From contig JAPLCP010000133.1 in assembly GCA_026392155.1 (NCBI GenBank), forward strand, positions 1 to 64,000: DNA of 64,000 bases, read 5' to 3'. Both the position numbers and the translations under genes were made by a program. The notes beneath the pieces were generated by a model, which worked only from the letters and a program-made list of their open reading frames with translations, made no database searches and was not told the DNA's origin. Source of the DNA: Armatimonadota bacterium. GTDB lineage: Bacteria > Armatimonadota > Armatimonadia > Armatimonadales > Armatimonadaceae. Positions 1 through 64,000 of this stretch are shown here, piece after piece; position 1 is the stretch's first letter, and every line of letters begins with the position of its first letter.

Positions 1-420
1 CATCGCGCAGACCGCCATCGGGACATGCCAGTCCCAGGGCGTGGCGATATAGACCAAGTCAATGTCCTCGCGAGCGCAGAGCTTCTCGTAGTCTTTCTCA
101 CCTGCCCCGTAGACCTGAGGCCGCTTCTGTCCGGCTTTTTCCGCCCGGTTGGCAAAGTTCTCCGCACGCTGGGCGACCACATCACAAGTGGCCTTGATCT
201 CCACGCCTTTAATATTGAGCAGGTCGTTGAATAGCCCGCCGCCACGCCCGCCGCAGCCAATGAACCCAATCCGCACCACGTCACGCTTCTCAAACGGCAC
301 ACCTTGCATCGTCGCCGCCGCCGGGCCTGTCGGAGCCGCCGTCGCCTCCGCTACTGCTGCACCCATCGCTGTCGCCACGCCCACTGTGGCAGCACTCTTA
401 AAAAGATCTCGTCGCTTCAT
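1..420 (-). CDS. Gfo/Idh/MocA oxidoreductase, GH109-like, Tat-exported (partial, C-terminus outside window)
   Basis: The reading frame starts at 420 and is open to the window edge, so only the first 140 residues are visible. The N-terminus has a twin-arginine signal (MKRRDLFK, then an Ala/Gly-rich stretch). A Rossmann nucleotide-binding motif follows (IGFIGCGGRGGG, about residues 51-62), and then ATPWDWHVPMA near residue 126. The TPW-WH arrangement is typical of the GH109 / secreted Gfo-Idh-MocA group, which uses NAD to act on sugars or glycosides. The export signal suggests a periplasmic or cell-surface role. It is divergent from the oxidoreductase at 472. The exact substrate cannot be told from this fragment. 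Confidence 0.85.
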   Translation of the reverse strand, partial: MKRRDLFKSAATVGVATAMGAAVAEATAAPTGPAAATMQGVPFEKRDVVRIGFIGCGGRGGGLFNDLLNIKGVEIKATCDVVAQRAENFANRAEKAGQKRPQVYGAGEKDYEKLCAREDIDLVYIATPWDWHVPMAVCAM

Positions 421-471
421 ACAGTCCTAGTTCCTTTTGTGCAGAGGGATTTCCTGCTGCATAATAGCGTC

Positions 472-1509
472 ATGGAAAAGATTCGTGTCGGAGTTTTGGG
501 GCTAGGGCGCAGTGGCTATGGCATTCACTGCAAGGCATTTGAGAAGCTGGGTGAGAGCTATGAGCTGGTTGCCGTGGCGGATATGAACGGCGTGCGGGCT
601 GCAGAGACAGGCGCAGAGCGGGGCGTGACTGCCGTCAATTCGGTTGAGGAGCTGGTGGCGATCCCCGAGATCGAGCTGGTCGTGGTGTCGAGCTACAACC
701 GGGATCATGCCAAGAACGCGGTGACCGCGCTGGAGGCAGGCAAGCACGTGGTCTGCGAGAAGCCGTTTGGGCTCAGTGTGGCTGAAGTAGACGCGATGCT
801 GGCGGCGGCAAAAGCGGCGGGCAAGTTTGTGGTGCCGTTTCAGAACCGGCGCTACGAAGATAGCTACGTGAAGGTCAAAGAGATTCTCGCCAGCGGCGTG
901 CTGGGGAAAGTGGTGCACATTCGGATCGCGCAGCACGGCTTTGGGCGGCGCTGGGACTGGCAGACCCTCTCGGAGTTCGGCGGCGGGCAGCTCCATAATA
1001 ACGGGCCGCATATTCTTGACCAGGCGCTGGGCCTCTACGAAGCTATGGGCGTGGACGATGTGGAGAGCTTGGAGGTCTGGAGCGACCTGCGGGCGACGCT
1101 CTCATCGGGGGACACGGCAGACCACGCGCGAGCCACTCTGCGCCACCCCGACGCGTTCACGCTGGACATTGAGTTCGCGGCGACTTGTCCGTATCCACAA
1201 GACAAGTGGCTGGTGATGGCCACTTCCGGGGGCTTGCGCGGCACGAGCAACAAGCTGGAGTGGAAGTGGGTGGACTGGAGTGCGCACCCGGAGCGCCCCG
1301 TGCAGTGCGCCTCAACCCCAGATCGGAGCTACAACCGTGAGGATCTCACGTGGCAGAGCGCCAGCTACGACTGCAACGAGAGCTTTGAGCGGCTCCAGGG
1401 TAGTTTCTACAGCGACCTCTGGCACTCAATTCGCGAGGACGCGCCGCTGAGCGTGACTCCCGAGAGTGTCCGAAAGCGTATTCGGCTTTTAGAGCGCATT
1501 CGGGGCTAA
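472..1509 (+). CDS. Gfo/Idh/MocA family oxidoreductase (cytoplasmic)
   Basis: 345 residues. The Rossmann motif GVLGLGRSGYG begins at residue 6, and CEKPFGLSVAEVDAM carries the family's conserved EKP lysine. The C-terminal alpha/beta domain is that of inositol/sugar dehydrogenases. There is no signal peptide. I chose the ATG at 472 rather than an upstream in-frame start at 304: upstream translation is Arg-rich and overlaps the divergent gene, whereas CATAAT at 460-465 ends 6 bases before this ATG and fits a leaderless transcript. The stop overlaps the stop of the convergent FAD oxidoreductase by 4 bases. The likely role is NAD(P)-dependent oxidation of a sugar or polyol; the substrate is unknown. 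Confidence 0.88.
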   Translation: MEKIRVGVLGLGRSGYGIHCKAFEKLGESYELVAVADMNGVRAAETGAERGVTAVNSVEELVAIPEIELVVVSSYNRDHAKNAVTALEAGKHVVCEKPFGLSVAEVDAMLAAAKAAGKFVVPFQNRRYEDSYVKVKEILASGVLGKVVHIRIAQHGFGRRWDWQTLSEFGGGQLHNNGPHILDQALGLYEAMGVDDVESLEVWSDLRATLSSGDTADHARATLRHPDAFTLDIEFAATCPYPQDKWLVMATSGGLRGTSNKLEWKWVDWSAHPERPVQCASTPDRSYNREDLTWQSASYDCNESFERLQGSFYSDLWHSIREDAPLSVTPESVRKRIRLLERIRG

Positions 1510-2843
1510 CCCAGCCACGCGCCTTGTGCGCGCAAGCGGCGCTGTAGCTCCACAGTGTCCACCCTCCGCACGTCGCCGCTCTCAGAAAGGCTGAGCGCGG
1601 CGGCGAGCCCGGCGGCCTCACCGGTGGCAAAGGCGTAGGGCATGACGCGGGTCGCTCCCTGGACGGCCCGCTCCGCAGAAAGGCAGCGGCCCGCGACCAG
1701 CAAGTTCTCGATGCCTTTGGGAATCAGGCAGCGATACGGAATCCCATGGCTCTGTCCGGCAGGCAACGAGTATGAGCGCTGTGCACCATCGGTGACGGAC
1801 TTTGCGCGTGCAGCGACTTCGGTGGTGACGGCGTGCAGGTCAATAAAATAGGCGCACCGGGCGATGTCATCCGGGAAAGTGCGACAAGCAAGGTAGTCGT
1901 CCAGAGTCAGCGTGTACTCGCCCACAATCCGCCGCGACTCGCGCACCCCGATATGCGGCCCGCTGGAGACCAGCTCCAGGCTCTCTTGGCCCGGAACATA
2001 GCGCCGCAGAAACGCCATCAGCTTCTCGACCACGCGCCGTCCTTCGCGCTCGGCGGCGCTGATGGAGAGTGGATCGGTGGCATCGTGGCCGTAGACATGC
2101 CCAAGATTACACCCGGCAACCGTCTCGCTCTTAAAGCTCATCCCCACCAGCGAGCTATCGGGCAGCTCCCACGCCCCGTCGGCCTTCGCTCTCTCCACCC
2201 GCTTGGTCAAGTAGCCATCGCCCGTCGTGTAGACATAGTCTAAATATTGACTGCGCGAGCCGCCTGCCACCGTGAAGCAGAGCGTCATGCCCTGGGTCTT
2301 GCCGTTTTCATCGCCCTGCTCAAAGGCGCACCCGGCGCGTGCGGCAAGATCACCGTCGCCCGTGGCATCAATAAAGACGCTGGCTTTTGCAAGCGAGAGC
2401 CCCGCTTTGTTGGCCAAAACAATACTTTCCAGCAGGCCATTGGCCTGCTGGATGGCAGGCACAAACGTATGGAAAAGCACCGTCACGCCTGCCGCTTCGC
2501 ACAGCTCGTCGTAGAGGCGCTTGAGCAGCTCGACATCCAGCGGTACCCAGTCCATGCGGCCCTTGTCTTGCGGGACATTGTAGGAGTCGGGATCGGGTAG
2601 CGGGCGATTGAGACGGCGCTGGTGCTCCGTGAGAACCTCCCAGCCGATGCCGCGCACAATGGCTTTGGTGCGATCCGAGAACGGTGCAAACGCGGGCACC
2701 TGCATCGCCGTTGCGGAGCCGCCTAGAAAGCCCATGCGCTCGATCAGCAAGACCTTTGCGCCATTTCGCGCCGCCGAGAGCGCCGCCGCGACTCCTGCCG
2801 GGCCGCCGCCAACCACACAGACATCCGTAGAAAAATCAGGCAT
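1506..2843 (-). CDS. FAD-dependent oxidoreductase (FAD_oxidored type)
   Basis: 445 residues. An N-terminal dinucleotide-binding motif GGGPAG is at residues 12-17 with the acidic end of beta-2 at LLIER. IDATGDGDLAARAG occurs mid-protein, and a C-terminal segment (GIENLLVAGRCLSAERAVQG) is typical of PF12831 proteins. This family is common beside sugar-degradation genes in Planctomycetota, Verrucomicrobiota and Armatimonadota, and its substrate is generally undefined. The start at 2843 places the GG-rich fold 11 residues in; a TATTAT box lies 7 bases upstream on this strand. It diverges from the SWIM gene by only 19 bases and converges with the oxidoreductase at 472 with interlocked stops. Confidence 0.88.
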   Translation of the reverse strand: MPDFSTDVCVVGGGPAGVAAALSAARNGAKVLLIERMGFLGGSATAMQVPAFAPFSDRTKAIVRGIGWEVLTEHQRRLNRPLPDPDSYNVPQDKGRMDWVPLDVELLKRLYDELCEAAGVTVLFHTFVPAIQQANGLLESIVLANKAGLSLAKASVFIDATGDGDLAARAGCAFEQGDENGKTQGMTLCFTVAGGSRSQYLDYVYTTGDGYLTKRVERAKADGAWELPDSSLVGMSFKSETVAGCNLGHVYGHDATDPLSISAAEREGRRVVEKLMAFLRRYVPGQESLELVSSGPHIGVRESRRIVGEYTLTLDDYLACRTFPDDIARCAYFIDLHAVTTEVAARAKSVTDGAQRSYSLPAGQSHGIPYRCLIPKGIENLLVAGRCLSAERAVQGATRVMPYAFATGEAAGLAAALSLSESGDVRRVDTVELQRRLRAQGAWLG

Positions 2844-2849
2844 CTGGCC

Positions 2850-2856
2850 TATAATA
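2850..2856. promoter_or_regulatory. Shared bidirectional -10 box between divergent genes
   Basis: In the 19-base gap between starts 2843 (minus) and 2863 (plus), TATAAT (2850-2855, plus) and TATTAT (2856-2851, minus) are read from the same DNA. Each lies 7 bases from its start codon, predicting that transcription begins at or next to each ATG. No convincing -35 element is seen for either direction, and any -35 would lie inside the opposite gene. Confidence 0.6.
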
Positions 2857-2862
2857 TAGCCT

Positions 2863-4524
2863 ATGCTAACGGAAAGCTGGCTACTGAGCAAAGTCGGGAC
2901 GACGATCTTCACACGTGGGAAAGACTATCTCTCCGAGGGACTGATTGAGGATACGACGCGCAAGGGGCAGATGCTTATTGCGCATGTACAAGGCTCGCGC
3001 TACAAGCCCTATCGTGTGACGATAAACTTCGACGATCAAAATGGCGTTGAGGAAGCCGACTGCACCTGTCCCTATGGCGAAGAGTGGAGTGGCTGGTGCA
3101 AACACATCGTGGCCGTGCTGTTGCATGAGATCCAAGAAGCAAGGCATAACATCACGCCCCCGCAAAAAAACTCCCCCGTCAATGTAAAGGTGATCTTGCG
3201 TGATGTCGAGGCTGCGTTCGACGAGCTTGAGGCAGACCCCTACAACGAAGATACGAGTATTCTTGACGAGGCACTGGCGGACTATACACAACAAGCCCAG
3301 AGCTACTTTGCCAAACAAGACCCCGATGCGGCTCTAACACTTCTCAGCACTTTTTTACTCGCTTTTCTTGCTGCACTGGAAGACTATGACTACGACTATG
3401 ATGACGCATGCGACTTCCAGCCACTGGACATCGCTCTAGGAGGAGCACTTCTCCGTGGGAAACTAACGCCGGAACAACATCGAGCCTGGCTTGAAAGTGT
3501 CCAAGGCTGGCATAAACAAACTGCCGCGTTCTCAATCTCGCACGATATTTTGCAGAATGAACCCGATCAGCTTGACAAGCTCAAACGCGAGGAGCGTGAG
3601 ACGACGCAAGTTCGGGTCGCATGGTTCGTAGAGCAGAAAAAGTGGGATGAGGCTCTGATTCTGGCGACCCTCACCGCCTGGCATGCTCAAATGGCCCTCT
3701 GTTTGATTGCTCTAAAGCGGTACAGCGAAGCGGAACCGATTATCCAAGCCAATGCGTCCACGATCCAAGCTGAGGAAGCGCTTCGGCTTGTAGAAGCTCT
3801 CCAAGCGGCTGATTCCCGCCAGGCACTCCGTGTCGGACGGCTCTTACTTCCCTACCGTCTGATCCCTGACGACGAGGGGCTGTGCGACTTTGAGTACGAG
3901 GTGAGCGATGTGCAGGTGAAGCAGCTCGCCCTCCTCGTGCGCTCCCTCTCGGAGGCGCAAGGCATTCCTGATGGCATTATCGAGGCACTCCAGGCCCTTA
4001 TCCTGACGGAGCCTGATCTTACGCTTTGGAAAGAGTATGCCGCGTGGGTGCCCGCGGAGGCTCAGGATCGTTTGCTCAAGCGACTGGCAGGGGCGCGTGA
4101 AGTGACACAGGCTCTCTTGGATATCTTGACGGCGAATCAGCGCTGGAGCGAGGCATGGAATGCGGTTCAGCGCTGCTACGAACCTGGAGTCCGAGAGAGT
4201 GTGGCGCGAAGCGTGGTCGCCCATCTTCCTGAACCTGTGCGCAGCTATGCCCGCACGACTGCCAATCCGATTATCGAGGGGAACAAATCCAGCCAGTACG
4301 ACACGGCGGCTTTTTGGCTGGCACGGGAGCGCGATGCGGATATTGCACTCGGGGAAGGGAAGCGCTGGAACATGCGCTTGGCGCTACTAAAAGAGCAAAA
4401 TATCAGAAAGTACAAGCTGATGCCGCTACTTAAGGCACTGGAGCTGGCTCCCGAGGATGAAACGCCGCCGGTGGCCCCCACACCGCCCACAGAGCGCAAG
4501 CGGCTGGTTTTTAAAGTGAACTAG
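2863..4524 (+). CDS. SWIM zinc-finger domain protein
   Basis: 553 residues. The SWIM motif is explicit: C67-x-C69, a nine-residue gap, C79-x-H81 (CTCP...WCKH). The region after residue 90 is helical and Leu/Ala/Glu-rich, resembling TPR/HEAT-like solenoids (about 200-500). It ends with a basic tail (ERKRLVFKVN). SWIM domains bind DNA, RNA or protein. In bacteria they often sit beside SNF2 helicases or VWA/MoxR genes, but no such partner is present here. The start is fixed by the TATAAT box 7 bases upstream. The function is unknown beyond the domain. Confidence 0.82.
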   Translation: MLTESWLLSKVGTTIFTRGKDYLSEGLIEDTTRKGQMLIAHVQGSRYKPYRVTINFDDQNGVEEADCTCPYGEEWSGWCKHIVAVLLHEIQEARHNITPPQKNSPVNVKVILRDVEAAFDELEADPYNEDTSILDEALADYTQQAQSYFAKQDPDAALTLLSTFLLAFLAALEDYDYDYDDACDFQPLDIALGGALLRGKLTPEQHRAWLESVQGWHKQTAAFSISHDILQNEPDQLDKLKREERETTQVRVAWFVEQKKWDEALILATLTAWHAQMALCLIALKRYSEAEPIIQANASTIQAEEALRLVEALQAADSRQALRVGRLLLPYRLIPDDEGLCDFEYEVSDVQVKQLALLVRSLSEAQGIPDGIIEALQALILTEPDLTLWKEYAAWVPAEAQDRLLKRLAGAREVTQALLDILTANQRWSEAWNAVQRCYEPGVRESVARSVVAHLPEPVRSYARTTANPIIEGNKSSQYDTAAFWLARERDADIALGEGKRWNMRLALLKEQNIRKYKLMPLLKALELAPEDETPPVAPTPPTERKRLVFKVN

Positions 4525-4545
4525 TCGGAGTGCTTCGTGGGAACA

Positions 4546-5304
4546 TTATGTGGGGCGCAGCAGCGAGGAGTTCTCCGCCTTGCCTGCCTGGAGCGCGTAC
4601 TCCCAGGCTTGCAGACCCGCATGGCTTTTGAGAGTGGCATCGGCTCCTGCGAGGCAGAGAAGCTGAACCTGCTCGGGCTCTGCGGCACTCGCTGCGAGCA
4701 TCAGGGCGGTCATGCCGCGCTTGTCTTGGGTATTAGGACGGGCTCGGTTCTCTAGGAGCTGTAGCATGAGCTCCTGGCCACGGGCCGCCGTCTCTGGGCT
4801 CCCGTGCTCACAGACTTTCATCAGCGGGGTGCGTCCGCCTGCATCCAGAGTGTCCACGAAGAGGCCCCGCTGAATCAGCCCGAGCGTGGCTTCGATATTT
4901 TTATGTGTTGCCGCCAGATGCAGCAAGCTTGCCTCGCCCTGAAAGCGCGCTTGTAGGTTGCCTCCGTGGTCTAGTAGCCGAAAGAGGAGCTCGTAGCGAC
5001 CGTCTTTGAGGACGGTTCCTAAGGCGCTGTCTGTGGGGGTAACGCCTGCCTTGAGGAGCAGCTCGACGCAGGCATCTGAGTACCACCAGATCGCCTGGTC
5101 CAGTGCTTCCGTGAGTCCCTGGGAGGGGCAGGCTCTCAGGAGCTCTTGGAGTAGATCGGGGCGCTGACACGCACAGGCCATGGTCACGAGGCTATGTTGG
5201 TGGAGATAGTCACGGGTCTTATAGGTACGGTCAGGGACGCGCCAGCGGATGGCTTGCAGTACGAGCGTGTCAAGGTCGAGGTCGTCGCCAGGGGGTGGAA
5301 TCAT
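4546..5304 (-). CDS. Ankyrin-repeat protein
   Basis: 252 residues with no signal peptide. Ankyrin repeats are visible from about residue 100 to the end: LLHLAATHKNIEATLGLIQRG, GRTPLMKVCEHG, GMTALMLAASAAEPEQVQLL. The N-terminal 90 residues contain weaker helical pairs of the same type. Such proteins are protein-protein interaction scaffolds. The partner cannot be predicted. It converges on the SWIM gene with a 21-base gap holding no clear terminator. The sequence TAAATA abuts the start codon, so this gene does not fit the 5-8-base spacing seen at other starts. Confidence 0.8.
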   Translation of the reverse strand: MIPPPGDDLDLDTLVLQAIRWRVPDRTYKTRDYLHQHSLVTMACACQRPDLLQELLRACPSQGLTEALDQAIWWYSDACVELLLKAGVTPTDSALGTVLKDGRYELLFRLLDHGGNLQARFQGEASLLHLAATHKNIEATLGLIQRGLFVDTLDAGGRTPLMKVCEHGSPETAARGQELMLQLLENRARPNTQDKRGMTALMLAASAAEPEQVQLLCLAGADATLKSHAGLQAWEYALQAGKAENSSLLRPT

Positions 5305-5362
5305 TATTTACTTGCTCGCCATTCTGAGTGGCGGTATATAGTTTTACCAGAAAGTAGGAAAA

Positions 5363-5764
5363 ATGAGCCCGGTAATTTTAGTAGATTGGATCCGTAGTTT
5401 TAGCAGAGCCTCTCAGTGGGATCAGGTGGTTCGTAAGATCAACGATGACGAAACGAAGCTCTCACCGCTGACTGCCAACATCGGGGCAGGTCTGAGCGAG
5501 GGCAAGATCTGGATCGACCTGAAGTTCAAGGATGAAAACGATATCCCGATGCACCTGCGTGCGATGGTGGCGATTCCCAGTGGCAACGATGAGGTCTTTC
5601 TCAATGACATGGACACTCCCAAGACCAACGGTGGTATTGCGATTCAGTTTCCCGTGCAGGTGAGGAACTTCAAGGCCAAGGCTCGTCTTTCCCTGCGCTT
5701 TGTCTACCACGAAGGCAACGACCGTGTCGAGTACCGCACCGACACCACCATTGCCTCATCGTAG
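5363..5764 (+). CDS. Conserved-looking small protein, function unknown
   Basis: 133 residues, not recognised. The composition alternates hydrophobic and charged residues with regular beta-strand character (IWIDLKFKDENDIPMHLRAMVAIP, then VQVRNFKAKARLSLRFVYH), suggesting a small all-beta domain. There is no signal peptide or membrane segment. The ATG is preceded by AGTAGGAAAA, a usable Shine-Dalgarno, with TATATA about 22 bases further upstream. It converges with the gene at 5783 across 18 bases. Confidence 0.7.
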   Translation: MSPVILVDWIRSFSRASQWDQVVRKINDDETKLSPLTANIGAGLSEGKIWIDLKFKDENDIPMHLRAMVAIPSGNDEVFLNDMDTPKTNGGIAIQFPVQVRNFKAKARLSLRFVYHEGNDRVEYRTDTTIASS

Positions 5765-5782
5765 AGCTCCCTGTTGAGCGCT

Positions 5783-6148
5783 CTAGCGCCGCGCCTCGTT
5801 TTTCTTGCGCAGCCCCAGCGACTGGTACTCGTTGGAGCTGCGCCCGTACTGTGCCGCGACCTGATCCGTGGCCCCGAGGCTTGCGTCGTGGCGCTCGCGC
5901 TCTTTCATTACCATAATATCCCGCGCTGATTCCCAGGCTGCCTTTGCCGCTTGCTCGGCTTTCTGCGCCGCAACCGTCTCGGCATCAATAGCATCTAAGC
6001 TAGCACGGCTGTACTGTGCATTGGCAGGCTTGTAGTTTTTCAGGTTCCGAATTGCTTCAATCCTAGTCTCATCTGCACTGAGAATATTCGGTGCCAACCG
6101 ACGCTTGGTATTGCTTGCACTCTTGTTGGTATCAGCGGCGCAGGTCAT
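5783..6148 (-). CDS. Small helical protein, function unknown
   Basis: 121 residues, mostly predicted helix with heptad-like Ala/Glu/Lys spacing between residues 50 and 90 (AAQKAEQAAKAAWESARD), so a coiled coil is likely. The C-terminal segment YGRSSNEYQSLGLRKKNE resembles a short conserved tail seen in unrelated small bacterial proteins. I give no function. Its start overlaps the end of the upstream zinc-ribbon gene by 17 bases, so the two are probably translated from one message. Confidence 0.65.
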   Translation of the reverse strand: MTCAADTNKSASNTKRRLAPNILSADETRIEAIRNLKNYKPANAQYSRASLDAIDAETVAAQKAEQAAKAAWESARDIMVMKERERHDASLGATDQVAAQYGRSSNEYQSLGLRKKNEARR

Positions 6149-6692
6149 TTACATCGTAGCGCTGAAGCTGGCATGCCTCACAAAACGCTTCCGAGGTCAG
6201 CTTCTGGCTGCAGTATGGGCAGACATCCAGTCGCGCAGGTTTCACTTGCCGCAGGAGTCCTTCCAAATCCTCTGGCTCTTGGCGTATCGTCGTCCACCAA
6301 ATCAGAGCGGCTGAGATAAGGCCACAGATAACGGTCGCGCCCCAGAAAAATCCGACTCCTGTGTCCGGGTGCTCCAGTGTTGGTTTTTCCTTCATGGATG
6401 CAATGGCACCAATCAGGGCGAGGATGGTAAAGAGAACAAACATCACCGCAGCAAAGATCTTAAAGCCCTGGCTACTCTGAGTACGTGCATGAGGATCTAT
6501 CTGGCAGAAGGGGCATTGCCACCATTTGAAAAAACCAAAAGGAATTATAGGTATCCAGAAGAAATGACCACAGTTAAAGGAACGCCAGCGCTGAGCGATG
6601 ACTTCTTTCTTACAACCCAAGCAATAGTCGTTTCGGTAACCAATCTGCTTTCTGGCAAACCGATATACTCCGTAGACATAAGCAACAATCAT
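6132..6692 (-). CDS. Zinc-ribbon membrane protein
   Basis: 186 residues. Metal-binding pairs are at C24/C27, C41-x-H43 and C60/C63, with a second zinc-ribbon pair near the C-terminus (CPYC...CEAC). Two hydrophobic membrane helices lie around residues 77-97 and 113-135. Both Cys clusters are outside the membrane spans, so a cytoplasmic zinc-ribbon anchored to the membrane is the simplest topology. TAGAGT at 6699-6704 (minus strand) sits 6 bases before the start. It probably forms an operon with the overlapping helical gene downstream. Confidence 0.75.
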   Translation of the reverse strand: MIVAYVYGVYRFARKQIGYRNDYCLGCKKEVIAQRWRSFNCGHFFWIPIIPFGFFKWWQCPFCQIDPHARTQSSQGFKIFAAVMFVLFTILALIGAIASMKEKPTLEHPDTGVGFFWGATVICGLISAALIWWTTIRQEPEDLEGLLRQVKPARLDVCPYCSQKLTSEAFCEACQLQRYDVNDLRR

Positions 6693-6723
6693 GGCTGTAC
6701 TCTAACAAAAAGCCCACTGTCAC

Positions 6724-6753
6724 GCAAGACCCAGGCCCATTTATGGGTCTTGC
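6724..6753. terminator. Hairpin downstream of glyQS, possible terminator
   Basis: A perfect 10-base inverted repeat (GCAAGACCCA / TGGGTCTTGC) has a 10-base loop, 80 bases past the glycyl-tRNA synthetase stop. On the minus strand a short T run (CTTTTTG) follows only about 12 bases after the stem, so it is not a textbook intrinsic terminator. Confidence 0.45.
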
Positions 6754-6756
6754 CGA

Positions 6757-6822
6757 CCACCCAGAGGGTACCCGGCGGGCCGATTTATCCGCCCGGATTC
6801 GTAATCCCACCCGGATTCGTGA
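6757..6822. repeat. Intergenic repeat sharing a 23-base block with the DUF1501 gene, plus a 17-18-base direct repeat
   Basis: Bases 6757-6779 are the exact reverse complement of 47886-47908, inside a coding sequence 41 kb away. Next to it, two near-tandem copies of ATCC-CCCGGATTCGT (about 6788-6804 and 6805-6822) form a short direct repeat. The block lies between the glycyl-tRNA synthetase stop and the hairpin at 6724. It looks like part of a dispersed repeat family. Confidence 0.6.
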
Positions 6823-6833
6823 AACGCCGCCCG

Positions 6834-8372
6834 TTAAACCAAACGTGCCCGCAGGTAGCCCAGTAAGTCGGCGATGGCGATGCGCTCTTGGGCCATCGAG
6901 TCTCTATCGCGCACGGTGACGGTGTCGAGAAGCTCCGTGCCACCGTCTTTGGACTGCCCGAGGGTGTCGTAGTCCACGGTGACACAGAACGGGGTTCCGG
7001 CCTCGTCTTGCCTGCGGTAGAGCTTGCCAATCGCTGCCGTATCGTCGTAGACCACGCGCATCCCGAGCTGGTTTTGCAGGTCTTTCTTGATCGCTTTGGC
7101 TTTATTGACGATATCGGGCTTGTTCTTGGCCAGTGGTAGAACCGCCACTTTGATCGGGGCCAGCGCGGGCTTGAGGCGCAGCACGACGCGGATATCGTTC
7201 TTTTCCGCATTGACCACTTCTTCGTCGTAGGCCTCGCAGAGCGCGGCCAGCACGCCACGGTCTACCCCAGCGGCGGGTTCGATCACGAAGGGGACAATGT
7301 GCTTGTTGGTCTCATGGTCGAAGTAGGTCAGCTTCTCGACGGAGTGCTCGTTGGGCATCACTTTCTCGCGGGTGTTATCTGAGAGAGTCAGCGTGTCTTG
7401 CTGGCGCGAGTGCGAGCCCAGGTCCCAGTCGGTGCGGTTGGCGATTCCCTCTAGCTCATCAAAGCCGAGCGTGGGGTAGTTGTAGAGAATGTCCACGGTG
7501 CGCTTGGAGTAGTGCGCTAGCTTGACGTGCTCAAACAAGTCGATCTTGGCGCGATCCAGCCCGACCACGTTTACCCACCAGTCAATATGATCCTGAATCC
7601 ACTCATCGTGCACTTTCTCGTCCTCGCCGGGCTTGACGAAGTACTCGATCTCCATCTGCTCCAGCTCACGGACACGGAAGATGAAGTTCTTGGGCGTGAT
7701 CTCATTTCGGAAAGACTTGCCCTGCTGCGCGATTCCAAACGGCAGCTTGCGGTTGGTGGAGTCCAAGACGTTCTTAAAATTAACGAACATTCCCTGCGCG
7801 GTCTCCGGGCGCAGATACGCAAAGTTCTCATCGTCGTTTACGGGCCCGACTTGGGTCTTGAACATTAAATTGAACGTACGCGGCTCGGTCCAGTCGCCCG
7901 GCTTGCCGTCCAGCGCGTCCACCACTTTCGCCGCCTTGAGCGCCGTCTGGGCTTTGCTTGGATCAGAGAGGAGCGCCTCGACAAAGATATCCATGTCCGG
8001 GTCACGCGTGATTCCAAAGCTCGCCGCAATCGCGTCCAGCGTCTCGGGCGTCTGCTCCTTGAGCAAGTGGTCGAACCGGTAGCGCTTCTTGGTGGTCTTG
8101 TTGTCCACCAGCGGGTCAGTGAAGCCTTTCTCGTGGCCGGAGTAGCGCAGCACATAGCGGTTGGTTAGTAGCGCCGTCTCGATGCCCTCCATATCGTCGC
8201 GCTCGTAGACATTGTGCTTCCACCAGAGCCGCTTAAGATTATTCTTCAGCTCGACACCCAGCGGGCCGTAGTCGTAGGTTCCCTGGAGGCCGCCGTAGAT
8301 CTCGGAGCCGGGGAAGATAAAACCGCGTCGTTTACAAAGAGAGATGATCTGATCAAGAGAAGTAGCAGGCAT
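6834..8372 (-). CDS. glyQS: Glycyl-tRNA synthetase, single-chain alpha2 type
   Basis: 512 residues, the length of the single-polypeptide class II GlyRS found in Thermus, Actinobacteria and archaea/eukaryotes, not the alpha2beta2 GlyQ/GlyS pair. The class II core is visible: [21 protein letters not shown] at the N-terminus, [17 protein letters not shown] with the motif 2 arginines, and a C-terminal anticodon-binding domain ending [10 protein letters not shown]. It charges tRNA-Gly in the cytoplasm. The start at 8372 is preceded by TAAAAT about 9 bases upstream on the minus strand, predicting a leader of only one or two bases. It follows the cytochrome gene by 15 bases. Confidence 0.97.
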
Positions 8373-8387
8373 AGTGCCGCTATTTTA

Positions 8388-9419
8388 TCATCGGTTGGCG
8401 CGGTAGATTTTGATAAAATGATCCGCCATTTTTGTGGGGGTATCTCCTACTTCAAAGGCGGGCCTCTCGGGCATGTGACAGCCGACGCATTTTTCTTTGG
8501 GGTTCACGGGGCAGGCTTTTTTCGGCGCACTGTGGCAGCTCAGACAGGCTTTCTCGTAAGGTTTTGGGTCGGTGCCCGCATCTTCGTGGGGATTATGGCA
8601 GGTGACACAGGTGAGCTTGTCTTTACTCTCTTTGAAGCAGCGGCTCAGAGACAGGCCATAGGGCTGGAAGCGATTGGTGCTCTTACTGAGAGGCCCGACA
8701 TCGTCTTGCGTTCGGTGACAGCTACCACAGAGCGTATTGAGCTGCTCGCCGCCTGCACCTTTGAGCGACTCTATCGCGAGCTTAGCAGGCTTCTCGCCTT
8801 TACCCATCGTGGCGACATGCTCCCGGCCCGGTCCGTGACAAGACTCACAGCCCACGCCAAAGAAGCGGCGCTCGACCTGTAGAGAGTTTTCGGGAAGGGT
8901 GACCGCGTGGCATCCGAGACAGCGCTGTGCTTCCTGGCCAATGACGATGCGGCCCACCTGGTCTGCTACCGCCTTGGGTTTCTCTTGGCCGGGCGTGGTG
9001 CGCCAGAGCTTCTCGTGGGGGAAGTAGCTGGTCTGAATCTCGGTGCAGCTATCGTCGGCGAGGGCGATAAAGGTCATGCCGGTCTTGCCAGAGCCCAGAA
9101 CGAGCTGGAGAGGAAGATCGTTGATCACAAAGCGCCCTTGCTGCTCACTCAGCATGCCGCCGCCTGGAATTTGCCCTCGCTCGGGGGCAAGTGCCCCTAG
9201 CCCCGCGCGCGTTGCCTCCTGCATCGTGGCCATGTGGCGGGTCTTCTGATGGCTCGTGAACTCAGCCGCATGACAGGGCTCGCAGGCCGCATTCCCCACA
9301 AACGGCGATGTCTCATCGGGTGGGAGAGATGTTTCTGCGTTTTTGGGCGAGCATGCCACAACAAGAAGAACCAGTGCAGGGAGCAGCAGAGCGCAGAGAA
9401 ACCGAGGCAGGCTTTTCAT
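8388..9419 (-). CDS. Heptahaem c-type cytochrome lipoprotein
   Basis: 343 residues. The N-terminal signal ends in a lipobox (LLVVAC, Cys about residue 23). Seven CxxCH haem-attachment motifs follow in order: CEPCH, CLGCH, CESCH, CGSCH, CVTCH, CLSCH and CVGCH. The arrangement resembles cytochrome c554-type multihaem electron carriers. A membrane-anchored extracytoplasmic electron-transfer role is likely; no partner reductase is present. The start is 3 bases after the stop of the C39-like peptidase gene, so the two are translationally linked. The distal ligands and redox partner are unknown. Confidence 0.9.
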   Translation of the reverse strand: MKSLPRFLCALLLPALVLLVVACSPKNAETSLPPDETSPFVGNAACEPCHAAEFTSHQKTRHMATMQEATRAGLGALAPERGQIPGGGMLSEQQGRFVINDLPLQLVLGSGKTGMTFIALADDSCTEIQTSYFPHEKLWRTTPGQEKPKAVADQVGRIVIGQEAQRCLGCHAVTLPENSLQVERRFFGVGCESCHGPGREHVATMGKGEKPAKLAIESLKGAGGEQLNTLCGSCHRTQDDVGPLSKSTNRFQPYGLSLSRCFKESKDKLTCVTCHNPHEDAGTDPKPYEKACLSCHSAPKKACPVNPKEKCVGCHMPERPAFEVGDTPTKMADHFIKIYRANR

Positions 9420-9422
9420 GTT

Positions 9423-10484
9423 TTAACTGCCATCCTCGGGGTTGTCGGCATCGGGGGGCTTGGGGCCGATGGTCATGATCCAGCGAACATCGAGTGCCTC
9501 CCACTCGTAGATTGCACCCTCGCCGCCGCCATTCCAGTAGCGATTGCCCGTGGAGGAGAGCTCTCCATCGGGGCTATTGCGTCGCGCTGTCCAGGTCTGG
9601 TTTCCGGCGGGGTCATTGACAATGATTCGCTTGTTGTCGGAGAGATAGCCGCATGCGGTCATCAGATGCCCAGCAGGAGTGACCCGTGTCCCTAAGATCA
9701 CCGGTCGGCCTGCGTTTAGCTCGGCTCTCACCCGCGCAAACGTGGCTTTTTCGTTGTAGAGAATCGCCACACCAGGGAAATCGGGCTTGAGGTAGGCGAG
9801 CATCTTGGCGTGCACTGCGCCCGAGTTGGGCTCACAGACCGCATCGTCAATCTCTTTGATGTAGCCGCCCCAGGCATTGGTGTGGACGTAGGAAGACGTG
9901 ATCGCAACGGGCTTGGCGGGGCGCTTTCCCAGGCCCGCCAGCAGCATGATCATGGAGCAGGGGCCACAAGAGCCCGCACCGTCAAAGTCGTCGGGGGAGT
10001 CCCATACCTGCATGACATAGGGGAGCTTGAGATGCACCACCGGCGCTGCCCAGGGAAGAGGCGCGACATCGCCAAAGTGCCACGGCGCGGGTGGGCCGGT
10101 GGGGGCGCTCCGGCCCCAGGCAAGTTTTTCGGCCGAGGGACGGGTCACAGCAATCTTGGGGAAACGTCTTTCGCCGCCTGAGGCCAGTGTGTCCAGAACC
10201 TGGTTGGCATAGGCATGGCCCGCCGCGCCCTCTTTGCCCGTGCCGTAGCGCCCTAGAGCATAGAACCAGCACTCCAAGATATTGCGCCCATCTTCGAGCC
10301 GTCCATTGCCCATGATCGGCGCACGGTTCCAGCAGAGATAGAGCTTTCGCGCGAGCTCCTCAATGTCCTGTGCGGTACGGAGCTGCTGCCAGCGCCCTTC
10401 ATGCCAGGCAAGAGCCAGCAAGAGCGGGGTGGGAATACGCCAGCGGCGAGCCGCATCGTCGAGGAGTGCTGGTACAGAGAGCAT
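9423..10484 (-). CDS. C39-like papain-fold peptidase with N-terminal helical domain
   Basis: 353 residues. The C-terminal half has the peptidase C39-like pattern: GSCGPCSMIMLL with the candidate catalytic Cys (about residue 171), PAGHLMTACGYL with the His, and IIVNDPAGN with the Asp/Asn. The N-terminal 80 residues (RRWRIPTPLLLALAWHEGRWQ) look like a lysozyme/transglycosylase-type helical segment. There is no signal peptide, which is odd for a family often acting outside the cell. The start at 10484 is 5 bases from a TAAAAT box that is half of a perfect palindrome shared with bpt. It is linked to the downstream multihaem cytochrome. Confidence 0.78.
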   Translation of the reverse strand: MLSVPALLDDAARRWRIPTPLLLALAWHEGRWQQLRTAQDIEELARKLYLCWNRAPIMGNGRLEDGRNILECWFYALGRYGTGKEGAAGHAYANQVLDTLASGGERRFPKIAVTRPSAEKLAWGRSAPTGPPAPWHFGDVAPLPWAAPVVHLKLPYVMQVWDSPDDFDGAGSCGPCSMIMLLAGLGKRPAKPVAITSSYVHTNAWGGYIKEIDDAVCEPNSGAVHAKMLAYLKPDFPGVAILYNEKATFARVRAELNAGRPVILGTRVTPAGHLMTACGYLSDNKRIIVNDPAGNQTWTARRNSPDGELSSTGNRYWNGGGEGAIYEWEALDVRWIMTIGPKPPDADNPEDGS

Positions 10485-10489
10485 AGGCT

Positions 10490-10505
10490 ATTTTACCGGT
10501 AAAAT
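10490..10505. promoter_or_regulatory. Perfect 16-base palindrome forming back-to-back -10 boxes
   Basis: ATTTTACCGGTAAAAT is self-complementary over all 16 bases. Each end reads TAAAAT outward, and each box is exactly 5 bases from a start codon (10484 minus, 10511 plus). It occupies most of the 26-base intergenic gap. It can serve as two overlapping divergent promoters, as an operator for a dimeric regulator, or both. Confidence 0.65.
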
Positions 10506-10510
10506 GCTTT

Positions 10511-11218
10511 ATGCGTGTTCTCCAGAGAGTTCTGACCGGGCCAGATGAGTGCCACTACTTGCCCGAGCGGCAGGCGACTATGGAAAACCTGGTGGTGGCG
10601 CAGCTTAGCCCGGAGGAGTACGAGCAGAAAATGAACGAGGGCTGGCGCAAGTTTGGCCCGGTGCTCTTTCGTCCGGTCTGTGAGGTCTGCCAGGAGTGCC
10701 GCCCGATTCGGATCTCGGTGGCGGAGTTTTCCCCGAGTCGCTCCCAGCGGCGGGCGCTGGCAAAAAATGAGGATTTAGAAATACGCCATGCTCGCCCCAC
10801 CGTGGATGCAGTGCGCTTGGCACTCTACAACCGCTATCACACAGCACAAGAAGTCGCCAAAGGCTGGCCTGAGGTAGAGAAATCTGCTGAGGACTACGCT
10901 TTCTCGTTTGTGCACAATCCACTTCCTGCGGTGGAGATCAGTGTCTGGGAGAAAGACGTGCTCCGGGCCGTTGTGCTCACGGATATCACGCCCAGCACCG
11001 TCTCAGGAGTCTACCACTACTACGAGCCTGAGTGCGGGGAGCGCAGCATTGGGACCTTTGCGATGCTTCAGACCATCGCGCTTGCCCGCCTGCTCCAGAA
11101 GCCTTGGGCCTATTTTGGCTACTGGGTCGCCGCTTGTCCAAGCCTTTCCTACAAGTCGAATTTTAAGCCTTGTGAGATAATCAACACCCAGGGTCAGTGG
11201 GAATCTTATAAACCGTAA
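10511..11218 (+). CDS. bpt: Leucyl-(aspartate/glutamate) protein transferase, Bpt/ATE family
   Basis: 235 residues, normal for bacterial Bpt. The N-terminal zinc/Cys cluster is present as RPVCEVCQECRPIRI, followed by FSPSRSQRRALAKN. The C-terminal GNAT-like half contains YYEPECGERSIGTFAMLQTI and YKSNFKPCEI. Bpt transfers Leu from leucyl-tRNA to N-terminal Asp/Glu of proteins, feeding the N-degron pathway (ClpS/ClpAP). An arginyl-transferase activity cannot be excluded from sequence alone. The ATG is 5 bases from the palindromic -10 element. It is transcribed alone. Confidence 0.93.
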   Translation: MRVLQRVLTGPDECHYLPERQATMENLVVAQLSPEEYEQKMNEGWRKFGPVLFRPVCEVCQECRPIRISVAEFSPSRSQRRALAKNEDLEIRHARPTVDAVRLALYNRYHTAQEVAKGWPEVEKSAEDYAFSFVHNPLPAVEISVWEKDVLRAVVLTDITPSTVSGVYHYYEPECGERSIGTFAMLQTIALARLLQKPWAYFGYWVAACPSLSYKSNFKPCEIINTQGQWESYKP

Positions 11219-11230
11219 AATTACTAGGTT

Positions 11231-11257
11231 TTTACAAGCGACTTTACTGGGTATAAT
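11231..11257 (+). promoter_or_regulatory. Sigma-70-like promoter of the PEP-CTERM gene
   Basis: TTTACA (11231-11236) and TATAAT (11252-11257) are separated by 15 bases. This is a perfect -10 with a slightly short spacer. It predicts a leader of about 45 bases before the ATG at 11308, so this gene differs from the leaderless-type starts elsewhere in the window. Confidence 0.55.
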
Positions 11258-11307
11258 AGTGGGTAGTCTATCAGGGGCTTCTATTGACTAGGGTTTGGAA
11301 TATTAGA

Positions 11308-11999
11308 ATGAAAAATAAAATCTCTCTTGCGCTCGTCGCTGGTCTGGTGCCCAGGCTCAGATTGTCTACTCCAACGACTTTGAGGCTACCACGGGAGGTT
11401 TCACGGTGGGTTCTCTTGTGAGCCATCCTAACACCACCGACCCATCCGGAGCGACCTCCCAGTTCTTGGGGCTTTTTTCCGATAACTCCAGTACAAGCCT
11501 GACGCTCAGTGGACTGGTTCCCGGTGACTTGTACAATCTGACTTTGGATCTTCTGGTTAAGGGGTCTTGGGATGGAAATGATAGCTCTGTAGGACCCGAT
11601 GTCTGGCGTGTGACGGCGGATGGTGGCATTTTAGCAGAGACGACTTTCTCCAATGTTAGTGGATCCGACCAATCGTTTTCGTCGAATGGCTATATTGGCA
11701 TGGCGAGCTACGCGCCGGGCACCGATGCGGAGTTTAGCAACGCCGATGTCTATGGCATCTTTGATGGCTATGCTCTCTACAAGTTCGATGGCGTTTCTAA
11801 CCCGCAGCTTGAGTTCACGGCGGCCAGTGACACGGTCACTCTGGACTTCGCGGGACACAACCTTCAGGGTGTGCCGGATGAGTCTTGGGCGATAGATAAC
11901 GTGGTGGTATCGGGACGCGGTAATGCGATCCCAGAGCCTGGGACGCTTGCTCTGGTCGGCTTGGGGGCGCTTGCTCTCTTGCGCCGCCGCCGTAAGTAA
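11308..11999 (+). pseudogene. PEP-CTERM sorting-domain protein with a frameshift in its signal peptide
   Basis: The ATG at 11308 begins a plausible signal peptide (MKNKISLALVAGL), but this frame stops at about 11420. From 11349 the +1-shifted frame continues naturally (AQAQIVYSNDFEATTGGFTVGS) to 11999. One base is missing near 11347, so the open downstream frame alone would have to start at GTG 11406 with no signal. The C-terminus is a textbook PEP-CTERM anchor: IPEPGTLALVGLGALALL followed by RRRRK. The body is all-beta with carbohydrate-binding-like character. The intact protein would be exported and processed by an exosortase. The cause may be a real mutation, phase variation or a sequencing error. 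Confidence 0.75.
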
Positions 12000-12007
12000 A
12001 CGTAAAC

Positions 12008-13588
12008 GTGACGGCTGATTTTCTCATAACGGATGCCCGTGTCGTAGATGGCACGGGCAATCCGTTTTTTTATGCCGATGTGGCTGTGACAGGGAAGCAC
12101 ATTATCGCCGTCACGGCACCGGGCCACTTCCCACGCGAAAATGCGGGGTGTGTGCTTTCGATGCCGGGGAAAGTTCTCTGTCCGGGCTTCATAGACATTC
12201 AGAGCCACTCCCTCCATCCCTATCTGACCGATGGGCGAGGGCTCTCAAAAGTCACTCAAGGCGTCACGACGGAGATCTTAGGTGAGCTCTGGACACCTGC
12301 GCCCTTTGGCGGACGGCGCGTTGAGCGGCAGACGAGTGATGCTCCCACTTGGCGGCACTTCTCTGACTGGCTCAAGCACTACGAGACGCGCGGCGTTTCT
12401 GTAAATGTCGGGAGCTTTGTGGGCGGTGGCAGCGTTCGTGAGTGGGCCTGTGGTTGGGATGCTGCTGCGCCCACCGATGACCAGCTAGAGCAGATGCGCC
12501 GTATAACGGCGGAGGCGATGGAAGAGGGGGCCTTTGGGATCGCACCCGCGCTGATCTACCCGCCTGACTCCTACTCCACCGACCACCAGCTCACCGAGTG
12601 CGCTAAGATCGTCGGGCGCTACGGCGGGGTTTATATCGTCCACTTGCGTTCTGAGGGTGATGGGTTTCTGGAGAGCATCGAGGCCACGGCGCAGCTCTCT
12701 GAAATCTCGGGCTGTCCGGTGGAGATCTACCACCTCAAAGCCTCGGGCGAGCGCAACTGGAGCAAGATGCCCCGCGCGATCGAGCGCATTCACACGCTAC
12801 GCGAGCAAGGCATCGATATCACGGCGGACATGTATCCCTATGTCGCCAGCGGTACCGGGCTCTCGGTTCTCATCCCGACTTGGGCACACGAAGGCGGCAA
12901 GCTCTACGAGAACCTGGCCGACCCGGCCATCCGTCGCCGTATCTACGAGGAGATGATCGCACCCCAAGCCGCGACCGGCGATTTTGCCAGCAGTGACCGA
13001 GGGGGCCATGTGATGCCGCTGGGCTTTCTCAAAGAGGAGAACAAGCGCTTTAGCGGGTTGCGCCTCACCCAGATCGCCGAGCTACTGGGCTACGACTGGG
13101 CAGAGGCTGCCTTGAAGCTACTGCACTCAGAAAACCAGCGCATCGGCACGGTGTTCTTCTCGATGTGCGAGGAGAACCTGCGGCTCCAGCTCCAGCAGCC
13201 CTGGATCAAGGTCAGCACCGATGCGGGCGGCCTCGACCCCACCACCCAGACCACCCCCGTGCATCCCCGCGCCTACGGCACCTATCCCCGCGTGCTGGGT
13301 AAGTACGTCCGCGAGGAGCGAGTTCTCACGTGGGAAGACGCCATTCGCAAGATGACCAGTGCCGTCGCCGAGCGCCTGCGCATCCGTGATCGTGGGCAAG
13401 TCCGTGAAAACTTCTTCGCGGATCTGGTGATCTTAGACCCTGCCACAGTGACAGACCGGGCGACTTTCACGGATCCCCACCAGCTCTCTGTCGGCATCGA
13501 GTGGGTCTTTGTCAACGGCAAGCCGGTCGTCACGAATGGTGTTCACACGGGAGCCATACCCGGCAAGGCACTCTTTAACGCACTTTAG
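12008..13588 (+). CDS. D-aminoacylase-type amidohydrolase
   Basis: 526 residues, amidohydrolase superfamily. Family landmarks are PGFIDIQSHS (about 59-68), GVTTEILGE (about 85-93), HLRSEGDGF, EIYHLKASGERNW, DITADMYPY and VSTDAGGLDP. The C-terminal beta-sandwich ends VFVNGKPVVTNG. N-acyl-D-amino-acid deacylases hydrolyse N-acyl D-amino acids. Two metal-site residues differ from the classical enzyme: the first His of HxH is Gln, and the GNCG cysteine region reads GELW. Activity or substrate may therefore differ. The GTG start is 8 bases after the PEP-CTERM stop, so the two may be co-transcribed. Confidence 0.82.
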   Translation: MTADFLITDARVVDGTGNPFFYADVAVTGKHIIAVTAPGHFPRENAGCVLSMPGKVLCPGFIDIQSHSLHPYLTDGRGLSKVTQGVTTEILGELWTPAPFGGRRVERQTSDAPTWRHFSDWLKHYETRGVSVNVGSFVGGGSVREWACGWDAAAPTDDQLEQMRRITAEAMEEGAFGIAPALIYPPDSYSTDHQLTECAKIVGRYGGVYIVHLRSEGDGFLESIEATAQLSEISGCPVEIYHLKASGERNWSKMPRAIERIHTLREQGIDITADMYPYVASGTGLSVLIPTWAHEGGKLYENLADPAIRRRIYEEMIAPQAATGDFASSDRGGHVMPLGFLKEENKRFSGLRLTQIAELLGYDWAEAALKLLHSENQRIGTVFFSMCEENLRLQLQQPWIKVSTDAGGLDPTTQTTPVHPRAYGTYPRVLGKYVREERVLTWEDAIRKMTSAVAERLRIRDRGQVRENFFADLVILDPATVTDRATFTDPHQLSVGIEWVFVNGKPVVTNGVHTGAIPGKALFNAL

Positions 13589-14333
13589 CGGGCTTATTGG
13601 GGACTTCTGCCGGGCGCACAAAGTCGGTGTCTAAGAGCGGGACATTGTTCCGGAGCTGAGTGAAGGTAAAGACCAGCTCCAGCTCTTTGGTTTTCTGGCG
13701 CACCTGAAAAGGGGTCTTGACACCCTCGGTTAGTCGCCAGTCGCTGGTGTAGGTCGTGGTACTGAGCTTGCCCTGGGGACTCTCCTGAACTTGATCTGTG
13801 CGTATCAGAAGCAGTGTCGTGGTGTCGTGGAACTGGATCATAGGCGCACTGCCATCCTTGGGCCAGAGGCGCAGCTTATAAAAGCTTGCTGCCCCGACTT
13901 TGGCAACCCCGAGATTCTCTACTTTTTTGAAGTAGCTTCGCCAGTTTTGTGGGGCGTTTGTCTGGAGCGCCTGAAGCTTAAGCTGCGCGAGCTCTGCGCC
14001 CCGAAGAATGCGTAGACCCAGATTTGGATCTCGTGACCAGCCCTCTTTGCCATCGAAACCCAGAGAGACCTCTCCTTGCGTGGGCAGAAGCAGGCGCATC
14101 AGGAATTTGTTGGGCGCTTTGGACTTGATCTCTACCGTACCACGGGTCGCCTGCCCGACAAATGCGACTGTCCCTGAAGCCACGGCGCTGATGATCTTGG
14201 CGTACGCTGCGGCTCCTCCTGTGTTCTTGAGGAAGCCATCCAGCACTTGTTCTGCTGTCAGTTTGGGCTTGAGAAGAACTTCCGGTTTGGGTTTTGGTGG
14301 GGGGGAAGGTTTTGCCAGGAGACGTTGCATCAT
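13575..14333 (-). CDS. LolA-like / outer-membrane-lipoprotein-sorting-type protein
   Basis: 252 residues from the ATG at 14333 (or 251 from the adjacent ATG at 14330). After a Pro/Lys-rich start (KPSPPPKPKPEVLLKPK), the body follows the pattern seen in Acidobacteria proteins of the LolA/LppX-like fold: EQVLDGFLKNTGG, GTVEIKSKAPNKFL, LGFDGKEGWSRDP, GAELAQLKLQA. No conventional signal peptide is evident, which is unusual for this fold. TATCAT (14337-14342, minus) is 6 bases from the second ATG, favouring that start. The 3' end overlaps the convergent amidohydrolase by 14 bases. The function is probably lipid or lipoprotein handling, by fold analogy only. Confidence 0.7.
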   Translation of the reverse strand: MMQRLLAKPSPPPKPKPEVLLKPKLTAEQVLDGFLKNTGGAAAYAKIISAVASGTVAFVGQATRGTVEIKSKAPNKFLMRLLLPTQGEVSLGFDGKEGWSRDPNLGLRILRGAELAQLKLQALQTNAPQNWRSYFKKVENLGVAKVGAASFYKLRLWPKDGSAPMIQFHDTTTLLLIRTDQVQESPQGKLSTTTYTSDWRLTEGVKTPFQVRQKTKELELVFTFTQLRNNVPLLDTDFVRPAEVPNKPAKVR

Positions 14334-14336
14334 TGC

Positions 14337-14364
14337 ATGATACCGTAAAGCTATTGACAAACAA
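14337..14364 (-). promoter_or_regulatory. Promoter of the LolA-like gene
   Basis: On the minus strand TTGTTT (14364-14359) and TATCAT (14342-14337) are spaced 16 bases apart. The box ends 6 bases before the ATG at 14330, so the predicted transcript starts at or beside that codon. Confidence 0.55.
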
Positions 14365-14405
14365 TAGTTCTTTTTGTTATTTTTACGGTGTAAGTTCAAA
14401 CGCCA

Positions 14406-14435
14406 TTGACAGTTACTAACACACGGGGTTATAAT
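14406..14435 (+). promoter_or_regulatory. Consensus sigma-70 promoter of the yggS-sepF-proC-nagZ operon
   Basis: TTGACA (14406-14411) and TATAAT (14430-14435) have an 18-base spacer. This is the closest match to the consensus in the window. The expected start point (about 14442) leaves a leader of about 7-8 bases before the GTG at 14450, too short for a Shine-Dalgarno. Confidence 0.8.
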
Positions 14436-14449
14436 GCCCCGCATACGGA

Positions 14450-15142
14450 GTGCAGATAACCATCATTGAGCATATTTTAAGCGTCCGCGAGCGAATCGCG
14501 GTGGCGGCAGGTCGTGCGGGTCGGTCGCCAGAAGAGATCACATTGGTCGGTGTTAGTAAGCGTCACCCTGCGGAGGCTGTGCGTGCGGCATGGGAAGCAG
14601 GCGTGCGTGAGTTTGGGGAGAACTATGTTCAGGAGGCTCGTGAGAAGCGTGCTGCACTGGAGGATCTTGTCGGGCTCCGCTGGCACTTGATTGGGGGACT
14701 GCAGTCCAATAAGGCGCGGCTTGCCGTATCGCTTTTCGATACCGTGCAGACCGTAGACCGGCTCTCGCTGGCGCAGGCGCTTTCGCTTGAGGCAGAGAGA
14801 AACCAAAAAGAGCTGTCGGTGCTGGTAGAAGTCAACCTCACGGGAAGTGCGATCCGTGCAGGGGTGGCAGAATCAGAGACACAGGCACTCTGTGAGCAGG
14901 TAGCGGCTCTGCCCTGCCTACGACTGAAGGGACTGATGGGAATGGCTCCTCTGTGTGAAAATGCCGAGGGGGCGCGTCCCCATTTTTCTCGTCTACGAGA
15001 TCTTTTTGAGGCACTTCCGGGTGAGAATCGGCAGGTGCTTTCTATGGGAATGTCGGGAGATTTTGAGGCGGCGATTGCGGAAGGGGCAACACTGGTGCGG
15101 ATTGGGACGGCCCTTTTTGGTGAGAGACCACCACGGAATTAG
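14450..15142 (+). CDS. yggS: YggS/PLPBP family pyridoxal-phosphate homeostasis protein
   Basis: 230 residues, standard length. Landmarks are RERIAVAAGRAGRSPEEITLVGVSK (PLP-binding Lys at the end of this strand), EFGENYVQEA, WHLIGGLQSNK, LVEVNLTG, LKGLMGM, LSMGMSGDFEAAI and VRIGTALFG. The protein binds PLP without known enzymatic activity and buffers vitamin B6 and amino-acid pools. The GTG start is supported by N-terminal alignment and by the strong promoter just upstream. It is first in an operon with sepF, proC and nagZ; linkage of yggS with sepF and proC is widespread in Gram-positive bacteria and Cyanobacteria. Confidence 0.95.
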   Translation: MQITIIEHILSVRERIAVAAGRAGRSPEEITLVGVSKRHPAEAVRAAWEAGVREFGENYVQEAREKRAALEDLVGLRWHLIGGLQSNKARLAVSLFDTVQTVDRLSLAQALSLEAERNQKELSVLVEVNLTGSAIRAGVAESETQALCEQVAALPCLRLKGLMGMAPLCENAEGARPHFSRLRDLFEALPGENRQVLSMGMSGDFEAAIAEGATLVRIGTALFGERPPRN

Positions 15143-15180
15143 TTTTATTAAATAACAAAGTTTGTGAGGAGCGAGGAACA

Positions 15181-15705
15181 ATGTACAACGCCTATGAGCG
15201 TGAGGACGAGCAAGAAGAGCCGGTGGGGAGCAGCTTTAAAGACCGGCTAAAGACCCTCTTTGGGCTACGAGCCCCCGCGAGTGAGCTGGAAGAAGAGGAT
15301 GGTTTCGACGATCCTGAGCCTATATCGCGGCGCAGCTCACGATCGGTTCCCCCGACCACGGTTGTCACTGCGCCGGCTACTGCCACTATGACCACCCGTA
15401 ACACCACCTACCGACTCTCCAGCGTCCGCGATGGCTCGATCAATATCATGCCCGCGTCGTCGTTTGCCGATGTTCAGAAGGCAGCGGATCGCCTCAAGCA
15501 GGGTGAGCCACAGATCCTGAACCTGGAGAAGACCCCGCCCGAAGTCGCAGAGCGGCTGATTGACTTTCTCAATGGCGTGACGTATGCATTAGATGGCTAT
15601 GTGGAGAAGATTGCGGAAGGGGCGTACTTGTTCACCCCAGCCAATGTCATGATCCACGCCGATAAGCCCGGCGAGCAGCCCAAGCCCTTCTTTGATCGGC
15701 TCTAG
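15181..15705 (+). CDS. sepF: Cell division protein SepF
   Basis: 174 residues. An acidic, Ser/Thr-rich linker (residues 1-80) is followed by the SepF core, from about 85 to the end: INIMPASSFADVQKAADRLK, LNLEKTPPEVAERLIDFLNG, TYALDGYVEKIAEGAYLFTP. SepF anchors FtsZ filaments to the membrane through an N-terminal amphipathic helix; MYNAYEREDEQEE is not obviously amphipathic, but SSFKDRLKTLFGL at about 19-31 could serve. A purine-rich Shine-Dalgarno (GAGGAGCGAGG) precedes the ATG. It directly abuts proC. Confidence 0.95.
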   Translation: MYNAYEREDEQEEPVGSSFKDRLKTLFGLRAPASELEEEDGFDDPEPISRRSSRSVPPTTVVTAPATATMTTRNTTYRLSSVRDGSINIMPASSFADVQKAADRLKQGEPQILNLEKTPPEVAERLIDFLNGVTYALDGYVEKIAEGAYLFTPANVMIHADKPGEQPKPFFDRL

Positions 15706-16500
15706 GTGAGGCTCGCGGCGATTGGGACGGGAAAGCTCGGTAGCGCGATTCTGCGTGGCTGGGTGACCTCGGGGCAGCTCCTCCCGGCAGAGCTTACTCT
15801 GCCGGGGAGGTTCTCGGGCGTAGCGCTGGCAGCGGAGCTAGGTGCACGGGTGATGCCCACCAATCGTGAGACGGTGGTAGGAGCCGAGGTGCTCTTGCTC
15901 GCCGTCAAGCCCTACCAGCTCGTCTCGGTTCTCACCGAAGTGCGTGAGGCGCTGACACCGGAGTGCCTCATCATCTCCGTTGCGGCGGGAGTTCCTACGA
16001 GCACGCTGGAGGCCGTTCTTTCTGAGGGCCAGCCGGTTCTTCGTGTCCTGCCCAATACCCCGGCGCAGATCAGTGCATCAGCGTCGGCACTCTGTCGCGG
16101 TAAGTCTGCAACAGACTCCCATGTGGCCACGGTTTCGCGCCTCTTCTCCGCGCTAGGACTCTGTCTCGAAGTGGCGGAGAGCCAGATGGACGCCGTCGTG
16201 GGGGTCGCCGCCTCAGGGGTTGCCTTTGTCTATTTATTTCTAGAAGCCCTCACCGATGGGGGCGTTCGGATGGGCCTGCCACGCCCTGCCGCGCGCCAGC
16301 TTGCCGCCCAGACACTGATCGGCGCGGGACGCATGGCGCTAGAAACCGGTCAGCACCCAATGGAGCTTAAAGATGCTGTCACGACACCGGCAGGAACGAC
16401 AATGGCAGGAATCGCCGTGCTGGAGAGTGCTGCGTTTCGGGGAATCGTGATGGAAGCTGTCCGCGCCGCCACGGAGCGCTCTGCGGAGCTTGCCACATGA
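15706..16500 (+). CDS. proC: Pyrroline-5-carboxylate reductase
   Basis: 264 residues. The N-terminal NAD(P)-binding motif is IGTGKLGSAILRGW, followed by LLAVKPYQL and VLPNTPAQI. The C-terminal helical signature is DAVTTPAGTTMAGIAVLESAAFRG. The enzyme reduces pyrroline-5-carboxylate to proline with NAD(P)H in the cytoplasm. The GTG start immediately follows the sepF stop, and the stop overlaps the nagZ start as ATGA, so translation is coupled through three genes. Confidence 0.95.
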   Translation: MRLAAIGTGKLGSAILRGWVTSGQLLPAELTLPGRFSGVALAAELGARVMPTNRETVVGAEVLLLAVKPYQLVSVLTEVREALTPECLIISVAAGVPTSTLEAVLSEGQPVLRVLPNTPAQISASASALCRGKSATDSHVATVSRLFSALGLCLEVAESQMDAVVGVAASGVAFVYLFLEALTDGGVRMGLPRPAARQLAAQTLIGAGRMALETGQHPMELKDAVTTPAGTTMAGIAVLESAAFRGIVMEAVRAATERSAELAT

Positions 16501-17585
16501 CCCTCGAAGAAAAAATCGGGCAGCTCTGCTGTTTTGGCTGGCACGGCTGCACGACGCTGGATGAGCAGGCTCGCACCTGTGTGCAGGAGCTCCATGCAGG
16601 CGGTATGATCGTGATGGGACGTAATCTCCACGATACTCGCCAGAAACCCGCACCCGATATAGATGCTGCTGCGGTACGAGAGATGCTGGATGCGCTTCAG
16701 AGCCTGGCGAGAGTTCCCCTCTTAGTTGGCACGGATCAAGAAGGCGGGCGTGTTGCTCGCTTTGGGACCGCTCCGTTTAGCCGTCAGCCCGCCGCCGCTG
16801 ACTTTAAGAGCACAGAGGCCGCCTATGCTGCGGCTTATCAGACGGGCCTAGAGCTACGCACGGTCGGGGTGAGTGCCAACTTTGCGCCTGTCGCCGACAT
16901 TAACTCTAACCCTGCGAATCCGGTGATCGGAGATCGGAGCTTCGGTTCGACCGTTAATGACGTGGTTCCTATGGTTGAGGCTCAGGTGCGGGGCTACGCA
17001 GCAGCGGGGATACTTGCCTGCCTGAAGCACTTTCCCGGCCATGGAGATACCGCCACCGACTCGCATTTTGCCCTCCCAACCCTGTCGCACTCCCTCGACA
17101 CGATGAGAGTGCGCGAGCTGGTTCCCTTTCAAGCGGGAATCGCGGCGGGAGTGCCTGCGGTGATGACGGCCCACATTCTCTTCCCCGACTTAGATGCTGA
17201 GCTGCCCGCCACGATGAGCCCGACGATCCTCACGGAGCTACTTCGAGGACAGCTTGGTTTTGATGGCTTGATCGTCACGGACTGCCTGGAGATGAAAGCC
17301 GTCGCCGAGCGCTGGGGAACCGCCCAGGCCGCGCTCGCTGCTGTGAAAGCGGGAGCCGATATGGTGCTGGTCTGCCACACATTAGAGCGCCAGCGCGAGA
17401 CCTATGCGTTGCTTCTTGCCGCCGCTCGCTCGGGGGAGCTACCTGCCACCCGCCTCGACGATGCCGTGGCCCATGTACTCGCGGCCAAAGCCACTCTCTT
17501 GCCGCTTCCCTACGACCCCACGCTTCTTCAGGGAGTCCAACACCAGGCTACAGTCACAGCTCTCGGGGCCGAGGCTCCGGTTTAA
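16497..17585 (+). CDS. nagZ: Beta-N-acetylhexosaminidase, GH3 (NagZ-like)
   Basis: 362 residues, cytoplasmic (no signal peptide). The GH3/NagZ signature is LKHFPGHGDTATDSHFALP, with GTDQEGGRVARF (about 79-90) and VTDCLEMKA containing the likely nucleophile Asp. NagZ removes N-acetylglucosamine from anhydro-muropeptides during peptidoglycan recycling. It overlaps proC by 4 bases. Its 3' end overlaps the convergent glucoamylase-family gene by 32 bases. The C-terminal tail past about residue 345 is short and non-conserved in appearance. Confidence 0.92.
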   Translation: MTLEEKIGQLCCFGWHGCTTLDEQARTCVQELHAGGMIVMGRNLHDTRQKPAPDIDAAAVREMLDALQSLARVPLLVGTDQEGGRVARFGTAPFSRQPAAADFKSTEAAYAAAYQTGLELRTVGVSANFAPVADINSNPANPVIGDRSFGSTVNDVVPMVEAQVRGYAAAGILACLKHFPGHGDTATDSHFALPTLSHSLDTMRVRELVPFQAGIAAGVPAVMTAHILFPDLDAELPATMSPTILTELLRGQLGFDGLIVTDCLEMKAVAERWGTAQAALAAVKAGADMVLVCHTLERQRETYALLLAAARSGELPATRLDDAVAHVLAAKATLLPLPYDPTLLQGVQHQATVTALGAEAPV

Positions 17586-18735
17586 AACCCGCAGCTGTCA
17601 GGCCACGCCTGAGATACGGATGCTCTCCAACCAGTTTCCAGAGCAGGCCGGTTTTTGAGTTTTCCCAGGCAAGGAGCGCCATGCCCAGGTCAATCCCGAT
17701 GACATCTTGGTCGAACCAGTTTTTATCGGCGTTGAGGGCATTGGAGAGTCCGTAGCGCCCCGTAATTTTTGCTCCAAAGCGCTTCTGAAGCGCCACCAGA
17801 GCTTGTTTTGCTTGCTCTGGGACAAAGAGAACTCCCGCCATCGCTGCGGTGGGAGCCACCGTGCCATCATGCTCGCCCTCGCGTGGAGATTGCGCACCGT
17901 AGCCAACGGGTGGTGGCTGATCACAGGCATTGATTCCCCAGATCCCCTCACGGTAGGTCACGAACCTCTCGGCGTTCTTTGCGCAGAAGGCGACATGGTG
18001 CTCATGGGAGCGCTGGAAGAGTGCCCACCAGTCGCGGCCCTGACGGTCTCTTTGCCCCTTCAAGTTCACATAGCCGGGCGTCATCTGCGCCCAGAAGATC
18101 GGCACGGCGGGGTTCTCGGTGAAGCTCAGCGCATCCCACGAGGCTTGTGGCAAAGGGTGGGTTGGCGTACCCAGTGCCAAGAGATAGAGGTAGCTTGCCT
18201 CCGTGTAGCCACTCCAGCGCGCCTCTAAAAAGCCCGACTCCGGCTTCCAGCCCATGCTGGGGGCAAGATTTTTGCCCCCGTTTTGGATCCAGCGCCAGTC
18301 GGCGCGGGCCACGAGAGCATCGGCGAGCTTGGCACACTCCCCTTTGAAATAGCGCCCAGCGGCCAGGGCTCCCAAAAAGAGCAGCGCGGAGTCAATGGAT
18401 GAGAGCTCGCAGCTCCAGACCCGCTTGCCATCGCGCCAGTCTATAAAGTGGTAGAAAAAGCCATGTTCGTGGGAGAGCTGACTGCTCAGAAAATGCAGGG
18501 TAAGGAGGGCACGTTTCTGCGCCTCAGCTTTCTTGATCCAGCCACGGCTTGCCGCGATGGGGAGTGCGGCAAGTGCGTAGCCTGTGGCGGCCACGGAGGC
18601 GACTGTATAGTCATCAGCCTTCCCGATATTTTTTGCCCGGTCTTTCGTCAGGCCCGTCTGAGGATTTGTCTCCTGCCAGAAAAACGCAAAGGCCCGCTGG
18701 GCGAGCGTCTCAAGCGAGAGGTTAGTCGTCGTCAT
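17554..18735 (-). CDS. Glucoamylase-family protein (PF10091-type)
   Basis: 393 residues from ATG 18735. Family landmarks are ETNPQTGLTKDRAKN near the N-terminus, GFFYHFIDWRDGKRVWSC, ELSSIDSALLFLGALAAG, EGIWGINACDQPPP, DGTVAPTAAMAG and FDQDVIGIDLGM. The fold is an (alpha/alpha)6 barrel, seen in enzymes acting on alpha- or beta-glucans; the precise linkage is uncertain. No signal peptide is visible. I rejected an upstream in-frame start at 18867 because that segment is the shadow of the Asp-rich tail of the preceding gene, which it overlaps by 14 bases. Confidence 0.85.
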   Translation of the reverse strand: MTTTNLSLETLAQRAFAFFWQETNPQTGLTKDRAKNIGKADDYTVASVAATGYALAALPIAASRGWIKKAEAQKRALLTLHFLSSQLSHEHGFFYHFIDWRDGKRVWSCELSSIDSALLFLGALAAGRYFKGECAKLADALVARADWRWIQNGGKNLAPSMGWKPESGFLEARWSGYTEASYLYLLALGTPTHPLPQASWDALSFTENPAVPIFWAQMTPGYVNLKGQRDRQGRDWWALFQRSHEHHVAFCAKNAERFVTYREGIWGINACDQPPPVGYGAQSPREGEHDGTVAPTAAMAGVLFVPEQAKQALVALQKRFGAKITGRYGLSNALNADKNWFDQDVIGIDLGMALLAWENSKTGLLWKLVGEHPYLRRGLTAAGFKPEPRPREL

Positions 18736-19066
18736 CGTCGAAGGGCTCGTCGTCGGCTGCCCCTGAGGTATCGGTGTAGTGGCTGATCTCCTCGCCCCGG
18801 AAGACGGTGATAAGAAAGTCCTCACGGTCGAAGTTAGGCAGATAGGACTGCGCAATGTCATCGTCAATCTGCGCGATCAGCCCTTCTTCTTGCTCCACCG
18901 GGAGATCTGCTTCCAGAATCAAGGTGCCGTGGATGGTGTCATGGGCATAGTGCAGGTCAATCTGCCCAATACGTCGGTCATCGTCCCAGATGAGATAGAC
19001 CTCGCTGCTCTGAGTGCGGACAAGCCGGATGAGTTTATAGTTGGTGGGGACGCGGTCTTCGTTCAT
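18722..19066 (-). CDS. Small acidic protein, function unknown
   Basis: 114 residues from ATG 19066, with a TTG alternative three codons upstream. The N-terminal half is beta-rich (YKLIRLVRTQSSEVYLIWDDD). The C-terminus is very acidic, ending in five Asp residues. No family is recognised. A TATTTT box 7 bases upstream supports the ATG. The gene lies just beyond the ftsH terminator hairpin and overlaps the downstream glucoamylase-family gene by 14 bases, so those two may be co-expressed. Confidence 0.7.
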   Translation of the reverse strand: MNEDRVPTNYKLIRLVRTQSSEVYLIWDDDRRIGQIDLHYAHDTIHGTLILEADLPVEQEEGLIAQIDDDIAQSYLPNFDREDFLITVFRGEEISHYTDTSGAADDEPFDDDDD

Positions 19067-19080
19067 GCCAGACAAAATAA

Positions 19081-19112
19081 TACCGCCGGGCGAAGGTTTT
19101 CGCCCGGCGGTA
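19081..19112 (-). terminator. Strong hairpin terminator after ftsH
   Basis: A perfect 14-base inverted repeat (TACCGCCGGGCGAA / TTCGCCCGGCGGTA) with a 4-base loop starts 12 bases after the ftsH stop. On the minus strand it is followed by TTATTTTG, and on the plus strand by TTTCTTTTTT, so it could act in both directions. The minus-strand T-rich stretch also contains the -10 box of the next gene. Confidence 0.85.
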
Positions 19113-19123
19113 CGATTTCTTTT

Positions 19124-21127
19124 TTACGCGATGCCTGGTTCGAGGCGCGTGGGACGTGGGCTACTGGGCCGTGTTGCCGCTGGCTCGCTGGGCTCCGAGG
19201 GAGCAGGTGGTGCAGGTGGCTCCTGCGGCTTGCTCGGTGGCTCAGGCTTCCGTCCTCCGATACTGGGCGCGATGGCATCCTGAATCAGAGCCAGGAACTC
19301 GTCGCGATCCAGTGTCTCACGCTCGATCAGGGCATCCGTCAGGCGGTCTAGGACAACCCGGTTGGTGCGGAGAATATCTTCGGCACGCTGGTAGTTGCGG
19401 TCAATGATATTCTGAATGTCTTCGTCCACGATCTTGGCGACTTCATCCGAGTAGTCCCGCTCTTCCATTCCTCCGCTGCCACCCAGGAAGCCATTGCCAT
19501 GGCGCTTGCCGATGCGACGGTTGCCTAGGCGCTCACTCATCCCGAACTCACAGACCATCGCCCGTGCAATCTCGGTGACCTGCCCTAGGTCGTTGGAAGC
19601 CCCCGTATCGAGGCCGCCTTCCTGACCATAGGCTAAAATCTCCGCGATTCGCCCGCCTAGTGCCATGGCGATCATGTCTTCCATCTCGGCCTTGGTCTGG
19701 TTGTAGCGATCCTCTGTAGGGAGAGTAATCGTCACGCCCAGTGCCCGACCACGCGGCAGGATCGTCACTTTGTGCAGGGGGTTGGCATGCTCCAGAAGCT
19801 CGGCGATGAGGGCATGACCTGCCTCATGAACCGCCGTACGGCGCTTGGCGACTGCGGTCATCAGGCGGTTTTTGCGTGCGGGCCCCATCATCTCGCGGTC
19901 AATCGCCTCTTCAAACTCGGACATCCCGATCTTGGTTTTCTCGCGACGAGCCGCCAGAATCGCGGCCTCGTTGACCAGGTTGGCCAGCTCGGCACCCGCA
20001 AAACCCGGTGTGCGCTTGGAGATACTCTCCAGGTTCACGTCGTCGTCCATGGGCTTGCCACGGGTATGAACCCCAAGAATCGCCTCGCGGCCCTTGGCAT
20101 CGGGAGCATCCACCACCACGCGACGGTCAAAACGTCCTGGACGAAGTAGAGCGGGATCGAGCACATCGGGGCGGTTGGTGGCAGCGATCAAGATCACACC
20201 CGAGTTCGGATCGAAGCCATCCATCTCGACCAAGAGCTGATTGAGGGTCTGCTCACGCTCGTCGTGGCCACCGCCCCAGCCTGCGCCACGCTGGCGACCG
20301 ACAGCATCAATCTCATCAATAAAGACAAGCGCCGGGCGGTTCTGGCGAGCCGTGTCGAAGAGATCGCGGACGCGGCTTGCACCCACCCCGACAAACATCT
20401 CCACAAAGTCCGAGCCTGAGATATGGAAGAAGGGAACTTGTGCCTCACCCGCAATCGCACGGGCCAGCAGGGTCTTACCTGAGCCGGGAGGGCCCAGTAG
20501 CAGAACTCCCTTCGGAATCTTAGCGCCGAGCGCTTGGAAGCGGCGGGCGTTCTTCAGAAAATCCACGATCTCCTGGAGCTCTTGCTTGGCCTCTTCCACA
20601 CCCGCGACATCGTCGAACGTGACCTTGGGCACGTTCTCACTAGGACGGCGGTGGCGCGCCTTGGTGAAGTTCATCGCCTGGTTGTTGCCATTTTGGGCCG
20701 CGCGGCTGAAGATCATGTAGATCACGCCCGCTCCGAGCACCAGCGCTAAAACGGGCAGGAGTGAGGCGAGGACGTAGTCCATCGGGCCTTCCGGCTCCCA
20801 GCCAAATGCCACTCCTTTTTCGCTCAGGAGTTTGGTAAGACGGCTACGCTCCGGTTGGTCCGGGGGGAGCGCGACTTGGAAGTCGAGCTTGTTACTGACG
20901 GCACCTGGGGCATTGGAGTGGTACTTACCCGTGAAGGTGCCTTTATGAAACTTCCCAGAAGCAATGATCTTACCTGAGTTAACTTTTTCCAGGAACTCGC
21001 TGTACTCAAGCTGCTGTGGCGCGTTAAACCAGGGGAAAGACGTGCGCGAGAGTGATCCTCTGAATAAGAAGAAACCCACGGCGATCACGGAAACGACTAG
21101 CAACCCCAGTCGTAAAATACGGTTCAA
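19124..21127 (-). CDS. ftsH: ATP-dependent zinc metalloprotease FtsH
   Basis: 667 residues. A transmembrane helix at about 5-25, a periplasmic FtsH-extracellular domain (26-118) and a second helix (119-140) precede the AAA+ module. Walker A is GPPGSGKT (212-219), Walker B is VFIDEIDA, and [17 protein letters not shown] is the second region of homology. The zinc site HEAGH is at about 434-438. The C-terminal tail is Pro-rich. FtsH degrades misfolded membrane and regulatory proteins at the inner membrane. The start is TTG, fixed by a Shine-Dalgarno GAGGAGG (21142-21136) 8 bases away. Confidence 0.97.
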
Positions 21128-21135
21128 ACGGAAAG

Positions 21136-21142
21136 CCTCCTC
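21136..21142 (-). promoter_or_regulatory. Shine-Dalgarno deciding the TTG start of ftsH
   Basis: GAGGAGG on the minus strand, 8 bases before TTG at 21127. It is one of the few strong ribosome-binding sites in the window, and it shows that canonical SD-led initiation coexists with the leaderless-type starts. Confidence 0.8.
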
Positions 21143-21310
21143 GGGGCACGGGGACGCTCAAAGCGCCTCAGCAACCCCGCCAACAGTACGGGTAGTATAC
21201 CACGCAGGGATTATCGGGCTCAGGGACGTTTCTCTCCACTGTCTGCCCTAACTTGATTAACAGTACGTTATCTGAGGCGCTACGGTTCCCGAAAGGGTAC
21301 ACTACGCCTT

Positions 21311-21781
21311 GTGCAAGAGGCTTTTTTTGTGCGTAGCGCCTCACCTGGTGCCGTTTTGCGTTTTCTGGAGCGCTTAGCGCGGCGTGACGAGCCGCTTCCT
21401 GCGGAGCTTCTGATCTCCGATGCGGTTGGGCCGTGGCAGTGGCGGGCGCTCCCTGTCGCGGGTCTGGCGAGTGTCGCTCCACGCCTCGCGTTGGCGTTCT
21501 CGTCGGATGTCTTTCATCTGCAAGAGATGCCCGCTGGCTGGTCGTGGACACGCTATGAGAGTGCAGGCGCGGCGGAGTACGGGGCGCTAGCAAAGAAGCG
21601 GCTCTGGGAGCGCAGCTCGCCCGTCGAGCGCTGGGCAAGCGTGCATGGCCTCCCGCTCACTCGCCTGACACGACCTCCGAAAGTAATTGACTATGAGACG
21701 GTCGCGCAGCTTGACCAGCGCAGCCTGCTTTTAGAAGACATGCCACGTCTTTATCGCTTCCCACTTCAGGCGATACAATAA
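21311..21781 (+). CDS. Unknown protein upstream of ispH
   Basis: 156 residues, not recognised. It is basic and Trp/Arg/Leu-rich, with no signal peptide or membrane segment (ISDAVGPWQWRALPVAGLAS; AFSSDVFHLQEMPAGWSWTR). The GTG start is 7 bases from TACACT (21298-21303), the same arrangement as other starts here, and codon use resembles neighbours, so it is probably real. The ispH -10 box lies at its 3' end. Confidence 0.65.
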   Translation: MQEAFFVRSASPGAVLRFLERLARRDEPLPAELLISDAVGPWQWRALPVAGLASVAPRLALAFSSDVFHLQEMPAGWSWTRYESAGAAEYGALAKKRLWERSSPVERWASVHGLPLTRLTRPPKVIDYETVAQLDQRSLLLEDMPRLYRFPLQAIQ

Positions 21782-21787
21782 TCCTTG

Positions 21788-22759
21788 ATGAACGTTCTTC
21801 TGGCGGGTCCGCGCGGCTTCTGTGCGGGAGTGGATCGGGCGATTGAGATTGTGGAAGTGGCGCTGGAGGTCTATGGCGCACCTCTCTACGTGCGACATGA
21901 GATCATCCACAACGAGCATGTCGTGGCACGGCTACGGAAGCGCGGCGTAGTCTTCACCGACTTCCTGAGCGATGTCCCGGAGGGCAGTAACCTGATCTTC
22001 TCGGCCCATGGCGTCTCGCCCGCCATTCGCGAAGAAGCAAAAGAGCGGCAGCTCAATGTGATAGACGGCACCTGCCCGCTGGTCACCAAGATCCACCTAG
22101 AAGTCCATAAGTTTCTCAAGCGTGGCTACGGGATATTCTTCATCGGGCACCGGGGCCATGTCGAGACCGAAGGCACGATGGGCGAGGCACCGGGAAAGCT
22201 GATCTTAGTCTGTGAGGAGCACGAGGTGGCGAGTCTGCCCGAGCCGCCCGACGAAAAGCTGATCTATCTGACGCAGACAACCCTCTCGATTGATGAGACG
22301 CGCGGCATTGTGGACGCGCTCAAGGCACGCTTTCCCCGGATGGAGAACCCGCCATCATCGGACATCTGCTACGCCACTCAGAACCGCCAAGACGCCGTGA
22401 AAGTGCTCGCCCAGAAAGCCGATACGATCCTGGTGATCGGCTCGCAGACCTCGTCCAACTCCCGCAGCCTGCGCCAGGTCGCCGAAGCACACGGAGCCCG
22501 CGCCTTTCTCATCGACGATGCCAGCTTCCTCACCGACGCCATGCTCGACGGCGCACAGACCGTCGGCGTGACCTCCGGCGCGTCTGCCCCCGAGGATGTT
22601 TTTCAAGGTGTTGTCGAAGCGCTCAAGGCCCGTGGCGCGACAAGTGTCGAGGAGTTTATCGTGCTCGAAGAAGATGTCGAGTTCAAGCTCCCACCCGGCT
22701 TGGTGCAGCTCCTCCCCCCTAACCCCCGTCGGACGGGGGCTAGGGGGGCGGTCAGGTAA
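21788..22759 (+). CDS. ispH: 4-hydroxy-3-methylbut-2-enyl diphosphate reductase
   Basis: 323 residues. The three Fe-S cluster cysteines sit in GPRGFCAGVDRAI (C12), DGTCPLVTKIH and ICYATQNRQ. AHGVSP, TLSIDETR and VIGSQTSSNS are also conserved. IspH makes IPP and DMAPP in the last step of the MEP pathway. TACAAT (21774-21779) ends 8 bases before the ATG. The last residues (QLLPPNPRRTGARGAVR) are not typical of IspH. They are encoded by a palindromic G/C-rich repeat that supplies the C-terminus and runs into the promoter of the next gene. Confidence 0.96.
   Translation: MNVLLAGPRGFCAGVDRAIEIVEVALEVYGAPLYVRHEIIHNEHVVARLRKRGVVFTDFLSDVPEGSNLIFSAHGVSPAIREEAKERQLNVIDGTCPLVTKIHLEVHKFLKRGYGIFFIGHRGHVETEGTMGEAPGKLILVCEEHEVASLPEPPDEKLIYLTQTTLSIDETRGIVDALKARFPRMENPPSSDICYATQNRQDAVKVLAQKADTILVIGSQTSSNSRSLRQVAEAHGARAFLIDDASFLTDAMLDGAQTVGVTSGASAPEDVFQGVVEALKARGATSVEEFIVLEEDVEFKLPPGLVQLLPPNPRRTGARGAVR
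22712..22750. repeat. In-frame palindromic G/C-rich repeat, copy 1 (ispH C-terminus)
   Basis: The left arm 22714-22730 (CCCCCCTAACCCCCGTC) pairs with 22732-22748 at 16 of 17 positions around a 1-base loop. It is read as LPPNPRRTGARG at the end of IspH. It shares its left arm with copies at 38662 and 47873. Confidence 0.8.
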
Positions 22760-22768
22760 AATACCCTC

Positions 22769-24157
22769 ATGAAACGCACACATTTAGACGCGGACCGCGA
22801 GCGACGAATGGCCTGGTTCCGCGAAGCACGCTTTGGGATGTTTATTCACTGGGGCCTCTACGCCGTGCCGGGCGGGGTCTGGAAGGGGCGCGATATTGGC
22901 GGGGTCGGGGAGTGGATTTTTAACTCCGCACAGCTCACGGTCGCTGACTACGAGCCGCTTCAGTCACAGTTCAATCCCGTGAAGTTCAGCGCCAAAGAGT
23001 GGGTGACCACAGCAAAAAACGCGGGGATGCGCTATATCGTCATCACCAGCAAGCACCACGATGGATTTTGTTTATGGGATAGTAAGCTCACCGACTGGGA
23101 CGTGATGGGGACACCGTTCAAGCGCGATATTTTGAAAGAATTGGCGCAAGAGTGCCAGAAGCAGAAAATCAAGCTGTGTTTTTATCACTCGATCATGGAC
23201 TGGCACCACCCCGACTATCTCCCACGCCGTGGCTGGGATAAGCGCCCGACGGCTGAGGCGAATTTTGGTCGCTACATCGAGTACATGAAGGGCCAGCTCA
23301 AGGAGCTTCTTACCAACTACGGCCCGATTGGAATCGCCTGGTTCGACGGGGAGTGGGAAGGCACCTGGACCCACGACAAGGGCGAGGACTTGTATAAGTT
23401 TGTGCGCTCGCTCCAGCCCAGTATTATTGTCAATAACCGCGTGGATAAAGGCCGCCAGGGCATGGCCGGGATGACCAAGGGGGACTTTGCGGGTGACTAC
23501 GGTACGCCTGAGCAAGAGATTCCCGCCAATGGCTTTGGTGAGGGCGTGGACTGGGAGTCGTGCATGACCCTCAACGACACCTGGGGTTTTAAGAGCAAGG
23601 ACACGAACTGGAAGTCCACGGAGACGCTTCTCAAAAATCTCATTGACTGCGCCAGCAAAGGCGGCAACTATCTACTCAATGTCGGCCCAACGCCGGAGGG
23701 CACGTTTCCGCAGCCAATTGTCGAGCGCCTTAATATGATGGGCAAGTGGCTCAAGGCACACGGTGAGGCGATCTACGGCACGCAGGCCAGCCCGTTTCCC
23801 AAGCCGCTCCCCTGGGGCCGTGTGACGCGCAAGGGCAACAAGCTCTACCTACATGTTTTTGATACCACTCAGGCACAAATTACCCTGCCCGGACTCAAGA
23901 CCAAGCTCAAGGGCGCACGGACACTGGCAGGCTATACGAAGTCTAGCATGCTCACCGTGGACTCGCGCGGCAACCGCACAGGCTCGCTTACACTGGGCAA
24001 AGAGCGTATTCCCGTGATTGCCGTTGGTCGCCCGGAAGGTGTCACGCTCACGCTCCCCGAGGCACTCAAAGGTCAGCTCCTCCCCGTAATTGTACTGGAG
24101 CTTGATGGAGTTCCTGCTGTGGAGCCTTTGCAACTTCTGTCTGCTCCCATAAAATAG
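22769..24157 (+). CDS. Alpha-L-fucosidase, GH29
   Basis: 462 residues. GH29 landmarks are RFGMFIHWGLYAVPGG, TSKHHDGFCLWDS, YHSIMDWHHPDY and IAWFDGEWEG with the nucleophile Asp at about residue 193. LLNVGPTPEGTFPQ closes the catalytic barrel (about 345), followed by a C-terminal beta-sandwich. It releases terminal alpha-L-fucose. There is no signal peptide, so it is probably intracellular and acts on imported fuco-oligosaccharides. TAAAAT (22757-22762) ends 6 bases before the ATG. It is next to an ABC exporter, but no functional link is shown. Confidence 0.94.
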   Translation: MKRTHLDADRERRMAWFREARFGMFIHWGLYAVPGGVWKGRDIGGVGEWIFNSAQLTVADYEPLQSQFNPVKFSAKEWVTTAKNAGMRYIVITSKHHDGFCLWDSKLTDWDVMGTPFKRDILKELAQECQKQKIKLCFYHSIMDWHHPDYLPRRGWDKRPTAEANFGRYIEYMKGQLKELLTNYGPIGIAWFDGEWEGTWTHDKGEDLYKFVRSLQPSIIVNNRVDKGRQGMAGMTKGDFAGDYGTPEQEIPANGFGEGVDWESCMTLNDTWGFKSKDTNWKSTETLLKNLIDCASKGGNYLLNVGPTPEGTFPQPIVERLNMMGKWLKAHGEAIYGTQASPFPKPLPWGRVTRKGNKLYLHVFDTTQAQITLPGLKTKLKGARTLAGYTKSSMLTVDSRGNRTGSLTLGKERIPVIAVGRPEGVTLTLPEALKGQLLPVIVLELDGVPAVEPLQLLSAPIK

Positions 24158-24203
24158 GTATTTTTGCAACCAAATCGCCTCGCTGAGTGTTCTTGGTGGT
24201 ACG

Positions 24204-25028
24204 ATGCTCGAACTTAAGAACCTGACCAAGCGCTACGGCGAGCGGGTCGCAGTCGACCGGCTCTCGCTGTGCGTAAAGCGCGGGGAGCGTTTTGGGCTGC
24301 TCGGTCCCAATGGCGCAGGCAAGACCACGACGATCTCGATGCTGGTCGGTGCCCTCAAGCCCGATAGCGGCGAGATTCTCTTTAATGGGGAGCCTCTTTC
24401 TGGTGAGTGTGACCCGCTCAAGCGCAAGATTGGCTACGTGCCGCAAGAGCTGGCGCTCTACGAAGATCTCACGGCGGCGGAGAACCTGCGCTTCTTTGGG
24501 GCGGTCTATGGCCTGGGCAGCGCAAAGCTCACCGAGCGCGTGGCGTATGGCCTGGAGGTGGCGGGGCTGACGGATCGGGCGAGGAGCCGGGTGCGAGCCT
24601 ACTCGGGCGGGATGAAGCGCCGCTTGAACCTAGCCGCCGCGCTTCTTCATGAGCCGGAGCTATTGGTGCTCGATGAGCCCACGGTTGGTGTAGACCCGCA
24701 GAGCCGCAATGCCATCTTTGAGGCGCTGGAGAAGCTCGCGACGGAGGGAATTACCCTGCTCTACACCACACACTACATGGAAGAGGTCGAGCGCCTCTGC
24801 GAAAGAATTGCGATCATGGATCAGGGACAGATTGTCGCTGAAGGGACGCAGGCCGAGCTTCGTGAGCTGCTGCCGACAGCGCAGAAACGTGCGATTACTT
24901 TGGAGGCCGACGAGGCGCTCTTAGAGCTACTGAAATCCCACGGGCTAAGCTGGCAAGAGGCCACGGAGCGCGGTGGGCTGGAGTCTGTTTTTCTGCACCT
25001 AACCGGAAGGAGCCTGCGCGACGCATGA
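24204..25028 (+). CDS. ABC transporter ATP-binding protein
   Basis: 274 residues. Walker A is GPNGAGKTT (about 34-42), the signature motif YSGGMKRRLNLAAAL, Walker B ELLVLDEPTVGVDP, and the H-loop TTHYMEE. It resembles the DrrA/CcmA/NatA-type exporters (ABC-2). It energises the membrane partner encoded next, whose start overlaps this stop as ATGA. A GGTGG-type site lies shortly upstream of the ATG. The substrate is unknown; the class includes drug, lipid and polysaccharide exporters. Confidence 0.94.
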   Translation: MLELKNLTKRYGERVAVDRLSLCVKRGERFGLLGPNGAGKTTTISMLVGALKPDSGEILFNGEPLSGECDPLKRKIGYVPQELALYEDLTAAENLRFFGAVYGLGSAKLTERVAYGLEVAGLTDRARSRVRAYSGGMKRRLNLAAALLHEPELLVLDEPTVGVDPQSRNAIFEALEKLATEGITLLYTTHYMEEVERLCERIAIMDQGQIVAEGTQAELRELLPTAQKRAITLEADEALLELLKSHGLSWQEATERGGLESVFLHLTGRSLRDA

Positions 25029-26326
25029 ATCGGGTTTTTCGTACTCTGGTCGGCAACGACCTGCGCCTCTTTTTCTCCGATAAGCGGGCCATGATCGCCA
25101 CGATCTTTGTCCCGATCATGCTGGCATCGTTCTTTGCCATGATCTTTGGCGGAGGCGGCAGTGGCAAGAAAGCCACTATTGCCGTCTTGGTTGCTGACAA
25201 CGACCAGAGCCCTGTCGCGCAAAAAATTATCGCGGGCCTTAAGACCGATGAGAGCTTTAAAGTCTCTGCGGCGAGTGAAGCCCAGGCGCGAGAAGCCGTC
25301 GGGAAAGGCAAAGTCTCTGTCGCCCTCGTGATTCCCAAAGACTTTGGCATGCAATCCTCAAGCGCTATGTTCAACCCGATCGCGCCGCGTCCAAAGCTGA
25401 CTTTTCTCTACGACCCAGCGCATACTGCCGATTTGCAGATGGCACAGGGCCTGATGACCCAGCAAGTGATGCAAGTCGTTAGCAAAGAGGCATTCTCTGG
25501 CTCCAATAACAGTATTGGCGATGCGCTGGAAATGGCTGAGTCCGACACCAGCCGCGACCCCAAAGAGAAAGCCGCACTTATAGATCTGCTACGCAGTGTC
25601 CAGAAGTGGCAGGGCAGCCAGGGGACGCAGACAGCCAACTCGGGGATGGGAATGTCAAGTCCCTGTGAGATGGAGAGCGAGGCTGTGGTCGCTAAGAGTG
25701 CCAACGAGCCTAAAGATGCGAGTGGTGGCAAGGCAGGCGCAACCCATGTTTTTATTGGGATGGGCGTCCAGGGCCTTCTCTTCTTCGCCATAGACTTTGC
25801 CATTGGCATGGTGCGCGACCGACGGCTCGGGCTCTGGAAGCGCCTGCGGGCTGCGCCTCTCTCTCGCCTCCTCATTCTAGGTAGCCGCTGGATCTCATCG
25901 GCGATTATCGGGCTTGTCGTACTCTCCGCCGTCCTGGCGTTTGGTGCGGTGCTCTACGGGATTCGAGTGAACGGCAGTGTGACTGGTTTTGTCTTGCTCG
26001 CCGTGGCTTCGTCGCTGATGGTGGCCGCCTTTGGGATGCTCATCGCCGCACTGGGGCGCACCGAAGGGCAGTGTCGTGCGTTCGCCGTTCCCGCCGTGCT
26101 AACCATGAGCTTCCTTGGGGGAGCGTGGATTCCGACATTCATGATGCCCGCTTGGATACAGCCCCTCTCACAGCTTCTCCCGACGCGCTGGGCGGTAGAT
26201 GGTTTTGATTTAGTGACCTGGCGTGGCTTAGGACTTGTCGAAGTGCTCCCGTCGCTGGGAATCGTCTTAGGGTTTGCCATCGCCTTCGCGGGGTTTGCCC
26301 TAGCCCGCTTCCGCTGGGAAGACTAG
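25025..26326 (+). CDS. ABC-2 type transporter permease
   Basis: 433 residues. One N-terminal membrane helix (about 20-42) is followed by a roughly 200-residue extracytoplasmic domain. Five more helices lie from about 240 to 430 (VFIGMGVQGLLFFAIDFAIG, then GLVVLSAVLAFGAVLYG and others). This is the YhgE/DrrB-like ABC-2 layout, and it pairs with the ATPase immediately upstream. The stop (TAG) is interlocked with that of the convergent small gene at 26323 in the tetranucleotide CTAG. Confidence 0.92.
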   Translation: MNRVFRTLVGNDLRLFFSDKRAMIATIFVPIMLASFFAMIFGGGGSGKKATIAVLVADNDQSPVAQKIIAGLKTDESFKVSAASEAQAREAVGKGKVSVALVIPKDFGMQSSSAMFNPIAPRPKLTFLYDPAHTADLQMAQGLMTQQVMQVVSKEAFSGSNNSIGDALEMAESDTSRDPKEKAALIDLLRSVQKWQGSQGTQTANSGMGMSSPCEMESEAVVAKSANEPKDASGGKAGATHVFIGMGVQGLLFFAIDFAIGMVRDRRLGLWKRLRAAPLSRLLILGSRWISSAIIGLVVLSAVLAFGAVLYGIRVNGSVTGFVLLAVASSLMVAAFGMLIAALGRTEGQCRAFAVPAVLTMSFLGGAWIPTFMMPAWIQPLSQLLPTRWAVDGFDLVTWRGLGLVEVLPSLGIVLGFAIAFAGFALARFRWED

Positions 26327-26628
26327 CCTACCACAAACGGGCCGCTGCGGGAGCCGACAGTCGTGGCGATCCGTAGCTCGTACGCACCGGGGAGAGCTGT
26401 GGTAGGAATGTAGAGGAAGATGGAGTAACTTGCCCCTTGTCGTTGTAGGAGGCCAATGGGACGCCAGACATCCGGCGCAGGTTCAGGCACGACATTGCCA
26501 TACTGTGAGCCTTGATAGAGAAGCTCCTCCCCTTGCCAGATCTGAAAGGCTCCACCCGTGGAGCGGTTGCTTTCCACCAGAGGAAGACGTAGCTTGCCAC
26601 CGGGGGCGACTTGAGGGGGGGATGCCAT
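26323..26628 (-). CDS. Small beta-rich protein, function unknown
   Basis: 101 residues from ATG 26628; an ATG at 26646 would add six residues. TAGAAT (26642-26637, minus) is 8 bases from the shorter start, which I prefer. The sequence is Ig- or jelly-roll-like (GGAFQIWQGEELLYQG; YSIFLYIPTTALPGAYELRI), with a terminal strand pattern like small carbohydrate-binding or Ig-fold domains. I name no family. It is divergent from the DUF1080 gene. Confidence 0.65.
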   Translation of the reverse strand: MASPPQVAPGGKLRLPLVESNRSTGGAFQIWQGEELLYQGSQYGNVVPEPAPDVWRPIGLLQRQGASYSIFLYIPTTALPGAYELRIATTVGSRSGPFVVG

Positions 26629-26653
26629 TTTGAAATATTCTACCATGACTATC

Positions 26654-26682
26654 TTGTTCTTAAACCTTTTATTGGTTACACT
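26654..26682 (+). promoter_or_regulatory. Promoter of the DUF1080 gene, leaderless arrangement
   Basis: TTGTTC (26654-26659), a 17-base spacer, TACACT (26677-26682), then 6 bases to ATG 26689. It has the best -35/-10 pair among the leaderless-type starts. Confidence 0.7.
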
Positions 26683-26688
26683 GTAGGC

Positions 26689-27393
26689 ATGCGATTTTTT
26701 CAAGATGGTTTTACCGATACGCCGTTTTTGCCCGGGGGGAAATGGCGCGTCCACGATAAGTTCCGCCCCCGACCTGCTGTGGTGACGCCTCCTGCGGCGG
26801 GGCCGTTTACGCCGCCTCCTGCCGATGCTGTTGTGCTCTTCGATGGTAAGAGTACCGATGCTTGGACTCGTCCCTGGAAGATTGTTGACGGGGCGATGGA
26901 GGTTACCAAGGGCCTTGGGAGCAACGAGACAAAACAAAAATTTGGGGACATGCAGCTTCATCTGGAGTTTGCCACGCCTGCTGAGGTGAAGGGCAATGGT
27001 CAGGGCCGGGGCAACTCAGGCGTGATTATCCAGGGACGCTACGAGATCCAAGTGCTCGATTCGTACAACAGTGAGACCTATGCCGATGGGCAGTGTGGTG
27101 CAGTCTATGGGCAGAACCCGCCGCTGGTGAATGCGTGCCGCAAGCCTGGTGAGTGGCAAGCCTACGATATTCTCTTCACCGCGCCTAAGTTTGCTGCTGA
27201 TGGCAAGCTAGAGAGTCCTGCGTATGTGACGGTGATCCAAAATGGCATTCTGCTGCACAACCACCGCGAGATTCTCTGGCCTGTGGCGCACAAGGATGTC
27301 AATAAGTACACCCCACACGGCCCCGCGCCGCTCCAGCTGCAAGACCACGGCAACCCCACACGCTTCCGCAATATCTGGGTTCGTCCGCTCTAG
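26689..27393 (+). CDS. DUF1080 (3-keto-disaccharide hydrolase-type) protein
   Basis: 234 residues. The DUF1080 jelly-roll starts at VVLFDGKSTDAW (about 47-58). Its core is GNGQGRGNSGVIIQGRYEIQVLDSYN, and it ends PLQLQDHGNPTRFRNIWVRPL, exactly as in PF06439 proteins. Some members cleave 3-keto-glycosides made by Gfo/Idh/MocA oxidases. No signal peptide is present, although many homologues are exported. The start follows from the promoter 6 bases upstream. The stop is interlocked with the convergent acetyltransferase. Confidence 0.9.
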   Translation: MRFFQDGFTDTPFLPGGKWRVHDKFRPRPAVVTPPAAGPFTPPPADAVVLFDGKSTDAWTRPWKIVDGAMEVTKGLGSNETKQKFGDMQLHLEFATPAEVKGNGQGRGNSGVIIQGRYEIQVLDSYNSETYADGQCGAVYGQNPPLVNACRKPGEWQAYDILFTAPKFAADGKLESPAYVTVIQNGILLHNHREILWPVAHKDVNKYTPHGPAPLQLQDHGNPTRFRNIWVRPL

Positions 27394-27857
27394 CGGCCAA
27401 AGATCGGGCCACGCGTCTTGCGCAGAAGAAGCTCCGCGTGGCCTGCGACCAGAAAGTTTTCCAACCGCCCAACTTGCTCAAAGCCGCGCTGCTGGTAGAG
27501 CCTCTGGGCACCGTCATTGAAATCAGAGACGCACAGAAAGAGATTGGGGTGGCGGGAGAAGACGCGCTCCTCGACAAAGTCAAGGAGCGCGCTCCCGACT
27601 CCCTTACCCCGCTGCTCAGGCGCAACGCACAGAATCTGAAGATAGCCGATAAAAGGCCCGCCAAAGTTCAGGAGCGCAATCCCGACGGGCGTATTCTCCG
27701 TGTCTGCCGCTACCCATTTTTCTAGCCCTCCACGTCGGAGTGCCCACTCGCTCTTGGCCTGATCAAACCCCAGTGTGATCCATGGCTCTGATAGGGTTAG
27801 CCAGCGTGCGCAGCCTTCCACTTCATCTTCAGCCAGCTCCCGAAAAGTTAGTTGCAT
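27390..27857 (-). CDS. GNAT-family N-acetyltransferase
   Basis: 155 residues from ATG 27857. The acetyl-CoA binding motif A is VAPEQRGKGVGSALLDF (R/Q-x-x-G-x-G/A pattern), followed by LFLCVSDFNDGAQRLYQQRGF, the standard GNAT C-terminal segment. The acceptor is unknown. It diverges from the OPT-like transporter across 28 bases and converges with the DUF1080 gene with 4 overlapping bases (CTAG). Confidence 0.88.
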   Translation of the reverse strand: MQLTFRELAEDEVEGCARWLTLSEPWITLGFDQAKSEWALRRGGLEKWVAADTENTPVGIALLNFGGPFIGYLQILCVAPEQRGKGVGSALLDFVEERVFSRHPNLFLCVSDFNDGAQRLYQQRGFEQVGRLENFLVAGHAELLLRKTRGPIFGR

Positions 27858-27885
27858 GGTGTTTTTTCCGCTACAATGGTACCCC

Positions 27886-29826
27886 ATGCGAAAGACAGTG
27901 CTTTATGGTCTCGGAACCTTGTTGTTACTGGCCAATGCCTACTTCGGCACCTATGCCTATGTGGTAACCCAGGCACTTCTCTGGACACAGACGGCGCTTC
28001 AGCGCGGCCCGCTGGTGATGCTCTTTGCGCTCGTCTGCCTGAATCTGTTTTTCTTGAAGTTTGCGAAGAAGTGGGCACTGAACCAGAAGGAGCTGATCAC
28101 GCTCTATGGAATGCTCTGCGTGGGAACTTGCGCGGCAGGCTATGGCTTTGTGCAGATCCTCATCAACCAGATTCCCGCCCCGTTCTACTCCGACTACGCC
28201 ACGGGGGGCAGTAAGTTCAAGGACTATATCTGGCCCAATATCCCGGAGTGGCTCGCTCCGCGCGACCCCGAGGTGCTGAGTGGCTTTTTTCGGGGCAACA
28301 CGACTCTCTGGACGGTGGCGAACCTTAAGGGCTGGGCAGCTCCGGTGCTGGCGTGGAGCGCCTTTATTATCACCGTGTTCTGGACACTACTCTGCGCGAT
28401 GTCTCTGTTTCGTAAGCAGTGGATTGAGGAGGAGCGCCTGACCTTTCCGCTGGTGCTCCTCCCGCTGGAGATCACGGAGAACGGGGGGCGCGCCCCCATC
28501 TTTAAGAATCCACTATTCTGGGCGGGCGTGGTGGTTGCAGGGCTCTTGGAGAGTGTGAACTATATCAACTTTCTTTACCCCTCGGTGCCGAGCATTCCCC
28601 TGAAACCGGGGATGGGCATCAACGAGCTCGGGCCGCTTTTTACCCAGCGACCGTTGAGCACCATGGGACGCTTCACGCTGGCGTTCTATCCCTCGATTAT
28701 TGGAATCGCGTATCTGCTCTCTCTGGAAGTTAGCTTCTCGTGCTGGAGTATGTATCTGGTGCAGAAGGCACTGGTGATCGGGAGCGCGTGGCTAGGGCTC
28801 TCCGAGAGCGGTGGGAGCGGCCCGACCAACCGGATGCCCTATGTGAGAGAGCAGGGCCTCGGAGCTTTTGTCGGGATTGCGCTGTTCTCGCTCTGGATGG
28901 CCCGCAAGGCGCTGAAGAAAGCTCTTGAGGCGCTGGAGAAGCCCGCTGCCGATACGCACGAGGAGCTCATGACACCACGCATGGCGCTTTTGGGCGGCGG
29001 GGGGGGCTTGCTCTTTTTGACGCTCTTCTTGACGGTAGCCGGGGCGAGCTTCTGGCAGGCACTGACCTATGTTCTGATCTACACGTGCTGCGCGATCACG
29101 CTGGCACGGGTGGTGAGTGAGGCGGGCGCGGGCTGGGCATGGGCTCCGATGTGGGGCAATGGGCAGTTTGTGGCGGATGTCTTTGGGCAGAACCATCTCT
29201 CGGGCAAGCAAGCCGTCCTCCTGATTGGCTACACCAACTGGATGAACGACATGCGCGACAACCCGATGCCACACTCTGCCGAGGCGCTGAAGATGGCGCA
29301 AGGCGGGGGGCTCGCCCCGCGTGCGCTTCTCAAGCCGCTGCTCTTTGCCGCCGTGATCGGGACTCTGGCGGCGTTCTGGGCGCACTTAGACATCTACTAC
29401 ACCTACGGCGCGGCGACGGCAAAAGTCCGCCCTGCCCTCCAGGGAGGAGCCTTGGTTCCCGCACGACAGGCGGTCTCTCTCTTAGTCTCGCCCACCCTCG
29501 CCGATATTCCGGGGCTCCTCGGCGCAGGCGTGGGGGCTCTGATTGCAATCGCGATCTCGGTGCTCCGGCAGCGCTTCAATGGCTTCCCCCTCCACCCGCT
29601 GGGCTATGCGGTGGGAATGACCAACACGATGGAGTACATGTGGTGCCCGTTTCTGATCGCGTGGGTGCTGAAGACCATCACGCTGCGCTACGCCGGAATC
29701 GGGGGCTACCGCAAGCTCTTGCCGTTCTTTCTAGGGCTCATTTTAGGCGACTACGTGATCCCGACCCTCTGGGGCATCTTTGGGATGGCAAGCGGTTATC
29801 AGATGTACATGGTCTTCCCACACTGA
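27886..29826 (+). CDS. OPT-like polytopic membrane protein (DUF6785-type)
   Basis: 646 residues with about 14 hydrophobic helices. The family pattern includes LNLFFLKFAKKWALNQKELITLYGML, KQWIEEERLTFPLVLLPLEI, GAGWAWAPMWG and GFPLHPLGYAVG near the end, as in the oligopeptide-transporter-like family frequent in Planctomycetota and Armatimonadota. The substrate is unknown. I start at ATG 27886, 8 bases after TACAAT (27872-27877), rather than the in-frame 27775 start that lies inside the divergent acetyltransferase gene. Confidence 0.82.
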   Translation: MRKTVLYGLGTLLLLANAYFGTYAYVVTQALLWTQTALQRGPLVMLFALVCLNLFFLKFAKKWALNQKELITLYGMLCVGTCAAGYGFVQILINQIPAPFYSDYATGGSKFKDYIWPNIPEWLAPRDPEVLSGFFRGNTTLWTVANLKGWAAPVLAWSAFIITVFWTLLCAMSLFRKQWIEEERLTFPLVLLPLEITENGGRAPIFKNPLFWAGVVVAGLLESVNYINFLYPSVPSIPLKPGMGINELGPLFTQRPLSTMGRFTLAFYPSIIGIAYLLSLEVSFSCWSMYLVQKALVIGSAWLGLSESGGSGPTNRMPYVREQGLGAFVGIALFSLWMARKALKKALEALEKPAADTHEELMTPRMALLGGGGGLLFLTLFLTVAGASFWQALTYVLIYTCCAITLARVVSEAGAGWAWAPMWGNGQFVADVFGQNHLSGKQAVLLIGYTNWMNDMRDNPMPHSAEALKMAQGGGLAPRALLKPLLFAAVIGTLAAFWAHLDIYYTYGAATAKVRPALQGGALVPARQAVSLLVSPTLADIPGLLGAGVGALIAIAISVLRQRFNGFPLHPLGYAVGMTNTMEYMWCPFLIAWVLKTITLRYAGIGGYRKLLPFFLGLILGDYVIPTLWGIFGMASGYQMYMVFPH

Positions 29827-29993
29827 GTGCCCTCCTCCCGTTTTCCCTCCTCCCGTTTTCCCTCCTCCCCCCCCGGCCCCCTCCTCACAATCCTGGGAGG
29901 AAGGGGAGAGAGGGGGAGATTCGTACTCCCTCCCCAATCCTGCCTCCGCAGGATTGGGAGGAGGGAAGAGCGAAGCGAAGGGAGGAGGGTCGC
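29827..29993. repeat. Low-complexity purine/pyrimidine repeat block between convergent genes
   Basis: This is the longest gene-free stretch of the window. It starts with just over two copies of a 15-base unit (CCCTCCTCCCGTTTT), then C-rich and G-rich tracts, then a hairpin and an AG-rich tail. It separates the OPT-like and MFS genes and holds no reading frame I would call. Confidence 0.6.
29934..29957. terminator. Hairpin between convergent genes, possible bidirectional terminator
   Basis: A perfect 10-base inverted repeat (CCAATCCTGC / GCAGGATTGG) with a 4-base loop. No T run follows on either strand, so intrinsic termination is unproven. AATCCTG also occurs at 29889, suggesting a decayed second copy of the same element. 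Confidence 0.4.
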
Positions 29994-31178
29994 CTATTTT
30001 TGCGCCTGGAAGAGCTTTCTTGCCACGAGAGCTAGCACGAACAGCCCGGCTCCCGCGAGGGAGAAGCCCATGCCATAGCCGCCGCTTTTGAGAACCTGCC
30101 CCATCACGGCAGGGCCTGCCGCTTGCCCCAAGAAGAACGCGAAGGCAAAGAGCGAGACGGCGGTGCCGCGCATGGTGGGAGAGAGCTCGGTGGCGCGGGT
30201 CTGGAGCGGGCCGTGCATGGTGTAGTAGCCCATGCCAAAGATAATGATGGCGGGAATGAAGAGCCACCAGACCGGAAGCCACCCGATCAGCGAGTAGCCC
30301 GCGAGCAAGAGCGTGCCGCCCAAGAGTAGTGTCCCCAGCTCGCCAATCTTGGGGACGAGCTTTTTCACGCTCGCGCTGTAGATGAGCCCCCCGATACCGA
30401 AGCACGCCAGCAAGAGCCCGATGGTGAGATAGGAAAGCCCAAAGCGCTCCTTGAGGGAGGCTCCTAGAAACGGCAGGCCGCCAAAGATAAAGAAGCCCTC
30501 AACAAAAGCCGTTCCCAGAACAATCCGAGCCTGTGGCATGGCCCAGAGCGTCAGATAAGGCGCAAACGAGAACTTCCGATCGGGGCGCGGCTCCTCAGGC
30601 ACGCGCCTGCTCTCTCGCCAGAGCATCACGGCCATGAGCAGAGAGGCCCCCGCAAAGAGGCGGTAGATCACCTGCCAGCTTAAAAACTCCCCGAAAACTC
30701 CTCCCAGGCTGCTCCCCAGAATCTGCCCGAGCATCAAGGCGCTCATGAACCGTCCTAGAGTGACTTGGCGCTCCTGGTAGGGAAACTTATCGCCGATATA
30801 GCCCAGCGAGAGCGGGATCACGGCGGCGGCGGCCATTCCAGTGAGAAAGCGCAGAGTGGTGAAGAGGGGAAGAGTGGGCATGAGTGTCCCCAGCGCCTCT
30901 CCCAGAGAAAAAAGCGCCAGTGCCCCTGCCATCACCTTAAGCTTGCCTACTCTATCGCCCAGGGGGCCGTAGAAAAGCTGGAAGAGGCCGTAGGCAAACG
31001 CATAGAGCGTTAGTGCAATGGTCGCGCCTTCTTTGGTGGTGTGAAAGTCACCGGCGATAAGCTTGAGGAGCGGGTCCATGACACGGGAATCGGCCTGCAC
31101 GAGAAAGGCAGCGGTTCCTAAAACCAAGAGCGAGGCACGGGCCGACGGGGTAGCCGAGGCGGAGGGAGGAGGGGTCAC
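29994..31178 (-). CDS. Major facilitator superfamily transporter
   Basis: 394 residues with 12 predicted helices. The loop 2-3 motif YGPLGDRVGKLKVM (MFS motif A, about residues 70-83) is clear. FMSALMLGQILGSSLGGVFGEFLSWQVIYR is the antiporter-type motif C region. The overall pattern matches drug/sugar efflux MFS proteins. The substrate is unknown. It lies 13 bases downstream of the TPR gene, so the two probably share a transcript. The N-terminal Ser/Ala-rich segment is unusual but short. Confidence 0.9.
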   Translation of the reverse strand: MTPPPSASATPSARASLLVLGTAAFLVQADSRVMDPLLKLIAGDFHTTKEGATIALTLYAFAYGLFQLFYGPLGDRVGKLKVMAGALALFSLGEALGTLMPTLPLFTTLRFLTGMAAAAVIPLSLGYIGDKFPYQERQVTLGRFMSALMLGQILGSSLGGVFGEFLSWQVIYRLFAGASLLMAVMLWRESRRVPEEPRPDRKFSFAPYLTLWAMPQARIVLGTAFVEGFFIFGGLPFLGASLKERFGLSYLTIGLLLACFGIGGLIYSASVKKLVPKIGELGTLLLGGTLLLAGYSLIGWLPVWWLFIPAIIIFGMGYYTMHGPLQTRATELSPTMRGTAVSLFAFAFFLGQAAGPAVMGQVLKSGGYGMGFSLAGAGLFVLALVARKLFQAQK

Positions 31179-31191
31179 GGGGTGGTTACTT

Positions 31192-32085
31192 TCACGGGGT
31201 GGTTGCTTTCTGGAGCGGAGGCAAGACTACCCTCAGCTCTTTTTCGAAGAGAAGATACTCTGGGCGGTTTCTCAAATCCTCACCGAGCGAGGCTTGGAGG
31301 AAATTATAATAGCGGTCGGCGAGGGGGCGGGCTTTCCCACGCTCCCCGAGCTTGTGGTGTGCAAGCGCTAAAAAGACAGTGTTCATGGGCTCTTTGAGGA
31401 GCGCTTCGCTCTCCTCAAGAGCTGTGATGGCCTCACGGAACCGCCCGGCGCGGTAGAGCGCGACCCCTAAGGTATTGAGCGCATTGGCCCGTCCCTCAGG
31501 AGGCATCTTGGGAGTGAGCTGCACTCCACGCTCGCCCAGCGCCACGGCGGGAGCGTAGTCTTTGAGGGCACTAGGAAGGAGCACCAGTGCCCAGGCGCGG
31601 TCGTTGGGATTGCCATCACTTTCAGCGTCGGGGGCGCTAAGGAGCGCTTGAGTAAAAGTCGTGTAGCGCTTGAGATCTCCCTGGAGGGCGAGAATGTCTG
31701 CCTGCCCTGCAGGCGTGGCACTGTCGTAGCGAGGGCTCCAGAGCTTCGCTGCCAGCTCGCGCTTCCCCAGGTGCCAGTAGGCCTCCGCCTGGATTGTGGC
31801 GATAGAGGGAGAGCAGCTCTGGCCACAGGTGTCAGCAGCGCGTTGGGCCACTTTCTGCCAGTTTGCTTGCTTGGCATACCCGACAAGCTCCTGCTGCACC
31901 CGACGGATTCGGTCGAGCATCTCGGGGGTAGGCGAGTCGGAGCCAAATCGTGAGCTGAGCTGATCTCTGGGTGTGCGGGGGGCGTAGCGGTCGAAGAGGC
32001 CAAAGGCGGCAAGGAGCACCATCGGCGTGAGGAGCCCCACTCCTGCTAGAAGCATCCGCTGTCGTGTTTCTGCGGTGGCCTGCAT
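31192..32085 (-). CDS. Membrane-anchored TPR protein
   Basis: 297 residues from ATG 32085. One membrane helix lies near the N-terminus (about 11-31: MLLAGVGLLTPMVLLAAFGL), followed by a soluble region with TPR-like helical pairs. The last two are the clearest: ANALNTLGVALYRAGRFREAI and NTVFLALAHHKLGERGKARPLADRYYN. It probably acts as a periplasmic or cytoplasmic scaffold. TACAAT ends 6 bases before the ATG. An upstream in-frame start at 32277 would run through the promoter and into the divergent sulfatase gene, so I reject it. Confidence 0.78.
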   Translation of the reverse strand: MQATAETRQRMLLAGVGLLTPMVLLAAFGLFDRYAPRTPRDQLSSRFGSDSPTPEMLDRIRRVQQELVGYAKQANWQKVAQRAADTCGQSCSPSIATIQAEAYWHLGKRELAAKLWSPRYDSATPAGQADILALQGDLKRYTTFTQALLSAPDAESDGNPNDRAWALVLLPSALKDYAPAVALGERGVQLTPKMPPEGRANALNTLGVALYRAGRFREAITALEESEALLKEPMNTVFLALAHHKLGERGKARPLADRYYNFLQASLGEDLRNRPEYLLFEKELRVVLPPLQKATTP

Positions 32086-32121
32086 GCAGGTATTGTACAC
32101 GATTTTGGTGAACCCTTTCGC

Positions 32122-34284
32122 ATGTTTGCAATATCGCCTACTCGGCCCAATATTGTCGTGATTCTCGCGGATGACCTTGGCTATGGAGATCTCAGCTGCT
32201 ACAACGCGGCCTCGAAGATTCCGACACCGAACCTGGATCGGCTTGCCCACGAGGGCGTGCGTGCCACGGATGCCCACGCGCCCGCCTCGGTGTGCTCCCC
32301 CACGCGCTATGCGATGCTCACGGGGCGCTATGCGTGGCGAGGGATTCTCAAGAATGGGGTGGTCGCTCCCTGGGGACCGTCTATTTTAGAGCGAGATCGC
32401 CTGAACGTGGCGCTGCTACTGCGGGGGCATGGCTACGCGACAGCGTGCTTTGGAAAGTGGCATCTGGGCTGGGGCTGGATAACCAAAGACGGTGCGCCAC
32501 CCAAAGGCGTCAACGCGGGGCCAACCAACGTGGATCTCACCAAGCGCATCGCGGAGGGGCCTACTGAGCGAGGCTTTGACGACTATTTTGGCGTGGACTT
32601 GCCCAACTTCCCGCCGTACTGCTTTATCGAGAACGACCGAACCGTGGGAGTGCCCACACGACACACCGAAAAAGACGGCCAGATCAACCGTCCCGGCCCG
32701 ATTCTCGAGGGCTGGAAGCTTGAGGATATCTTGCCTGAGGTGGGAAAACGCGCCGTGAGCTGGCTGGAGAAGGCGAGCCAGGACGCCGAAAAGCCTTTCT
32801 TTTTGTATCTGCCGCTCACCTCGCCCCACTTCCCGATTGTTCCCTCAAAAGAGTGGCAAGGGAAGACCAAAGCGGGGGCATACGGAGACTTTGTGGCCCA
32901 GACCGATGGTGTGGTGGGGGATGTGCTCGCAGCGCTCAAGCGGCTAGGGGTAGAGAAAAACACGCTGGTAATCTTCACCTCGGACAATGGCCCGGAGGTG
33001 GCAGGAGAAGTCGGAATCGGAGCCTACGAGCGGATTGGGACATTCGGTCACGATAGCCGAGGGGGACTGCGTGGGGTGAAGCGCGATATGTGGGAGGGCG
33101 GTCACCGTGTTCCGTTTCTCGCCCGCTGGCCTGGGAAAATCCGACCCGGATCGGTCTGCAAGGAGACGATCTGCCACGTGGACTTGATGGCCACTCTGGC
33201 TGGGGTTCTGGGAGCCGAGCTTCCCGAAAACGCCGCAGAAGACAGCGTGGATATGCTTCCCGCACTTCAGGGCAAACCGGGCATGCGCCGAAGTACCCCG
33301 ACCGTACATCAGGCCGCCTCCGGGAAGTTTGCAATCCGTCAGGGCGACTGGGTCTTTATCAACGCCCCCAGCGGCAACGACAATGGCAAGGGCGAGCCCG
33401 ACTCACTCCGCCCCAGCCCGCCACACGGTCAGCCCGGCGAGCTATTTCACCTCAAGGACGACCCTGCGGAGCGCGTCAACCGCTATGCCGAGCAACCAAG
33501 CCGGGTGCTGGAGCTTAAAGCGCTTCTGGAGCGCGTCAAGGCCGAGGGGCGCACGGTGCCGCCGTACCCGAAAAAACGCAGGGAGCTTGGGGTGGGCGCA
33601 AAACCTATCCCAGGTGCTCAGATACTCCTAGACGGCACACGGAAGACCCTCGACGAGAAATGGACCTACTGGCAAGGGCCTCGCTTTCGCTCATCGCTGC
33701 CGATTAAGTGGCCGATTGTTCAAGATCCCATAGACGGTGGCACGTGCGTACAGACCGACGATCCTGCCGCTGCCGGAGGGCTCTATGGGGCGGCGGATAT
33801 CGTCACGAAACAGACCTACCGAGACTTTCGGCTACATATCGAGTTCTGGATCGCAAGGCCGGGTGGCAATAGCGGCGTTTATCTGCAGAACCGTTATGAG
33901 ATCCAGATCTGCGATGGGGATCGGACGACGCACGGCCTCGGGGCGGTGATCAATGAGCAGCCTGCGCCCTATCATGCCTATCATGGCCTTGGCAAGTGGA
34001 ATGCCTATGATATTGTCTTTCGAGCGGCGCGCTTTAAAGAGGGCAAGCTGATAGAAAAAGCCCGCACGACGATCTATCTTAATGGCCAGAAAGCCCACAC
34101 GGATGTCCCGATTCAGCAAGTCTGGGGTGGGCCTGCCTCCGGGGTAGATGGTGGCAATGACAGTGGACGCGGGATCACGGACACACCGCAAGGGCTCAAG
34201 CTCCAGTGTGAGGGGCACGATGTGCGCTACCGAAACGCCTGGATCAAGCCCCTGAGCCTAGACAAGGTCAGCACGGATTTCTAG
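32122..34284 (+). CDS. Sulfatase fused to a C-terminal DUF1080 domain
   Basis: 720 residues. The N-terminal sulfatase has the metal Asp pair in VVILADDLGYGD (D17/D18) and the formylglycine motif C58-S-P-T-R62 (VCSPTRYAMLTGRY). FTSDNGPE and GGLRGVKRDMWEGGHRVPFLARWPG are also present; this domain ends near 470. A second domain, about 490-715, is DUF1080: IARPGGNSGVYLQNRYEIQI, YDIVFRAARF, RYRNAWIKPLS. No signal peptide is seen, whereas most such sulfatases are exported. A formylglycine-generating enzyme is not in the window. The protein probably desulfates a carbohydrate and acts on the same chain. Confidence 0.9.
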   Translation: MFAISPTRPNIVVILADDLGYGDLSCYNAASKIPTPNLDRLAHEGVRATDAHAPASVCSPTRYAMLTGRYAWRGILKNGVVAPWGPSILERDRLNVALLLRGHGYATACFGKWHLGWGWITKDGAPPKGVNAGPTNVDLTKRIAEGPTERGFDDYFGVDLPNFPPYCFIENDRTVGVPTRHTEKDGQINRPGPILEGWKLEDILPEVGKRAVSWLEKASQDAEKPFFLYLPLTSPHFPIVPSKEWQGKTKAGAYGDFVAQTDGVVGDVLAALKRLGVEKNTLVIFTSDNGPEVAGEVGIGAYERIGTFGHDSRGGLRGVKRDMWEGGHRVPFLARWPGKIRPGSVCKETICHVDLMATLAGVLGAELPENAAEDSVDMLPALQGKPGMRRSTPTVHQAASGKFAIRQGDWVFINAPSGNDNGKGEPDSLRPSPPHGQPGELFHLKDDPAERVNRYAEQPSRVLELKALLERVKAEGRTVPPYPKKRRELGVGAKPIPGAQILLDGTRKTLDEKWTYWQGPRFRSSLPIKWPIVQDPIDGGTCVQTDDPAAAGGLYGAADIVTKQTYRDFRLHIEFWIARPGGNSGVYLQNRYEIQICDGDRTTHGLGAVINEQPAPYHAYHGLGKWNAYDIVFRAARFKEGKLIEKARTTIYLNGQKAHTDVPIQQVWGGPASGVDGGNDSGRGITDTPQGLKLQCEGHDVRYRNAWIKPLSLDKVSTDF

Positions 34285-35243
34285 GCACGTGCCCAGAGGC
34301 TCTCTAGCGGGCCACGGGGGAAACGGCGAAACCAGAGGAGGGTGAGCGGGAGTGCAAGGAGAAGATAGCCAAAGTAAGCCAGAAGCCCGGTACGCACGGG
34401 CCAGTCTTCATCGGGGTAGAGCAGGCGTAGTGGGGCGAAGACGGCGACAATGTGCAGGATGTAGTGCGTGAGCGAGGCGCGTCCAAGCAAGGCAAGCGGC
34501 TGTGTGATCTTTGGCAAGCCGCCTGCACTCTCCCACCAGAGCAGACCCGCGATCAATGCGGCAGCGCTACTTCCAATGCGCAGTAAAAACGGCAGTGTGG
34601 TGGGAATCCAAGTCGCGGGGCCAAGCGATTTCTCCCAGAGCTGCGTGATCAGGGCGACACTCAGGGCACCCCAGAAACAACGACGTATCCGTGTGGGTGT
34701 CAGGCCCGCTCCCAAGACGGCGCTCATTCCCAGCAGAGGCAGCGCCAGCCAGGGCAGAAGCGGGTAGTTTCCATCCAAGAGAAGTGCCCTTAGGGTCACC
34801 GCCCCAAAAGCATGATCCGCAAGGTGACTGCCATCGTCCTGCCAGTCCGTTGCGATAAAGTGCCCGAAGCGAAGCTGGCTTAGTGGTGTGGCAATCAGAA
34901 CCAGAACAAACACGACCCCGATCACGCGCGGGCCTTTCTTCCCGCGCCCAAGCCCAACGCCGAGCATCATCATCAGAGCCAGCGGGACGAGAACCTCCGT
35001 CGGCCAAACAAAATAATGCAGCACTGCCCCAAAAACTGCCAGCATCAGAGCGCGGCGTATAAACTTTATTGGCTTGTTTGTACGCCGCATCTGGAGCGCC
35101 CAGGCCATTCCCGCAAGCAGAAAGAAAAGCGCCGCCGCGCGGCCTTCTAGCACACTCGCAAGCTTGGAGCCGACGAAGTGCATGTAGATCATTCCCAAGA
35201 CGGCGACTCCACGGGCGACATCAAGGGCGACGAGGCGGCTCAC
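34281..35243 (-). CDS. DUF418/acyltransferase-like membrane protein
   Basis: 320 residues with about nine to ten membrane helices. The N-terminus RLVALDVARGVAVLGMIYMH resembles the start of DUF418 and HGSNAT-type membrane acyltransferases. The C-terminal WFRRFPRGPLESLWARA matches the DUF418 tail. It starts at GTG 35243, overlapping the stop of the NRPS-like gene by 4 bases (GTGA), so it is translationally coupled to it. The long in-frame extension to 35702 is Arg/Pro/Ser-rich shadow sequence of the NRPS gene. A role in modifying or exporting the NRPS product is an inference. Confidence 0.75.
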   Translation of the reverse strand: MSRLVALDVARGVAVLGMIYMHFVGSKLASVLEGRAAALFFLLAGMAWALQMRRTNKPIKFIRRALMLAVFGAVLHYFVWPTEVLVPLALMMMLGVGLGRGKKGPRVIGVVFVLVLIATPLSQLRFGHFIATDWQDDGSHLADHAFGAVTLRALLLDGNYPLLPWLALPLLGMSAVLGAGLTPTRIRRCFWGALSVALITQLWEKSLGPATWIPTTLPFLLRIGSSAAALIAGLLWWESAGGLPKITQPLALLGRASLTHYILHIVAVFAPLRLLYPDEDWPVRTGLLAYFGYLLLALPLTLLWFRRFPRGPLESLWARA

Positions 35244-38200
35244 CGGGTGGGGGCTCCTTCGTAGCGCTGGTTCGGAAGTAGAAATTCGTCTTTCATGATC
35301 ACACTGTGCGGCGCGATATAGGTTCCCTCTCCGATGACAGCTCCGTAGAGGGGGACGGTGTTGTTGGCTACGGTTGCGTTCGCACCGATTCGGACTTTGG
35401 CAAGCTTCAGCACCCGATCCTCGAAGGTATGGGCTTGGAAGGCCGCTGTCACCGTGGCACCGTCGCCGATCTCGATCATGTCGGGGTCTACCACTTGTGA
35501 GAAGCCACTGCCCAGCACCACGCCGCGCCCGAGCGTCAGGCCCATCGCGCGGAGATACCACGTGAGCATGGGAGTACCTTCGAGCGCGGTGAGCGTCCCG
35601 CGGGCATAGACTCCCCAAGCGACATAGAGAAAGTCCCAGCGGCTGCACCAGCACGACCAGAGCGCATGCGTCCCCGGGCGAGCGCGACCCAGCAGAAGCC
35701 ACTTGAGCGCTAAGATCGCCAGGCAGAGCACTGCCGCTCCGGCAAAGGCGAGCAGTGGTGCAGCCCAGGCGTGGTCTCTCAGCTTCCGTAAGCTCTCCGC
35801 GACAACGAGCACGGGAAGCACCGGCAAGGTGAAGCGGAGTATTTCCCAGAATAAGCGGTTTAGATAGCGAAGTAAGCTTGGGTTGTGGGTAAGCTCGCGA
35901 TCGTAGGCAACGATCTCACGGTGCGGCAGCGCAAAAGGCGGGTGCCCGAACCAAGACGTCCCGCTTGCCATGTACATATCATCGGCGACGGTGCAGACGC
36001 CCAGCAGAATATCGTCGGGTAAGTGTTGGCCCCCAGCGACGACCACGTGGTTGCCTAGAAAAACATTGGTGCCGATGGTGACTTTTGAAAGCGTCACCGT
36101 GCCGCGATGCACTCTTGGGCCACCCAGATAGATTCCATCGGCAAAAAACGTCTCCGGTCCAATCTCAATTAGCTCGGGGATGACATCAATAATCGTGCTA
36201 ATCTCGCAGCTTCGTCCCACACGCATCCCTGCCGCCCGGAGCCAGAGCGGCCAAAAGAGCGCGCCACTGAGCCACTCGTTCGCAGAGTCTACTAAGCCCG
36301 CCTTGAGCCAGAGGGGAATATAGGCCAGGCTCCAGCGCGAGAGCACACCCTCCGAGACGTGACCGAGGGCGCGGACGGCAAGGGCTTCCAGTAGGAGCGT
36401 GAGCGGCAAGGCGAGGGTCAGCACGAGGAGATAGGCTACGAGCCCACTCTCCTGCCCCACCCAGACCACGGCCCCCAGCGTGAGCAGCTCTAGGGGCAGC
36501 GCAAGCATCGCCCAGAGAGCGCTCTGCGCGAGTAGCAGCGCAAGGCTATAGGCCAGCGGCGAGAGGATGGGTTTTGTTTGGGTGATATTCGGTACGGGCG
36601 GTGCGTGTCCAGCGGGAGTGGCAGGAATGCCGTCCCAGTGCTCGCCCGCCGGAATCGTCTTGCCTGCGGGCAGTGAGGAGAGCGCGGCGAGAGAGGCTCC
36701 CGCTTCTAAACTTCCGCCCGGTGCAACACCCGCCCGGACATCGAGCGTAGCGCCTGTGCCGAGAGAGATGGGGCCGATGACAAGCTGACGGTTCTCCAGC
36801 TCGACGAGACGAAGAGACGCGTCCTGACTCACCGTGACATCGTCCCCGATATCGAGCAAGTCCCAGCCACCCTGAGTCAGATCCACGCCGCGATGCAAGT
36901 GCACGCGCTGCCCGATCCGCGACCCCAGTGCCCGAAGCGCCATGCACTGAAACTCAGTTCCGACGAGCACCGGCCAGGGAATCAGTCGTGCCGTCTGCAC
37001 CACGATCCAGTGTCTCAGATAGAAATCCCCCCAGACCGGCTCACGGCGCGGGGTGTACTTGCCGATCAGCAGGCGCTTCACCAAGACTGCAAAAAACACG
37101 GCTAGAGGCGTGTAGAGCGCCAGCCCCAGAAAAAGCAAGAGTGGCGTGATGAGAATCACCGTCATCAGTCCCAGACGCGAGAGCAGTGTGGGGAGAAGCT
37201 TGAAGAAGCCGCCGTAGGCCACAAAGGAAGCCAGAGTGAGCTCCAGCAGAAGCCAGAGGCTCTGAAGAACCCCTGTGTGCCGCTCGCCGTCTGTGTCCAG
37301 CGGCAGGTACGCTTGCTGCTGCGTCTGTTGAGAGCCATACCCAGAGGAGGGCAATGCCACTTGTGACACTCTCTGCGCCAGCGCGGCAACCGTGCGGGCT
37401 TCGTAGAGATCGCGAACGGTTAGGGATGCCGTGGCGGCATCTGTGCGCAGGCGTGAGATCAGCTGCGCTGCCTGGAGCGACGTGCCCCCGAGATCAAGGA
37501 AGAAATCTTCGTCGAGGGAGAGCGCTTCCGAGAGTAGCAGCGTCTCTTGAAATGTTGCGAGTAGCGATTTTTCCAGCAGGGTACGCGGCGCAACCATCTC
37601 GCGCTCTAAGCGAGGCACTACGCGTCGGAGCGTGGGGAGGCTCTCACGCTTGAGCTTGCCCCCGACGCTTTTGGGTAGCTCCGTGAGCACACCAAAGAGC
37701 GCAGGGATCATGTAGGAGGGCAGTGCCTCACGGAGCACGGCCTTGAGTTTGTCGAAGTCTGGCGGCTGAGTCGCATCTGTTGGGACGATAAACGCGACCA
37801 GATCGTTGCCTTCGTTCTGGACACAGCACGCCGCCTCGCGCACGCCCTCGCACTGGGCCAGGTAGGTCTCGATTGCCTCCAGCTCGATCCGGTAGCCACG
37901 GAGTTTTACTTGGGAATCAAGCCGCCCGTGGTAGTGAAACGCGCCGCTCTCGGGGTCACGGTGGACGAGATCGCCCGTTCGGTAGAGCCGTCCGAGTGTG
38001 GGATGCGAGAAAAACTTCTCCGCCGTCAGCTCCGGGCGTGCGTGGTAGCCCCGCGCCAGCCCAATTCCTCCGAGGCAGAGCTCGCCCGAAACTCCATCAA
38101 TAACTTCGTTGAGCGCACTATCCAGCACCCAGGCTTGCAAGCCTGGCACGGGCGTGCCAATGGTAATCGGCTCCCCGGCCAGAATCTCGCCGCGCAGGGC

Positions 38201-39109
38201 CGTGACCGTGCACTCCGTGGGGCCGTAGCCATTGACCAGCCGTCGCCCCCGCGCCCAGCGATCCGCGATATCACGTGGTAGCGCCTCGCCGCCCACGTAG
38301 AGGAGCTTGAGTAAAGGCAGGGACTCTTCTGGGTTTTCGCAACCGGTCGTTCGTAGCAGTGTGGGAGGTGGACAGAGCACGGTGATGCGCTCGCGCTGGA
38401 GCCAGCCTACCAAGTCCGGCCCCAGCCGCGCTGCGTCGTCGTCGAGGGCCACGACCGTCGCACCCGATGCCAGCGCCAGCCAGATTTCTTCCACGGACGA
38501 ATCGTAGGCAGGCGACGAGCCCTGCGCCACCCGGTCACCCGGCCCTAGTCCAAACTCGACCAAGTCAGACTGCACGAGATTAACAATGCTCTGGTGCTCT
38601 ATCAAGACGCCTTTGGGCTTGCCTGTCGTGCCCGAGGTGTAGATGACGTAGGCCAGCGCATCTTCCCCCCTAACCCCCGCCCAGCGGGGGGACGATAAGG
38701 AAGGGGCCACGTTTTGGGAAATGTCAAAGACTTTTGTCGGGAACGCGCCTCGCTCGGCGCGGGCCTGGCCGTGGGTGTTGGTGAGGAGCAGGACGGCGCT
38801 GGAGTCTCGGAGAATCTCGCGCACTTGCTCATCGGGAAACGACGGGTCAATGCAGACATACGCTGCCCCTGCGCTCAGCACGGCAAGCTGGGAGACATAG
38901 AGCCGCTCGGTATCGCGGCCAAGCAGGATCGCGACAATGCACTCACCCGAGACACTGGGCGGGAGCTGCGCCCGGAGCGCCTCGACTTCCTGCGCCAGTT
39001 CGGCATAGGTGAGTGTGCGCCGCTCAGGGCGGGTCAGGCTGGGTGGGATATCTATCGCAGCTGCCTCAGGCCAGGTGCGGGCGGCGCACTCGAAGAGCTC
39101 GTGGAGCAT
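35240..39109 (-). CDS. Orphan Pls-type NRPS: adenylation-PCP-membrane/hexapeptide-repeat protein
   Basis: 1289 residues. The adenylation domain (about 1-500) has A3 YTSGTTGKPKG (157-167), A5 YGPTECT, A7 YRTGDL, A8 GRLDSQVKLRGYRIE and the A10 Lys (GGKLKRE). A peptidyl carrier domain has the phosphopantetheine Ser in LGGTSL (about 541). From about 615, membrane helices alternate with three left-handed hexapeptide-repeat segments, the last ending ANATVANNTVPLYGAVIGEG. This matches the NRPS terminal-domain family related to epsilon-poly-lysine synthetase. There is no condensation or thioesterase domain. A palindromic repeat encodes residues about 136-150, just before A3. It follows the SASA gene by 8 bases. 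Confidence 0.9.
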   Translation of the reverse strand: MLHELFECAARTWPEAAAIDIPPSLTRPERRTLTYAELAQEVEALRAQLPPSVSGECIVAILLGRDTERLYVSQLAVLSAGAAYVCIDPSFPDEQVREILRDSSAVLLLTNTHGQARAERGAFPTKVFDISQNVAPSLSSPRWAGVRGEDALAYVIYTSGTTGKPKGVLIEHQSIVNLVQSDLVEFGLGPGDRVAQGSSPAYDSSVEEIWLALASGATVVALDDDAARLGPDLVGWLQRERITVLCPPPTLLRTTGCENPEESLPLLKLLYVGGEALPRDIADRWARGRRLVNGYGPTECTVTALRGEILAGEPITIGTPVPGLQAWVLDSALNEVIDGVSGELCLGGIGLARGYHARPELTAEKFFSHPTLGRLYRTGDLVHRDPESGAFHYHGRLDSQVKLRGYRIELEAIETYLAQCEGVREAACCVQNEGNDLVAFIVPTDATQPPDFDKLKAVLREALPSYMIPALFGVLTELPKSVGGKLKRESLPTLRRVVPRLEREMVAPRTLLEKSLLATFQETLLLSEALSLDEDFFLDLGGTSLQAAQLISRLRTDAATASLTVRDLYEARTVAALAQRVSQVALPSSGYGSQQTQQQAYLPLDTDGERHTGVLQSLWLLLELTLASFVAYGGFFKLLPTLLSRLGLMTVILITPLLLFLGLALYTPLAVFFAVLVKRLLIGKYTPRREPVWGDFYLRHWIVVQTARLIPWPVLVGTEFQCMALRALGSRIGQRVHLHRGVDLTQGGWDLLDIGDDVTVSQDASLRLVELENRQLVIGPISLGTGATLDVRAGVAPGGSLEAGASLAALSSLPAGKTIPAGEHWDGIPATPAGHAPPVPNITQTKPILSPLAYSLALLLAQSALWAMLALPLELLTLGAVVWVGQESGLVAYLLVLTLALPLTLLLEALAVRALGHVSEGVLSRWSLAYIPLWLKAGLVDSANEWLSGALFWPLWLRAAGMRVGRSCEISTIIDVIPELIEIGPETFFADGIYLGGPRVHRGTVTLSKVTIGTNVFLGNHVVVAGGQHLPDDILLGVCTVADDMYMASGTSWFGHPPFALPHREIVAYDRELTHNPSLLRYLNRLFWEILRFTLPVLPVLVVAESLRKLRDHAWAAPLLAFAGAAVLCLAILALKWLLLGRARPGTHALWSCWCSRWDFLYVAWGVYARGTLTALEGTPMLTWYLRAMGLTLGRGVVLGSGFSQVVDPDMIEIGDGATVTAAFQAHTFEDRVLKLAKVRIGANATVANNTVPLYGAVIGEGTYIAPHSVIMKDEFLLPNQRYEGAPTR
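38662..38708. repeat. In-frame palindromic G/C-rich repeat, copy 2 (in the adenylation domain)
   Basis: The plus strand reads TTCCCCCCTAACCCCCGCC, with an inner stem CCCCCGC (38674-38680) / GCGGGGG (38684-38690). The gene reads the other strand, giving SLSSPRWAGVRGED between the DIS strand and the A3 core. Its left arm matches copies at 22714 and 47875. Confidence 0.75.
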
Positions 39110-39117
39110 GGAAAGTC

Positions 39118-42024
39118 TTACTTTTCCAGAAGCGGGACACTGCAGAAAGTCAGCGCCGCGATTCCGTTGGCACCTCGTAAAAGCCGCTTCTGGCTCCAGC
39201 TTGCGCTATCCAGATAGGTTAGTTTCTGAGCTGCCATCGGCTCTGTGAGCGTGAGCGTGAGCTGGTTGCCCGTCGCGCTCCCCGACGCAATTTTTCCGCG
39301 CTTGCCATCGAGAGAGAACTCGCTTACCAGTGCGCTCTCCCAGACCACGGGCTGGTCGAACTCCAGCACGAGCTTGTCTCTCTGGGCGCTGGCAAAAGCG
39401 ATGCGCTTGAGGCTTGGCGGCGTGATCGGCGAGTCGAAGTGCCTGCCGTAGCTATCGCGCTGGACAACCGGGAAGATCAGGCGGGCGAACTCGGCGTAGC
39501 CTGCCGCCGGGAAGTGGCAGCCACCGGGCGGGTCGATCCCCAGCGTGGACATGATGCTCATTTTGGAAAAGAGCGCAGGGAGCTGGCGCTGGACATCGCG
39601 GAGCTGGTTGTCGGAGCCATCGACTCCCATCGCGCAGGACTTAGGCCAGATCTGGAAGGCATAGTAGCGCTGGACATTGGGGAAGTCGCGCTTCCAGGCC
39701 GCGGTGAGATGGATAAAGTACTCTTGGTAGGTCTCCCAGCCAAAGCCGCCGGTGGGGCCGTCGGCACCCTGGTCGTTCTCGCCCTGGTGCCAGAGAATCC
39801 CGCGAATCCCGTGGGTAAGCCCGGCTTTTTGGGCACGCGCCAGCAAGCGCCCGTAGATCGTCTCCGGGTCGGTGGGGTTCTTGGGGTTGCGCTGGTGCTG
39901 GTCAATGCGCGTCCCGCCGACCGCGCCATTGAGGATGCAGACCGGCACTTTCTCGCTCTCCAGCAGGCGCTTTGCCAGCTCCATCGCCCAGTAGCCGATC
40001 TCCCCCGTCTGGCCGTCTTGGTTGCGGTAGCGGGCACTCTCCCAGCTCGTCCCAAATGTGCGAATCCACTCGCTCTGGTAGGCCGGGGTCTCTTTCCCAA
40101 AGTCCGTGGCGACCGCGTTGGACTGGCCCTGGATCACAAACGCATCGCCGCAGGCGAGATTTTTAACGGTGCGCAGAACCGTCTCCCGGCCCCCGGTAAT
40201 ACTCCCAAAGGTGACTTCGTAGCGAATGAGCCCCGGCTTGAGTGGCACCGAGAGCGCGTACGCTCGACTCGCACCGAGCTTCTGCGTGACCGTCTTGGCC
40301 AGCACGCCATCGGCGTAGAGGCGCAGAAAGACTGCGTCGGCGGCTTGGGGAAGAACGCCGTTGTAGTGAAGCGTCCCTTCATTTTTGGTCGCACTGCGGG
40401 CGTAGAACTGGTTGTCTGTCGGCTGCTCATCCACAGCGGGCTTGCGCTCGACCCAGGGATCGGCCTTGGGCTCGGTGACTGCGAGCTTTACCGACTGGGT
40501 CACGGGCGCACCACCGTTGTCCACCGCGACACTTACTGTCACAGTGCCGCTGTTCTGGGCGCGGGTAAGGCGGAGCTTGCCAGGGAGCACTTCTTTGCTT
40601 GTCGCCAGCCCCTCCACTTTCCAGGCATAACGGAGCGGCAGGGCGCTCTTGCCCACCGTCGTTGCTTGCACCTCAATCGGCGAGCGGCCGTCCCACTGGC
40701 GCGGAGCCTTGAGCACGACCACGGGATCGGGGATGGCCTCTTGGACCGTCACCGGTATCTCGCGGGTTTTCACGCCGTCGGGGTAGACGGCCTTTAGCTG
40801 CAACCGATGCTTAGTCTCGCCGCGCACGCGGCCCGCCTCCAGGGTGTAGGCAAGCTGGTCGGTGGCGACAGCCTGGCCATCAAGGAGCCAGATGAGCTTC
40901 TGCGCCCCGCCTGTCTTTGCTGTCACCGTGGCCCGCTCGCCCTCGCGGACCGTGAGCTGTGGCGACGAGACCGAAAACTCGCTACCAGGTTGCACGAGGG
41001 TCCCCACCAGTGTCTGGAGCGGTTTCTGGTTCTCGTACTCCAGCCGCACCCAGTCGGCGGAGCGCGCAACCGACGAAACTCTTACCTCGTCTATCTCGCC
41101 AACGAAGTCGTAGTTGTTGTACCAGCCCCCAATCCAGAAGCGGGCGGGGTTTTGGATATTGAGCGGTGCGCCCTGCGACTGCGCCGTGCCATCCAAGACC
41201 CCGTTCACATAGACCCGTGCGTTGCCCTTTTCGTAGGTATGCACCACATGAACCCACTCGCCCCGTGCCAGCTTGCTCTTTCCTGCAACATTGGCATCAG
41301 AGAAGTAGCAGTCCATGCTGACGTGTGGGGGGCTTCGAAACTGCATCGTCACTTTTCCCTGGCGCTCCTCGTTGCCCCAGCCGAGGATGCGCACATTGGG
41401 CCGCTCCGCCCGGAACCATGCCTGGGAGCTATGCGGCTGGCTGCCCGTGGGAAACCCCATCAGCTTCTCGCCGCCCACGATTCCCTGGTTCTCGGCAAAG
41501 CGCCGCGCCATCCCCAGCGGCCCCGGCGCGAGCGTCGTGCCTTTATTGATCGCTGTCAGCATGCCCGTCGCATCGGCTAGGGCTTCGTCCATGTGCCAGA
41601 CCGTCAGATAGCCATTGCTTGCATTGAAAACTGCCGGGCCACTGGCCGCGCTCTTGGCCGCGGGGTCGCCCCAGTGCAGGCGCAGCTCCTGGCGGTCATT
41701 GCCCATGATCTTAGGCACCCGCACCCAGAGGCTCGCCGTCCCGGCTTGCGCGTCCCACTGCTCAATCTGAAAGGCCAGCGGCGTGCCTTTGCTGTCCGTG
41801 ATCCGCAAGTCCTCGCCATGGGGCTGGGCCTGTGCAAAGGGGAAGGTCTCGCGGCGGAGGCGAATCAGCACCGGAAAGTCCGTGAGCGTCACCGACGCCG
41901 GCAGATTCGCGCCATCCGGTGTGGTGAGCAGATAGAGCGAGCCCTGCCTCTCCCCGCCAGCTTTCGCGAAACTGGCGGGCGCAATCAGCGCAATAAATAG
42001 TATTAAAGACGAATAGATTTTCAT
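39118..42024 (-). CDS. Secreted multidomain sialate O-acetylesterase-type protein (DUF2341/LamG + SASA)
   Basis: 968 residues. The signal peptide is MKIYSSLILFIALIAPASFA. An N-terminal DUF2341-like strand region is followed by a LamG/concanavalin-type lectin domain (about 150-320: AWFRAERPNVRILGWGNEE; ARFWIGGWYNN). Ig-like segments with PKD/Ig composition run from about 330 to 530. The C-terminal SGNH/SASA esterase has VIQGQSNAVA (nucleophile Ser), GILWHQGENDQG and GGCHFPAAGYAEFA with the His. It probably removes O-acetyl groups from glycans at the cell surface. I rejected an upstream start at 42351, which lies in the next gene. The gap to that gene is 5 bases. Confidence 0.88.
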   Translation of the reverse strand: MKIYSSLILFIALIAPASFAKAGGERQGSLYLLTTPDGANLPASVTLTDFPVLIRLRRETFPFAQAQPHGEDLRITDSKGTPLAFQIEQWDAQAGTASLWVRVPKIMGNDRQELRLHWGDPAAKSAASGPAVFNASNGYLTVWHMDEALADATGMLTAINKGTTLAPGPLGMARRFAENQGIVGGEKLMGFPTGSQPHSSQAWFRAERPNVRILGWGNEERQGKVTMQFRSPPHVSMDCYFSDANVAGKSKLARGEWVHVVHTYEKGNARVYVNGVLDGTAQSQGAPLNIQNPARFWIGGWYNNYDFVGEIDEVRVSSVARSADWVRLEYENQKPLQTLVGTLVQPGSEFSVSSPQLTVREGERATVTAKTGGAQKLIWLLDGQAVATDQLAYTLEAGRVRGETKHRLQLKAVYPDGVKTREIPVTVQEAIPDPVVVLKAPRQWDGRSPIEVQATTVGKSALPLRYAWKVEGLATSKEVLPGKLRLTRAQNSGTVTVSVAVDNGGAPVTQSVKLAVTEPKADPWVERKPAVDEQPTDNQFYARSATKNEGTLHYNGVLPQAADAVFLRLYADGVLAKTVTQKLGASRAYALSVPLKPGLIRYEVTFGSITGGRETVLRTVKNLACGDAFVIQGQSNAVATDFGKETPAYQSEWIRTFGTSWESARYRNQDGQTGEIGYWAMELAKRLLESEKVPVCILNGAVGGTRIDQHQRNPKNPTDPETIYGRLLARAQKAGLTHGIRGILWHQGENDQGADGPTGGFGWETYQEYFIHLTAAWKRDFPNVQRYYAFQIWPKSCAMGVDGSDNQLRDVQRQLPALFSKMSIMSTLGIDPPGGCHFPAAGYAEFARLIFPVVQRDSYGRHFDSPITPPSLKRIAFASAQRDKLVLEFDQPVVWESALVSEFSLDGKRGKIASGSATGNQLTLTLTEPMAAQKLTYLDSASWSQKRLLRGANGIAALTFCSVPLLEK

Positions 42025-42029
42025 AGCGT

Positions 42030-44087
42030 TTATTTGCGCTTCCCTCTGAGGCGCACGGGCTTGCCACGCTGGCCTGATTGAATGGGATATAGGTTCCACT
42101 GGTTTGCTCCTGCGGGCTCTAGATGAAACTCGCGGGTGTTGTCGCGTAGCTCCGCTTTGAGCTTCTCGGGGAAGGCACCCGTGCGGCGTGCGGTCTCCCA
42201 CTGGTGAATGGCTTCGAGGATCGCCGGGATCGTCCCAAAGCGCTTGGCGGTCTCGGTGGAGAGCGGGTCGGCGCTCAGCTGGGCGGTGCTGGCGAGGCTG
42301 GTTGCCAGTGCAAAGCCCGCATCGAAGCCTGCCGCGCGTGCCAGCAGCCACTCCGCATCCTCGAGCGTGGTCTCCGGGCGTAGGGCAAACCAGCCCAGCA
42401 TCCGGGGCATGAGGTTGCGGGAGTAGTGTAGCTGGTTTTTAAACCGATAGAGCGTCTGGCTCTCGCGGAAGCCGGCGTACCAGGGCTCGCCCCAGTTCAT
42501 GCGGGTGTAGACATGCCAGTTGAAGTGGCCGGGGTTGCTGGCATCGTTGATCTGGCCCTTGAGCTCGGGGGCGAGGGCGTTGTACCAGCTCTGGGTAAAG
42601 AGTGTCCGCCCATACTGCCCCATCCCCGTGGACCAGTTCCCCTCCAGCCCATCGAGCGAGATCTGGAGTGTCCCCGTCTGGTTGCAGAGCGCCGCGATAT
42701 TCTTGGCAACTTCCTGCGTGAGCGACGCATCTGTCAGGAAAACTTTATAGTCGTGGTCCATGAGCTTGCCAATAGAACTCTGGCTGGCGTGCGCCGCGGC
42801 CGCCGTCCCCCACGCGCCGCGCTGACAGCCCAGCAAGCGCCAGGGCGCACTCGGGGAGACGCTCTCGTAGCGAACTAGCTCATCGCCAATGGCCACCGTG
42901 CTCATTGCCGTCTTCTTCACAAACGGCTCCGGGTCGGCAACCGGCAGCTCGGTCTGGGTTGCGGAGACACGGGCCGTGAGCGTGCTCATGCCGCTCCGTG
43001 CGAGACGTGGGTCGGGGCGTGGGGTGACATAGGGATCATTTGGGGTAATAAAATTTGAGAGCGTGTGAAAGCCGACCCGCACGCCCGCTTTTTTCGCCCG
43101 CTCCACACACTCGCGCAGGCCCGCACCCCCATGAGGAAACAGGCTCGGCTTGAGGCGGAAGTGCCCCCAGGTCTCAAACGGCGAGCTATGGTACAGATAG
43201 CGCAGCCCCGCCTTGAGTGTCATCTCAATCGCCCGGTCGATCGTGCTCTCGCTGAAGTCCACAATCAGATACGAGTCCGTGGCGCGGGGAGATTTCTTAG
43301 CCCAGACCCCGTCGAGCAGCGGGTGCGGCAGGCCCTCTGCCACCTCAATCGCGCCCAGCGTGTCCAGCGCTTTTGCCACCGGGCAGAGAAAGAGCGCGAG
43401 CTTGCTCCCGACAACTCCGCCGTCGTCGAAGGCGGGCGCGGGGAATTTCTCAATGCCCCAGTTGGGGATTACCCGCTCCTGCGAACGGTTGCGGCAGTAG
43501 CCCTGGACGACACTCCCAAAGGCCGTGCGCCGCGCGGTGTCGCCGCGAAAGAGCTGGTCTTTCTTGAGGGCATCGGGTAGGTCCGGGTAGGTGCCGGTGT
43601 CGTCGGCGGTGAAGTCTGGCTCGATATCGCTCTCCTGCCCCGGAAAGCCACCGAGTGTTTTCACATTGAGTGCCTGAATCCCGATTGCGGTGTCAGAATC
43701 GCGAACCACCCCGACAATCTCGCCGATGGTCTCCCCGATCACGGTAGGGTATGGCCCCCAGACCACCAGCTCAACGGTATCTTTGGGCGTGATCTCGACG
43801 AGCTCAAAGGCCAGATGCGTCGGCTTGGCTTGTACCGTGAGGGTCGCGTTCACACCCGCTGCACCAAAGCCAAGTGTCAGGCGGCGCGTCTTGGCACTCC
43901 AGCTTGCCGTCTCTGGCGCGTGCAGCTTCCCTGCGACGCGCACTTGCAGAACCGGCGCGGGTTGATTTGGTGCCAGATAGTTTCGTCCGCTCTGGCGGCG
44001 TGCTAGCGCAAGCCATGCGCCGTCCACTCCCAGCACAAAGGCGGCATCGCGCGTCGTCCAGGTGACGAGAGGTTCGATCTTTGTCAT
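42030..44087 (-). CDS. Putative glycoside-hydrolase-like protein (beta-sandwich + TIM-barrel pattern)
   Basis: 685 residues, no confident family. An N-terminal beta-rich domain (about 1-110) precedes a segment with TIM-barrel features: YLIVDFSESTIDRAIEMTLKAG (about 265), then HPHGGAGLRECVERAKKAGVRVGFH-like strands, and LQISLDGLEGNW (about 480). The pattern of acidic residues at strand ends resembles GH clans of the alpha-galactosidase type, but I cannot place the catalytic residues. There is no signal peptide. TATAGT (44098-44093, minus) is 5 bases from the start. It is followed by the SASA gene, so a shared glycan is likely. Confidence 0.6.
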   Translation of the reverse strand: MTKIEPLVTWTTRDAAFVLGVDGAWLALARRQSGRNYLAPNQPAPVLQVRVAGKLHAPETASWSAKTRRLTLGFGAAGVNATLTVQAKPTHLAFELVEITPKDTVELVVWGPYPTVIGETIGEIVGVVRDSDTAIGIQALNVKTLGGFPGQESDIEPDFTADDTGTYPDLPDALKKDQLFRGDTARRTAFGSVVQGYCRNRSQERVIPNWGIEKFPAPAFDDGGVVGSKLALFLCPVAKALDTLGAIEVAEGLPHPLLDGVWAKKSPRATDSYLIVDFSESTIDRAIEMTLKAGLRYLYHSSPFETWGHFRLKPSLFPHGGAGLRECVERAKKAGVRVGFHTLSNFITPNDPYVTPRPDPRLARSGMSTLTARVSATQTELPVADPEPFVKKTAMSTVAIGDELVRYESVSPSAPWRLLGCQRGAWGTAAAAHASQSSIGKLMDHDYKVFLTDASLTQEVAKNIAALCNQTGTLQISLDGLEGNWSTGMGQYGRTLFTQSWYNALAPELKGQINDASNPGHFNWHVYTRMNWGEPWYAGFRESQTLYRFKNQLHYSRNLMPRMLGWFALRPETTLEDAEWLLARAAGFDAGFALATSLASTAQLSADPLSTETAKRFGTIPAILEAIHQWETARRTGAFPEKLKAELRDNTREFHLEPAGANQWNLYPIQSGQRGKPVRLRGKRK

Positions 44088-44100
44088 GTATTACTATAAC

Positions 44101-45111
44101 TTATGGGGGCGGTAGCTCGGTCTTTCCGAGCAATTTTAACCCATCTGCGCTGTATTGGTAGAGTGTGTTGCCACGCTGGATAAATAAAAACTTGCTGTTG
44201 GCCTTCATCGCCGCGCCGCCTCCGGGTGTGCCGGCGCCGGCATTGCGGTTTGCTGTGCCGGGGTTGTTGCGATCGAGTCCGGTCGGGCCGCCTTTTCGGA
44301 AGCTGGGATCGGGTGCGCCTTTGAGCCGCCGCGGGATAAAGGGCCAGTTCTCGGTGACCACGTAGTAGTAGGTCCCCTTAGGGAACTCTGGCGTCACGCC
44401 GGTTCGGCCACAGGTCTCGTCCAGATCGCCGCCTTTCACAAACTCATAGTCCTGCTGAAACGAGCCATCACAGACCCCACCAGGGCCCTCTGTCCCGCCG
44501 GGGCGATTGCCACTCTTGAGCTTATAGGCCGCCTTGAGGTTCTTGAGCGGGCTCTTGGGATCTGTGGGATTGGTGTAGGCGTAGGGGCCGTAGATCGGGT
44601 AGCCATCGGCGGCCCAGCCCACCAGGGTCATTTTTTTCTTGTAGTCCAGCTTCTCCAGCAGCCCGACGGGCATCCCATGGTAGTGGTACGCACCGTTGGG
44701 CTGTACATGAGCCAGGCTCTCGTCAGCACCCATCTTGCCACGCGTGCCCATCATCCCCGTGAGCGCCTCGTAGTGCCAGCGCATGTCCCCGTTCCAGGTC
44801 TCGGCGGTCCCTGGATCGAAGACCACGCCATTGAGTGCGACCCCAAAGACAATCCCTCGAGCTTGCTGAACCGCGGGTTTGGGCGTTAGGGGGACGCGAA
44901 AATGATAGTCCTGCGCCGAGATGGCGTTGGGATTGCCCCGGCTAGGAAAGCGCCCGACTGGGTGGTTGGGCACGCCATTGGCAGTGATCACTCGAAAGCC
45001 GTCTTTCTCCTCGATCGTCACCTCCGACTTCAGGCTCAGGGTCACGGCGGCGGGCTGCTGACCGATTGCAGGTAGCGCCAGTATCAAAAGAAAAAGAGGG
45101 TTGCGTTTCAT
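44101..45111 (-). CDS. Secreted YHYH-domain protein
   Basis: 336 residues. The signal peptide is MKRNPLFLLILALPAIGQQ. The YHYH motif is explicit (NGAYHYHGMPVGLL, about residue 140), in the usual context: ALNGVVFDPG upstream, GWAADGYPIYGPYAY and GTYYYVVTENWPFIPR downstream. YHYH proteins are extracytoplasmic and of unknown function. A Gly/Asn/Ala-rich linker precedes the last 40 residues. TAACAT lies 6 bases before the ATG (45118-45123, minus). It precedes the gene at 44087 by 13 bases, room enough only for that gene's own -10 box. Confidence 0.88.
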   Translation of the reverse strand: MKRNPLFLLILALPAIGQQPAAVTLSLKSEVTIEEKDGFRVITANGVPNHPVGRFPSRGNPNAISAQDYHFRVPLTPKPAVQQARGIVFGVALNGVVFDPGTAETWNGDMRWHYEALTGMMGTRGKMGADESLAHVQPNGAYHYHGMPVGLLEKLDYKKKMTLVGWAADGYPIYGPYAYTNPTDPKSPLKNLKAAYKLKSGNRPGGTEGPGGVCDGSFQQDYEFVKGGDLDETCGRTGVTPEFPKGTYYYVVTENWPFIPRRLKGAPDPSFRKGGPTGLDRNNPGTANRNAGAGTPGGGAAMKANSKFLFIQRGNTLYQYSADGLKLLGKTELPPP

Positions 45112-45184
45112 GCCGCCATGTTAGCCAGAAGTTATGAAGGATGCATGAATGGGCCGCTCAAAATTGTGTACAATAGTACCGACT

Positions 45185-47791
45185 ATGCAACGCTGCTTTT
45201 TTGCCTTGATCCCCCTTGCACTCCTCAGTGCCCTCGCGCTGGCCAAGCCTGAGAGTGGTCTCTGGTCGCTCCAGCCGGTGCGGCTACCCCAAACGCCGAC
45301 GGTGCAGAATACTTCCTGGGTACGCAATCCTATTGATGCTTTTGTACTTGCCAAGCTCGAAGCCAAGGGCTGGAAGCCCGCGCCGGAGGCCGATAAGCGC
45401 ACGCTGATCCGCCGCGTGACATTTGACCTGACGGGCCTGCCGCCAACACCGCAAGAGATCGCCGCGTTTCTGGCCGACAAAACTCCCCATGCCTACGAAA
45501 AACTCGTAGACAGGTTACTCGCCTCGCCCCACTACGGCGAGCGCTGGGCGCGGCACTGGCTGGATCTTGCCCGGTTTGGCGAGAGCCATGGCTTTGAGTA
45601 CGATCACCTGCGCGAGCACGCCTGGCGCTACCGGGACTGGGTGGTTGAGGCACTCAACCGTGACCTGCCCTACGACCAGTTTGTGCGTGAGCAGCTCGCA
45701 GGCGATGTTCTCCCGGATGCCAGCCCGATCGCCACGGGCTTTCTGGTCGCGGGGCCACAGGACGAAGCGGGCAAAGGCGCACCAGGGCTTCAGGTGCGGC
45801 TCCGAGCACGCGAGGAGGAGCTGGAGGACATGATCGGCCTAGTCGGGCAGACGTTTTTAGGGTTGACCACCAACTGCGCGCGCTGCCATGACCACAAGTT
45901 CGACCCGATCCCCGCCAAGGACTACTACCGCCTCAAGGCCGCGCTGGCCGGAGTGCAGCCGGGCAACCGCTCCGTGCTCACGCAAAAACAGGCTGAGCAG
46001 CGTGCTGAGCAAGTGGCAGTGCTGCGCAGAAAGCAAGCCGAGTGCCAGAGCAAGCTTCGGCAGATTGAGGAGCCCACTCGCACACGCCTACTTGCTCAGG
46101 CGCGGCCTGTCGCCCCATCGCCCACCCCGCTGCTGCGCTTTAGCTTCGATGAGCAAGGCGGCCAGCTTGCGCTTGATGGCAAGACAAGCCGTTTCCAGAG
46201 CGAGCCGCTGGCCATGGAGATTCGGGAGAAGACGCTAGAAGCCTGGGTGCGCCTGGCCGACTTAGAGCAGCAGGGTGGGAGCGCCCTGACCATCGAGACC
46301 GAGGGGGGCGCACAGTTCGATGGGATTGTCTTTGGGGAGCGCCAGCGTGGGAAGTGGATCGCTGGGAGCGAGTTCTACCACCGGACAAAAGACCTCAATG
46401 CTCCCCAAGAAACGGAGACGGGGCTGGTTCAGGTGGTGATTGTCTACCGCGCCGATGGTCACATCCAGCTCTTTCGCAATGGTAAGCCCTACGCCGATGC
46501 CTACCAGCCCGAGAAGGCGGCTCGCACCTACCCGGCAGGCAAGACGCATCTTCTAGTTGGGCCACGCCACACCGGCTCCACGAACTTCCTGAAGGGCGAG
46601 CTCGAGGAAGTGCGCGTCTACGACCGAGCCCTCACGGATGCCGAAGTGGGGGAGTCGTACCAGAACGCCCCGTTCAATATTTCCCCGGAGACACTCACCG
46701 CGGCTCTCACTCAGAGCGAGCGCAGGCAGCGCGAGGTGCTCCAGGCAGAGAGTACGCGGCTGGCGGGAGAGCTAAAGACGCTCGAAGCTCCGGTTCAAGC
46801 CTACGCCGCGATCTCGCAGCAGCCCAGTCCGACCTATATCCTGCCCCGCGGCGATGTCACGGCGCAGGGAGAGCTCGTCACGCCAGGTGGTCTGAGCGCC
46901 CTCACTGCCTGTAACTCCGACTTTGGCCTCGCCGCCGATGCTCCCGAGGCAGAGCGCCGCCTCGCGCTGGCACGCTGGCTCACCGACTCTCGCAACCCAC
47001 TGACGGCGCGGGTGATGGTCAACCGGGTCTGGCAGGGGCACTTTGGACGTGGCATTGTCAGCACCGCGAGCGACTTTGGCAACAATGGCGAGAGCCCCAG
47101 CCACCCCGAGCTCCTCGACTGGCTGGCCACCGCGTTCTCCGGCCCCGGCGAGTGGAGCCTGAAAAAACTCCACCGCGCGATCCTGCTCTCCAGCACGTAT
47201 CGGCAGTCTGGGCAGCTCGATCCACAAGCCGCCAAGACCGATGCGGACAACCAGCTCCTCTGGCGCTTTGCCCCACGCCGCCTAGAGGCCGAGGCCGTGC
47301 GCGATAGCATGCTCGCCATCAGTGGCAAGCTCAACCCCGCGCTCGGCGGCCCTAGCTTCCGGCCCTTCACGGTCAGCAACTACGGCTCGGATTTCTATCA
47401 ACTGATCGACAAAGACACGCCCGAGTTCAACCGCCGGGCACTCTACCGAATGGGGGTTCAGAGCGCCCGAAATCCGCTGCTCGAAACCCTCGACTGCCCC
47501 GATCCCTCGACCAAAACCCCGAAGCGCACGGTCACCACGACGCCGATTCAAGCCCTCGCTCTGATGAACGATAGCTTCGTCCTGCGCCAGTCCCGCGCCT
47601 TCGCCGCAAAAGTGATCAAAGAGGCCGGGAGTCTCCCCGACCCCCAAGTCACTCTGGTCTACACCCTCGCCTTTGGCCGCCCACCGACGCCCACCGAGCG
47701 TCGCCGCGCCCTCGCCCATCTCAAAGCCCACCCGCTCGACAGTCTCTGTTGGGCACTGTTCAACTCCAGTGAGTTTCTCTATGCAAAATAG
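45185..47791 (+). CDS. DUF1549/DUF1553 (PSCyt2-PSD1) protein with LamG insertion
   Basis: 868 residues with signal peptide MQRCFFALIPLALLSALALA. DUF1549 (about 45-240) includes RRVTFDLTGLPPTPQEI, YGERWARHWLDLARF and CARCHDHKFDPI, a CxxCH haem-type motif near 233. A LamG-like lectin segment follows at about 320-500, then DUF1553 (about 590-868: LARWLTDSRNPLTARVMVNR, FGNNGESPSHPELLDW, LLSSTYRQS). The usual N-terminal cytochrome PSCyt1 domain is absent. It is paired with DUF1501 immediately downstream (11-base overlap), as in Planctomycetota. The biochemical role is unknown. TACAAT is 10 bases upstream. Confidence 0.93.
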   Translation: MQRCFFALIPLALLSALALAKPESGLWSLQPVRLPQTPTVQNTSWVRNPIDAFVLAKLEAKGWKPAPEADKRTLIRRVTFDLTGLPPTPQEIAAFLADKTPHAYEKLVDRLLASPHYGERWARHWLDLARFGESHGFEYDHLREHAWRYRDWVVEALNRDLPYDQFVREQLAGDVLPDASPIATGFLVAGPQDEAGKGAPGLQVRLRAREEELEDMIGLVGQTFLGLTTNCARCHDHKFDPIPAKDYYRLKAALAGVQPGNRSVLTQKQAEQRAEQVAVLRRKQAECQSKLRQIEEPTRTRLLAQARPVAPSPTPLLRFSFDEQGGQLALDGKTSRFQSEPLAMEIREKTLEAWVRLADLEQQGGSALTIETEGGAQFDGIVFGERQRGKWIAGSEFYHRTKDLNAPQETETGLVQVVIVYRADGHIQLFRNGKPYADAYQPEKAARTYPAGKTHLLVGPRHTGSTNFLKGELEEVRVYDRALTDAEVGESYQNAPFNISPETLTAALTQSERRQREVLQAESTRLAGELKTLEAPVQAYAAISQQPSPTYILPRGDVTAQGELVTPGGLSALTACNSDFGLAADAPEAERRLALARWLTDSRNPLTARVMVNRVWQGHFGRGIVSTASDFGNNGESPSHPELLDWLATAFSGPGEWSLKKLHRAILLSSTYRQSGQLDPQAAKTDADNQLLWRFAPRRLEAEAVRDSMLAISGKLNPALGGPSFRPFTVSNYGSDFYQLIDKDTPEFNRRALYRMGVQSARNPLLETLDCPDPSTKTPKRTVTTTPIQALALMNDSFVLRQSRAFAAKVIKEAGSLPDPQVTLVYTLAFGRPPTPTERRRALAHLKAHPLDSLCWALFNSSEFLYAK

Positions 47792-49178
47792 CCGTCGCGA
47801 CTTTCTCACCCAAGCCGCCGGTGGTCTCGGCTCCATCGCGCTTGCCGCACTCTTGGCGGATGAGGTAAAAGCCTCCCCCCTAACCCCCGCCGGGTACCCT
47901 CTGGGTGGGGGGGCCAAGCGTGTCGTTCAGATCTTTTGTTGTGGCGGCGTGAGCCACCTGGATACATTTGACTACAAGCCTGAATTAGTGCGAATGGATG
48001 GCAAGGAGTGTAAGAAAGTCTTCGATACATTCTTTGCGCAGCCGGGCAATCTGATGAAGAGCCCGTTTGCCTTTAAGCAGCACGGCCAGAGCGGGCGCTG
48101 GGTGAGTGAGCTGCTGCCACATCTTGCCCAGCAGGTGGACGACATCACGTTTATTTCGTCTATGAAGGCCAAGTCCGCCAACCACACGCCCGCGACCTTT
48201 CAGATGAACTCGGGCTTTACGCTCAATGGCTTTCCCTGCATGGGCGCGTGGCTGAGCTATGGTCTCGGCTCGCTCAACCAAGACCTGCCCACGTTTGTGG
48301 TGCTCCCCGACCCGCGCGGTCTGCCTGCCGGTGGGGCGATCAACTGGACCGCGGGGTTTCTGCCCGCGACGCACCAGGGGACGGCGTTCAATCCCAAGGG
48401 CCAGCCGGTCGATAACTTATTCCCCCCAAGCGACGTCAAAGCGACAGACCGGCAAGCGGCGCTGGGGCTGCTCAAGACGATGAACGCGGAGTTCGGCGCG
48501 GCCCACCCCGGCGACTCGGCGCTGGCAGCACGGATCAAGGCTTATGAGCTAGCAGCGCGGATGCAGGTCAGCATTCCACAGGTAGTCAAGTTCGACGAAG
48601 AACCAGAGCACATCAAGAAGCTCTACGGCCTCGACGATCCCGTAGCCGGGGGCTTTGCCCGAAACTGCCTGCTCGCCCGGCGCTTGCTCGAAAAAGGCGT
48701 GCGCTTTGTCCAGCTCTATCATGGCGGCGCGTTTGGCTCGCCGCGGATCAACTGGGACGGCCACGAGGATCTGCGCGACAACCACCTGACGCAGGCCAAG
48801 AGCATGGACCAGCCCGTCGCCGCACTGCTCGCAGACTTAAAACAGCGCGGGATGCTCGACGACACGCTGATCCTCTGGACCACAGAGTTTGGCCGCACGC
48901 CCATCACTCAGGGAGTCGGCAAGCCGGGCCGTGACCACCACCCGTTTGCCTACACCTGTTGGATGGCGGGCGCGGGTCTCAAGCCAGGCTTTTCCTACGG
49001 CAGCACCGATGAGCTCGGCTACGACACCGCCGAGAACCCCGTTAGTGTCTATGATTTCCATGCCACCGTCCTGCACCTGCTCGGCATCGACCACACCAAG
49101 CTCACCTACTACCACAACGGCACCCGTCGCCGCCTCACCGATGTGCATGGCGAGGTGATCCAGGGAATTCTTAGCTAG
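47781..49178 (+). CDS. DUF1501 protein, Tat-exported
   Basis: 465 residues from ATG 47781. The twin-arginine signal is NSRRDFLTQAAGG (R5/R6). The alkaline-phosphatase/sulfatase-like DUF1501 core follows: GGVSHLDTFDYKPEL, SGRWVSELLPHLA, NHTPATFQMNSG, FVQLYHGG, LWTTEFGRTPITQG, GRDHHPFAYTCW. Members occur with DUF1549/DUF1553 partners and their substrate is unknown. The 13 residues SPLTPAGYPLGGG just after the signal are encoded by a palindromic repeat. The start overlaps the previous gene by 11 bases; the stop is interlocked with the convergent oxidase in CTAG. Confidence 0.94.
   Translation: MQNSRRDFLTQAAGGLGSIALAALLADEVKASPLTPAGYPLGGGAKRVVQIFCCGGVSHLDTFDYKPELVRMDGKECKKVFDTFFAQPGNLMKSPFAFKQHGQSGRWVSELLPHLAQQVDDITFISSMKAKSANHTPATFQMNSGFTLNGFPCMGAWLSYGLGSLNQDLPTFVVLPDPRGLPAGGAINWTAGFLPATHQGTAFNPKGQPVDNLFPPSDVKATDRQAALGLLKTMNAEFGAAHPGDSALAARIKAYELAARMQVSIPQVVKFDEEPEHIKKLYGLDDPVAGGFARNCLLARRLLEKGVRFVQLYHGGAFGSPRINWDGHEDLRDNHLTQAKSMDQPVAALLADLKQRGMLDDTLILWTTEFGRTPITQGVGKPGRDHHPFAYTCWMAGAGLKPGFSYGSTDELGYDTAENPVSVYDFHATVLHLLGIDHTKLTYYHNGTRRRLTDVHGEVIQGILS
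47873..47913. repeat. In-frame palindromic G/C-rich repeat, copy 3 (DUF1501 gene)
   Basis: CCCCCCTAACCCCCGCC runs into GGGTACCC (itself palindromic) and ends in GGGTGGGGGGG. Bases 47886-47908 are repeated exactly, inverted, at 6757-6779. It is translated SPLTPAGYPLGGG between the Tat signal and the mature domain. Confidence 0.8.
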
Positions 49179-50236
49179 CAGATCAGCTGTGGCCCAATGT
49201 CACTCAGCTTTGGGTATCCCGCGAGGGCCATCGAGAGCTTCAGGTCGTCGTGGAGGTGCTGGAGAACGTGCGTGACGCCTGCTTCGCCATTGACGGCCAG
49301 TGCCCAGAGGTAGGGGCGACCAATCAGCACGGCGCGGGCTCCCAGCGCAAGGGCTTTTAGGATATCGGTGCCACGACGGATGCCACCGTCCACGTAGACC
49401 TCGGCCTGGCCTTGCACCGCAGTGGCGATCTCCGGGAGGGCATCGGCGGTGCTGATGACGCTATCGAGCTGGCGGCCCCCGTGGTTGGAGACGACAATCC
49501 CCGCGACGCCGTGCTGAACCGCAAGAAGCGCATCTTCGGCGGTCAGAACCCCTTTCACCACGATCGGCAGGCGCGTGATGCTCCGCAGCCACTCCAGCGA
49601 CTCCCAGGTCAGGCTCGCATCGAACTGCTTACTGGCGTAGTAGTGTAGCGCCATCTCGTCCTGACCAAAAGGAAGGTACTGCACCAGATTTGCCAAGGGA
49701 ATATGCGCGGGCACCTGAAAGTTATTGCGAAAATCCCGCTCGCGGTTGCCCGTGGCGGGCACATCCACCGTCAGGCAGAGCGCAGCAAACCCCGCCGCCT
49801 CCGCACGCTCCACCAGCGCCTTGGTGATCTCACGATCCCGGTGGCAGTAGAGCTGAAACCAGCGCGTCCCCGTAGAGGCCGCCGTGACCTCCTCCATCGA
49901 GCGCGATGCCATCGTGCTCAGGGTCTGGATCACCCCCGCCGCCGCCGTTGCACACGCCACGGCCAGCTCACCATCGGGGTGGGCGAGCTGGTTGAAAGCA
50001 CACGGCGCCGTCAGAAGAGGAAACGTAACGGGCTGGCCTAAGATCGTGGTCGCCGTCTCGCACGCGCTCACATCGACAAGCACCCGTGGGCGCAAGCGTA
50101 GCCCCGCCCACGCCTGCTCGTTCTCCCGCACCGTGAGCTCATCGCCCGCGCCTCCGGCGTAGTAGTCGTAGGTTGCCTGCGGCAGAAGCTCCCGCGCCCG
50201 CTGCTCGTACTCACGAAGATTGAGAGGAACACTCAT
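49175..50236 (-). CDS. FMN-dependent alpha-hydroxy-acid oxidase/dehydrogenase
   Basis: 353 residues from ATG 50236. The FMN TIM barrel is complete: ATYDYYAGGAGDELTVREN, QLYCHRDREITKALVERAEAAG, LTVDVPATGNRERD, PIVVKGVLTAEDALLAV, VVSNHGGRQLDS with the catalytic His, and YVDGGIRRGTDILKALALGA. It oxidises an L-2-hydroxy acid (lactate, glycolate or a relative) to the keto acid. Oxidase or dehydrogenase cannot be decided from sequence. A GGGGGAAG site precedes the ATG. It converges with DUF1501, sharing CTAG. Confidence 0.93.
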   Translation of the reverse strand: MSVPLNLREYEQRARELLPQATYDYYAGGAGDELTVRENEQAWAGLRLRPRVLVDVSACETATTILGQPVTFPLLTAPCAFNQLAHPDGELAVACATAAAGVIQTLSTMASRSMEEVTAASTGTRWFQLYCHRDREITKALVERAEAAGFAALCLTVDVPATGNRERDFRNNFQVPAHIPLANLVQYLPFGQDEMALHYYASKQFDASLTWESLEWLRSITRLPIVVKGVLTAEDALLAVQHGVAGIVVSNHGGRQLDSVISTADALPEIATAVQGQAEVYVDGGIRRGTDILKALALGARAVLIGRPYLWALAVNGEAGVTHVLQHLHDDLKLSMALAGYPKLSDIGPQLIC

Positions 50237-50389
50237 CTCGCTTCCCCCTGAAGCAAAGGCTGACGCGCACAAAACCACGCGTCGGCCTCGGGCTGCCACG
50301 GCCAGATGCCCTGGTCAAAGTTTGTTGCCATAACAAGCATTTGACCAAAAACGAGAGGGGAGCGCAACCGTAACTTTTACGGCACCGAC

Positions 50390-51451
50390 TCAGGGAAGAG
50401 TGGCCTGCCAGTACATTCGCCGCCCCCGTGGATTCAGTCCTATACCGACGATCGTGGTGCCATCGTCTGAGATCGATGTTGCTTCCTTAAGCTGCCAGCC
50501 TTTCACGTCGGTGATGCCTTTTGCGAGAAGAAGATCCTGAAGAATGTAGGTTTTGCCGAACTGGTTGTCGTAGAGAATTGTGGTGCTGTTGCGGTTGAAC
50601 CAGCCATATCCGACACTTCGATCGCCGTTCTGGGACACATCCCGCAGATAACTATCTTCGAGCCCTGATAGGGGGGCGATACTCTTCATCCCGGTGGACC
50701 TGTTCCAGAGGAACGCTGCCGCTGGGATACCAGGTCTGTTGACGTACCCGACGATATAGTCCCCGTACCGAGAGATCCCATAGCCGAAGCTATCCCTGTA
50801 GCCCGGAAGCGTACCGAGGCTTTGAAGCTGACCAGACTTCCAGCGAACGGCTGTGATCGGTAGGCCAAAGCCCCCCGAGTACCCGGTGGCCACCAGACCG
50901 CTTCCCGAGATGGCAGTTCCGTAACTAAACGTATGCCCTGGTAAAAATCCCAGGTTCTGCATCCCCGTGGAGGGTGACCAGAGAAAAGCCTCAAAGCTAC
51001 TATATGGGCCGGAATTCGAACAATATCCGATGACCGCCTCACCCTTTTCCGAAATATCAGTGGCGAGACTATTCTGGTAGCCGGGAAGCACCCCCAGCGG
51101 CGTTATCCCCGCCGAGGGAGTCCAGTAGAACCCACCAACCCCTGTCCACCCCACGGCGGCATCTCCGTTCGCTGCAACCCCTGTCGCTAGGCTGTAAGGC
51201 GAACCAGATAGGAATCCCAGGAACTTTATATTGCCCCCCTTTTCAATTGCGGCTTGATTCTGCTGCTCTCCCGACGCATAGCTACCATCCGGCGAGAGGC
51301 CAATAGGCCGTGATATTGTCCCCGGCCCTGCAATGGTGGGCACCATTGCTAGGGGCTTGAAGCTGTAGGTGGACTGGGCGCTAGCCGCTGGGGCGATAAC
51401 AAGTGCGCCTCCGATGAGCGCCAGTAGGCAAGTAAAACGACGTCGATTCAT
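50390..51451 (-). CDS. Secreted HAF-repeat protein
   Basis: 353 residues. The signal peptide is MNRRRFTCLLALIGGALVIAPAASAQ. The rest is a series of HAF-type repeats, each with a LG-x-LPG-Y-x-S-x-A-x-x-IS-x-x-G core: LGFLSGSPYSLATGVAANGDA, LGVLPGYQNSLATDISEKGE, LGFLPGHTFSYGTAISGSG, LGTLPGYRDSFGYGIS. These are thought to form a beta-propeller-like extracellular domain. The function is unknown. A strong Shine-Dalgarno GGAGGA (51463-51458) precedes the ATG by 6 bases, so this gene has a conventional leader. Confidence 0.87.
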   Translation of the reverse strand: MNRRRFTCLLALIGGALVIAPAASAQSTYSFKPLAMVPTIAGPGTISRPIGLSPDGSYASGEQQNQAAIEKGGNIKFLGFLSGSPYSLATGVAANGDAAVGWTGVGGFYWTPSAGITPLGVLPGYQNSLATDISEKGEAVIGYCSNSGPYSSFEAFLWSPSTGMQNLGFLPGHTFSYGTAISGSGLVATGYSGGFGLPITAVRWKSGQLQSLGTLPGYRDSFGYGISRYGDYIVGYVNRPGIPAAAFLWNRSTGMKSIAPLSGLEDSYLRDVSQNGDRSVGYGWFNRNSTTILYDNQFGKTYILQDLLLAKGITDVKGWQLKEATSISDDGTTIVGIGLNPRGRRMYWQATLP

Positions 51452-51547
51452 TCGAGTTCCTCCAGAGCGTATGCCGTGGGCGGGATCGCCGCAGGCTGTT
51501 GTCTGGATACTACCAAGCGCACCGTCTACAAATCGTGAACAGGCAAA

Positions 51548-54121
51548 TCAGAGAGAGAAGCGCAGCGCTAAAGCAACGGCATCGTCGAGGGCTTGCTCAT
51601 AGCCTTGGGCCACGCTCTGCTCGTAGCGGACTATGCCAAGGGTGCGCCTCAGCGCGGCGCTGGTGTCGTCTAGGCGCATCCAGCGGTCAAGCTCTGGCAG
51701 ACTCTGCTGCTCCGTGAGCGCCTGGCACACCCCGACCCACTGCGCGGCCTCAGTGGGCATTCCGCACCGACAGCAGATCTGAGCCAGCAGAGAGAAGCCG
51801 TCGCGCAGGTCGAGGGAGCGTCTATCGGGAAACGCAGCACTCAGCGTTTTTTGCGCAAAGAGGGCGGCATCGGGGAGCTCGTCTAGGCAGAGGGAGATCA
51901 CGGCCCGCACTTTGTAGTCATCAATGAGCACGACAGCCTGCTTGAGGGCCTCACCCCGCGCGATGGCTTCATCGCAAGCCGTTTTCGCGGCGGCGTAGTC
52001 TCCGATCTCTAGATAGGTAATCGTTAGCGTGTTGAGGAGCGTGCAGACCAGGTTGGTGCGATTCAGGGCGCGGGCAGACACCAAGGCGGCCTGGGAGTAG
52101 CGAATCGAGTCGTCGAGCTGGCCCTGGTAGTAGTAGTGCTTGCCAAGCGCGGACTGACACTCCGCCATGAGAGTCGCGTTCTTCTCCTGCTTGCCAATTT
52201 GGAGCGCCTCCTCCAAGAGCGGCCCCGCCTTCTCGGACTGATTGGTTTCTCCGTAGAGGTAGCTCAGGATACACAGTGCCTGTGCCAGCTCCGTACGCTC
52301 CCCGAGCTGGCGAAGGAGCGCGATGCCCTGTACACCGCAGCGAATCGCATCGTCGAAGCGGCGAACATAGTGATACAGAACAACACTGCGGGTGAGGAGC
52401 GTGGCAAGCTCTTTGGAGCCTTTCTCTACCTGCGCAGAGAGACGATCAACCCAGGCCGCCCCCTCGCTCAGGTGGTTGGCAAGTATAAAAAAGTTCACCA
52501 GCTCCCCAAGGAGCCCGATAGCCTGCTGCGGCGACTGCGCCGTGAGGGCGAACCGGAAGTTCTCTAGCTCCGCCTCGTACTTTTGGTGGATCACCACCTC
52601 ACTGCCCAGGAGCGCACGCTGGTTGGTTCGCGCAAAGGTAAGAAAGTACTCGCCGTGGCCGCGCACGAGCGCCTCCCGCTCCGAGGCGGTCAGCAGGCTC
52701 TCCCCAAACTCGCGGAGGCTCTCGCCCATGCACCAGCGCAGCGTGCCGCGCCGCTCCTCGGTCAGGACGAGCGACCTATCGCGTAGCTGCGAGAGGTACT
52801 CCAGCGCGGCGGGCTCGCCGGAGATTGCCCCCGCCTCCTCGGTCGTCCAGCCGCCCCGGAAGACGGAGAGCGCGGCGAAGAACCGGCGCTGGTCTGCCGT
52901 GAGCAGGCGGACGCTCCAGTCCATCACGGCGTGGAGCGAGCGGTGGCGGGCGGTTTTGTCGAGTTCCTGGGTCGTGAGAAAGGTCAGCCGCTCGCCGATT
53001 TTTTCGATCATCTCGCCAATTGTGAGTGCGCCCACACGGTTCGCCGCCAGCTCCAGCGCCAGCGGGATGCCCTCCAGAAGCGTGCAGAGCTGCTCCACAG
53101 AGTCATCGGAGCGAGCTCCGGCGCGGTCGCAGAACAGTGCCACACTCTCGGCCAGATCCAGTGCATCGACAACGAGCAGGCGCTCTCCTTCCAGTCCGAG
53201 CCGCCGCCGCGAGGTCACCAGGCAGGTGAGGTTGGGCACGCGGGCTAGCAGTGTCTGAAGGGGTGCCGCGACGGTGCCAGCGAGCTGTTCTAGATTATCC
53301 AGCACTAGGAGATAGGGCTCAGCGCCTAGGTGGCGGGCGAGCTGCTCCAGTGGGTCTTCGTCGGGCTGCTGGGCCGGTATTGCCAGCCCGGTCAGGATCG
53401 CCAACAGGAGCAGGCGGCTGTCGGTGAGCGCGGCGAGGGGAACAAAGCCCACCCGCTCTCGAAGCGTCTCCCGAAGGCGCTGGGCAGTGGAGAGCGCAAG
53501 GCGCGTCTTACCTACCCCTCCGGTGCCCAGCAGCGTGACAAGGCGACTCCCCCCGTGCGGGAGAACCCATTCCTGAAGCTGCGTCAGCTCACTCTGCCGC
53601 CCCCAAAAACGGCTCAAGGGAAGCGGCAAGGAAGCTTGTGGAGGGTCAATTTCCCCTGAGGCTGTCTCAAGGCCCTGGTAGAGCGCTTCGAGCCGGTCTC
53701 GCTCATCGAGCAGCCAGTCGTCCCAGAGGCCCGGCAGGAGTGGCCCGCCGTAGTGCTGCCTCGCAAGGCTTATTTGACCACTCGCCACGGCTTGTAGAAA
53801 CGCGGCGACATCGGTGTGGACATAGCGCGTGTCGATCCCAATGGTGTTCTTCCCGGGCGAGTCAAAGAGAGTATCGGGGGCAAGACCCGCGGCCTTGACG
53901 GAGGTGCGTATCTGGGAGAGCGCTTGGCGCAGGTTGGCTCGCGCCGCCTCGATACCCGCCTCAGGCCAGAAGAGATCCGCCAGTGTACCCCGCGCGTGCT
54001 GGCGTGGGTAGAAACAAAGATAGGCCAAGAGGGAGGCGGCGCGCTGGGTGCGAAACCGTGTGATGGTTCGTCCCTGAGCGTGCAGTCGCAGCCCTCCCAG
54101 TAGCTCTACATTCCATTCCAT
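51548..54121 (-). CDS. SARP-family transcriptional activator with NB-ARC ATPase and TPR domains
   Basis: 857 residues. The N-terminal OmpR-type winged helix (about 1-95: LLGGLRLHAQGRTITRFRTQRAASLLAYL) is followed by a BTAD-like helical region, then an NB-ARC P-loop module. Walker A is LLGTGGVGKTRLAL (about 200), and the following Walker B is YLLVLDNLEQL. Degenerate TPRs fill the C-terminal half. AfsR/SARP regulators activate specialised metabolism, mainly in Actinobacteria. It is the only clear transcription factor in the window. TATAAT (54152-54147, minus) precedes the gene by about 25 bases. The target is unknown. Confidence 0.9.
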   Translation of the reverse strand: MEWNVELLGGLRLHAQGRTITRFRTQRAASLLAYLCFYPRQHARGTLADLFWPEAGIEAARANLRQALSQIRTSVKAAGLAPDTLFDSPGKNTIGIDTRYVHTDVAAFLQAVASGQISLARQHYGGPLLPGLWDDWLLDERDRLEALYQGLETASGEIDPPQASLPLPLSRFWGRQSELTQLQEWVLPHGGSRLVTLLGTGGVGKTRLALSTAQRLRETLRERVGFVPLAALTDSRLLLLAILTGLAIPAQQPDEDPLEQLARHLGAEPYLLVLDNLEQLAGTVAAPLQTLLARVPNLTCLVTSRRRLGLEGERLLVVDALDLAESVALFCDRAGARSDDSVEQLCTLLEGIPLALELAANRVGALTIGEMIEKIGERLTFLTTQELDKTARHRSLHAVMDWSVRLLTADQRRFFAALSVFRGGWTTEEAGAISGEPAALEYLSQLRDRSLVLTEERRGTLRWCMGESLREFGESLLTASEREALVRGHGEYFLTFARTNQRALLGSEVVIHQKYEAELENFRFALTAQSPQQAIGLLGELVNFFILANHLSEGAAWVDRLSAQVEKGSKELATLLTRSVVLYHYVRRFDDAIRCGVQGIALLRQLGERTELAQALCILSYLYGETNQSEKAGPLLEEALQIGKQEKNATLMAECQSALGKHYYYQGQLDDSIRYSQAALVSARALNRTNLVCTLLNTLTITYLEIGDYAAAKTACDEAIARGEALKQAVVLIDDYKVRAVISLCLDELPDAALFAQKTLSAAFPDRRSLDLRDGFSLLAQICCRCGMPTEAAQWVGVCQALTEQQSLPELDRWMRLDDTSAALRRTLGIVRYEQSVAQGYEQALDDAVALALRFSL

Positions 54122-54164
54122 CGTCTGCGCGACCGAGCCCTCCTCGATTATACCCAGAGCCGAG

Positions 54165-55706
54165 TCAGTGAGATAGGTAGGCTTGGGCCAGTGCCTCGCC
54201 TAATTGGATCGTGCCCTGCGTCCCAAAGTGGACGCGCTGGTGGGGCAAGTGCTCGGTCTTGATGATCACTAGCTGCTTATCAGCCTGGGCCAGCTCTCTG
54301 AGGCTTACATTCAGCGCTGCCATGTTCTTCCAGATCGCTTTTGGGTGCTGCTCGGAGATGAACCAGGGGAGCGTGGGCTGCCCTAAATCCTGACGCACTT
54401 GCCCGATCAGTGCCTTGAGCCACGCGGCATAGGCGCGATGGTAGAAGTAGGTATCGTTCTCGCCGGGGTGCCAGAAGACGCCCTCCCAGCTCGGCACGTA
54501 GCCCTGGCGCGTAAGATCCGCGTGGGCGTCGCGGAGGAAAGAGATAAACTTGGGATAGAGGTTGCGGCGGCTCTCCGGCGAGCCCTGCGGCAGCCAGTCC
54601 AGCCCCTGCGCCCCGCTGTGGGTGAACTTCAGAAGCGCGATGCCCTCGCTGGCAGGGAGCGTCTTTCGTAGCTGCGCCCCAAGGCTCAGCTCCGGGCCAA
54701 AGTTTCCCAGGCCGCTCACCGGCCCAAGGGGCTCCCAGTTCCTGGAACTCTGGAATCCCCCGCCTAGTGCGTAGCGAAAGAGCACCTCGTTCTGGGGCTG
54801 CGCGAGCGCCGGAGGGAGCTCGCTTGCAAACGCGTCCTCGCCCTCCATGTTGCGCTGCCCCGCCAGCACAAACAGCCGGATGCGCTGCTTCTTGGCAACC
54901 GGCAGGCCCTTTGCGAACTTGCGCTCTTTAGGCTTGGGAAGCTTTCCGATCTCCTTCAAGTAAGCGGCCCCAAACGCCTCCCCGAGCTGGAGCTGACCCT
55001 GTGTCCCGAAGTGGTAGTGCGGCTGCCCGCTGTCCATCACATCGAAAGCCAGGTGCGAGGTCGGCACCCAGCGTAGCAGTGGGTCGGAGGCGAGAAGCTG
55101 GTCTTGCTGGGCGCGAAGAACGGCCAGGTTGGCACGGTTATCCATCCCCCAGATCCCTTTCTCACTCACCTCACCCAGAAACCACTTGAGCTTGGGGAGC
55201 TGCAGATCGACGCGGAGGCGCTGGATGATCTTGCGGAGGTTGGCAGCGTAGGTGGTGTTGACCTTGCGGTTCAGCATGTCGTTCTCACCCTGGTGCCAGA
55301 CCACGGCCTCAAGCTGGTAGCGAGTGCCTTGCTTCTCAAATGCGGCCAGCGCCTCTCGGACAAGCTGGAGCGTGCGCGGGTAGAGCTTCTGGCCGTTTTC
55401 CGGCGCATCTGGGTTCCAGTCGTAGACCGCGGTCGTTCCCCCAATCGCGGACTTGATAATGGCAATCGGGGAGTCGTCGTACTTTTTCACCAGGCGCGTA
55501 AAGGTCAGCTCTGGGCCAAACGAGTCGAGAGGCCGAAGCGCTCCCCAGCCCTCGTTCTGAAGCTGTAGGCTGATGTAGCGCACGTCGGGCTGCGGCGCAC
55601 CCGCCCCTTTGAAGAGCGGGAAGCGGTCGATGTGCTCCGGGTGGGCATCCGCGCCCACCATGTTCGACTGACCGGCAAAGAGAAAGACCTTAACGGGCTT
55701 AGGCAT
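54165..55706 (-). CDS. Tandem SASA (sialate O-acetylesterase-like) protein with degenerate second domain
   Basis: 513 residues, two SGNH/SASA domains. Domain 1 keeps FLFAGQSNMVG (nucleophile S14), AVVWHQGENDML and a C-terminal His (YHFGTQGQLQLGEAF). Domain 2 (about 278 to the end) has VLAGQRNMEG, with Arg where the nucleophile Ser should be, and VFWHPGENDT, with Pro for Gln; it is probably non-catalytic. There is no signal peptide. TACAAT (55719-55714, minus) is 7 bases before the ATG, right after the stop of the BNR gene upstream. It probably acts on acetylated sugars in the cytoplasm, with domain 2 as a binding or structural unit. Confidence 0.85.
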   Translation of the reverse strand: MPKPVKVFLFAGQSNMVGADAHPEHIDRFPLFKGAGAPQPDVRYISLQLQNEGWGALRPLDSFGPELTFTRLVKKYDDSPIAIIKSAIGGTTAVYDWNPDAPENGQKLYPRTLQLVREALAAFEKQGTRYQLEAVVWHQGENDMLNRKVNTTYAANLRKIIQRLRVDLQLPKLKWFLGEVSEKGIWGMDNRANLAVLRAQQDQLLASDPLLRWVPTSHLAFDVMDSGQPHYHFGTQGQLQLGEAFGAAYLKEIGKLPKPKERKFAKGLPVAKKQRIRLFVLAGQRNMEGEDAFASELPPALAQPQNEVLFRYALGGGFQSSRNWEPLGPVSGLGNFGPELSLGAQLRKTLPASEGIALLKFTHSGAQGLDWLPQGSPESRRNLYPKFISFLRDAHADLTRQGYVPSWEGVFWHPGENDTYFYHRAYAAWLKALIGQVRQDLGQPTLPWFISEQHPKAIWKNMAALNVSLRELAQADKQLVIIKTEHLPHQRVHFGTQGTIQLGEALAQAYLSH

Positions 55707-55727
55707 GGCTCCGATTGTAGCATACTC

Positions 55728-58241
55728 TTACTTCTCGGAACGGCGCATGGTGAGTCTTGCTGAGGTGCGGTGCGTGCCTAGCCTTGCTTCGACGTGGTAG
55801 GCTCCTGCAGGGACATCGGTCTTGCGCTCGTTTTGCAGGTTCCAGGTGAGGGTATTTGCGCCGCGTAGTAGTGTCGCCTGCCACTGCCGCATCACGCTCC
55901 CCGCGGCGTTGGTGACCGTCATCGTGACGGCTCCACCCGTGTCGCTCACGAGGCAGAAGCGGGCGCTGGGCCGCCCGCGCCGGTCACCGGGGACGCTGTC
56001 CCAGGGGAAGGGGTCGAGGACGATATCGCGGATCGGGTAGAGAAAGAGCGGCTCGGGGGTGGGCTTACGGATCGGGGCGAGGTCGAGAACCCAGGCACCA
56101 CGCCCAAACGTGCCGATCACCAGCTCACTCTCGCGCGACTGTACGGTCAGGTCCTGCACGGGTGTGGAGGGAAGCGTGGCGCTCAGCGACTCCCAGCTCT
56201 GCCCGGCGTCCCGCGAGAGATAGACCCCCAGATCGGTGCCAATATAAAGCAGCTTGGGATCGGTCGGGTCTTCTTTAATCACGTTCACGCACTCGGGCGG
56301 CAGGTTGCTCGCAATCGAGCGCCAGCTCTGGCCCGTGTCGGTGGAGACAAAGACATAGGGCCGCGTGTCACTCTCCCGAAAGCCGGTGAAGCTGACATAG
56401 AAGGTCGCGGCGTCGTGGTGCGAGAGGGTCACCCGGCTCACCCACTTGCGCGGCAGGCCAGCATCAATGTGGCTCCAGTGCGCGCCATCGTCGGTGCTCA
56501 GCCAGACCCGCCCGCCCTCCGTGCCTCCGACCAGCACTCCCGGCACCAGCGGCGACTCCGCCAGCATCGTGAGCGCCCCCGTGGGAACCGTGTCGCGATC
56601 ATTGCCCGCAGGCTCCCCCAGCTCCGGGCTAATCGCCTTCCAGGTCGCGCCTCTATCGGTGGTCTTGAGCACTTTATTGGCCCCCATATAGAGCGTGCGC
56701 GGGTTGTGCGGCGAGATGAAAAACGGCGTGTACCAGCTAAAACGCAGGCCTGGCAGCCCCGGCCTAAGGCTCTCCGACGACGGCCCGCCACTGAGAATCG
56801 AGCGACCTGTGGTGTCCATTCGCATCAGCGCCCCGTTCTGGTGCTCGTAGTAAACAAAGCGCTCGTCGGTGGGATCGGGGAGAGTCACAAAGCTATCGCC
56901 GCCCGTCCAGCGGTCCAGATACACACTGCGCCACGGGTCGGGGAGGGCATCATCGAGGATGGCATCGCTTGGCCCGACCAGCGCGGCGTTGTCCTGGGTT
57001 CCAGCGAAGATTCGGTAGGGGGTCTGGTTATCGGTGGCCACAAAGTACATCTGCGCCACCGGGATATTGTTGAGGTGCAGCCAGCTCTCGCCCGCATCGT
57101 AGGAGAGAAACAGTCCGCCATCGTTGCCTAGGAGCAGGCGCTCTGGGTTGGCGGGATCGATCACCAGCTCATGGTGGTCCAGGTGCAGCGCCCGGCCCGG
57201 CGTCTCCTGCACGCGCAAGATCCGATCCCCAAGGCGCTGAAAGGTCGTGCCGCCGTCGTGGGACTGGAAGGCATGGTTGCCCAGGATATAGAGATGGTTC
57301 GTGTCGCGCGGGTCCACGCAGATATCCGTGAACTTCCAGCCATACGCCCCAAAAACGTCGTAGAGATCGTCGGTGTTTACCTTGCGCCAGCTCTCGCCGG
57401 AGTCTTCGGAGCGGTAGACCTCGCCGCCCACAAACGGCCTGTCTTTCTGCGTGCTCGGGGCGCGGTTGTCGAGATAGAGATAGAGCGTCTTCGGACTCTT
57501 CGGTGCAACCGCGATACTGGCCCGCCCTAGAAGCCCCGTCGGGAGCCCCTTGGTCAGCCGTTGCCAGCTCTTGCCGCCATCTTGTGACTTAAAGAGCCCG
57601 CCGCGCCGCCCTTCCTCGATCTGCCACGCCCACGCATAGAGCGTCCTAGGGTCTTTGGGATCAAGCGCTAGGTCCACGACGCCCGTGACATCGTCTATAA
57701 AGAGCACTTTTTCCCAGTGCACTCCGCCGTCGAGCGTCCGGTAGACCCCCCGCTCTGGGCTTGGTGTCCACTGCTTGCCCATCGCGGCGACATAGGCGAT
57801 ACTCGGGTTGGTCGGGTGCAGCAGTACTTTTGCAATATGGTGCGTCGCCTCCAGCCCGAGATGTGTCCACGATGCCCCCCCATTGACCGACTTAAAGACC
57901 CCCGTGCCTGGATAGGCGTAGCCGGCGTACCGTGGCTGCGCCTCGCCCGTGCCTACCCAGACCGTATTGGGATGGCTCTGCGAGACCGCTACGTCCCCGA
58001 TGGCAAAGGCGCTCTCGTGCTCGAAAATAGGTCGCCAGGTCAGGCCATTGTTCACCGTCTTCCAGAGATTGCCCGAGCCCACCCCCACATAGATCGTCCC
58101 CGTATTGCCCGGCGGAATCGCCACCGCCTCCACCCGCGCCCCGATCTTCACCGGCCCCACGGGTCGCCAAGCCAGCCCCCGAAAGAAAGAGCTCTGCGCC
58201 AGCGCCTGATGCGCCGCCCAAGCCGGTAGTGTCTGTTTCAT
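55728..58241 (-). CDS. BNR/sortilin-type beta-propeller repeat protein
   Basis: 837 residues. Many BNR (Asp-box-like) repeats are seen: GVYRTLDGGVHWEKV, GLFKSQDGGKSWQRL, VYRSEDSGESWRKV, VFVSTDTGQSWRSI, VYLSRDAGQSWESL. This is typical of the large VPS10/sortilin-like or xyloglucanase-like propellers. The C-terminal about 130 residues form a beta-sandwich with AGAYHVEARLG, as in gliding/sorting domains, but it is not a PEP-CTERM or Por signal. The N-terminus (MKQTLPAWAAHQALAQSSFF) is not a convincing signal peptide. Role unknown; extracellular homologues bind or cleave glycans. Confidence 0.8.
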   Translation of the reverse strand: MKQTLPAWAAHQALAQSSFFRGLAWRPVGPVKIGARVEAVAIPPGNTGTIYVGVGSGNLWKTVNNGLTWRPIFEHESAFAIGDVAVSQSHPNTVWVGTGEAQPRYAGYAYPGTGVFKSVNGGASWTHLGLEATHHIAKVLLHPTNPSIAYVAAMGKQWTPSPERGVYRTLDGGVHWEKVLFIDDVTGVVDLALDPKDPRTLYAWAWQIEEGRRGGLFKSQDGGKSWQRLTKGLPTGLLGRASIAVAPKSPKTLYLYLDNRAPSTQKDRPFVGGEVYRSEDSGESWRKVNTDDLYDVFGAYGWKFTDICVDPRDTNHLYILGNHAFQSHDGGTTFQRLGDRILRVQETPGRALHLDHHELVIDPANPERLLLGNDGGLFLSYDAGESWLHLNNIPVAQMYFVATDNQTPYRIFAGTQDNAALVGPSDAILDDALPDPWRSVYLDRWTGGDSFVTLPDPTDERFVYYEHQNGALMRMDTTGRSILSGGPSSESLRPGLPGLRFSWYTPFFISPHNPRTLYMGANKVLKTTDRGATWKAISPELGEPAGNDRDTVPTGALTMLAESPLVPGVLVGGTEGGRVWLSTDDGAHWSHIDAGLPRKWVSRVTLSHHDAATFYVSFTGFRESDTRPYVFVSTDTGQSWRSIASNLPPECVNVIKEDPTDPKLLYIGTDLGVYLSRDAGQSWESLSATLPSTPVQDLTVQSRESELVIGTFGRGAWVLDLAPIRKPTPEPLFLYPIRDIVLDPFPWDSVPGDRRGRPSARFCLVSDTGGAVTMTVTNAAGSVMRQWQATLLRGANTLTWNLQNERKTDVPAGAYHVEARLGTHRTSARLTMRRSEK

Positions 58242-58280
58242 CCTAGCATCTTTTCTCTCAGCCGTTGTCCCTACTTAATT

Positions 58281-58312
58281 TTGATAGGTAGCTCGCGACA
58301 GTATTGTATACT
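58281..58312 (+). promoter_or_regulatory. Candidate promoter of the VapBC-like pair
   Basis: TTGATA (58281-58286) and TATACT (58307-58312) are 20 bases apart, with an overlapping TATTGT alternative at 15 bases. The leader to ATG 58323 would be about 4-10 bases. Confidence is limited by the non-ideal spacing. Confidence 0.4.
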
Positions 58313-58322
58313 GAATACCATT

Positions 58323-58538
58323 ATGACGACGCTGGAGAAAATCGAAAAAGAGGCCCGTGATCTCTCCCCTGCGGAGATTTTGGAGCTGGTAAAGCGACTC
58401 CTAAACCAGCTTCCCACATCTGATTCGCAGCCCACAACACCACGGCCCTACGCACTTGCAAAAGGCCTTTTTGAGGTGCCTGCCAGCTTCGACGATCCTC
58501 TCCCTGATGATCTCCTAGATGCCTTTGAAGGCCGATGA
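58323..58538 (+). CDS. Small antitoxin-like protein of a VapBC-type pair
   Basis: 71 residues. The N-terminal helix TLEKIEKEARDLSPAEILELVKRLLNQL resembles the short helical antitoxins placed before PIN toxins; the C-terminal part, rich in Pro and Asp, would wrap the toxin. The stop overlaps the toxin start as ATGA, standard for such modules. I start at ATG 58323, not at an upstream in-frame codon at 58281, which would overlap the promoter. The exact antitoxin family is uncertain. Confidence 0.75.
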   Translation: MTTLEKIEKEARDLSPAEILELVKRLLNQLPTSDSQPTTPRPYALAKGLFEVPASFDDPLPDDLLDAFEGR

Positions 58539-58921
58539 AACTCCTTCTCGACACCCACATCTTCCTCTGGTTCATCAACGGCGATTCTCGTCTGCCTGCG
58601 GCAACTCTGGCAGCAATTCGCGATCCAGGTAATCAGATCTATCTGAGTGCTGTTTCCTTTTGGGAAGTGGCAGTGAAGTACCAGCTTGGTAAACTTCCCC
58701 TCCCTGACTCACCTGAGATTTTTCTCCCCGCCTACTGTAGCCTGCACCGTATCCAGCTTCTAGCTCTGGAGCCCGGATGCATCACAGAGCTACTGACTCT
58801 TCCCAGTATTCATCGCGATCCTTTTGACCGAATGCTCATCAGCCAAGCCCTCCATCACAGCCTAACACTAGTTTCCGAGGATGCTTTGGTGCGCTCGTAT
58901 CCCGTAGTGTTTCTCAGCTAA
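58535..58921 (+). CDS. PIN-domain toxin (VapC-like)
   Basis: 128 residues, typical PIN length. The acidic catalytic residues are in place: LLLDTHIFLW (D6), SFWEVAVK (E44), IHRDPFDRML (D95/D98) and VSEDALV (D116). PIN toxins are Mg-dependent RNases, often of tRNA or rRNA. It is coupled to the antitoxin gene by a 4-base overlap. It abuts the convergent methyltransferase with zero spacing. Confidence 0.9.
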   Translation: MKLLLDTHIFLWFINGDSRLPAATLAAIRDPGNQIYLSAVSFWEVAVKYQLGKLPLPDSPEIFLPAYCSLHRIQLLALEPGCITELLTLPSIHRDPFDRMLISQALHHSLTLVSEDALVRSYPVVFLS

Positions 58922-59524
58922 CTAACGCGGTTTCTGAACAATAAAATAAAGATGCGACTCGGGGAGCTGGTCGTATTCAAGGTGGCGGCAGACACAGCCA
59001 AATCGGTCGATCAGGCGAAGCAGCTCGGGGATTCCGAGGGCGGCGTGGTAGAGCGGCTGGCCGTGGCAGGGGTTGGTGACTTCACCGGGCGTGTCCACGC
59101 CGCCGCTGGTGAAAATCAGTATGCCGCCGGGTGCAAGCGCAGCGCAGAGCTTTTCGAGTACCGACGCGTGATGCTCCAACGGGACGTGCCAGATGCTGTC
59201 CCAGGCGGAGATAAAGTCGTAGGTGCGGGGAAACTCCCAGGTGCAGATATCGGCATGATGAAAGACCGTGTCGGGGTGCTTGAGCCGGGCCAGCGCCAGC
59301 ATCTCCGTCGAGAAATCCAGCCCTTCAGCATCGTAGCCGTGTTTTTGCAGGAGCGTCAGAATCCGCCCACTACTGCCACAGCCCACATCCATCGCCCGGC
59401 CTGTTGGTGGCGCAAACTTTAAGGCCCGCTCGTGCTGCGCGATCCCATTCTCGTGGTTAAACGACTCATCGGCCCAGTGCTGGGCGAGCTGATCGTAGCT
59501 GGCGGCAGTCTGTGTCGTGGTCAT
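58922..59524 (-). CDS. Class I SAM-dependent methyltransferase
   Basis: 200 residues. Motif I is AMDVGCGSSGRIL (about 44-56), motif II/III region YDAEGLDFSTEML, and motif IV about FISAWDSIWHVPLEHH. LAPGGILIFTSGG is the post-motif strand. The C-terminal His/Cys-rich loop (NPCHGQPLYHA) could shape the acceptor site. The substrate is not predictable. It lies 3 bases downstream of the propeller-type gene at 59528 and so is probably in its operon. Confidence 0.87.
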   Translation of the reverse strand: MTTTQTAASYDQLAQHWADESFNHENGIAQHERALKFAPPTGRAMDVGCGSSGRILTLLQKHGYDAEGLDFSTEMLALARLKHPDTVFHHADICTWEFPRTYDFISAWDSIWHVPLEHHASVLEKLCAALAPGGILIFTSGGVDTPGEVTNPCHGQPLYHAALGIPELLRLIDRFGCVCRHLEYDQLPESHLYFIVQKPR

Positions 59525-59527
59525 GGA

Positions 59528-60841
59528 TTATTTTGTCCGAAAGGCGTAGAGGTCGGCATCTTTGAGGAGGAAGCGGAGCTTGATGGGCTTGCCGCTTAAA
59601 GAGGCGAGGTTCAGGTCAAGAGCGCCCTCTAGCTCGTCGCCAAAGAGCGGCTTGCTCTGGGCGAGCGGCTTGCCCGCGGGATCGAGCACCTCGACTTGGA
59701 TGTTGCCCGCCGCCGAGGTCGCGTAGTTGAGGACGAGGCGCGAGCCGTTGACAGTCACGGGGCGCGTGGTAAACTCGCCGCCGCTGGCGTCGGCGTGCAC
59801 CGACGCAAAGCCGTGGCGGCGCACGGTGATGCGGCGCAGCCTATGATCGGGCCAGTCGTAGTGCTCACTGGCGTAGAGGGAAAACTCGCCCTCACCGGTC
59901 TCGATAATTCCGGTGGCGGGCATGTTGCTGCGCTGGGTCCAGTTGTGCGGGTCGGGGCCGGGGCGCAGCCATGCCTCCAGAAACGGGCGGCTCCAGTGCA
60001 GACCATCGCGGCTGCTCATGAAGACGGCATCGGAGACACCCGGCTCTTTGTAGCCCGCGAGCTTGGTGCGCTCGGGGACAAAGCGTTTGGGGAAAGAGAG
60101 CAGCACATGGGGCGCGCCGGGGCAGGGGCGGACGGCGTTGGTGTAGAAGTGCTCGGTAGGTGTCCCTGGCGCGTAGCGGTTGGGCTCGGGCTTGCTCCAG
60201 CGCAGAAAGTCGTCGGAGAGGCAGCTCTGGATCGCACGGTAGCCACTGTACTCGCCCTGGGTGAAGTAGCGTGAGTAGAGCCGGTACTTGCCCAGCGCCT
60301 CATCGAAGAACGCCGTGTTGAGCGAGTCAAATGTCCCATCGGTGAGGACGGGCGCGGGGCTGAGCTTCTGCCAGCGCACCCCGTCAGGTGAGCCAAAGGC
60401 GTAGAGCTTGCTATTGATCCCGCCCAAAGCCTTGTAGCGCGCGTCGGGCTTGGTTTTTGGGTTGGTATCGAGAAACGGTGCGAAGTTGTGCGCCTCTAGC
60501 CCCTGCCAGACAATATTGTTCGCCTTGGAACCCCGAAACGCAAAGAGCCCGAGAGTGGGGCGCGTGAAGTGGATGCCGTCGTCGCTCTCAGCCAGGCACG
60601 TCGCCTGCTCCAGCGACTGATCGCCCGGACAGTAGCCCCGGTAGTAGAGCCGGACTTTCTTGCCGTCTTGGATCGCCGTAAAGTACGCGCTGGCCGGGCC
60701 CTCCCAGGGCCTATCGGTCGTCAGCACGAGCTCCCGCCGCACCGGCGTGCTCAGCCGTAGCGCCACCCCGCGCTTGCTCTCGACCAGCCCGTCGTCGACA
60801 AAAAGCTCCCACCGCGGGCCGATAGTCTCACTTTGTTTCAT
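59528..60841 (-). CDS. Five-bladed-propeller-like glycosidase-type protein
   Basis: 437 residues, no signal peptide. Repeating segments of the GH43/GH32-type propeller are visible: YFTAIQDGKKVRLYYRGY, TCLAESDDGIHFTRPTLG, LYAFGSPDGVRWQKL, QSCLSDDFLRWSKPE and FMSSRDGLHWSRPFLEAW. A C-terminal beta-sandwich (about 335 to the end) resembles accessory domains of glycoside hydrolases. Proteins with this pattern are common beside sugar genes in Planctomycetota and Verrucomicrobiota. Hydrolase activity is unproven; I see no certain catalytic pair. Confidence 0.68.
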   Translation of the reverse strand: MKQSETIGPRWELFVDDGLVESKRGVALRLSTPVRRELVLTTDRPWEGPASAYFTAIQDGKKVRLYYRGYCPGDQSLEQATCLAESDDGIHFTRPTLGLFAFRGSKANNIVWQGLEAHNFAPFLDTNPKTKPDARYKALGGINSKLYAFGSPDGVRWQKLSPAPVLTDGTFDSLNTAFFDEALGKYRLYSRYFTQGEYSGYRAIQSCLSDDFLRWSKPEPNRYAPGTPTEHFYTNAVRPCPGAPHVLLSFPKRFVPERTKLAGYKEPGVSDAVFMSSRDGLHWSRPFLEAWLRPGPDPHNWTQRSNMPATGIIETGEGEFSLYASEHYDWPDHRLRRITVRRHGFASVHADASGGEFTTRPVTVNGSRLVLNYATSAAGNIQVEVLDPAGKPLAQSKPLFGDELEGALDLNLASLSGKPIKLRFLLKDADLYAFRTK

Positions 60842-60844
60842 TGC

Positions 60845-61378
60845 TTAGTCTTCCAAAGCTTTGTCTGTTGCTTCCACCAATTTCTTTAAGAACTCAATCG
60901 CCTTTTTTAGTTCCTCACGTTTAACGAGATGAGGATTCGCTTCTCCTGTTATTTGCCGAGATCGATGTACAGCATCTCCCCGTTTAGATATTAGATTGTT
61001 TAATGTATTTTTTACAGTTTCTGTATCAATATTGCTCCAAAACCATTTTTCAGTAACATCAACTCCTGTATATTCTAAAAATACATGCTTTGTCTTTGCC
61101 CAATCCGGATTGTTAAATCTTTTCAGTTCGTTGAAAAGATGACGCTTCATAAAATTACCCAAATGGCTCCCAGTGACTAATTTTAGATGAATTTCCATTG
61201 ATTCACTCACACGATCTTCTACATATGTTTCCCAAGCAGTTAATGCCATTATAAGTCCTGCCCTCTTGAGCACTTCTGCATTCTCAGGTGGAGGCTTTAC
61301 ATTGATTGCATCAAAATGTTGTAGAAGTTCTTGCGCATCCAATATGGATTGTTCAAAGGTTGTTTTTGCTTTTGACAT
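60845..61378 (-). CDS. HEPN-domain (RiboL-PSP-HEPN-like) protein
   Basis: 177 residues. An all-helical HEPN pattern is followed by the catalytic Rx4H motif RGDAVH (R133/H138). ALTAWETYVEDRV lies in the first helices and KRHLFNELKRFN in the middle. HEPN domains of this type are usually RNases in toxin-antitoxin, abortive-infection or RNA-repair systems. The DNA is strikingly A+T-rich (well below 50% G+C by eye) and codon use differs from neighbours, a sign of recent transfer. No partner gene of similar composition adjoins it. It has an A+T-rich upstream region with TAAAAT about 14 bases before the ATG. Confidence 0.78.
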   Translation of the reverse strand: MSKAKTTFEQSILDAQELLQHFDAINVKPPPENAEVLKRAGLIMALTAWETYVEDRVSESMEIHLKLVTGSHLGNFMKRHLFNELKRFNNPDWAKTKHVFLEYTGVDVTEKWFWSNIDTETVKNTLNNLISKRGDAVHRSRQITGEANPHLVKREELKKAIEFLKKLVEATDKALED

Positions 61379-61438
61379 TTAACTCTTTACCTATTTTACA
61401 TTAGAAATAATTAGATTCTACAAGAGGCAAATTCATTT

Positions 61439-61467
61439 AAATCCACTCTGATTTTTGAGGCGGATTT
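61439..61467 (-). terminator. Possible terminator after the 61473 gene
   Basis: An imperfect stem (AAATCCGCCTC / GAGTGGATTT with a bulge) and an A-rich loop lie just past the stop of the small membrane protein. They sit in the 94-base A+T-rich gap next to the HEPN gene, which otherwise holds no gene. Confidence 0.35.
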
Positions 61468-61472
61468 TATCG

Positions 61473-61748
61473 TCATTTTGCCAGAAACTTATCTGTCCAG
61501 CGTTGCGCTTGCTCAATCTGTGCCTGCGCCTTGTCCAGCTCCGCCCGCGCTTCCTGATCGTCCCCGCGTAGCTTCTCGCGGGCCGCAGAGATCGCGCTAA
61601 GAGCCGGGCCGTAGTTGTCGCTGCTGGGGCCAGCCAAGATCGCTCCCCGCGCCTGTGCCCACGCCATCTGGTAGCCCACCTGATAGGCCAGCAAAATCGC
61701 GACAATCAGACCGAGCACAGCCGCCATTTCCTTATACGTTACTGTCAC
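61473..61748 (-). CDS. Small single-pass membrane protein with coiled coil
   Basis: 91 residues. One membrane helix lies at about 7-30 (VLGLIVAILLAYQVGYQMAWAQ). It is followed by a Gln/Glu/Ala-rich helix with heptad spacing (REKLRGDDQEARAELDKAQAQIEQAQRW). The GTG start overlaps the upstream stop by 4 bases, so it is translationally coupled. Function unknown. Confidence 0.7.
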   Translation of the reverse strand: MTVTYKEMAAVLGLIVAILLAYQVGYQMAWAQARGAILAGPSSDNYGPALSAISAAREKLRGDDQEARAELDKAQAQIEQAQRWTDKFLAK

Positions 61749-62086
61749 TGCTCTCCTCTCTCGACAAAGTACGCCGGAGGGTCAGGATGCTCGAAGGTGC
61801 CCTCATCAAATGCCTCGTATAAATCCTCGGGAAGCATGCTCCCTAGCTTCGTGTAGAGCGCCTCGTTTATGACCTCGTAAGCCCCGCCACTGCGGCGTGT
61901 CCCCATAAACTCATTTACTGCCGCCAGATCAGGATAGTGCATCGGCTGATGGAAAAACTGATTCAGCTCCGCTAGCGTCTGCTGGACAAAGAGTAGCTCC
62001 CGAAGCGAGACCATGACGGTTCGGTCTTCGGGAATCGTATCTAGTCCAAACACGACACGCTCTCGAACGGTGGGACGCTTTGTCAT
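61745..62086 (-). CDS. Unknown protein, operon with membrane protein
   Basis: 113 residues, mostly helical, not recognised (MVSLRELLFVQQTLAELNQFFHQP; EALYTKLGSMLPEDLYEAFDEG). The acidic C-terminus contains PDPPAYFVERG. There is no membrane segment. It starts at ATG 62086 after a strong Shine-Dalgarno GAGGAGG (62105-62099), and its stop is coupled to the next gene. Confidence 0.7.
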   Translation of the reverse strand: MTKRPTVRERVVFGLDTIPEDRTVMVSLRELLFVQQTLAELNQFFHQPMHYPDLAAVNEFMGTRRSGGAYEVINEALYTKLGSMLPEDLYEAFDEGTFEHPDPPAYFVERGEQ

Positions 62087-62108
62087 CGCTTTATCTTACC
62101 TCCTCGTA

Positions 62109-62561
62109 TTATGAAAATGAGGCGTTCACCCAGAGCTTCTTTTCGTCGTGGCGCTGCCAGAATTGCTCAAGTGTGATGGGGCGCTTGTAACGACGGACTT
62201 TACTTGGGCCGAACTGGTAGTCGCTGGTGAAGAGAAGTTTTCCTTCGGGGGAGGCGGCAAGCAGGGTCTTCAGGAGAATTTTAACGGCGAGCTTGTAGCG
62301 GGGCTTGAACTCCAAAAACTCCCACCACTCGGTGCAGAGATTGGCGGCAGTATAGGCATCGCGTTGCCATACACCAGGAAAACGCAGGCAGCTTCCGCCT
62401 AGATGGTAGATACAGCCTTGGAGCTGGTCAAAGTCTCGCTGGAAGAGCGACGGGTAGTCACGGTGCGAGAGTAGCGTGGTTTCTGCATCGACAGCACAGG
62501 GCAGGTAGCAAAAGTCGGTGGGCTCATGCTGGCTGAGGCAGATGATCTCGATAGAAGGCAT
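62109..62561 (-). CDS. Unknown soluble protein
   Basis: 150 residues, not recognised. It is rich in aromatic and Cys residues (CLSQHEPTDFCYLPCAVDAETTLLSH; LCTEWWEFLEFKPRYKLAVKILL). There is no signal peptide or clear metal motif. The gap from the GNAT gene upstream is 14 bases, so the two are probably co-transcribed. Confidence 0.65.
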   Translation of the reverse strand: MPSIEIICLSQHEPTDFCYLPCAVDAETTLLSHRDYPSLFQRDFDQLQGCIYHLGGSCLRFPGVWQRDAYTAANLCTEWWEFLEFKPRYKLAVKILLKTLLAASPEGKLLFTSDYQFGPSKVRRYKRPITLEQFWQRHDEKKLWVNASFS

Positions 62562-62575
62562 AAGTGCTCTATCGC

Positions 62576-63112
62576 CTAGGAGGGCTGAACTCGATAAAGC
62601 ACGTGCGGTGTGATGGGGTGCCCGACTGGGGGTAGCGGATGGTCGAAGTCGTCGCCTGAGTGGTGGGTCATGCCGAGCTTTTCCATGACGTTGCGGGAGC
62701 GCTGGTTGCTGACGGCGGTCATGGCGACGATCTCGGGGAGCTTGAGGGTTTGGAAGCCGTAGACGAGCGCGGCTTTTGCCCCCTCGGTGGCGTAGCCGTG
62801 CCCCCAGTGCTCATACGCCAGCCGCCAGCCGATCTCGACACAGGGAGTAAAGTGTGCCGTGAAGCGCGGGGTGGAGAGGCCGATGAAGCCGATAAACTCC
62901 GCAAGACGCGGCACCTCGACCGCCCAGAGGCCGAAGCCTTTCTCGGCGAAGTGCGCCTCGATTCGGTCTACCATCGCATCGCTTTCGGCGGTTGTGAGGG
63001 TGCTGGGGAAGCACTCCATCACACGCGGGTCGGCGTTGAGAGCGGCAAAAGCGGCGTGATCACTGGGACGCCAGCGGCGCAGGAGCAGGCGGTTGGTTTC
63101 GAGAGATGGCAC
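62576..63112 (-). CDS. GNAT acetyltransferase, RimJ/RimL type
   Basis: 178 residues. It opens with ETNRLLLRRWRPSDHAAFAALN and contains IGWRLAYEHWGHGYATEGAKAALVYGFQ, the RimJ/RimL acetyl-CoA binding arrangement. It then has LPEIVAMTAVSNQRSRNVMEKLGM, typical of N-terminal or small-molecule acetyltransferases of this group. The acceptor is unknown. The GTG start immediately follows the stop of the upstream gene at 63113. Confidence 0.9.
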   Translation of the reverse strand: MPSLETNRLLLRRWRPSDHAAFAALNADPRVMECFPSTLTTAESDAMVDRIEAHFAEKGFGLWAVEVPRLAEFIGFIGLSTPRFTAHFTPCVEIGWRLAYEHWGHGYATEGAKAALVYGFQTLKLPEIVAMTAVSNQRSRNVMEKLGMTHHSGDDFDHPLPPVGHPITPHVLYRVQPS

Positions 63113-63448
63113 CTAGATAAAAAATTTCCTCATGGAAATCACCGGTGAGGCCGCCCCTTGCTTTGGCTCACCAAAGATGATGAAGGCTTCGTCGGCGGCA
63201 ACCGGCATCATAATATGGGCAAAGTTTATACCGCTACTGAAATCTACGGTGACACGAGCCGCACGCAAAGAGCCCCCCGTCCCATCCCCTCTACGAATAT
63301 CCACAACCACATTTCCGCTGATCCCTGCGGTTGTCGCACTTACTTGAACCAGTAAAAAACCAGTCTGCTCCAAAACACCTTGATCCAAAACAACACTCTC
63401 TTGGTCTATTGCTAAGTCTTCCATATGATTCTCACTATATGTGTTCAT
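63113..63448 (-). CDS. Small beta-rich protein, function unknown
   Basis: 111 residues from ATG 63448; a second ATG at 63424 (MEDLAIDQESV) is preceded by TATAGT and may be the true start. The sequence is beta-rich (FLLVQVSATTAGISGNVVVDIRRGDG; FAHIMMPVAADEAFIIFGEP) with no signal peptide. No family is recognised. It is divergent from the alginate-lyase gene, which has its own -10 box. Confidence 0.6.
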   Translation of the reverse strand: MNTYSENHMEDLAIDQESVVLDQGVLEQTGFLLVQVSATTAGISGNVVVDIRRGDGTGGSLRAARVTVDFSSGINFAHIMMPVAADEAFIIFGEPKQGAASPVISMRKFFI

Positions 63449-63521
63449 TCTGTCAGTACAGACATTGTAATAGATAGAGGTACGGGCACCAAAGTCGCAT
63501 TAATTTGCGTTATGATACGCC

Positions 63522-64000
63522 ATGCTGTCTTCTTCGGACATTGCTCTTCTGGAGCACGAGCGGGTGCTCAAGGCCGCGACGCGGGCGCTGGCGCAGGAGC
63601 CGATCACCATTACGGCGTCACCAGCCAAGCTGAGCCAGGGCGGCGTGCATGACTTCTACTCCAACGGCGACTACTGGTGGCCCGATCCCACCAAGCCCGA
63701 TGGCCTGCCCTACATCCGCCGTGATGGGGAGTCCAACCCACAGAACTTTTCGCAGCACCGACTGGCCGTCAAAGCCCTGCGCGATGCGGTTGCGGCGCTG
63801 GCGGCGGCGTTCCAGCTTACCGGGGAGACACGCTATGTCACCAAAGCGGCGGCGCTACTTCGGGTGTTCTTTCTCGATGCCAAGACCCACATGAACCCGC
63901 ACTTGGACTACGCCCAAGCGATTCCGGGCGTCTCACCGGGGCGCGGGATCGGGATTATCGACGCGCTCCATCTCATCGAGATTCCCCGTGCGGTGCGTGC
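63522..64000 (+). CDS. Alginate lyase family protein (partial, runs off the right edge)
   Basis: 159 codons are visible from ATG 63522; the frame is open at 64000. Alginate-lyase family landmarks are FYSNGDYWWPDP, RDGESNPQNFSQHRLAVKALRDAV and RVFFLDAKTHMNPHLDYAQAIPG, followed by GRGIGIIDALHLIEIP. The family degrades polyuronates by beta-elimination. No signal peptide is visible in the first 20 residues, so a longer or alternative start is possible. TATGAT (63511-63516) ends 5 bases before this ATG. Confidence 0.85.
   Translation, partial: MLSSSDIALLEHERVLKAATRALAQEPITITASPAKLSQGGVHDFYSNGDYWWPDPTKPDGLPYIRRDGESNPQNFSQHRLAVKALRDAVAALAAAFQLTGETRYVTKAAALLRVFFLDAKTHMNPHLDYAQAIPGVSPGRGIGIIDALHLIEIPRAVR

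Follow-up and report, generated by a model that had tools for sequence, protein, structure and literature searches.

A divergent Pls/PosA-type synthetase from Armatimonadota, with relatives beside a BurB-like SET-domain protein: is S-methylmethionine the candidate building block?

Which amino acid is activated by the orphan NRPS-like synthetase encoded in the window (the whole stretch of DNA analysed, 64,000 nucleotides of an Armatimonadota contig), and what would be made from it? A first-pass annotation of this DNA had seen in it the layout of the epsilon-poly-lysine synthetases, had read an acidic specificity pocket, and had suggested as product a lysine- or ornithine-type homopolymer or an amino-acid tag on a glycan. 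The features on which the question turns are listed below.

35240..39109, minus strand: NRPS-like synthetase of 1289 aa, with adenylation, carrier and Pls/PosA-type terminal membrane domains (ORF call, Pfam, TIGR02353)
37631..39109, minus strand: adenylation domain, residues 1-493 (Pfam PF00501/PF13193)
38201..38503, minus strand: substrate-pocket segment with D203, S204, E207, C246, Y271, G273, G294, V302 and T303, to which K485 is added (alignment; code DSECYGGVTK)
37367..37564, minus strand: carrier (thiolation) domain, with the phosphopantetheine Ser in GGTSL, motif at residue 541 (PF00550, 42 bits)
37067..37294, minus strand: TM hairpin 1 of the terminal domain (AlphaFold model, helices 7-47 and 49-82)
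36605..36919, minus strand: left-handed beta-helix (hexapeptide) segment 1 (terminal-domain profile and AlphaFold model)
36368..36559, minus strand: TM hairpin 2 (AlphaFold model, helices 252-284 and 290-315)
35948..36229, minus strand: left-handed beta-helix segment 2 (terminal-domain profile and AlphaFold model)
35690..35875, minus strand: TM hairpin 3 (AlphaFold model, helices 480-511 and 515-541)
35243..35542, minus strand: left-handed beta-helix segment 3 (PF00132 at 1239-1271; profile and AlphaFold model)
34281..35243, minus strand: DUF418/HGSNAT-type multi-pass acyltransferase-like protein of 320 aa, whose GTG start overlaps the synthetase stop (Pfam)

By Pfam, the synthetase matches AMP-binding at residues 7-356 (225 bits), AMP-binding_C, and PP-binding at residues 516-581 (42 bits); there is a single, weak match to the hexapeptide repeat, and condensation and thioesterase domains are absent. 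Searched with a profile, the terminal domain aligns to left-handed beta-helix proteins at three distinct places, and in the AlphaFold model of this domain (pLDDT 93.3, pTM 0.92) the series of TM hairpin, helices and beta-helix is repeated three times; the top fold matches of this model are hexapeptide acetyltransferases. The layout of the Pls/PosA type (CHPA), in which C and TE domains are lacking and the A and T domains are followed by three TM pairs with three segments between them, is found here, and the anatomy first described, with one adenylation domain, one carrier and a membrane region holding three hexapeptide segments, is confirmed in each of its parts. PosA, the delta-poly-L-ornithine synthetase of Acinetobacter baumannii (PMC10522769; PDB 8G95-8G98), and Pls, the epsilon-poly-L-lysine synthetase (A domain, PDB 7WEW), have the same A and T domains, three TM hairpins and three beta-helices, and likewise an acidic residue at pocket position 239. 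On its sequence, the protein is a membrane-bound single module of the Pls/PosA kind, with predicted activity. Against TIGR02353, the NCBIfam model of the Pls/PosA family, its residues 636-1287 score 360 bits, below the cut-off of 423, and another Armatimonadota enzyme, of the Pls type, reaches 632 bits; with a score under the curated cut-off, the synthetase counts as a divergent relative rather than as a member of the curated family.

Relatives (n=80) with 42-59% identity, nearly all of them with full-length alignments, were found in Actinomycetota, Planctomycetota, Verrucomicrobiota, Acidobacteriota, Pseudomonadota and other phyla. In the tree, 89 rows form one clade (support 100), set against an outgroup of 12 Pls-type enzymes that all come from Armatimonadota; the clade is sister to the Pls-type enzymes sampled, a placement that does not extend to the Pls of S. 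albulus or the PosA of A. baumannii. About 50 residues of the terminal domain are common to the clade and this outgroup, and other terminal residues, for example WSCWCSRWDF, are specific to the clade and unlike those of the Pls-type members. In the A-T region the window protein agrees with the clade at all 120 columns with a conservation of 95% or higher, and 104 of 106 columns conserved to at least that degree are kept in its terminal domain; the adenylation core is intact, and the catalytic loss which the first-pass annotation had named as fatal to its proposal was not found. Compared with the counterparts in congener G008, dN/dS is 0.164 for the synthetase (about 79-80% identity) and 0.168 for its DUF418 neighbour, values that show purifying selection on both genes. 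Full-length relatives in many phyla, together with this selection, argue that the architecture is not a product of chance. Two phosphopantetheinyl transferase genes are present in the window genome.

The full pocket code of the adenylation domain is DSECYGGVTK, and the earlier manual reading of D235, S236 and E239 was right. Pocket positions were counted against the GrsA PheA sequence, which puts C246 at code position 278. The same code is found in 84 of the 93 clade members with a full code (a few records were fetched twice), and an acid stands at 239 or 322 in 93/93, with Glu239 changed to Ala or Ser and Asp at 322 instead in a Gemmataceae group. This constant acid points to a cationic side chain of the substrate, as had been argued from residue 239, and no non-basic prediction was obtained; the window protein has the Asp235 and acidic 239 of the Pls/PosA-type pocket, and the retention of D235 indicates an alpha-amino acid. 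DSECYGGVTK matches no known code of the diamino-acid class (Lys, Orn, Dab/Dap, beta-Lys), and the Pls-like members of the sister clade in the same phylum have other, lysine-like codes (DAESIGTVIK, DGESLGTVGK). Thr322 and Ser331, the supporting contacts of PosA according to PMC10522769, are Gly and Thr in the window protein. In the same paper, a Bdellovibrionales CHPA homologue, Bdello_A, is described with a ten-residue code identical to that of the window synthetase; none of the four diamino acids offered was preferred, and with L-arginine the activity was modest, as the authors themselves call it in suggesting a larger analogue. Lysine- and ornithine-type substrates are disfavoured for synthetases with this code, and arginine is the sole substrate with experimental support for it. 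The original description was right in its anatomy, and the lysine/ornithine homopolymer is the less likely product.

A further line of evidence comes from the genes flanking the clade. Clustering of these genes gave one strong cluster, a small SET-domain protein encoded directly upstream of the synthetase on the same strand, which was then followed with a family profile in the 85 members that had upstream DNA and were therefore testable. The SET gene is adjacent in 47/85 of these and in 0/12 of the outgroup Pls-type synthetases. From the SET stop to the conserved N-terminus of the synthetase the median distance is 47 nt, with 39/45 measured gaps within 80 nt, and in congener G008, as also in G043, G092 and G093, the gene order is SET-synthetase-DUF418. 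Among 291 genomes of the phylum, 11 carry the SET gene, all 11 of them belonging to the 15 with a clade synthetase and 0 lying elsewhere (Fisher p 5e-17 by genome and 4e-10 by genus, kinship being handled to genus level only). In the order of G308 (295 genomes) the sole genome with a clade synthetase has the sole strong match to the SET family, about 14 kb away, and the divergences of SET protein and synthetase are correlated (Spearman 0.64, Mantel 0/999). No other conserved neighbour emerged from the clustering, the next clusters being scattered housekeeping genes, and in the open-access literature we found no paper linking SET domains with Pls-type synthetases.

The adjacent SET gene is absent in 38/85 testable members, the window included, and most of these keep the same code; four of them have a strong SET match elsewhere in the genome. 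The window genome (G000, 96.6% completeness) gave no SET gene by PF00856 or the family profile; the gene may have been lost or may lie in the unassembled few percent, and a SET-dependent building block would then need another source. SET-less members could use another supply, perhaps MmtN: mmtN has been reported from Novosphingobium, as a genus, and a PF05175 search found many generic methyltransferases only. Decay of the window gene after loss of its partner was considered and ruled out by the unchanged A-T columns (0/120), the 104/106 terminal columns kept and the dN/dS of 0.16.

The partner itself passes the PF00856 cut-off and has invariant H75, C77, Y104 and E108. Its family profile ranks BurB first with 69.5 bits, no histone enzyme scoring above 50, and BurB is also the top structural match of its predicted model, with an identity of only about 25%. 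A SET domain, the NHxC motif, the active-site Tyr and a BurB-like substrate segment are all present; with BurB the partners share an [ST]xQ...H segment and, behind the active-site Tyr, an [ST]TE motif. This signature, picked after inspection of the alignment, is missing from most other bacterial SET proteins found in these genomes. The partner is kin of BurB, and by analogy methionine S-methylation is its predicted activity. BurB is a SET-domain methionine S-methyltransferase that makes S-methylmethionine (PMC12542666, PMC7496086; PDB 9L4T, 9L4V), and its type is said in a 2026 review to have a narrow distribution (PMC13360808). In the bur pathway S-methylmethionine is converted to DMSP, a decarboxylated acid that is loaded by BurA-A, an adenylation domain without D235 (PMC12542666, PMC7496086). 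In both systems a SET gene accompanies an adenylation domain of the NRPS type with a sulfonium or cation pocket; they differ in that the bur system is an NRPS-PKS and the window synthetase has a Pls-type architecture, and in that the clade keeps the D235 lost in BurA-A, which makes an alpha-amino acid such as S-methylmethionine itself the natural expectation.

Our best reading, to which we give a probability of about 0.4, is that these proteins are synthetases for a bulky cationic alpha-amino acid, with S-methylmethionine as the leading candidate. The SET protein, whose gene immediately precedes that of the synthetase in about half of the members, would S-methylate methionine to S-methyl-L-methionine, a sulfonium amino acid; the adenylation domain would select a cationic alpha-amino acid bulkier than ornithine or lysine and load it on its own carrier domain, and the three-fold beta-helix/TM domain would link the units by alpha-amide bonds at the membrane. 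S-methylmethionine has no side-chain amine and so could not enter into the family's isopeptide chemistry; an alpha-amide polymer or a simple transfer would be needed, and no adenylation domain loading S-methylmethionine is known in the literature found. The complete scheme, a widespread pathway so far overlooked, in which the SET protein S-methylates Met and a Pls-type synthetase polymerises the sulfonium units into a natural cationic poly(S-methylmethionine)-like polymer, the synthetase in the window being a descendant without its methyltransferase, is a more doubtful proposition.

In Armatimonadota a further step may follow. The stop of the synthetase and the start of the DUF418-like gene overlap literally by GTGA (35243-35240), as first noted, and the coupled pair recurs in other Armatimonadota (G008, G043, G092, G093, G013), to which, among the relatives compared, it is confined. 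The protein passes both the DUF418 model (41.6 bits, cut-off 23.6) and the HGSNAT_cat model (39.8, cut-off 22), and in this resembles the HGSNAT and DUF418 (YeiB) membrane acyltransferase-like proteins; it is fused to no other domain. Translationally coupled as it is, it probably transfers an acyl group across the membrane to a free amine on the product, and would cap or decorate it.

Four other explanations have to be weighed against S-methylmethionine. It is possible, if rather unlikely, that arginine, or an amino acid derived from it, is what the clade activates to give an arginine-type product, with the SET protein as a tailoring or regulatory enzyme of some lineages only. The published activity of Bdello_A on L-arginine (PMC10522769) could reflect the true preference of the clade, and the basal lineages, Bdellovibrionota and Myxococcota, have no adjacent SET gene: L064, a Bdellovibrionales protein at the base of the clade with the code DSECYGGVTK, which may be the same protein as Bdello_A, differs from the SET-paired members in having instead an aspartate-carbamoyltransferase-like gene that overlaps its start. 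However, the activity was modest in the words of its own authors, with a larger analogue suggested, arginine offers no ordinary side-chain amine for isopeptide bonds, and a tight, co-inherited, BurB-like partner is left unexplained.

It is improbable that the substrate is lysine, N-methylated by the SET protein when free, carrier-bound or in the polymer to give methyl-lysine units. Most characterised SET proteins are lysine methyltransferases, and Glu239 with a small residue at 236, a position tied to chain length in PMC10522769, would suit a cation of lysine size; yet no lysine methyltransferase comes as close to the SET family as BurB does, whether by profile (69.5 bits for BurB, 50 at most for the lysine enzymes) or by fold, and the lysine-like codes sit in the sister clade, whose members lack a SET neighbour.

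A classical homopolymer of a diamino acid (of the epsilon-polylysine or delta-polyornithine type), modified by the DUF418 protein, would fit the domain layout, Glu239 and the terminal-domain residues shared with Pls-type members, and is nevertheless quite unlikely, since the enzyme tested with the identical code (PMC10522769) preferred none of four diamino acids, Gly and Thr stand in place of the Thr322/Ser331 contacts of PosA, and TIGR02353 stays below its cut-off; the clade differs from PosA and Pls also in its separate position, sister to the Pls-type enzymes sampled, and in the SET partner of about half of its members. Equally unlikely is a single transfer, in which an acceptor lipid or glycan receives one cationic aminoacyl group and is then acylated by the DUF418 protein, for which speak the resemblance of the terminal fold to sugar and maltose O-acetyltransferases and clade-specific residues such as WSCWCSRWDF, and against which stand the approximately 50 terminal residues common with the Pls-type outgroup, the polymerase activity of the characterised family members and, in the neighbourhood clustering, the absence of any sugar or lipid gene conserved beside the clade.

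PMC10522769 left open the true substrate of the DSECYGGVTK synthetases, and the SET partner does not appear in its accessible discussion; the conserved partner gives a concrete candidate for this substrate. If S-methylmethionine is indeed the building block, a sulfonium amino acid would join those used by adenylation domains, a new kind of natural cationic polymer would be added, and the BurB-type methionine S-methyltransferases would extend to several phyla. If that reading is wrong, the pairing of SET protein and synthetase would still be a new two-gene system.

The synthetase, which is encoded on the minus strand of the window, carries two local features in its adenylation and terminal domains:

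38665-38691: REP-like palindrome CCCCCCGCTGGGCGGGGGTTAGGGGGG, lying in frame in a variable loop of the adenylation domain

35630-35659: WSCWCSRWDF motif with two cysteines (residues 1151-1160), in the terminal domain

The motif is specific to the clade, and Pls-type members differ from it at this site. The palindrome occurs in 61 copies in the genome, the one within the synthetase and 60 at other places, and several of these form inverted pairs with a spacing of about 50 bp; at the matching site, the synthetase of the congener G008 bears a different, longer insertion. The Gemmata-group planctomycete subclade (L014, L026, L030, L043, L056 and L058) has an acidic pocket residue at position 322, which in three of its members takes the place of the acid at 239.

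In the Bdellovibrionales relative L064, the synthetase start is overlapped by 4 nt by this gene:

6910-7986 of L064: aspartate-carbamoyltransferase-like gene, matching TIGR00670 at its cut-off

In several Armatimonadota (L099/L071, L096 and L097), the gene that follows the DUF418 gene is, as judged by eye, probably a 4'-phosphopantetheinyl transferase, its family match being weak or absent. On contig C218 (L005, L140), the window's own genome also encodes a large, 2422-residue NRPS reading frame; a phosphopantetheinyl transferase lies at a distance of about 2 kb from it.

An adjacent SET gene is absent from all six loci of the Gemmata-group subclade. In Sphingomonas genomes (L130, L131), membrane proteins of about 380-400 residues end in a C-terminal SET-like domain and do not show the BurB-like signature. 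In G013, a genome of the window's family, the SET gene (L126, on G013:C600) and the synthetase are found on separate contigs, and the matched stretch of the SET gene contains a TAA, which possibly represents an early end of the gene or its decay.

Follow-up and report, generated by a model that had tools for sequence, protein, structure and literature searches.

The Rickettsia palindromic elements (Ogata et al. 2000, 2002) are described, in the parts of two sources that deal with them, as dispersed palindromes of ~105-150 bp that contain an open frame; they lie between genes as well as inside unrelated conserved genes, to which they are fused in frame, and nearly half of the copies are in genes (PMC10969869, PMC2229807). 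A passage of a 2024 review calls a similar mechanism in other prokaryotes "conceivable" (PMC10969869). ERIC, the Yersinia palindromic sequence and the 107-bp Correia repeat are likewise presented, in the relevant portion of one source, as small non-autonomous repeats that can be fused in frame to ORFs (PMC2229807). In the REPIN/RAYT system, as outlined in sections of the work describing it, two inverted REP hairpins enclose a spacer, compensatory changes are found, singlets persist as remnants and most copies are extragenic; a clover fold is also mentioned there (PMC3116915). REPs tagged with GTAG or CGTC have, according to excerpts of a 2013 study, intragenic dimers that encode 20-30 amino acids, possibly in linkers or loops, in several species, and recB of two Xanthomonas species carries different REPs at nearly the same position (PMC3733652). 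The same excerpts list intragenic REPs in several phyla, and the string "armatimonad" has 0 occurrences in the paper (PMC3733652).

The repeat analysed here is present in a 64-kb window (the whole stretch of DNA that was analysed) from a member of the Armatimonadota. We regard it, with a probability of about 0.78, as a REPIN-like non-autonomous dispersed repeat whose in-gene copies survive in tolerant loops. The first-pass annotation of the window had compared it to the Rickettsia palindromic elements, and the parallel holds for the in-frame copies in unrelated genes, but the REP doublet is structurally closer. Likened to the Rickettsia elements by description only, the present one differs in its host, which is not Rickettsia, its length of 78-81 nt, its G/C-richness, a genome of 4.8-6.3 Mb and a count of 16 in-frame in-gene sites among 147. 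ERIC, the Yersinia palindromic sequence and Correia are set apart, again by description, by their greater length of 107-168 bp as given in part of the same source (PMC2229807). Unlike the REPIN or REP doublet, the element has no GTAG (or CGTC) tag at its hairpin in 34 aligned full copies, and, unlike in the REPIN/RAYT system, no Y1 transposase gene flanked by the element is present in the window's genome or in that of its congener.

Since intragenic REP dimers, REPINs and Rickettsia palindromic elements are already in print, the kind of element is known. New to us are the untagged element, the phylum, the enzyme loops that are occupied in one genome and empty in another, and loops that hold different palindromes in different species. 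The invasion of genes by palindromic repeats that keep the reading frame, best known from Rickettsia, is here documented for a further phylum, in named enzymes whose sites are occupied in some genomes and empty in others. The earlier statement that no such element had been described for this lineage agrees with the literature searched, where no repeat of this kind in Armatimonadota was found (a weak negative, subscription papers being outside the scope). Paper texts matching the arm, its complement or the peptide SPLTPARRG concern, by their titles, only wound healing and Salmonella prophages. Small dispersed repeats have reportedly been described in cyanobacteria by Elhai in 2008.

Copies of the repeat in the window

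The exact arm CCCCCCTAACCCCCG occurs at 22714-22728, 38665-38679 and 47875-47889, always on the + strand. These are the three copies that the first-pass annotation had listed, with the position of the second corrected from 38662 to 38665 and its orientation specified (arm on the + strand, host gene on the - strand). The complementary second arm attributed to each copy is real but differs among them: both arms are present at 22714, only a half at 38665, and the copy at 47875 continues as CGGGTACCCTCTGGGTG. All three are decayed, and intact elements of 78-81 nt are found elsewhere in the genome; we regard the three as probable decayed survivors of insertion. The proposal that each is read through without a stop was upheld (predicted peptides LPPNPRRTGARGA, SPLTPAGYPLGGG and PSLSSPRWAGVRGE), and so was their placement in tolerant spots, namely behind a LYTB domain, before a DUF1501 domain and upstream of YTSGTTGKPKG in an AMP-binding domain.

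The copy at 22714..22748 (+) is a short form of 35 nt with both arms and one hairpin, the spacer having been lost. It is predicted to encode the C-terminal tail LPPNPRRTGARGA of IspH (LYTB family by Pfam; gene at 21785..22759, +), behind a LYTB domain that covers residues 4-281 of 324. At the end of the congener's ispH (L309; L numbers denote sequence stretches around loci), a nearly full element with a damaged right arm is present, and the ispH stop codon lies inside it. The copy at 38665..38702 (+) is a half element made up of the arm, the hairpin and the spacer start GACGATAAGGAA. It is read antisense, as PSLSSPRWAGVRG, in an NRPS-like gene at 35240..39109 (-) with AMP-binding, AMP-binding_C and PP-binding domains by Pfam, and the predicted read-through peptide PSLSSPRWAGVRGE falls inside AMP-binding (7-356), just upstream of the YTSGTTGKPKG motif. 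This loop aligns without a gap to that of linear gramicidin synthetase and is no longer, so the copy replaces residues rather than adding them.

The third copy, at 47875..47913 (+), joins a half element to a second dispersed repeat, CGGGTACCCTCTGGGTG, a copy of which lies at 47891..47907 (+) inside the decayed element. It encodes SPLTPAGYPLGGG between the signal peptide and the DUF1501 domain of a gene at 47781..49178 (+), whose start is inferred at the ATG at 47781 within an ORF of 47673-49178; the insert stands just before the domain, which begins at ORF residue 81. In this position, the congener's orthologue (L290) has an element that is longer and asymmetric. Altogether, five DUF1501 genes of the two genomes have the element there (the one in the window, L237, L290, L308 and L317), the likeliest reading being one or more old insertions passed down by speciation and duplication. 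Because they are common to the congener, neither the DUF1501 nor the ispH copies are recent. A PDB search for DUF1501 returned nothing useful.

The second repeat, CGGGTACCCTCTGGGTG, has 36 exact copies in the window's genome (G000), 50 in the congener (G001), 19 in G008 and 1 in G004, with 0 in the control and 0 in eight other genomes; besides the copy at 47891..47907, the window holds one at 6758-6774 (-). A third C/G-rich palindrome, CCCCCTCCTCACAATCCTGGGAGGAAGGGG, occupies positions 29869-29930 and is similar by eye to sequences at L231:819 and L269:1516.

Architecture, dispersal and genomic placement

The intact element, of ~78-81 nt, consists of two inverted hairpin units that flank a spacer of ~25 nt. 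Each unit has the consensus CCCCCCTAA-CCCCCGY-NNN-RCGGGGG and is able to form its own hairpin; a full copy reads CCCCCCTAACCCCCG-YNNNR-CGGGGG and, after a spacer (for instance GACAATAAGGAATCCGATTCCTTATTGTC), repeats this unit in inverted orientation. The commonest core lengths are 76 (21/70 full copies) and 79 (23/70), equivalent to 78 or 81 nt with six-base runs. In the 34 aligned full copies, the hairpins are bordered by CTAA (in a minority CTAG) on one side and by GGACA, GGAATA or alike on the other.

The hairpin is sustained by compensatory changes at its tip. Among 212 halves, the pair closing the 3-nt loop is C-G in 156, T-A in 55 and T-G in one, with no mismatch; standard closing pairs are thus seen in 212/212, against 171.5 expected if the letters were independent. 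In the 34-copy alignment (A1), the two closing pairs are paired in 34/34 and 33/34 copies, with 8 and 14 double changes, respectively. Over the whole two-hairpin structure, the same alignment displays no excess of pairing (84.5% observed vs 86.0% shuffled), and covariation is 0.092 vs 0.088 when shuffled, so that only the two closing pairs support the structure. The minimum-energy fold of single molecules is one long hairpin rather than two small ones. This fold was considered and rejected: it is favoured by energy, but it has closing bases paired in 34/68 and loops in 5/68, with no covariation, and against shuffles of the 34-copy alignment it scores worse than the two-hairpin structure.

In six orthologous pairs, identity amounts to 274/294 (93%) in the arms, 3057/3580 in the flanks and 82/124 (66%) in the spacer, and in four of the five orthologous full pairs the spacer is less alike than the flanks, the remaining one being above them (22/23). 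These comparisons bear on the possibility of a conventional MITE, that is, the terminal inverted repeats of a DDE-transposase insertion sequence absent from or unrecognised in these genomes. Such an origin would account for a full palindrome with inverted ends and for the lack of any Y1 transposase gene adjoining the element (see below). Nevertheless, each half keeps an internal hairpin of its own, a feature not required of a terminal inverted repeat, the low identity of the spacer in those four pairs is not shared by the arms, and no consistent target-site duplication is apparent by eye among 70 full copies. A MITE is an unlikely source.

Copies beyond the window, whose absence the first-pass annotation would have taken as a refutation, proved numerous. 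The exact arm is present 54 times in the 4.77 Mb of G000 (29 forward and 25 reverse), and its reversed-letter control 0 times. Across 101 genomes scanned, the arm plus hairpin pattern CCCCTAACCCCCGN{3,6}CGGGGG matches 60 times in G000, 82 times in G001, 5 times in G007 (a genome of the same family) and in none of the remaining 98, with a backwards control giving 3 matches in total, in two other genomes. A 14-mer with one mismatch allowed is found at 124 places in G000 (4 in the control) and 137 in G001 (11 in the control). The window alone, with three mismatches allowed, holds 5 arm matches, which is not above chance (22/100 shuffles reach 5); it is across the two congeneric genomes that dispersal to dozens of sites is seen.

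These counts weigh heavily against the idea that ordinary, variable, low-complexity Pro/Gly/Arg-rich linkers have come to resemble the repeat by convergence. Linkers at these places do vary among relatives, and the NRPS loop is no longer than that of gramicidin synthetase. Identity of the DNA, and not only of the peptide, at the 54 exact places with a control of 0, together with copies in both orientations and mostly outside genes, makes convergence scarcely credible.

Sites were classified in stretches taken around arm matches of G000 and G001, with a hairpin within tolerance required. The resulting 147 sites comprise 70 full palindromes, 73 halves and 4 short forms; single arms would represent decay products. 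For G000 the set takes in each of the 69 places at which the 14-mer is listed without a mismatch, and for G001 every such listed place except C11:6030; places with one mismatch are included only in part, among the matches listed. The window copy at 47875 is outside the set, since the pattern does not allow for a loop of that length. Genes were called with a simple hexamer coding model trained here, which is not an annotation.

By these calls, 54 of the 147 midpoints fall in genes, and 23 lie at least 100 nt from both gene ends, against a coding share of 80% of the examined sequence. The majority of sites are thus extragenic, often directly 3' of a stop codon. Of the 93 outside genes, 60 are between unidirectional genes, 17 between convergent and 7 between divergent ones, with 9 at stretch ends; their distance to the gene is at most 25 nt in 77/94 cases on the stop side and 45/74 on the start side. 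Divergent gaps hold 7/84 sites vs ~21% of the intergenic length. This proximity to genes, together with the greater likeness of arms than of flanks over the six pairs, would be expected of a cis-regulatory or RNA-processing element (a 3'-end stabiliser, attenuator or leader) kept for its function and found in genes by accident. However, presence and absence differ between the congeners, the hosts are unrelated, no Rfam match reached the gathering score in 6 sources, and compact genomes leave little other intergenic room. We consider a regulatory element very unlikely. At L225:3990-4015, a half element was noted by eye where a type IV prepilin-like gene (called by the hexamer model) begins; read in the usual PLTPA frame, it would supply the leader part PLTPAQRGKYAFTLIELLVV if translation starts upstream of it.

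In-gene copies, empty sites and loops with other palindromes

The first-pass annotation had emphasised insertion inside genes. Under a strict test, in which both 150-nt flanks had to be coding in the same frame with no stop, such insertion was found at 16 of the 147 sites (10 in G000 and 6 in G001), but these intragenic copies are a minority and most sites are extragenic. Three of the 16 are doubtful: L238:6181 is degenerate and has no Pfam match, L302:11710 lies in an ORF without an ATG, and L279:3959 is a degenerate half. Ten more sites have both flanks coding on the same strand, but there the element introduces a stop codon or a change of frame. The test also missed three copies that are open by reading, namely the window copies at 22714 (at a gene end) and 47875, and L317.

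Two forms of built-in design were examined and discarded. On one hand, the distance from C-run to G-run is divisible by 3 in 18/60 full copies not classed as in-gene and in 6/10 of the in-gene ones, so the in-frame copies look like survivors and not like a designed unit. On the other hand, at least one stop-free frame is present in 59/60 full copies not classed as in-gene, which rules out an open frame selected only inside genes. Since almost any full copy has such a frame, read-through needs no special design and survival in linkers or loops is feasible. Most in-gene insertions would have been purged, and those in linkers and loops may have survived where a stop-free frame of the element fitted. 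The survivors would add up to ~27 residues, probably with neutral effect.

Intact in-gene copies read, in predicted translation, as variants of SPLTPARRGDNKE...SPRRAGVRG, that is, SPLTPA-RRGDNKE...SPRRAGVRG. The predicted read-through is SPLTPAERGDNKETDSLNPPRRAGDGGE in MetH, GPLTPAERGEYKESDSSLSPRSTGVRG in QueG and SPLAPARRGENKEIPLVPPAGRGMGG in a WD40 protein, and the insert peptide SPLTPAERGDNKE is predicted for MetH or QueG. According to Pfam, the insert lies inside the activation domain of MetH, inside QueG_DUF1730 of QueG and inside the domain of a sulfatase, between Pro_dh and Aldedh in PutA, between the domains of a lipoyl/2-oxoacid_dh acyltransferase, between the modules of a double aldehyde dehydrogenase, and behind the catalytic domain of an alpha-amylase-family enzyme. 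Other hosts recognised by Pfam are a PSCyt2/PSD1 protein, the WD40 protein, a C39 peptidase-like protein and further DUF1501 proteins.

That these stretches are absent from homologues, a point on which the insertion claim depended, is borne out in three enzymes compared within the GTDB family. The MetH insert of G001 (L318) is missing from G000 (L345) and, G000 included, from 7/7 other genomes that align across the site (nine were given, two of them not aligning there; G004 was not given). The QueG insert, also in G001, is missing from 9/9 other sequences compared, one of them aligned on one side only, and the PutA insert of G000 (L243) from 11/11 others, one partly aligned, including L373 of G001. 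The aldehyde dehydrogenase with an insert in G000 (L261) has another linker in G001 (L396), and at the acyltransferase insert of G000 the congener has a different DNA stretch. Outside genes, occupied and empty orthologous sites are seen in L339 vs L254 and in L314 vs L241.

The QueG and PutA loops of relatives hold palindromes of other families. In 13 loop sequences, the longest perfect inverted repeat (up to 25 nt) was compared with 300 letter shuffles. For QueG, G000 and G006 hold palindromes, a different one in each, whose arms reach at least 25 nt (0/300 shuffles), G004 has arms of 12 nt (1/300), and G007, G002 and G005 have nothing beyond chance. For the PutA linker, arms are at least 25 nt in G008 (0/300), 12 nt in G006 (2/300) and 10 nt in G001 (1/300), with nothing beyond chance in G002, G003, G007 and G009. 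Long palindromes thus occur in 3/13 sequences, suggestive ones in 3/13 and none in 7/13, counts that are not a fair frequency because both loops were chosen for holding the element. All the palindromes are read through in frame, e.g., PSPLPLRERG...PSPAAGEGKG in QueG of G006. Of 119 other stretches, 8 share 16-mers with the G000 QueG stretch and 6 with the G001 PutA stretch, as expected of dispersed repeats. With occupied and empty sites, and different palindromes at two loops, neutrality and loop reuse above chance become directly testable.

Mobility and related hairpins in other organisms

A transposase supplied in trans may have moved or duplicated the element in the form of DNA hairpins. 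Y1_Tnp (PF01797) is matched 4 times in G000, where the last two matches belong to a single gene, 7 times in G001 and 3 times in G007. None of the 11 in G000 and G001 has the element within ~1.5 kb, the nearest being ~1.8 kb away, and two of the three in G007 were inspected and have none in their flanks. A RAYT association was therefore rejected, as the element borders no inspected Y1_Tnp match. With a profile derived from six Y1_Tnp matches, no Y1 gene was detected at E 1e-4 in 130 loci of other organisms and viruses (L087-L216), a threshold that divergent ones may escape.

Some Y1_Tnp genes have their own inverted hairpin repeats on either side, e.g., AAAGCCCGTGCCGGGCT at L221 and CGCCCCCGTT hairpins at L220, and these look like RAYT/REP pairs. 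Just beyond the window, at G000:C68:74961-75294 (L283, L395), a RAYT-like Y1_Tnp gene matches in two overlapping frames and is apparently broken.

The hairpin is not private to the lineage, near-identical ones being present in other phyla and in phages. The half unit was found in at least 102 stretches of other genomes, many from Saprospiraceae, Brocadia, other Planctomycetota and Bacteroidota, and outside the lineage it often takes the form TCCACCCCCTAACCCCCGCCAGCGGGGGACA. Among the matches listed, 116 sites from other organisms include 28 in which the G run is followed by ACA, as in the present element, and 6 with an inverted partner arm within 110 nt.

A broader proposal, which we hold tentatively and at somewhat less than even odds, is that of a cross-phylum superfamily of TAAC-tagged REPs. 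Its doublets in this Armatimonadota family would be a standing source of in-frame peptide insertions, and different palindromic families would, in different species, land repeatedly in particular loops and linkers of core enzymes, QueG and PutA among them. Its probability was raised by the finding that relatives hold, at the QueG and PutA positions, long perfect inverted repeats that belong to other families. If it is true, selfish DNA writes part of the loop variation of a proteome, in a lineage with genomes of 4.8-6.3 Mb that is far from Rickettsia.

Hairpins of this type are also read in frame in viral sequences. In IMG/VR stretches (L189-L216), the pattern is read in frame as PPNPR, then mostly KRG or QRG, in 24 of 28, and in 3/4 of the proteins scanned PPNPR stands behind an N-terminal DUF1376 domain. 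Among 36 loci with relatives of one viral protein, not all of which cover the linker, the hairpin is present in 7, and PPNPR in 0 of the 29 others, one of which has PPNPP on similar DNA. Because the hairpin-less relatives are without PPNPR, the viral motif looks like a feature of the DNA level.
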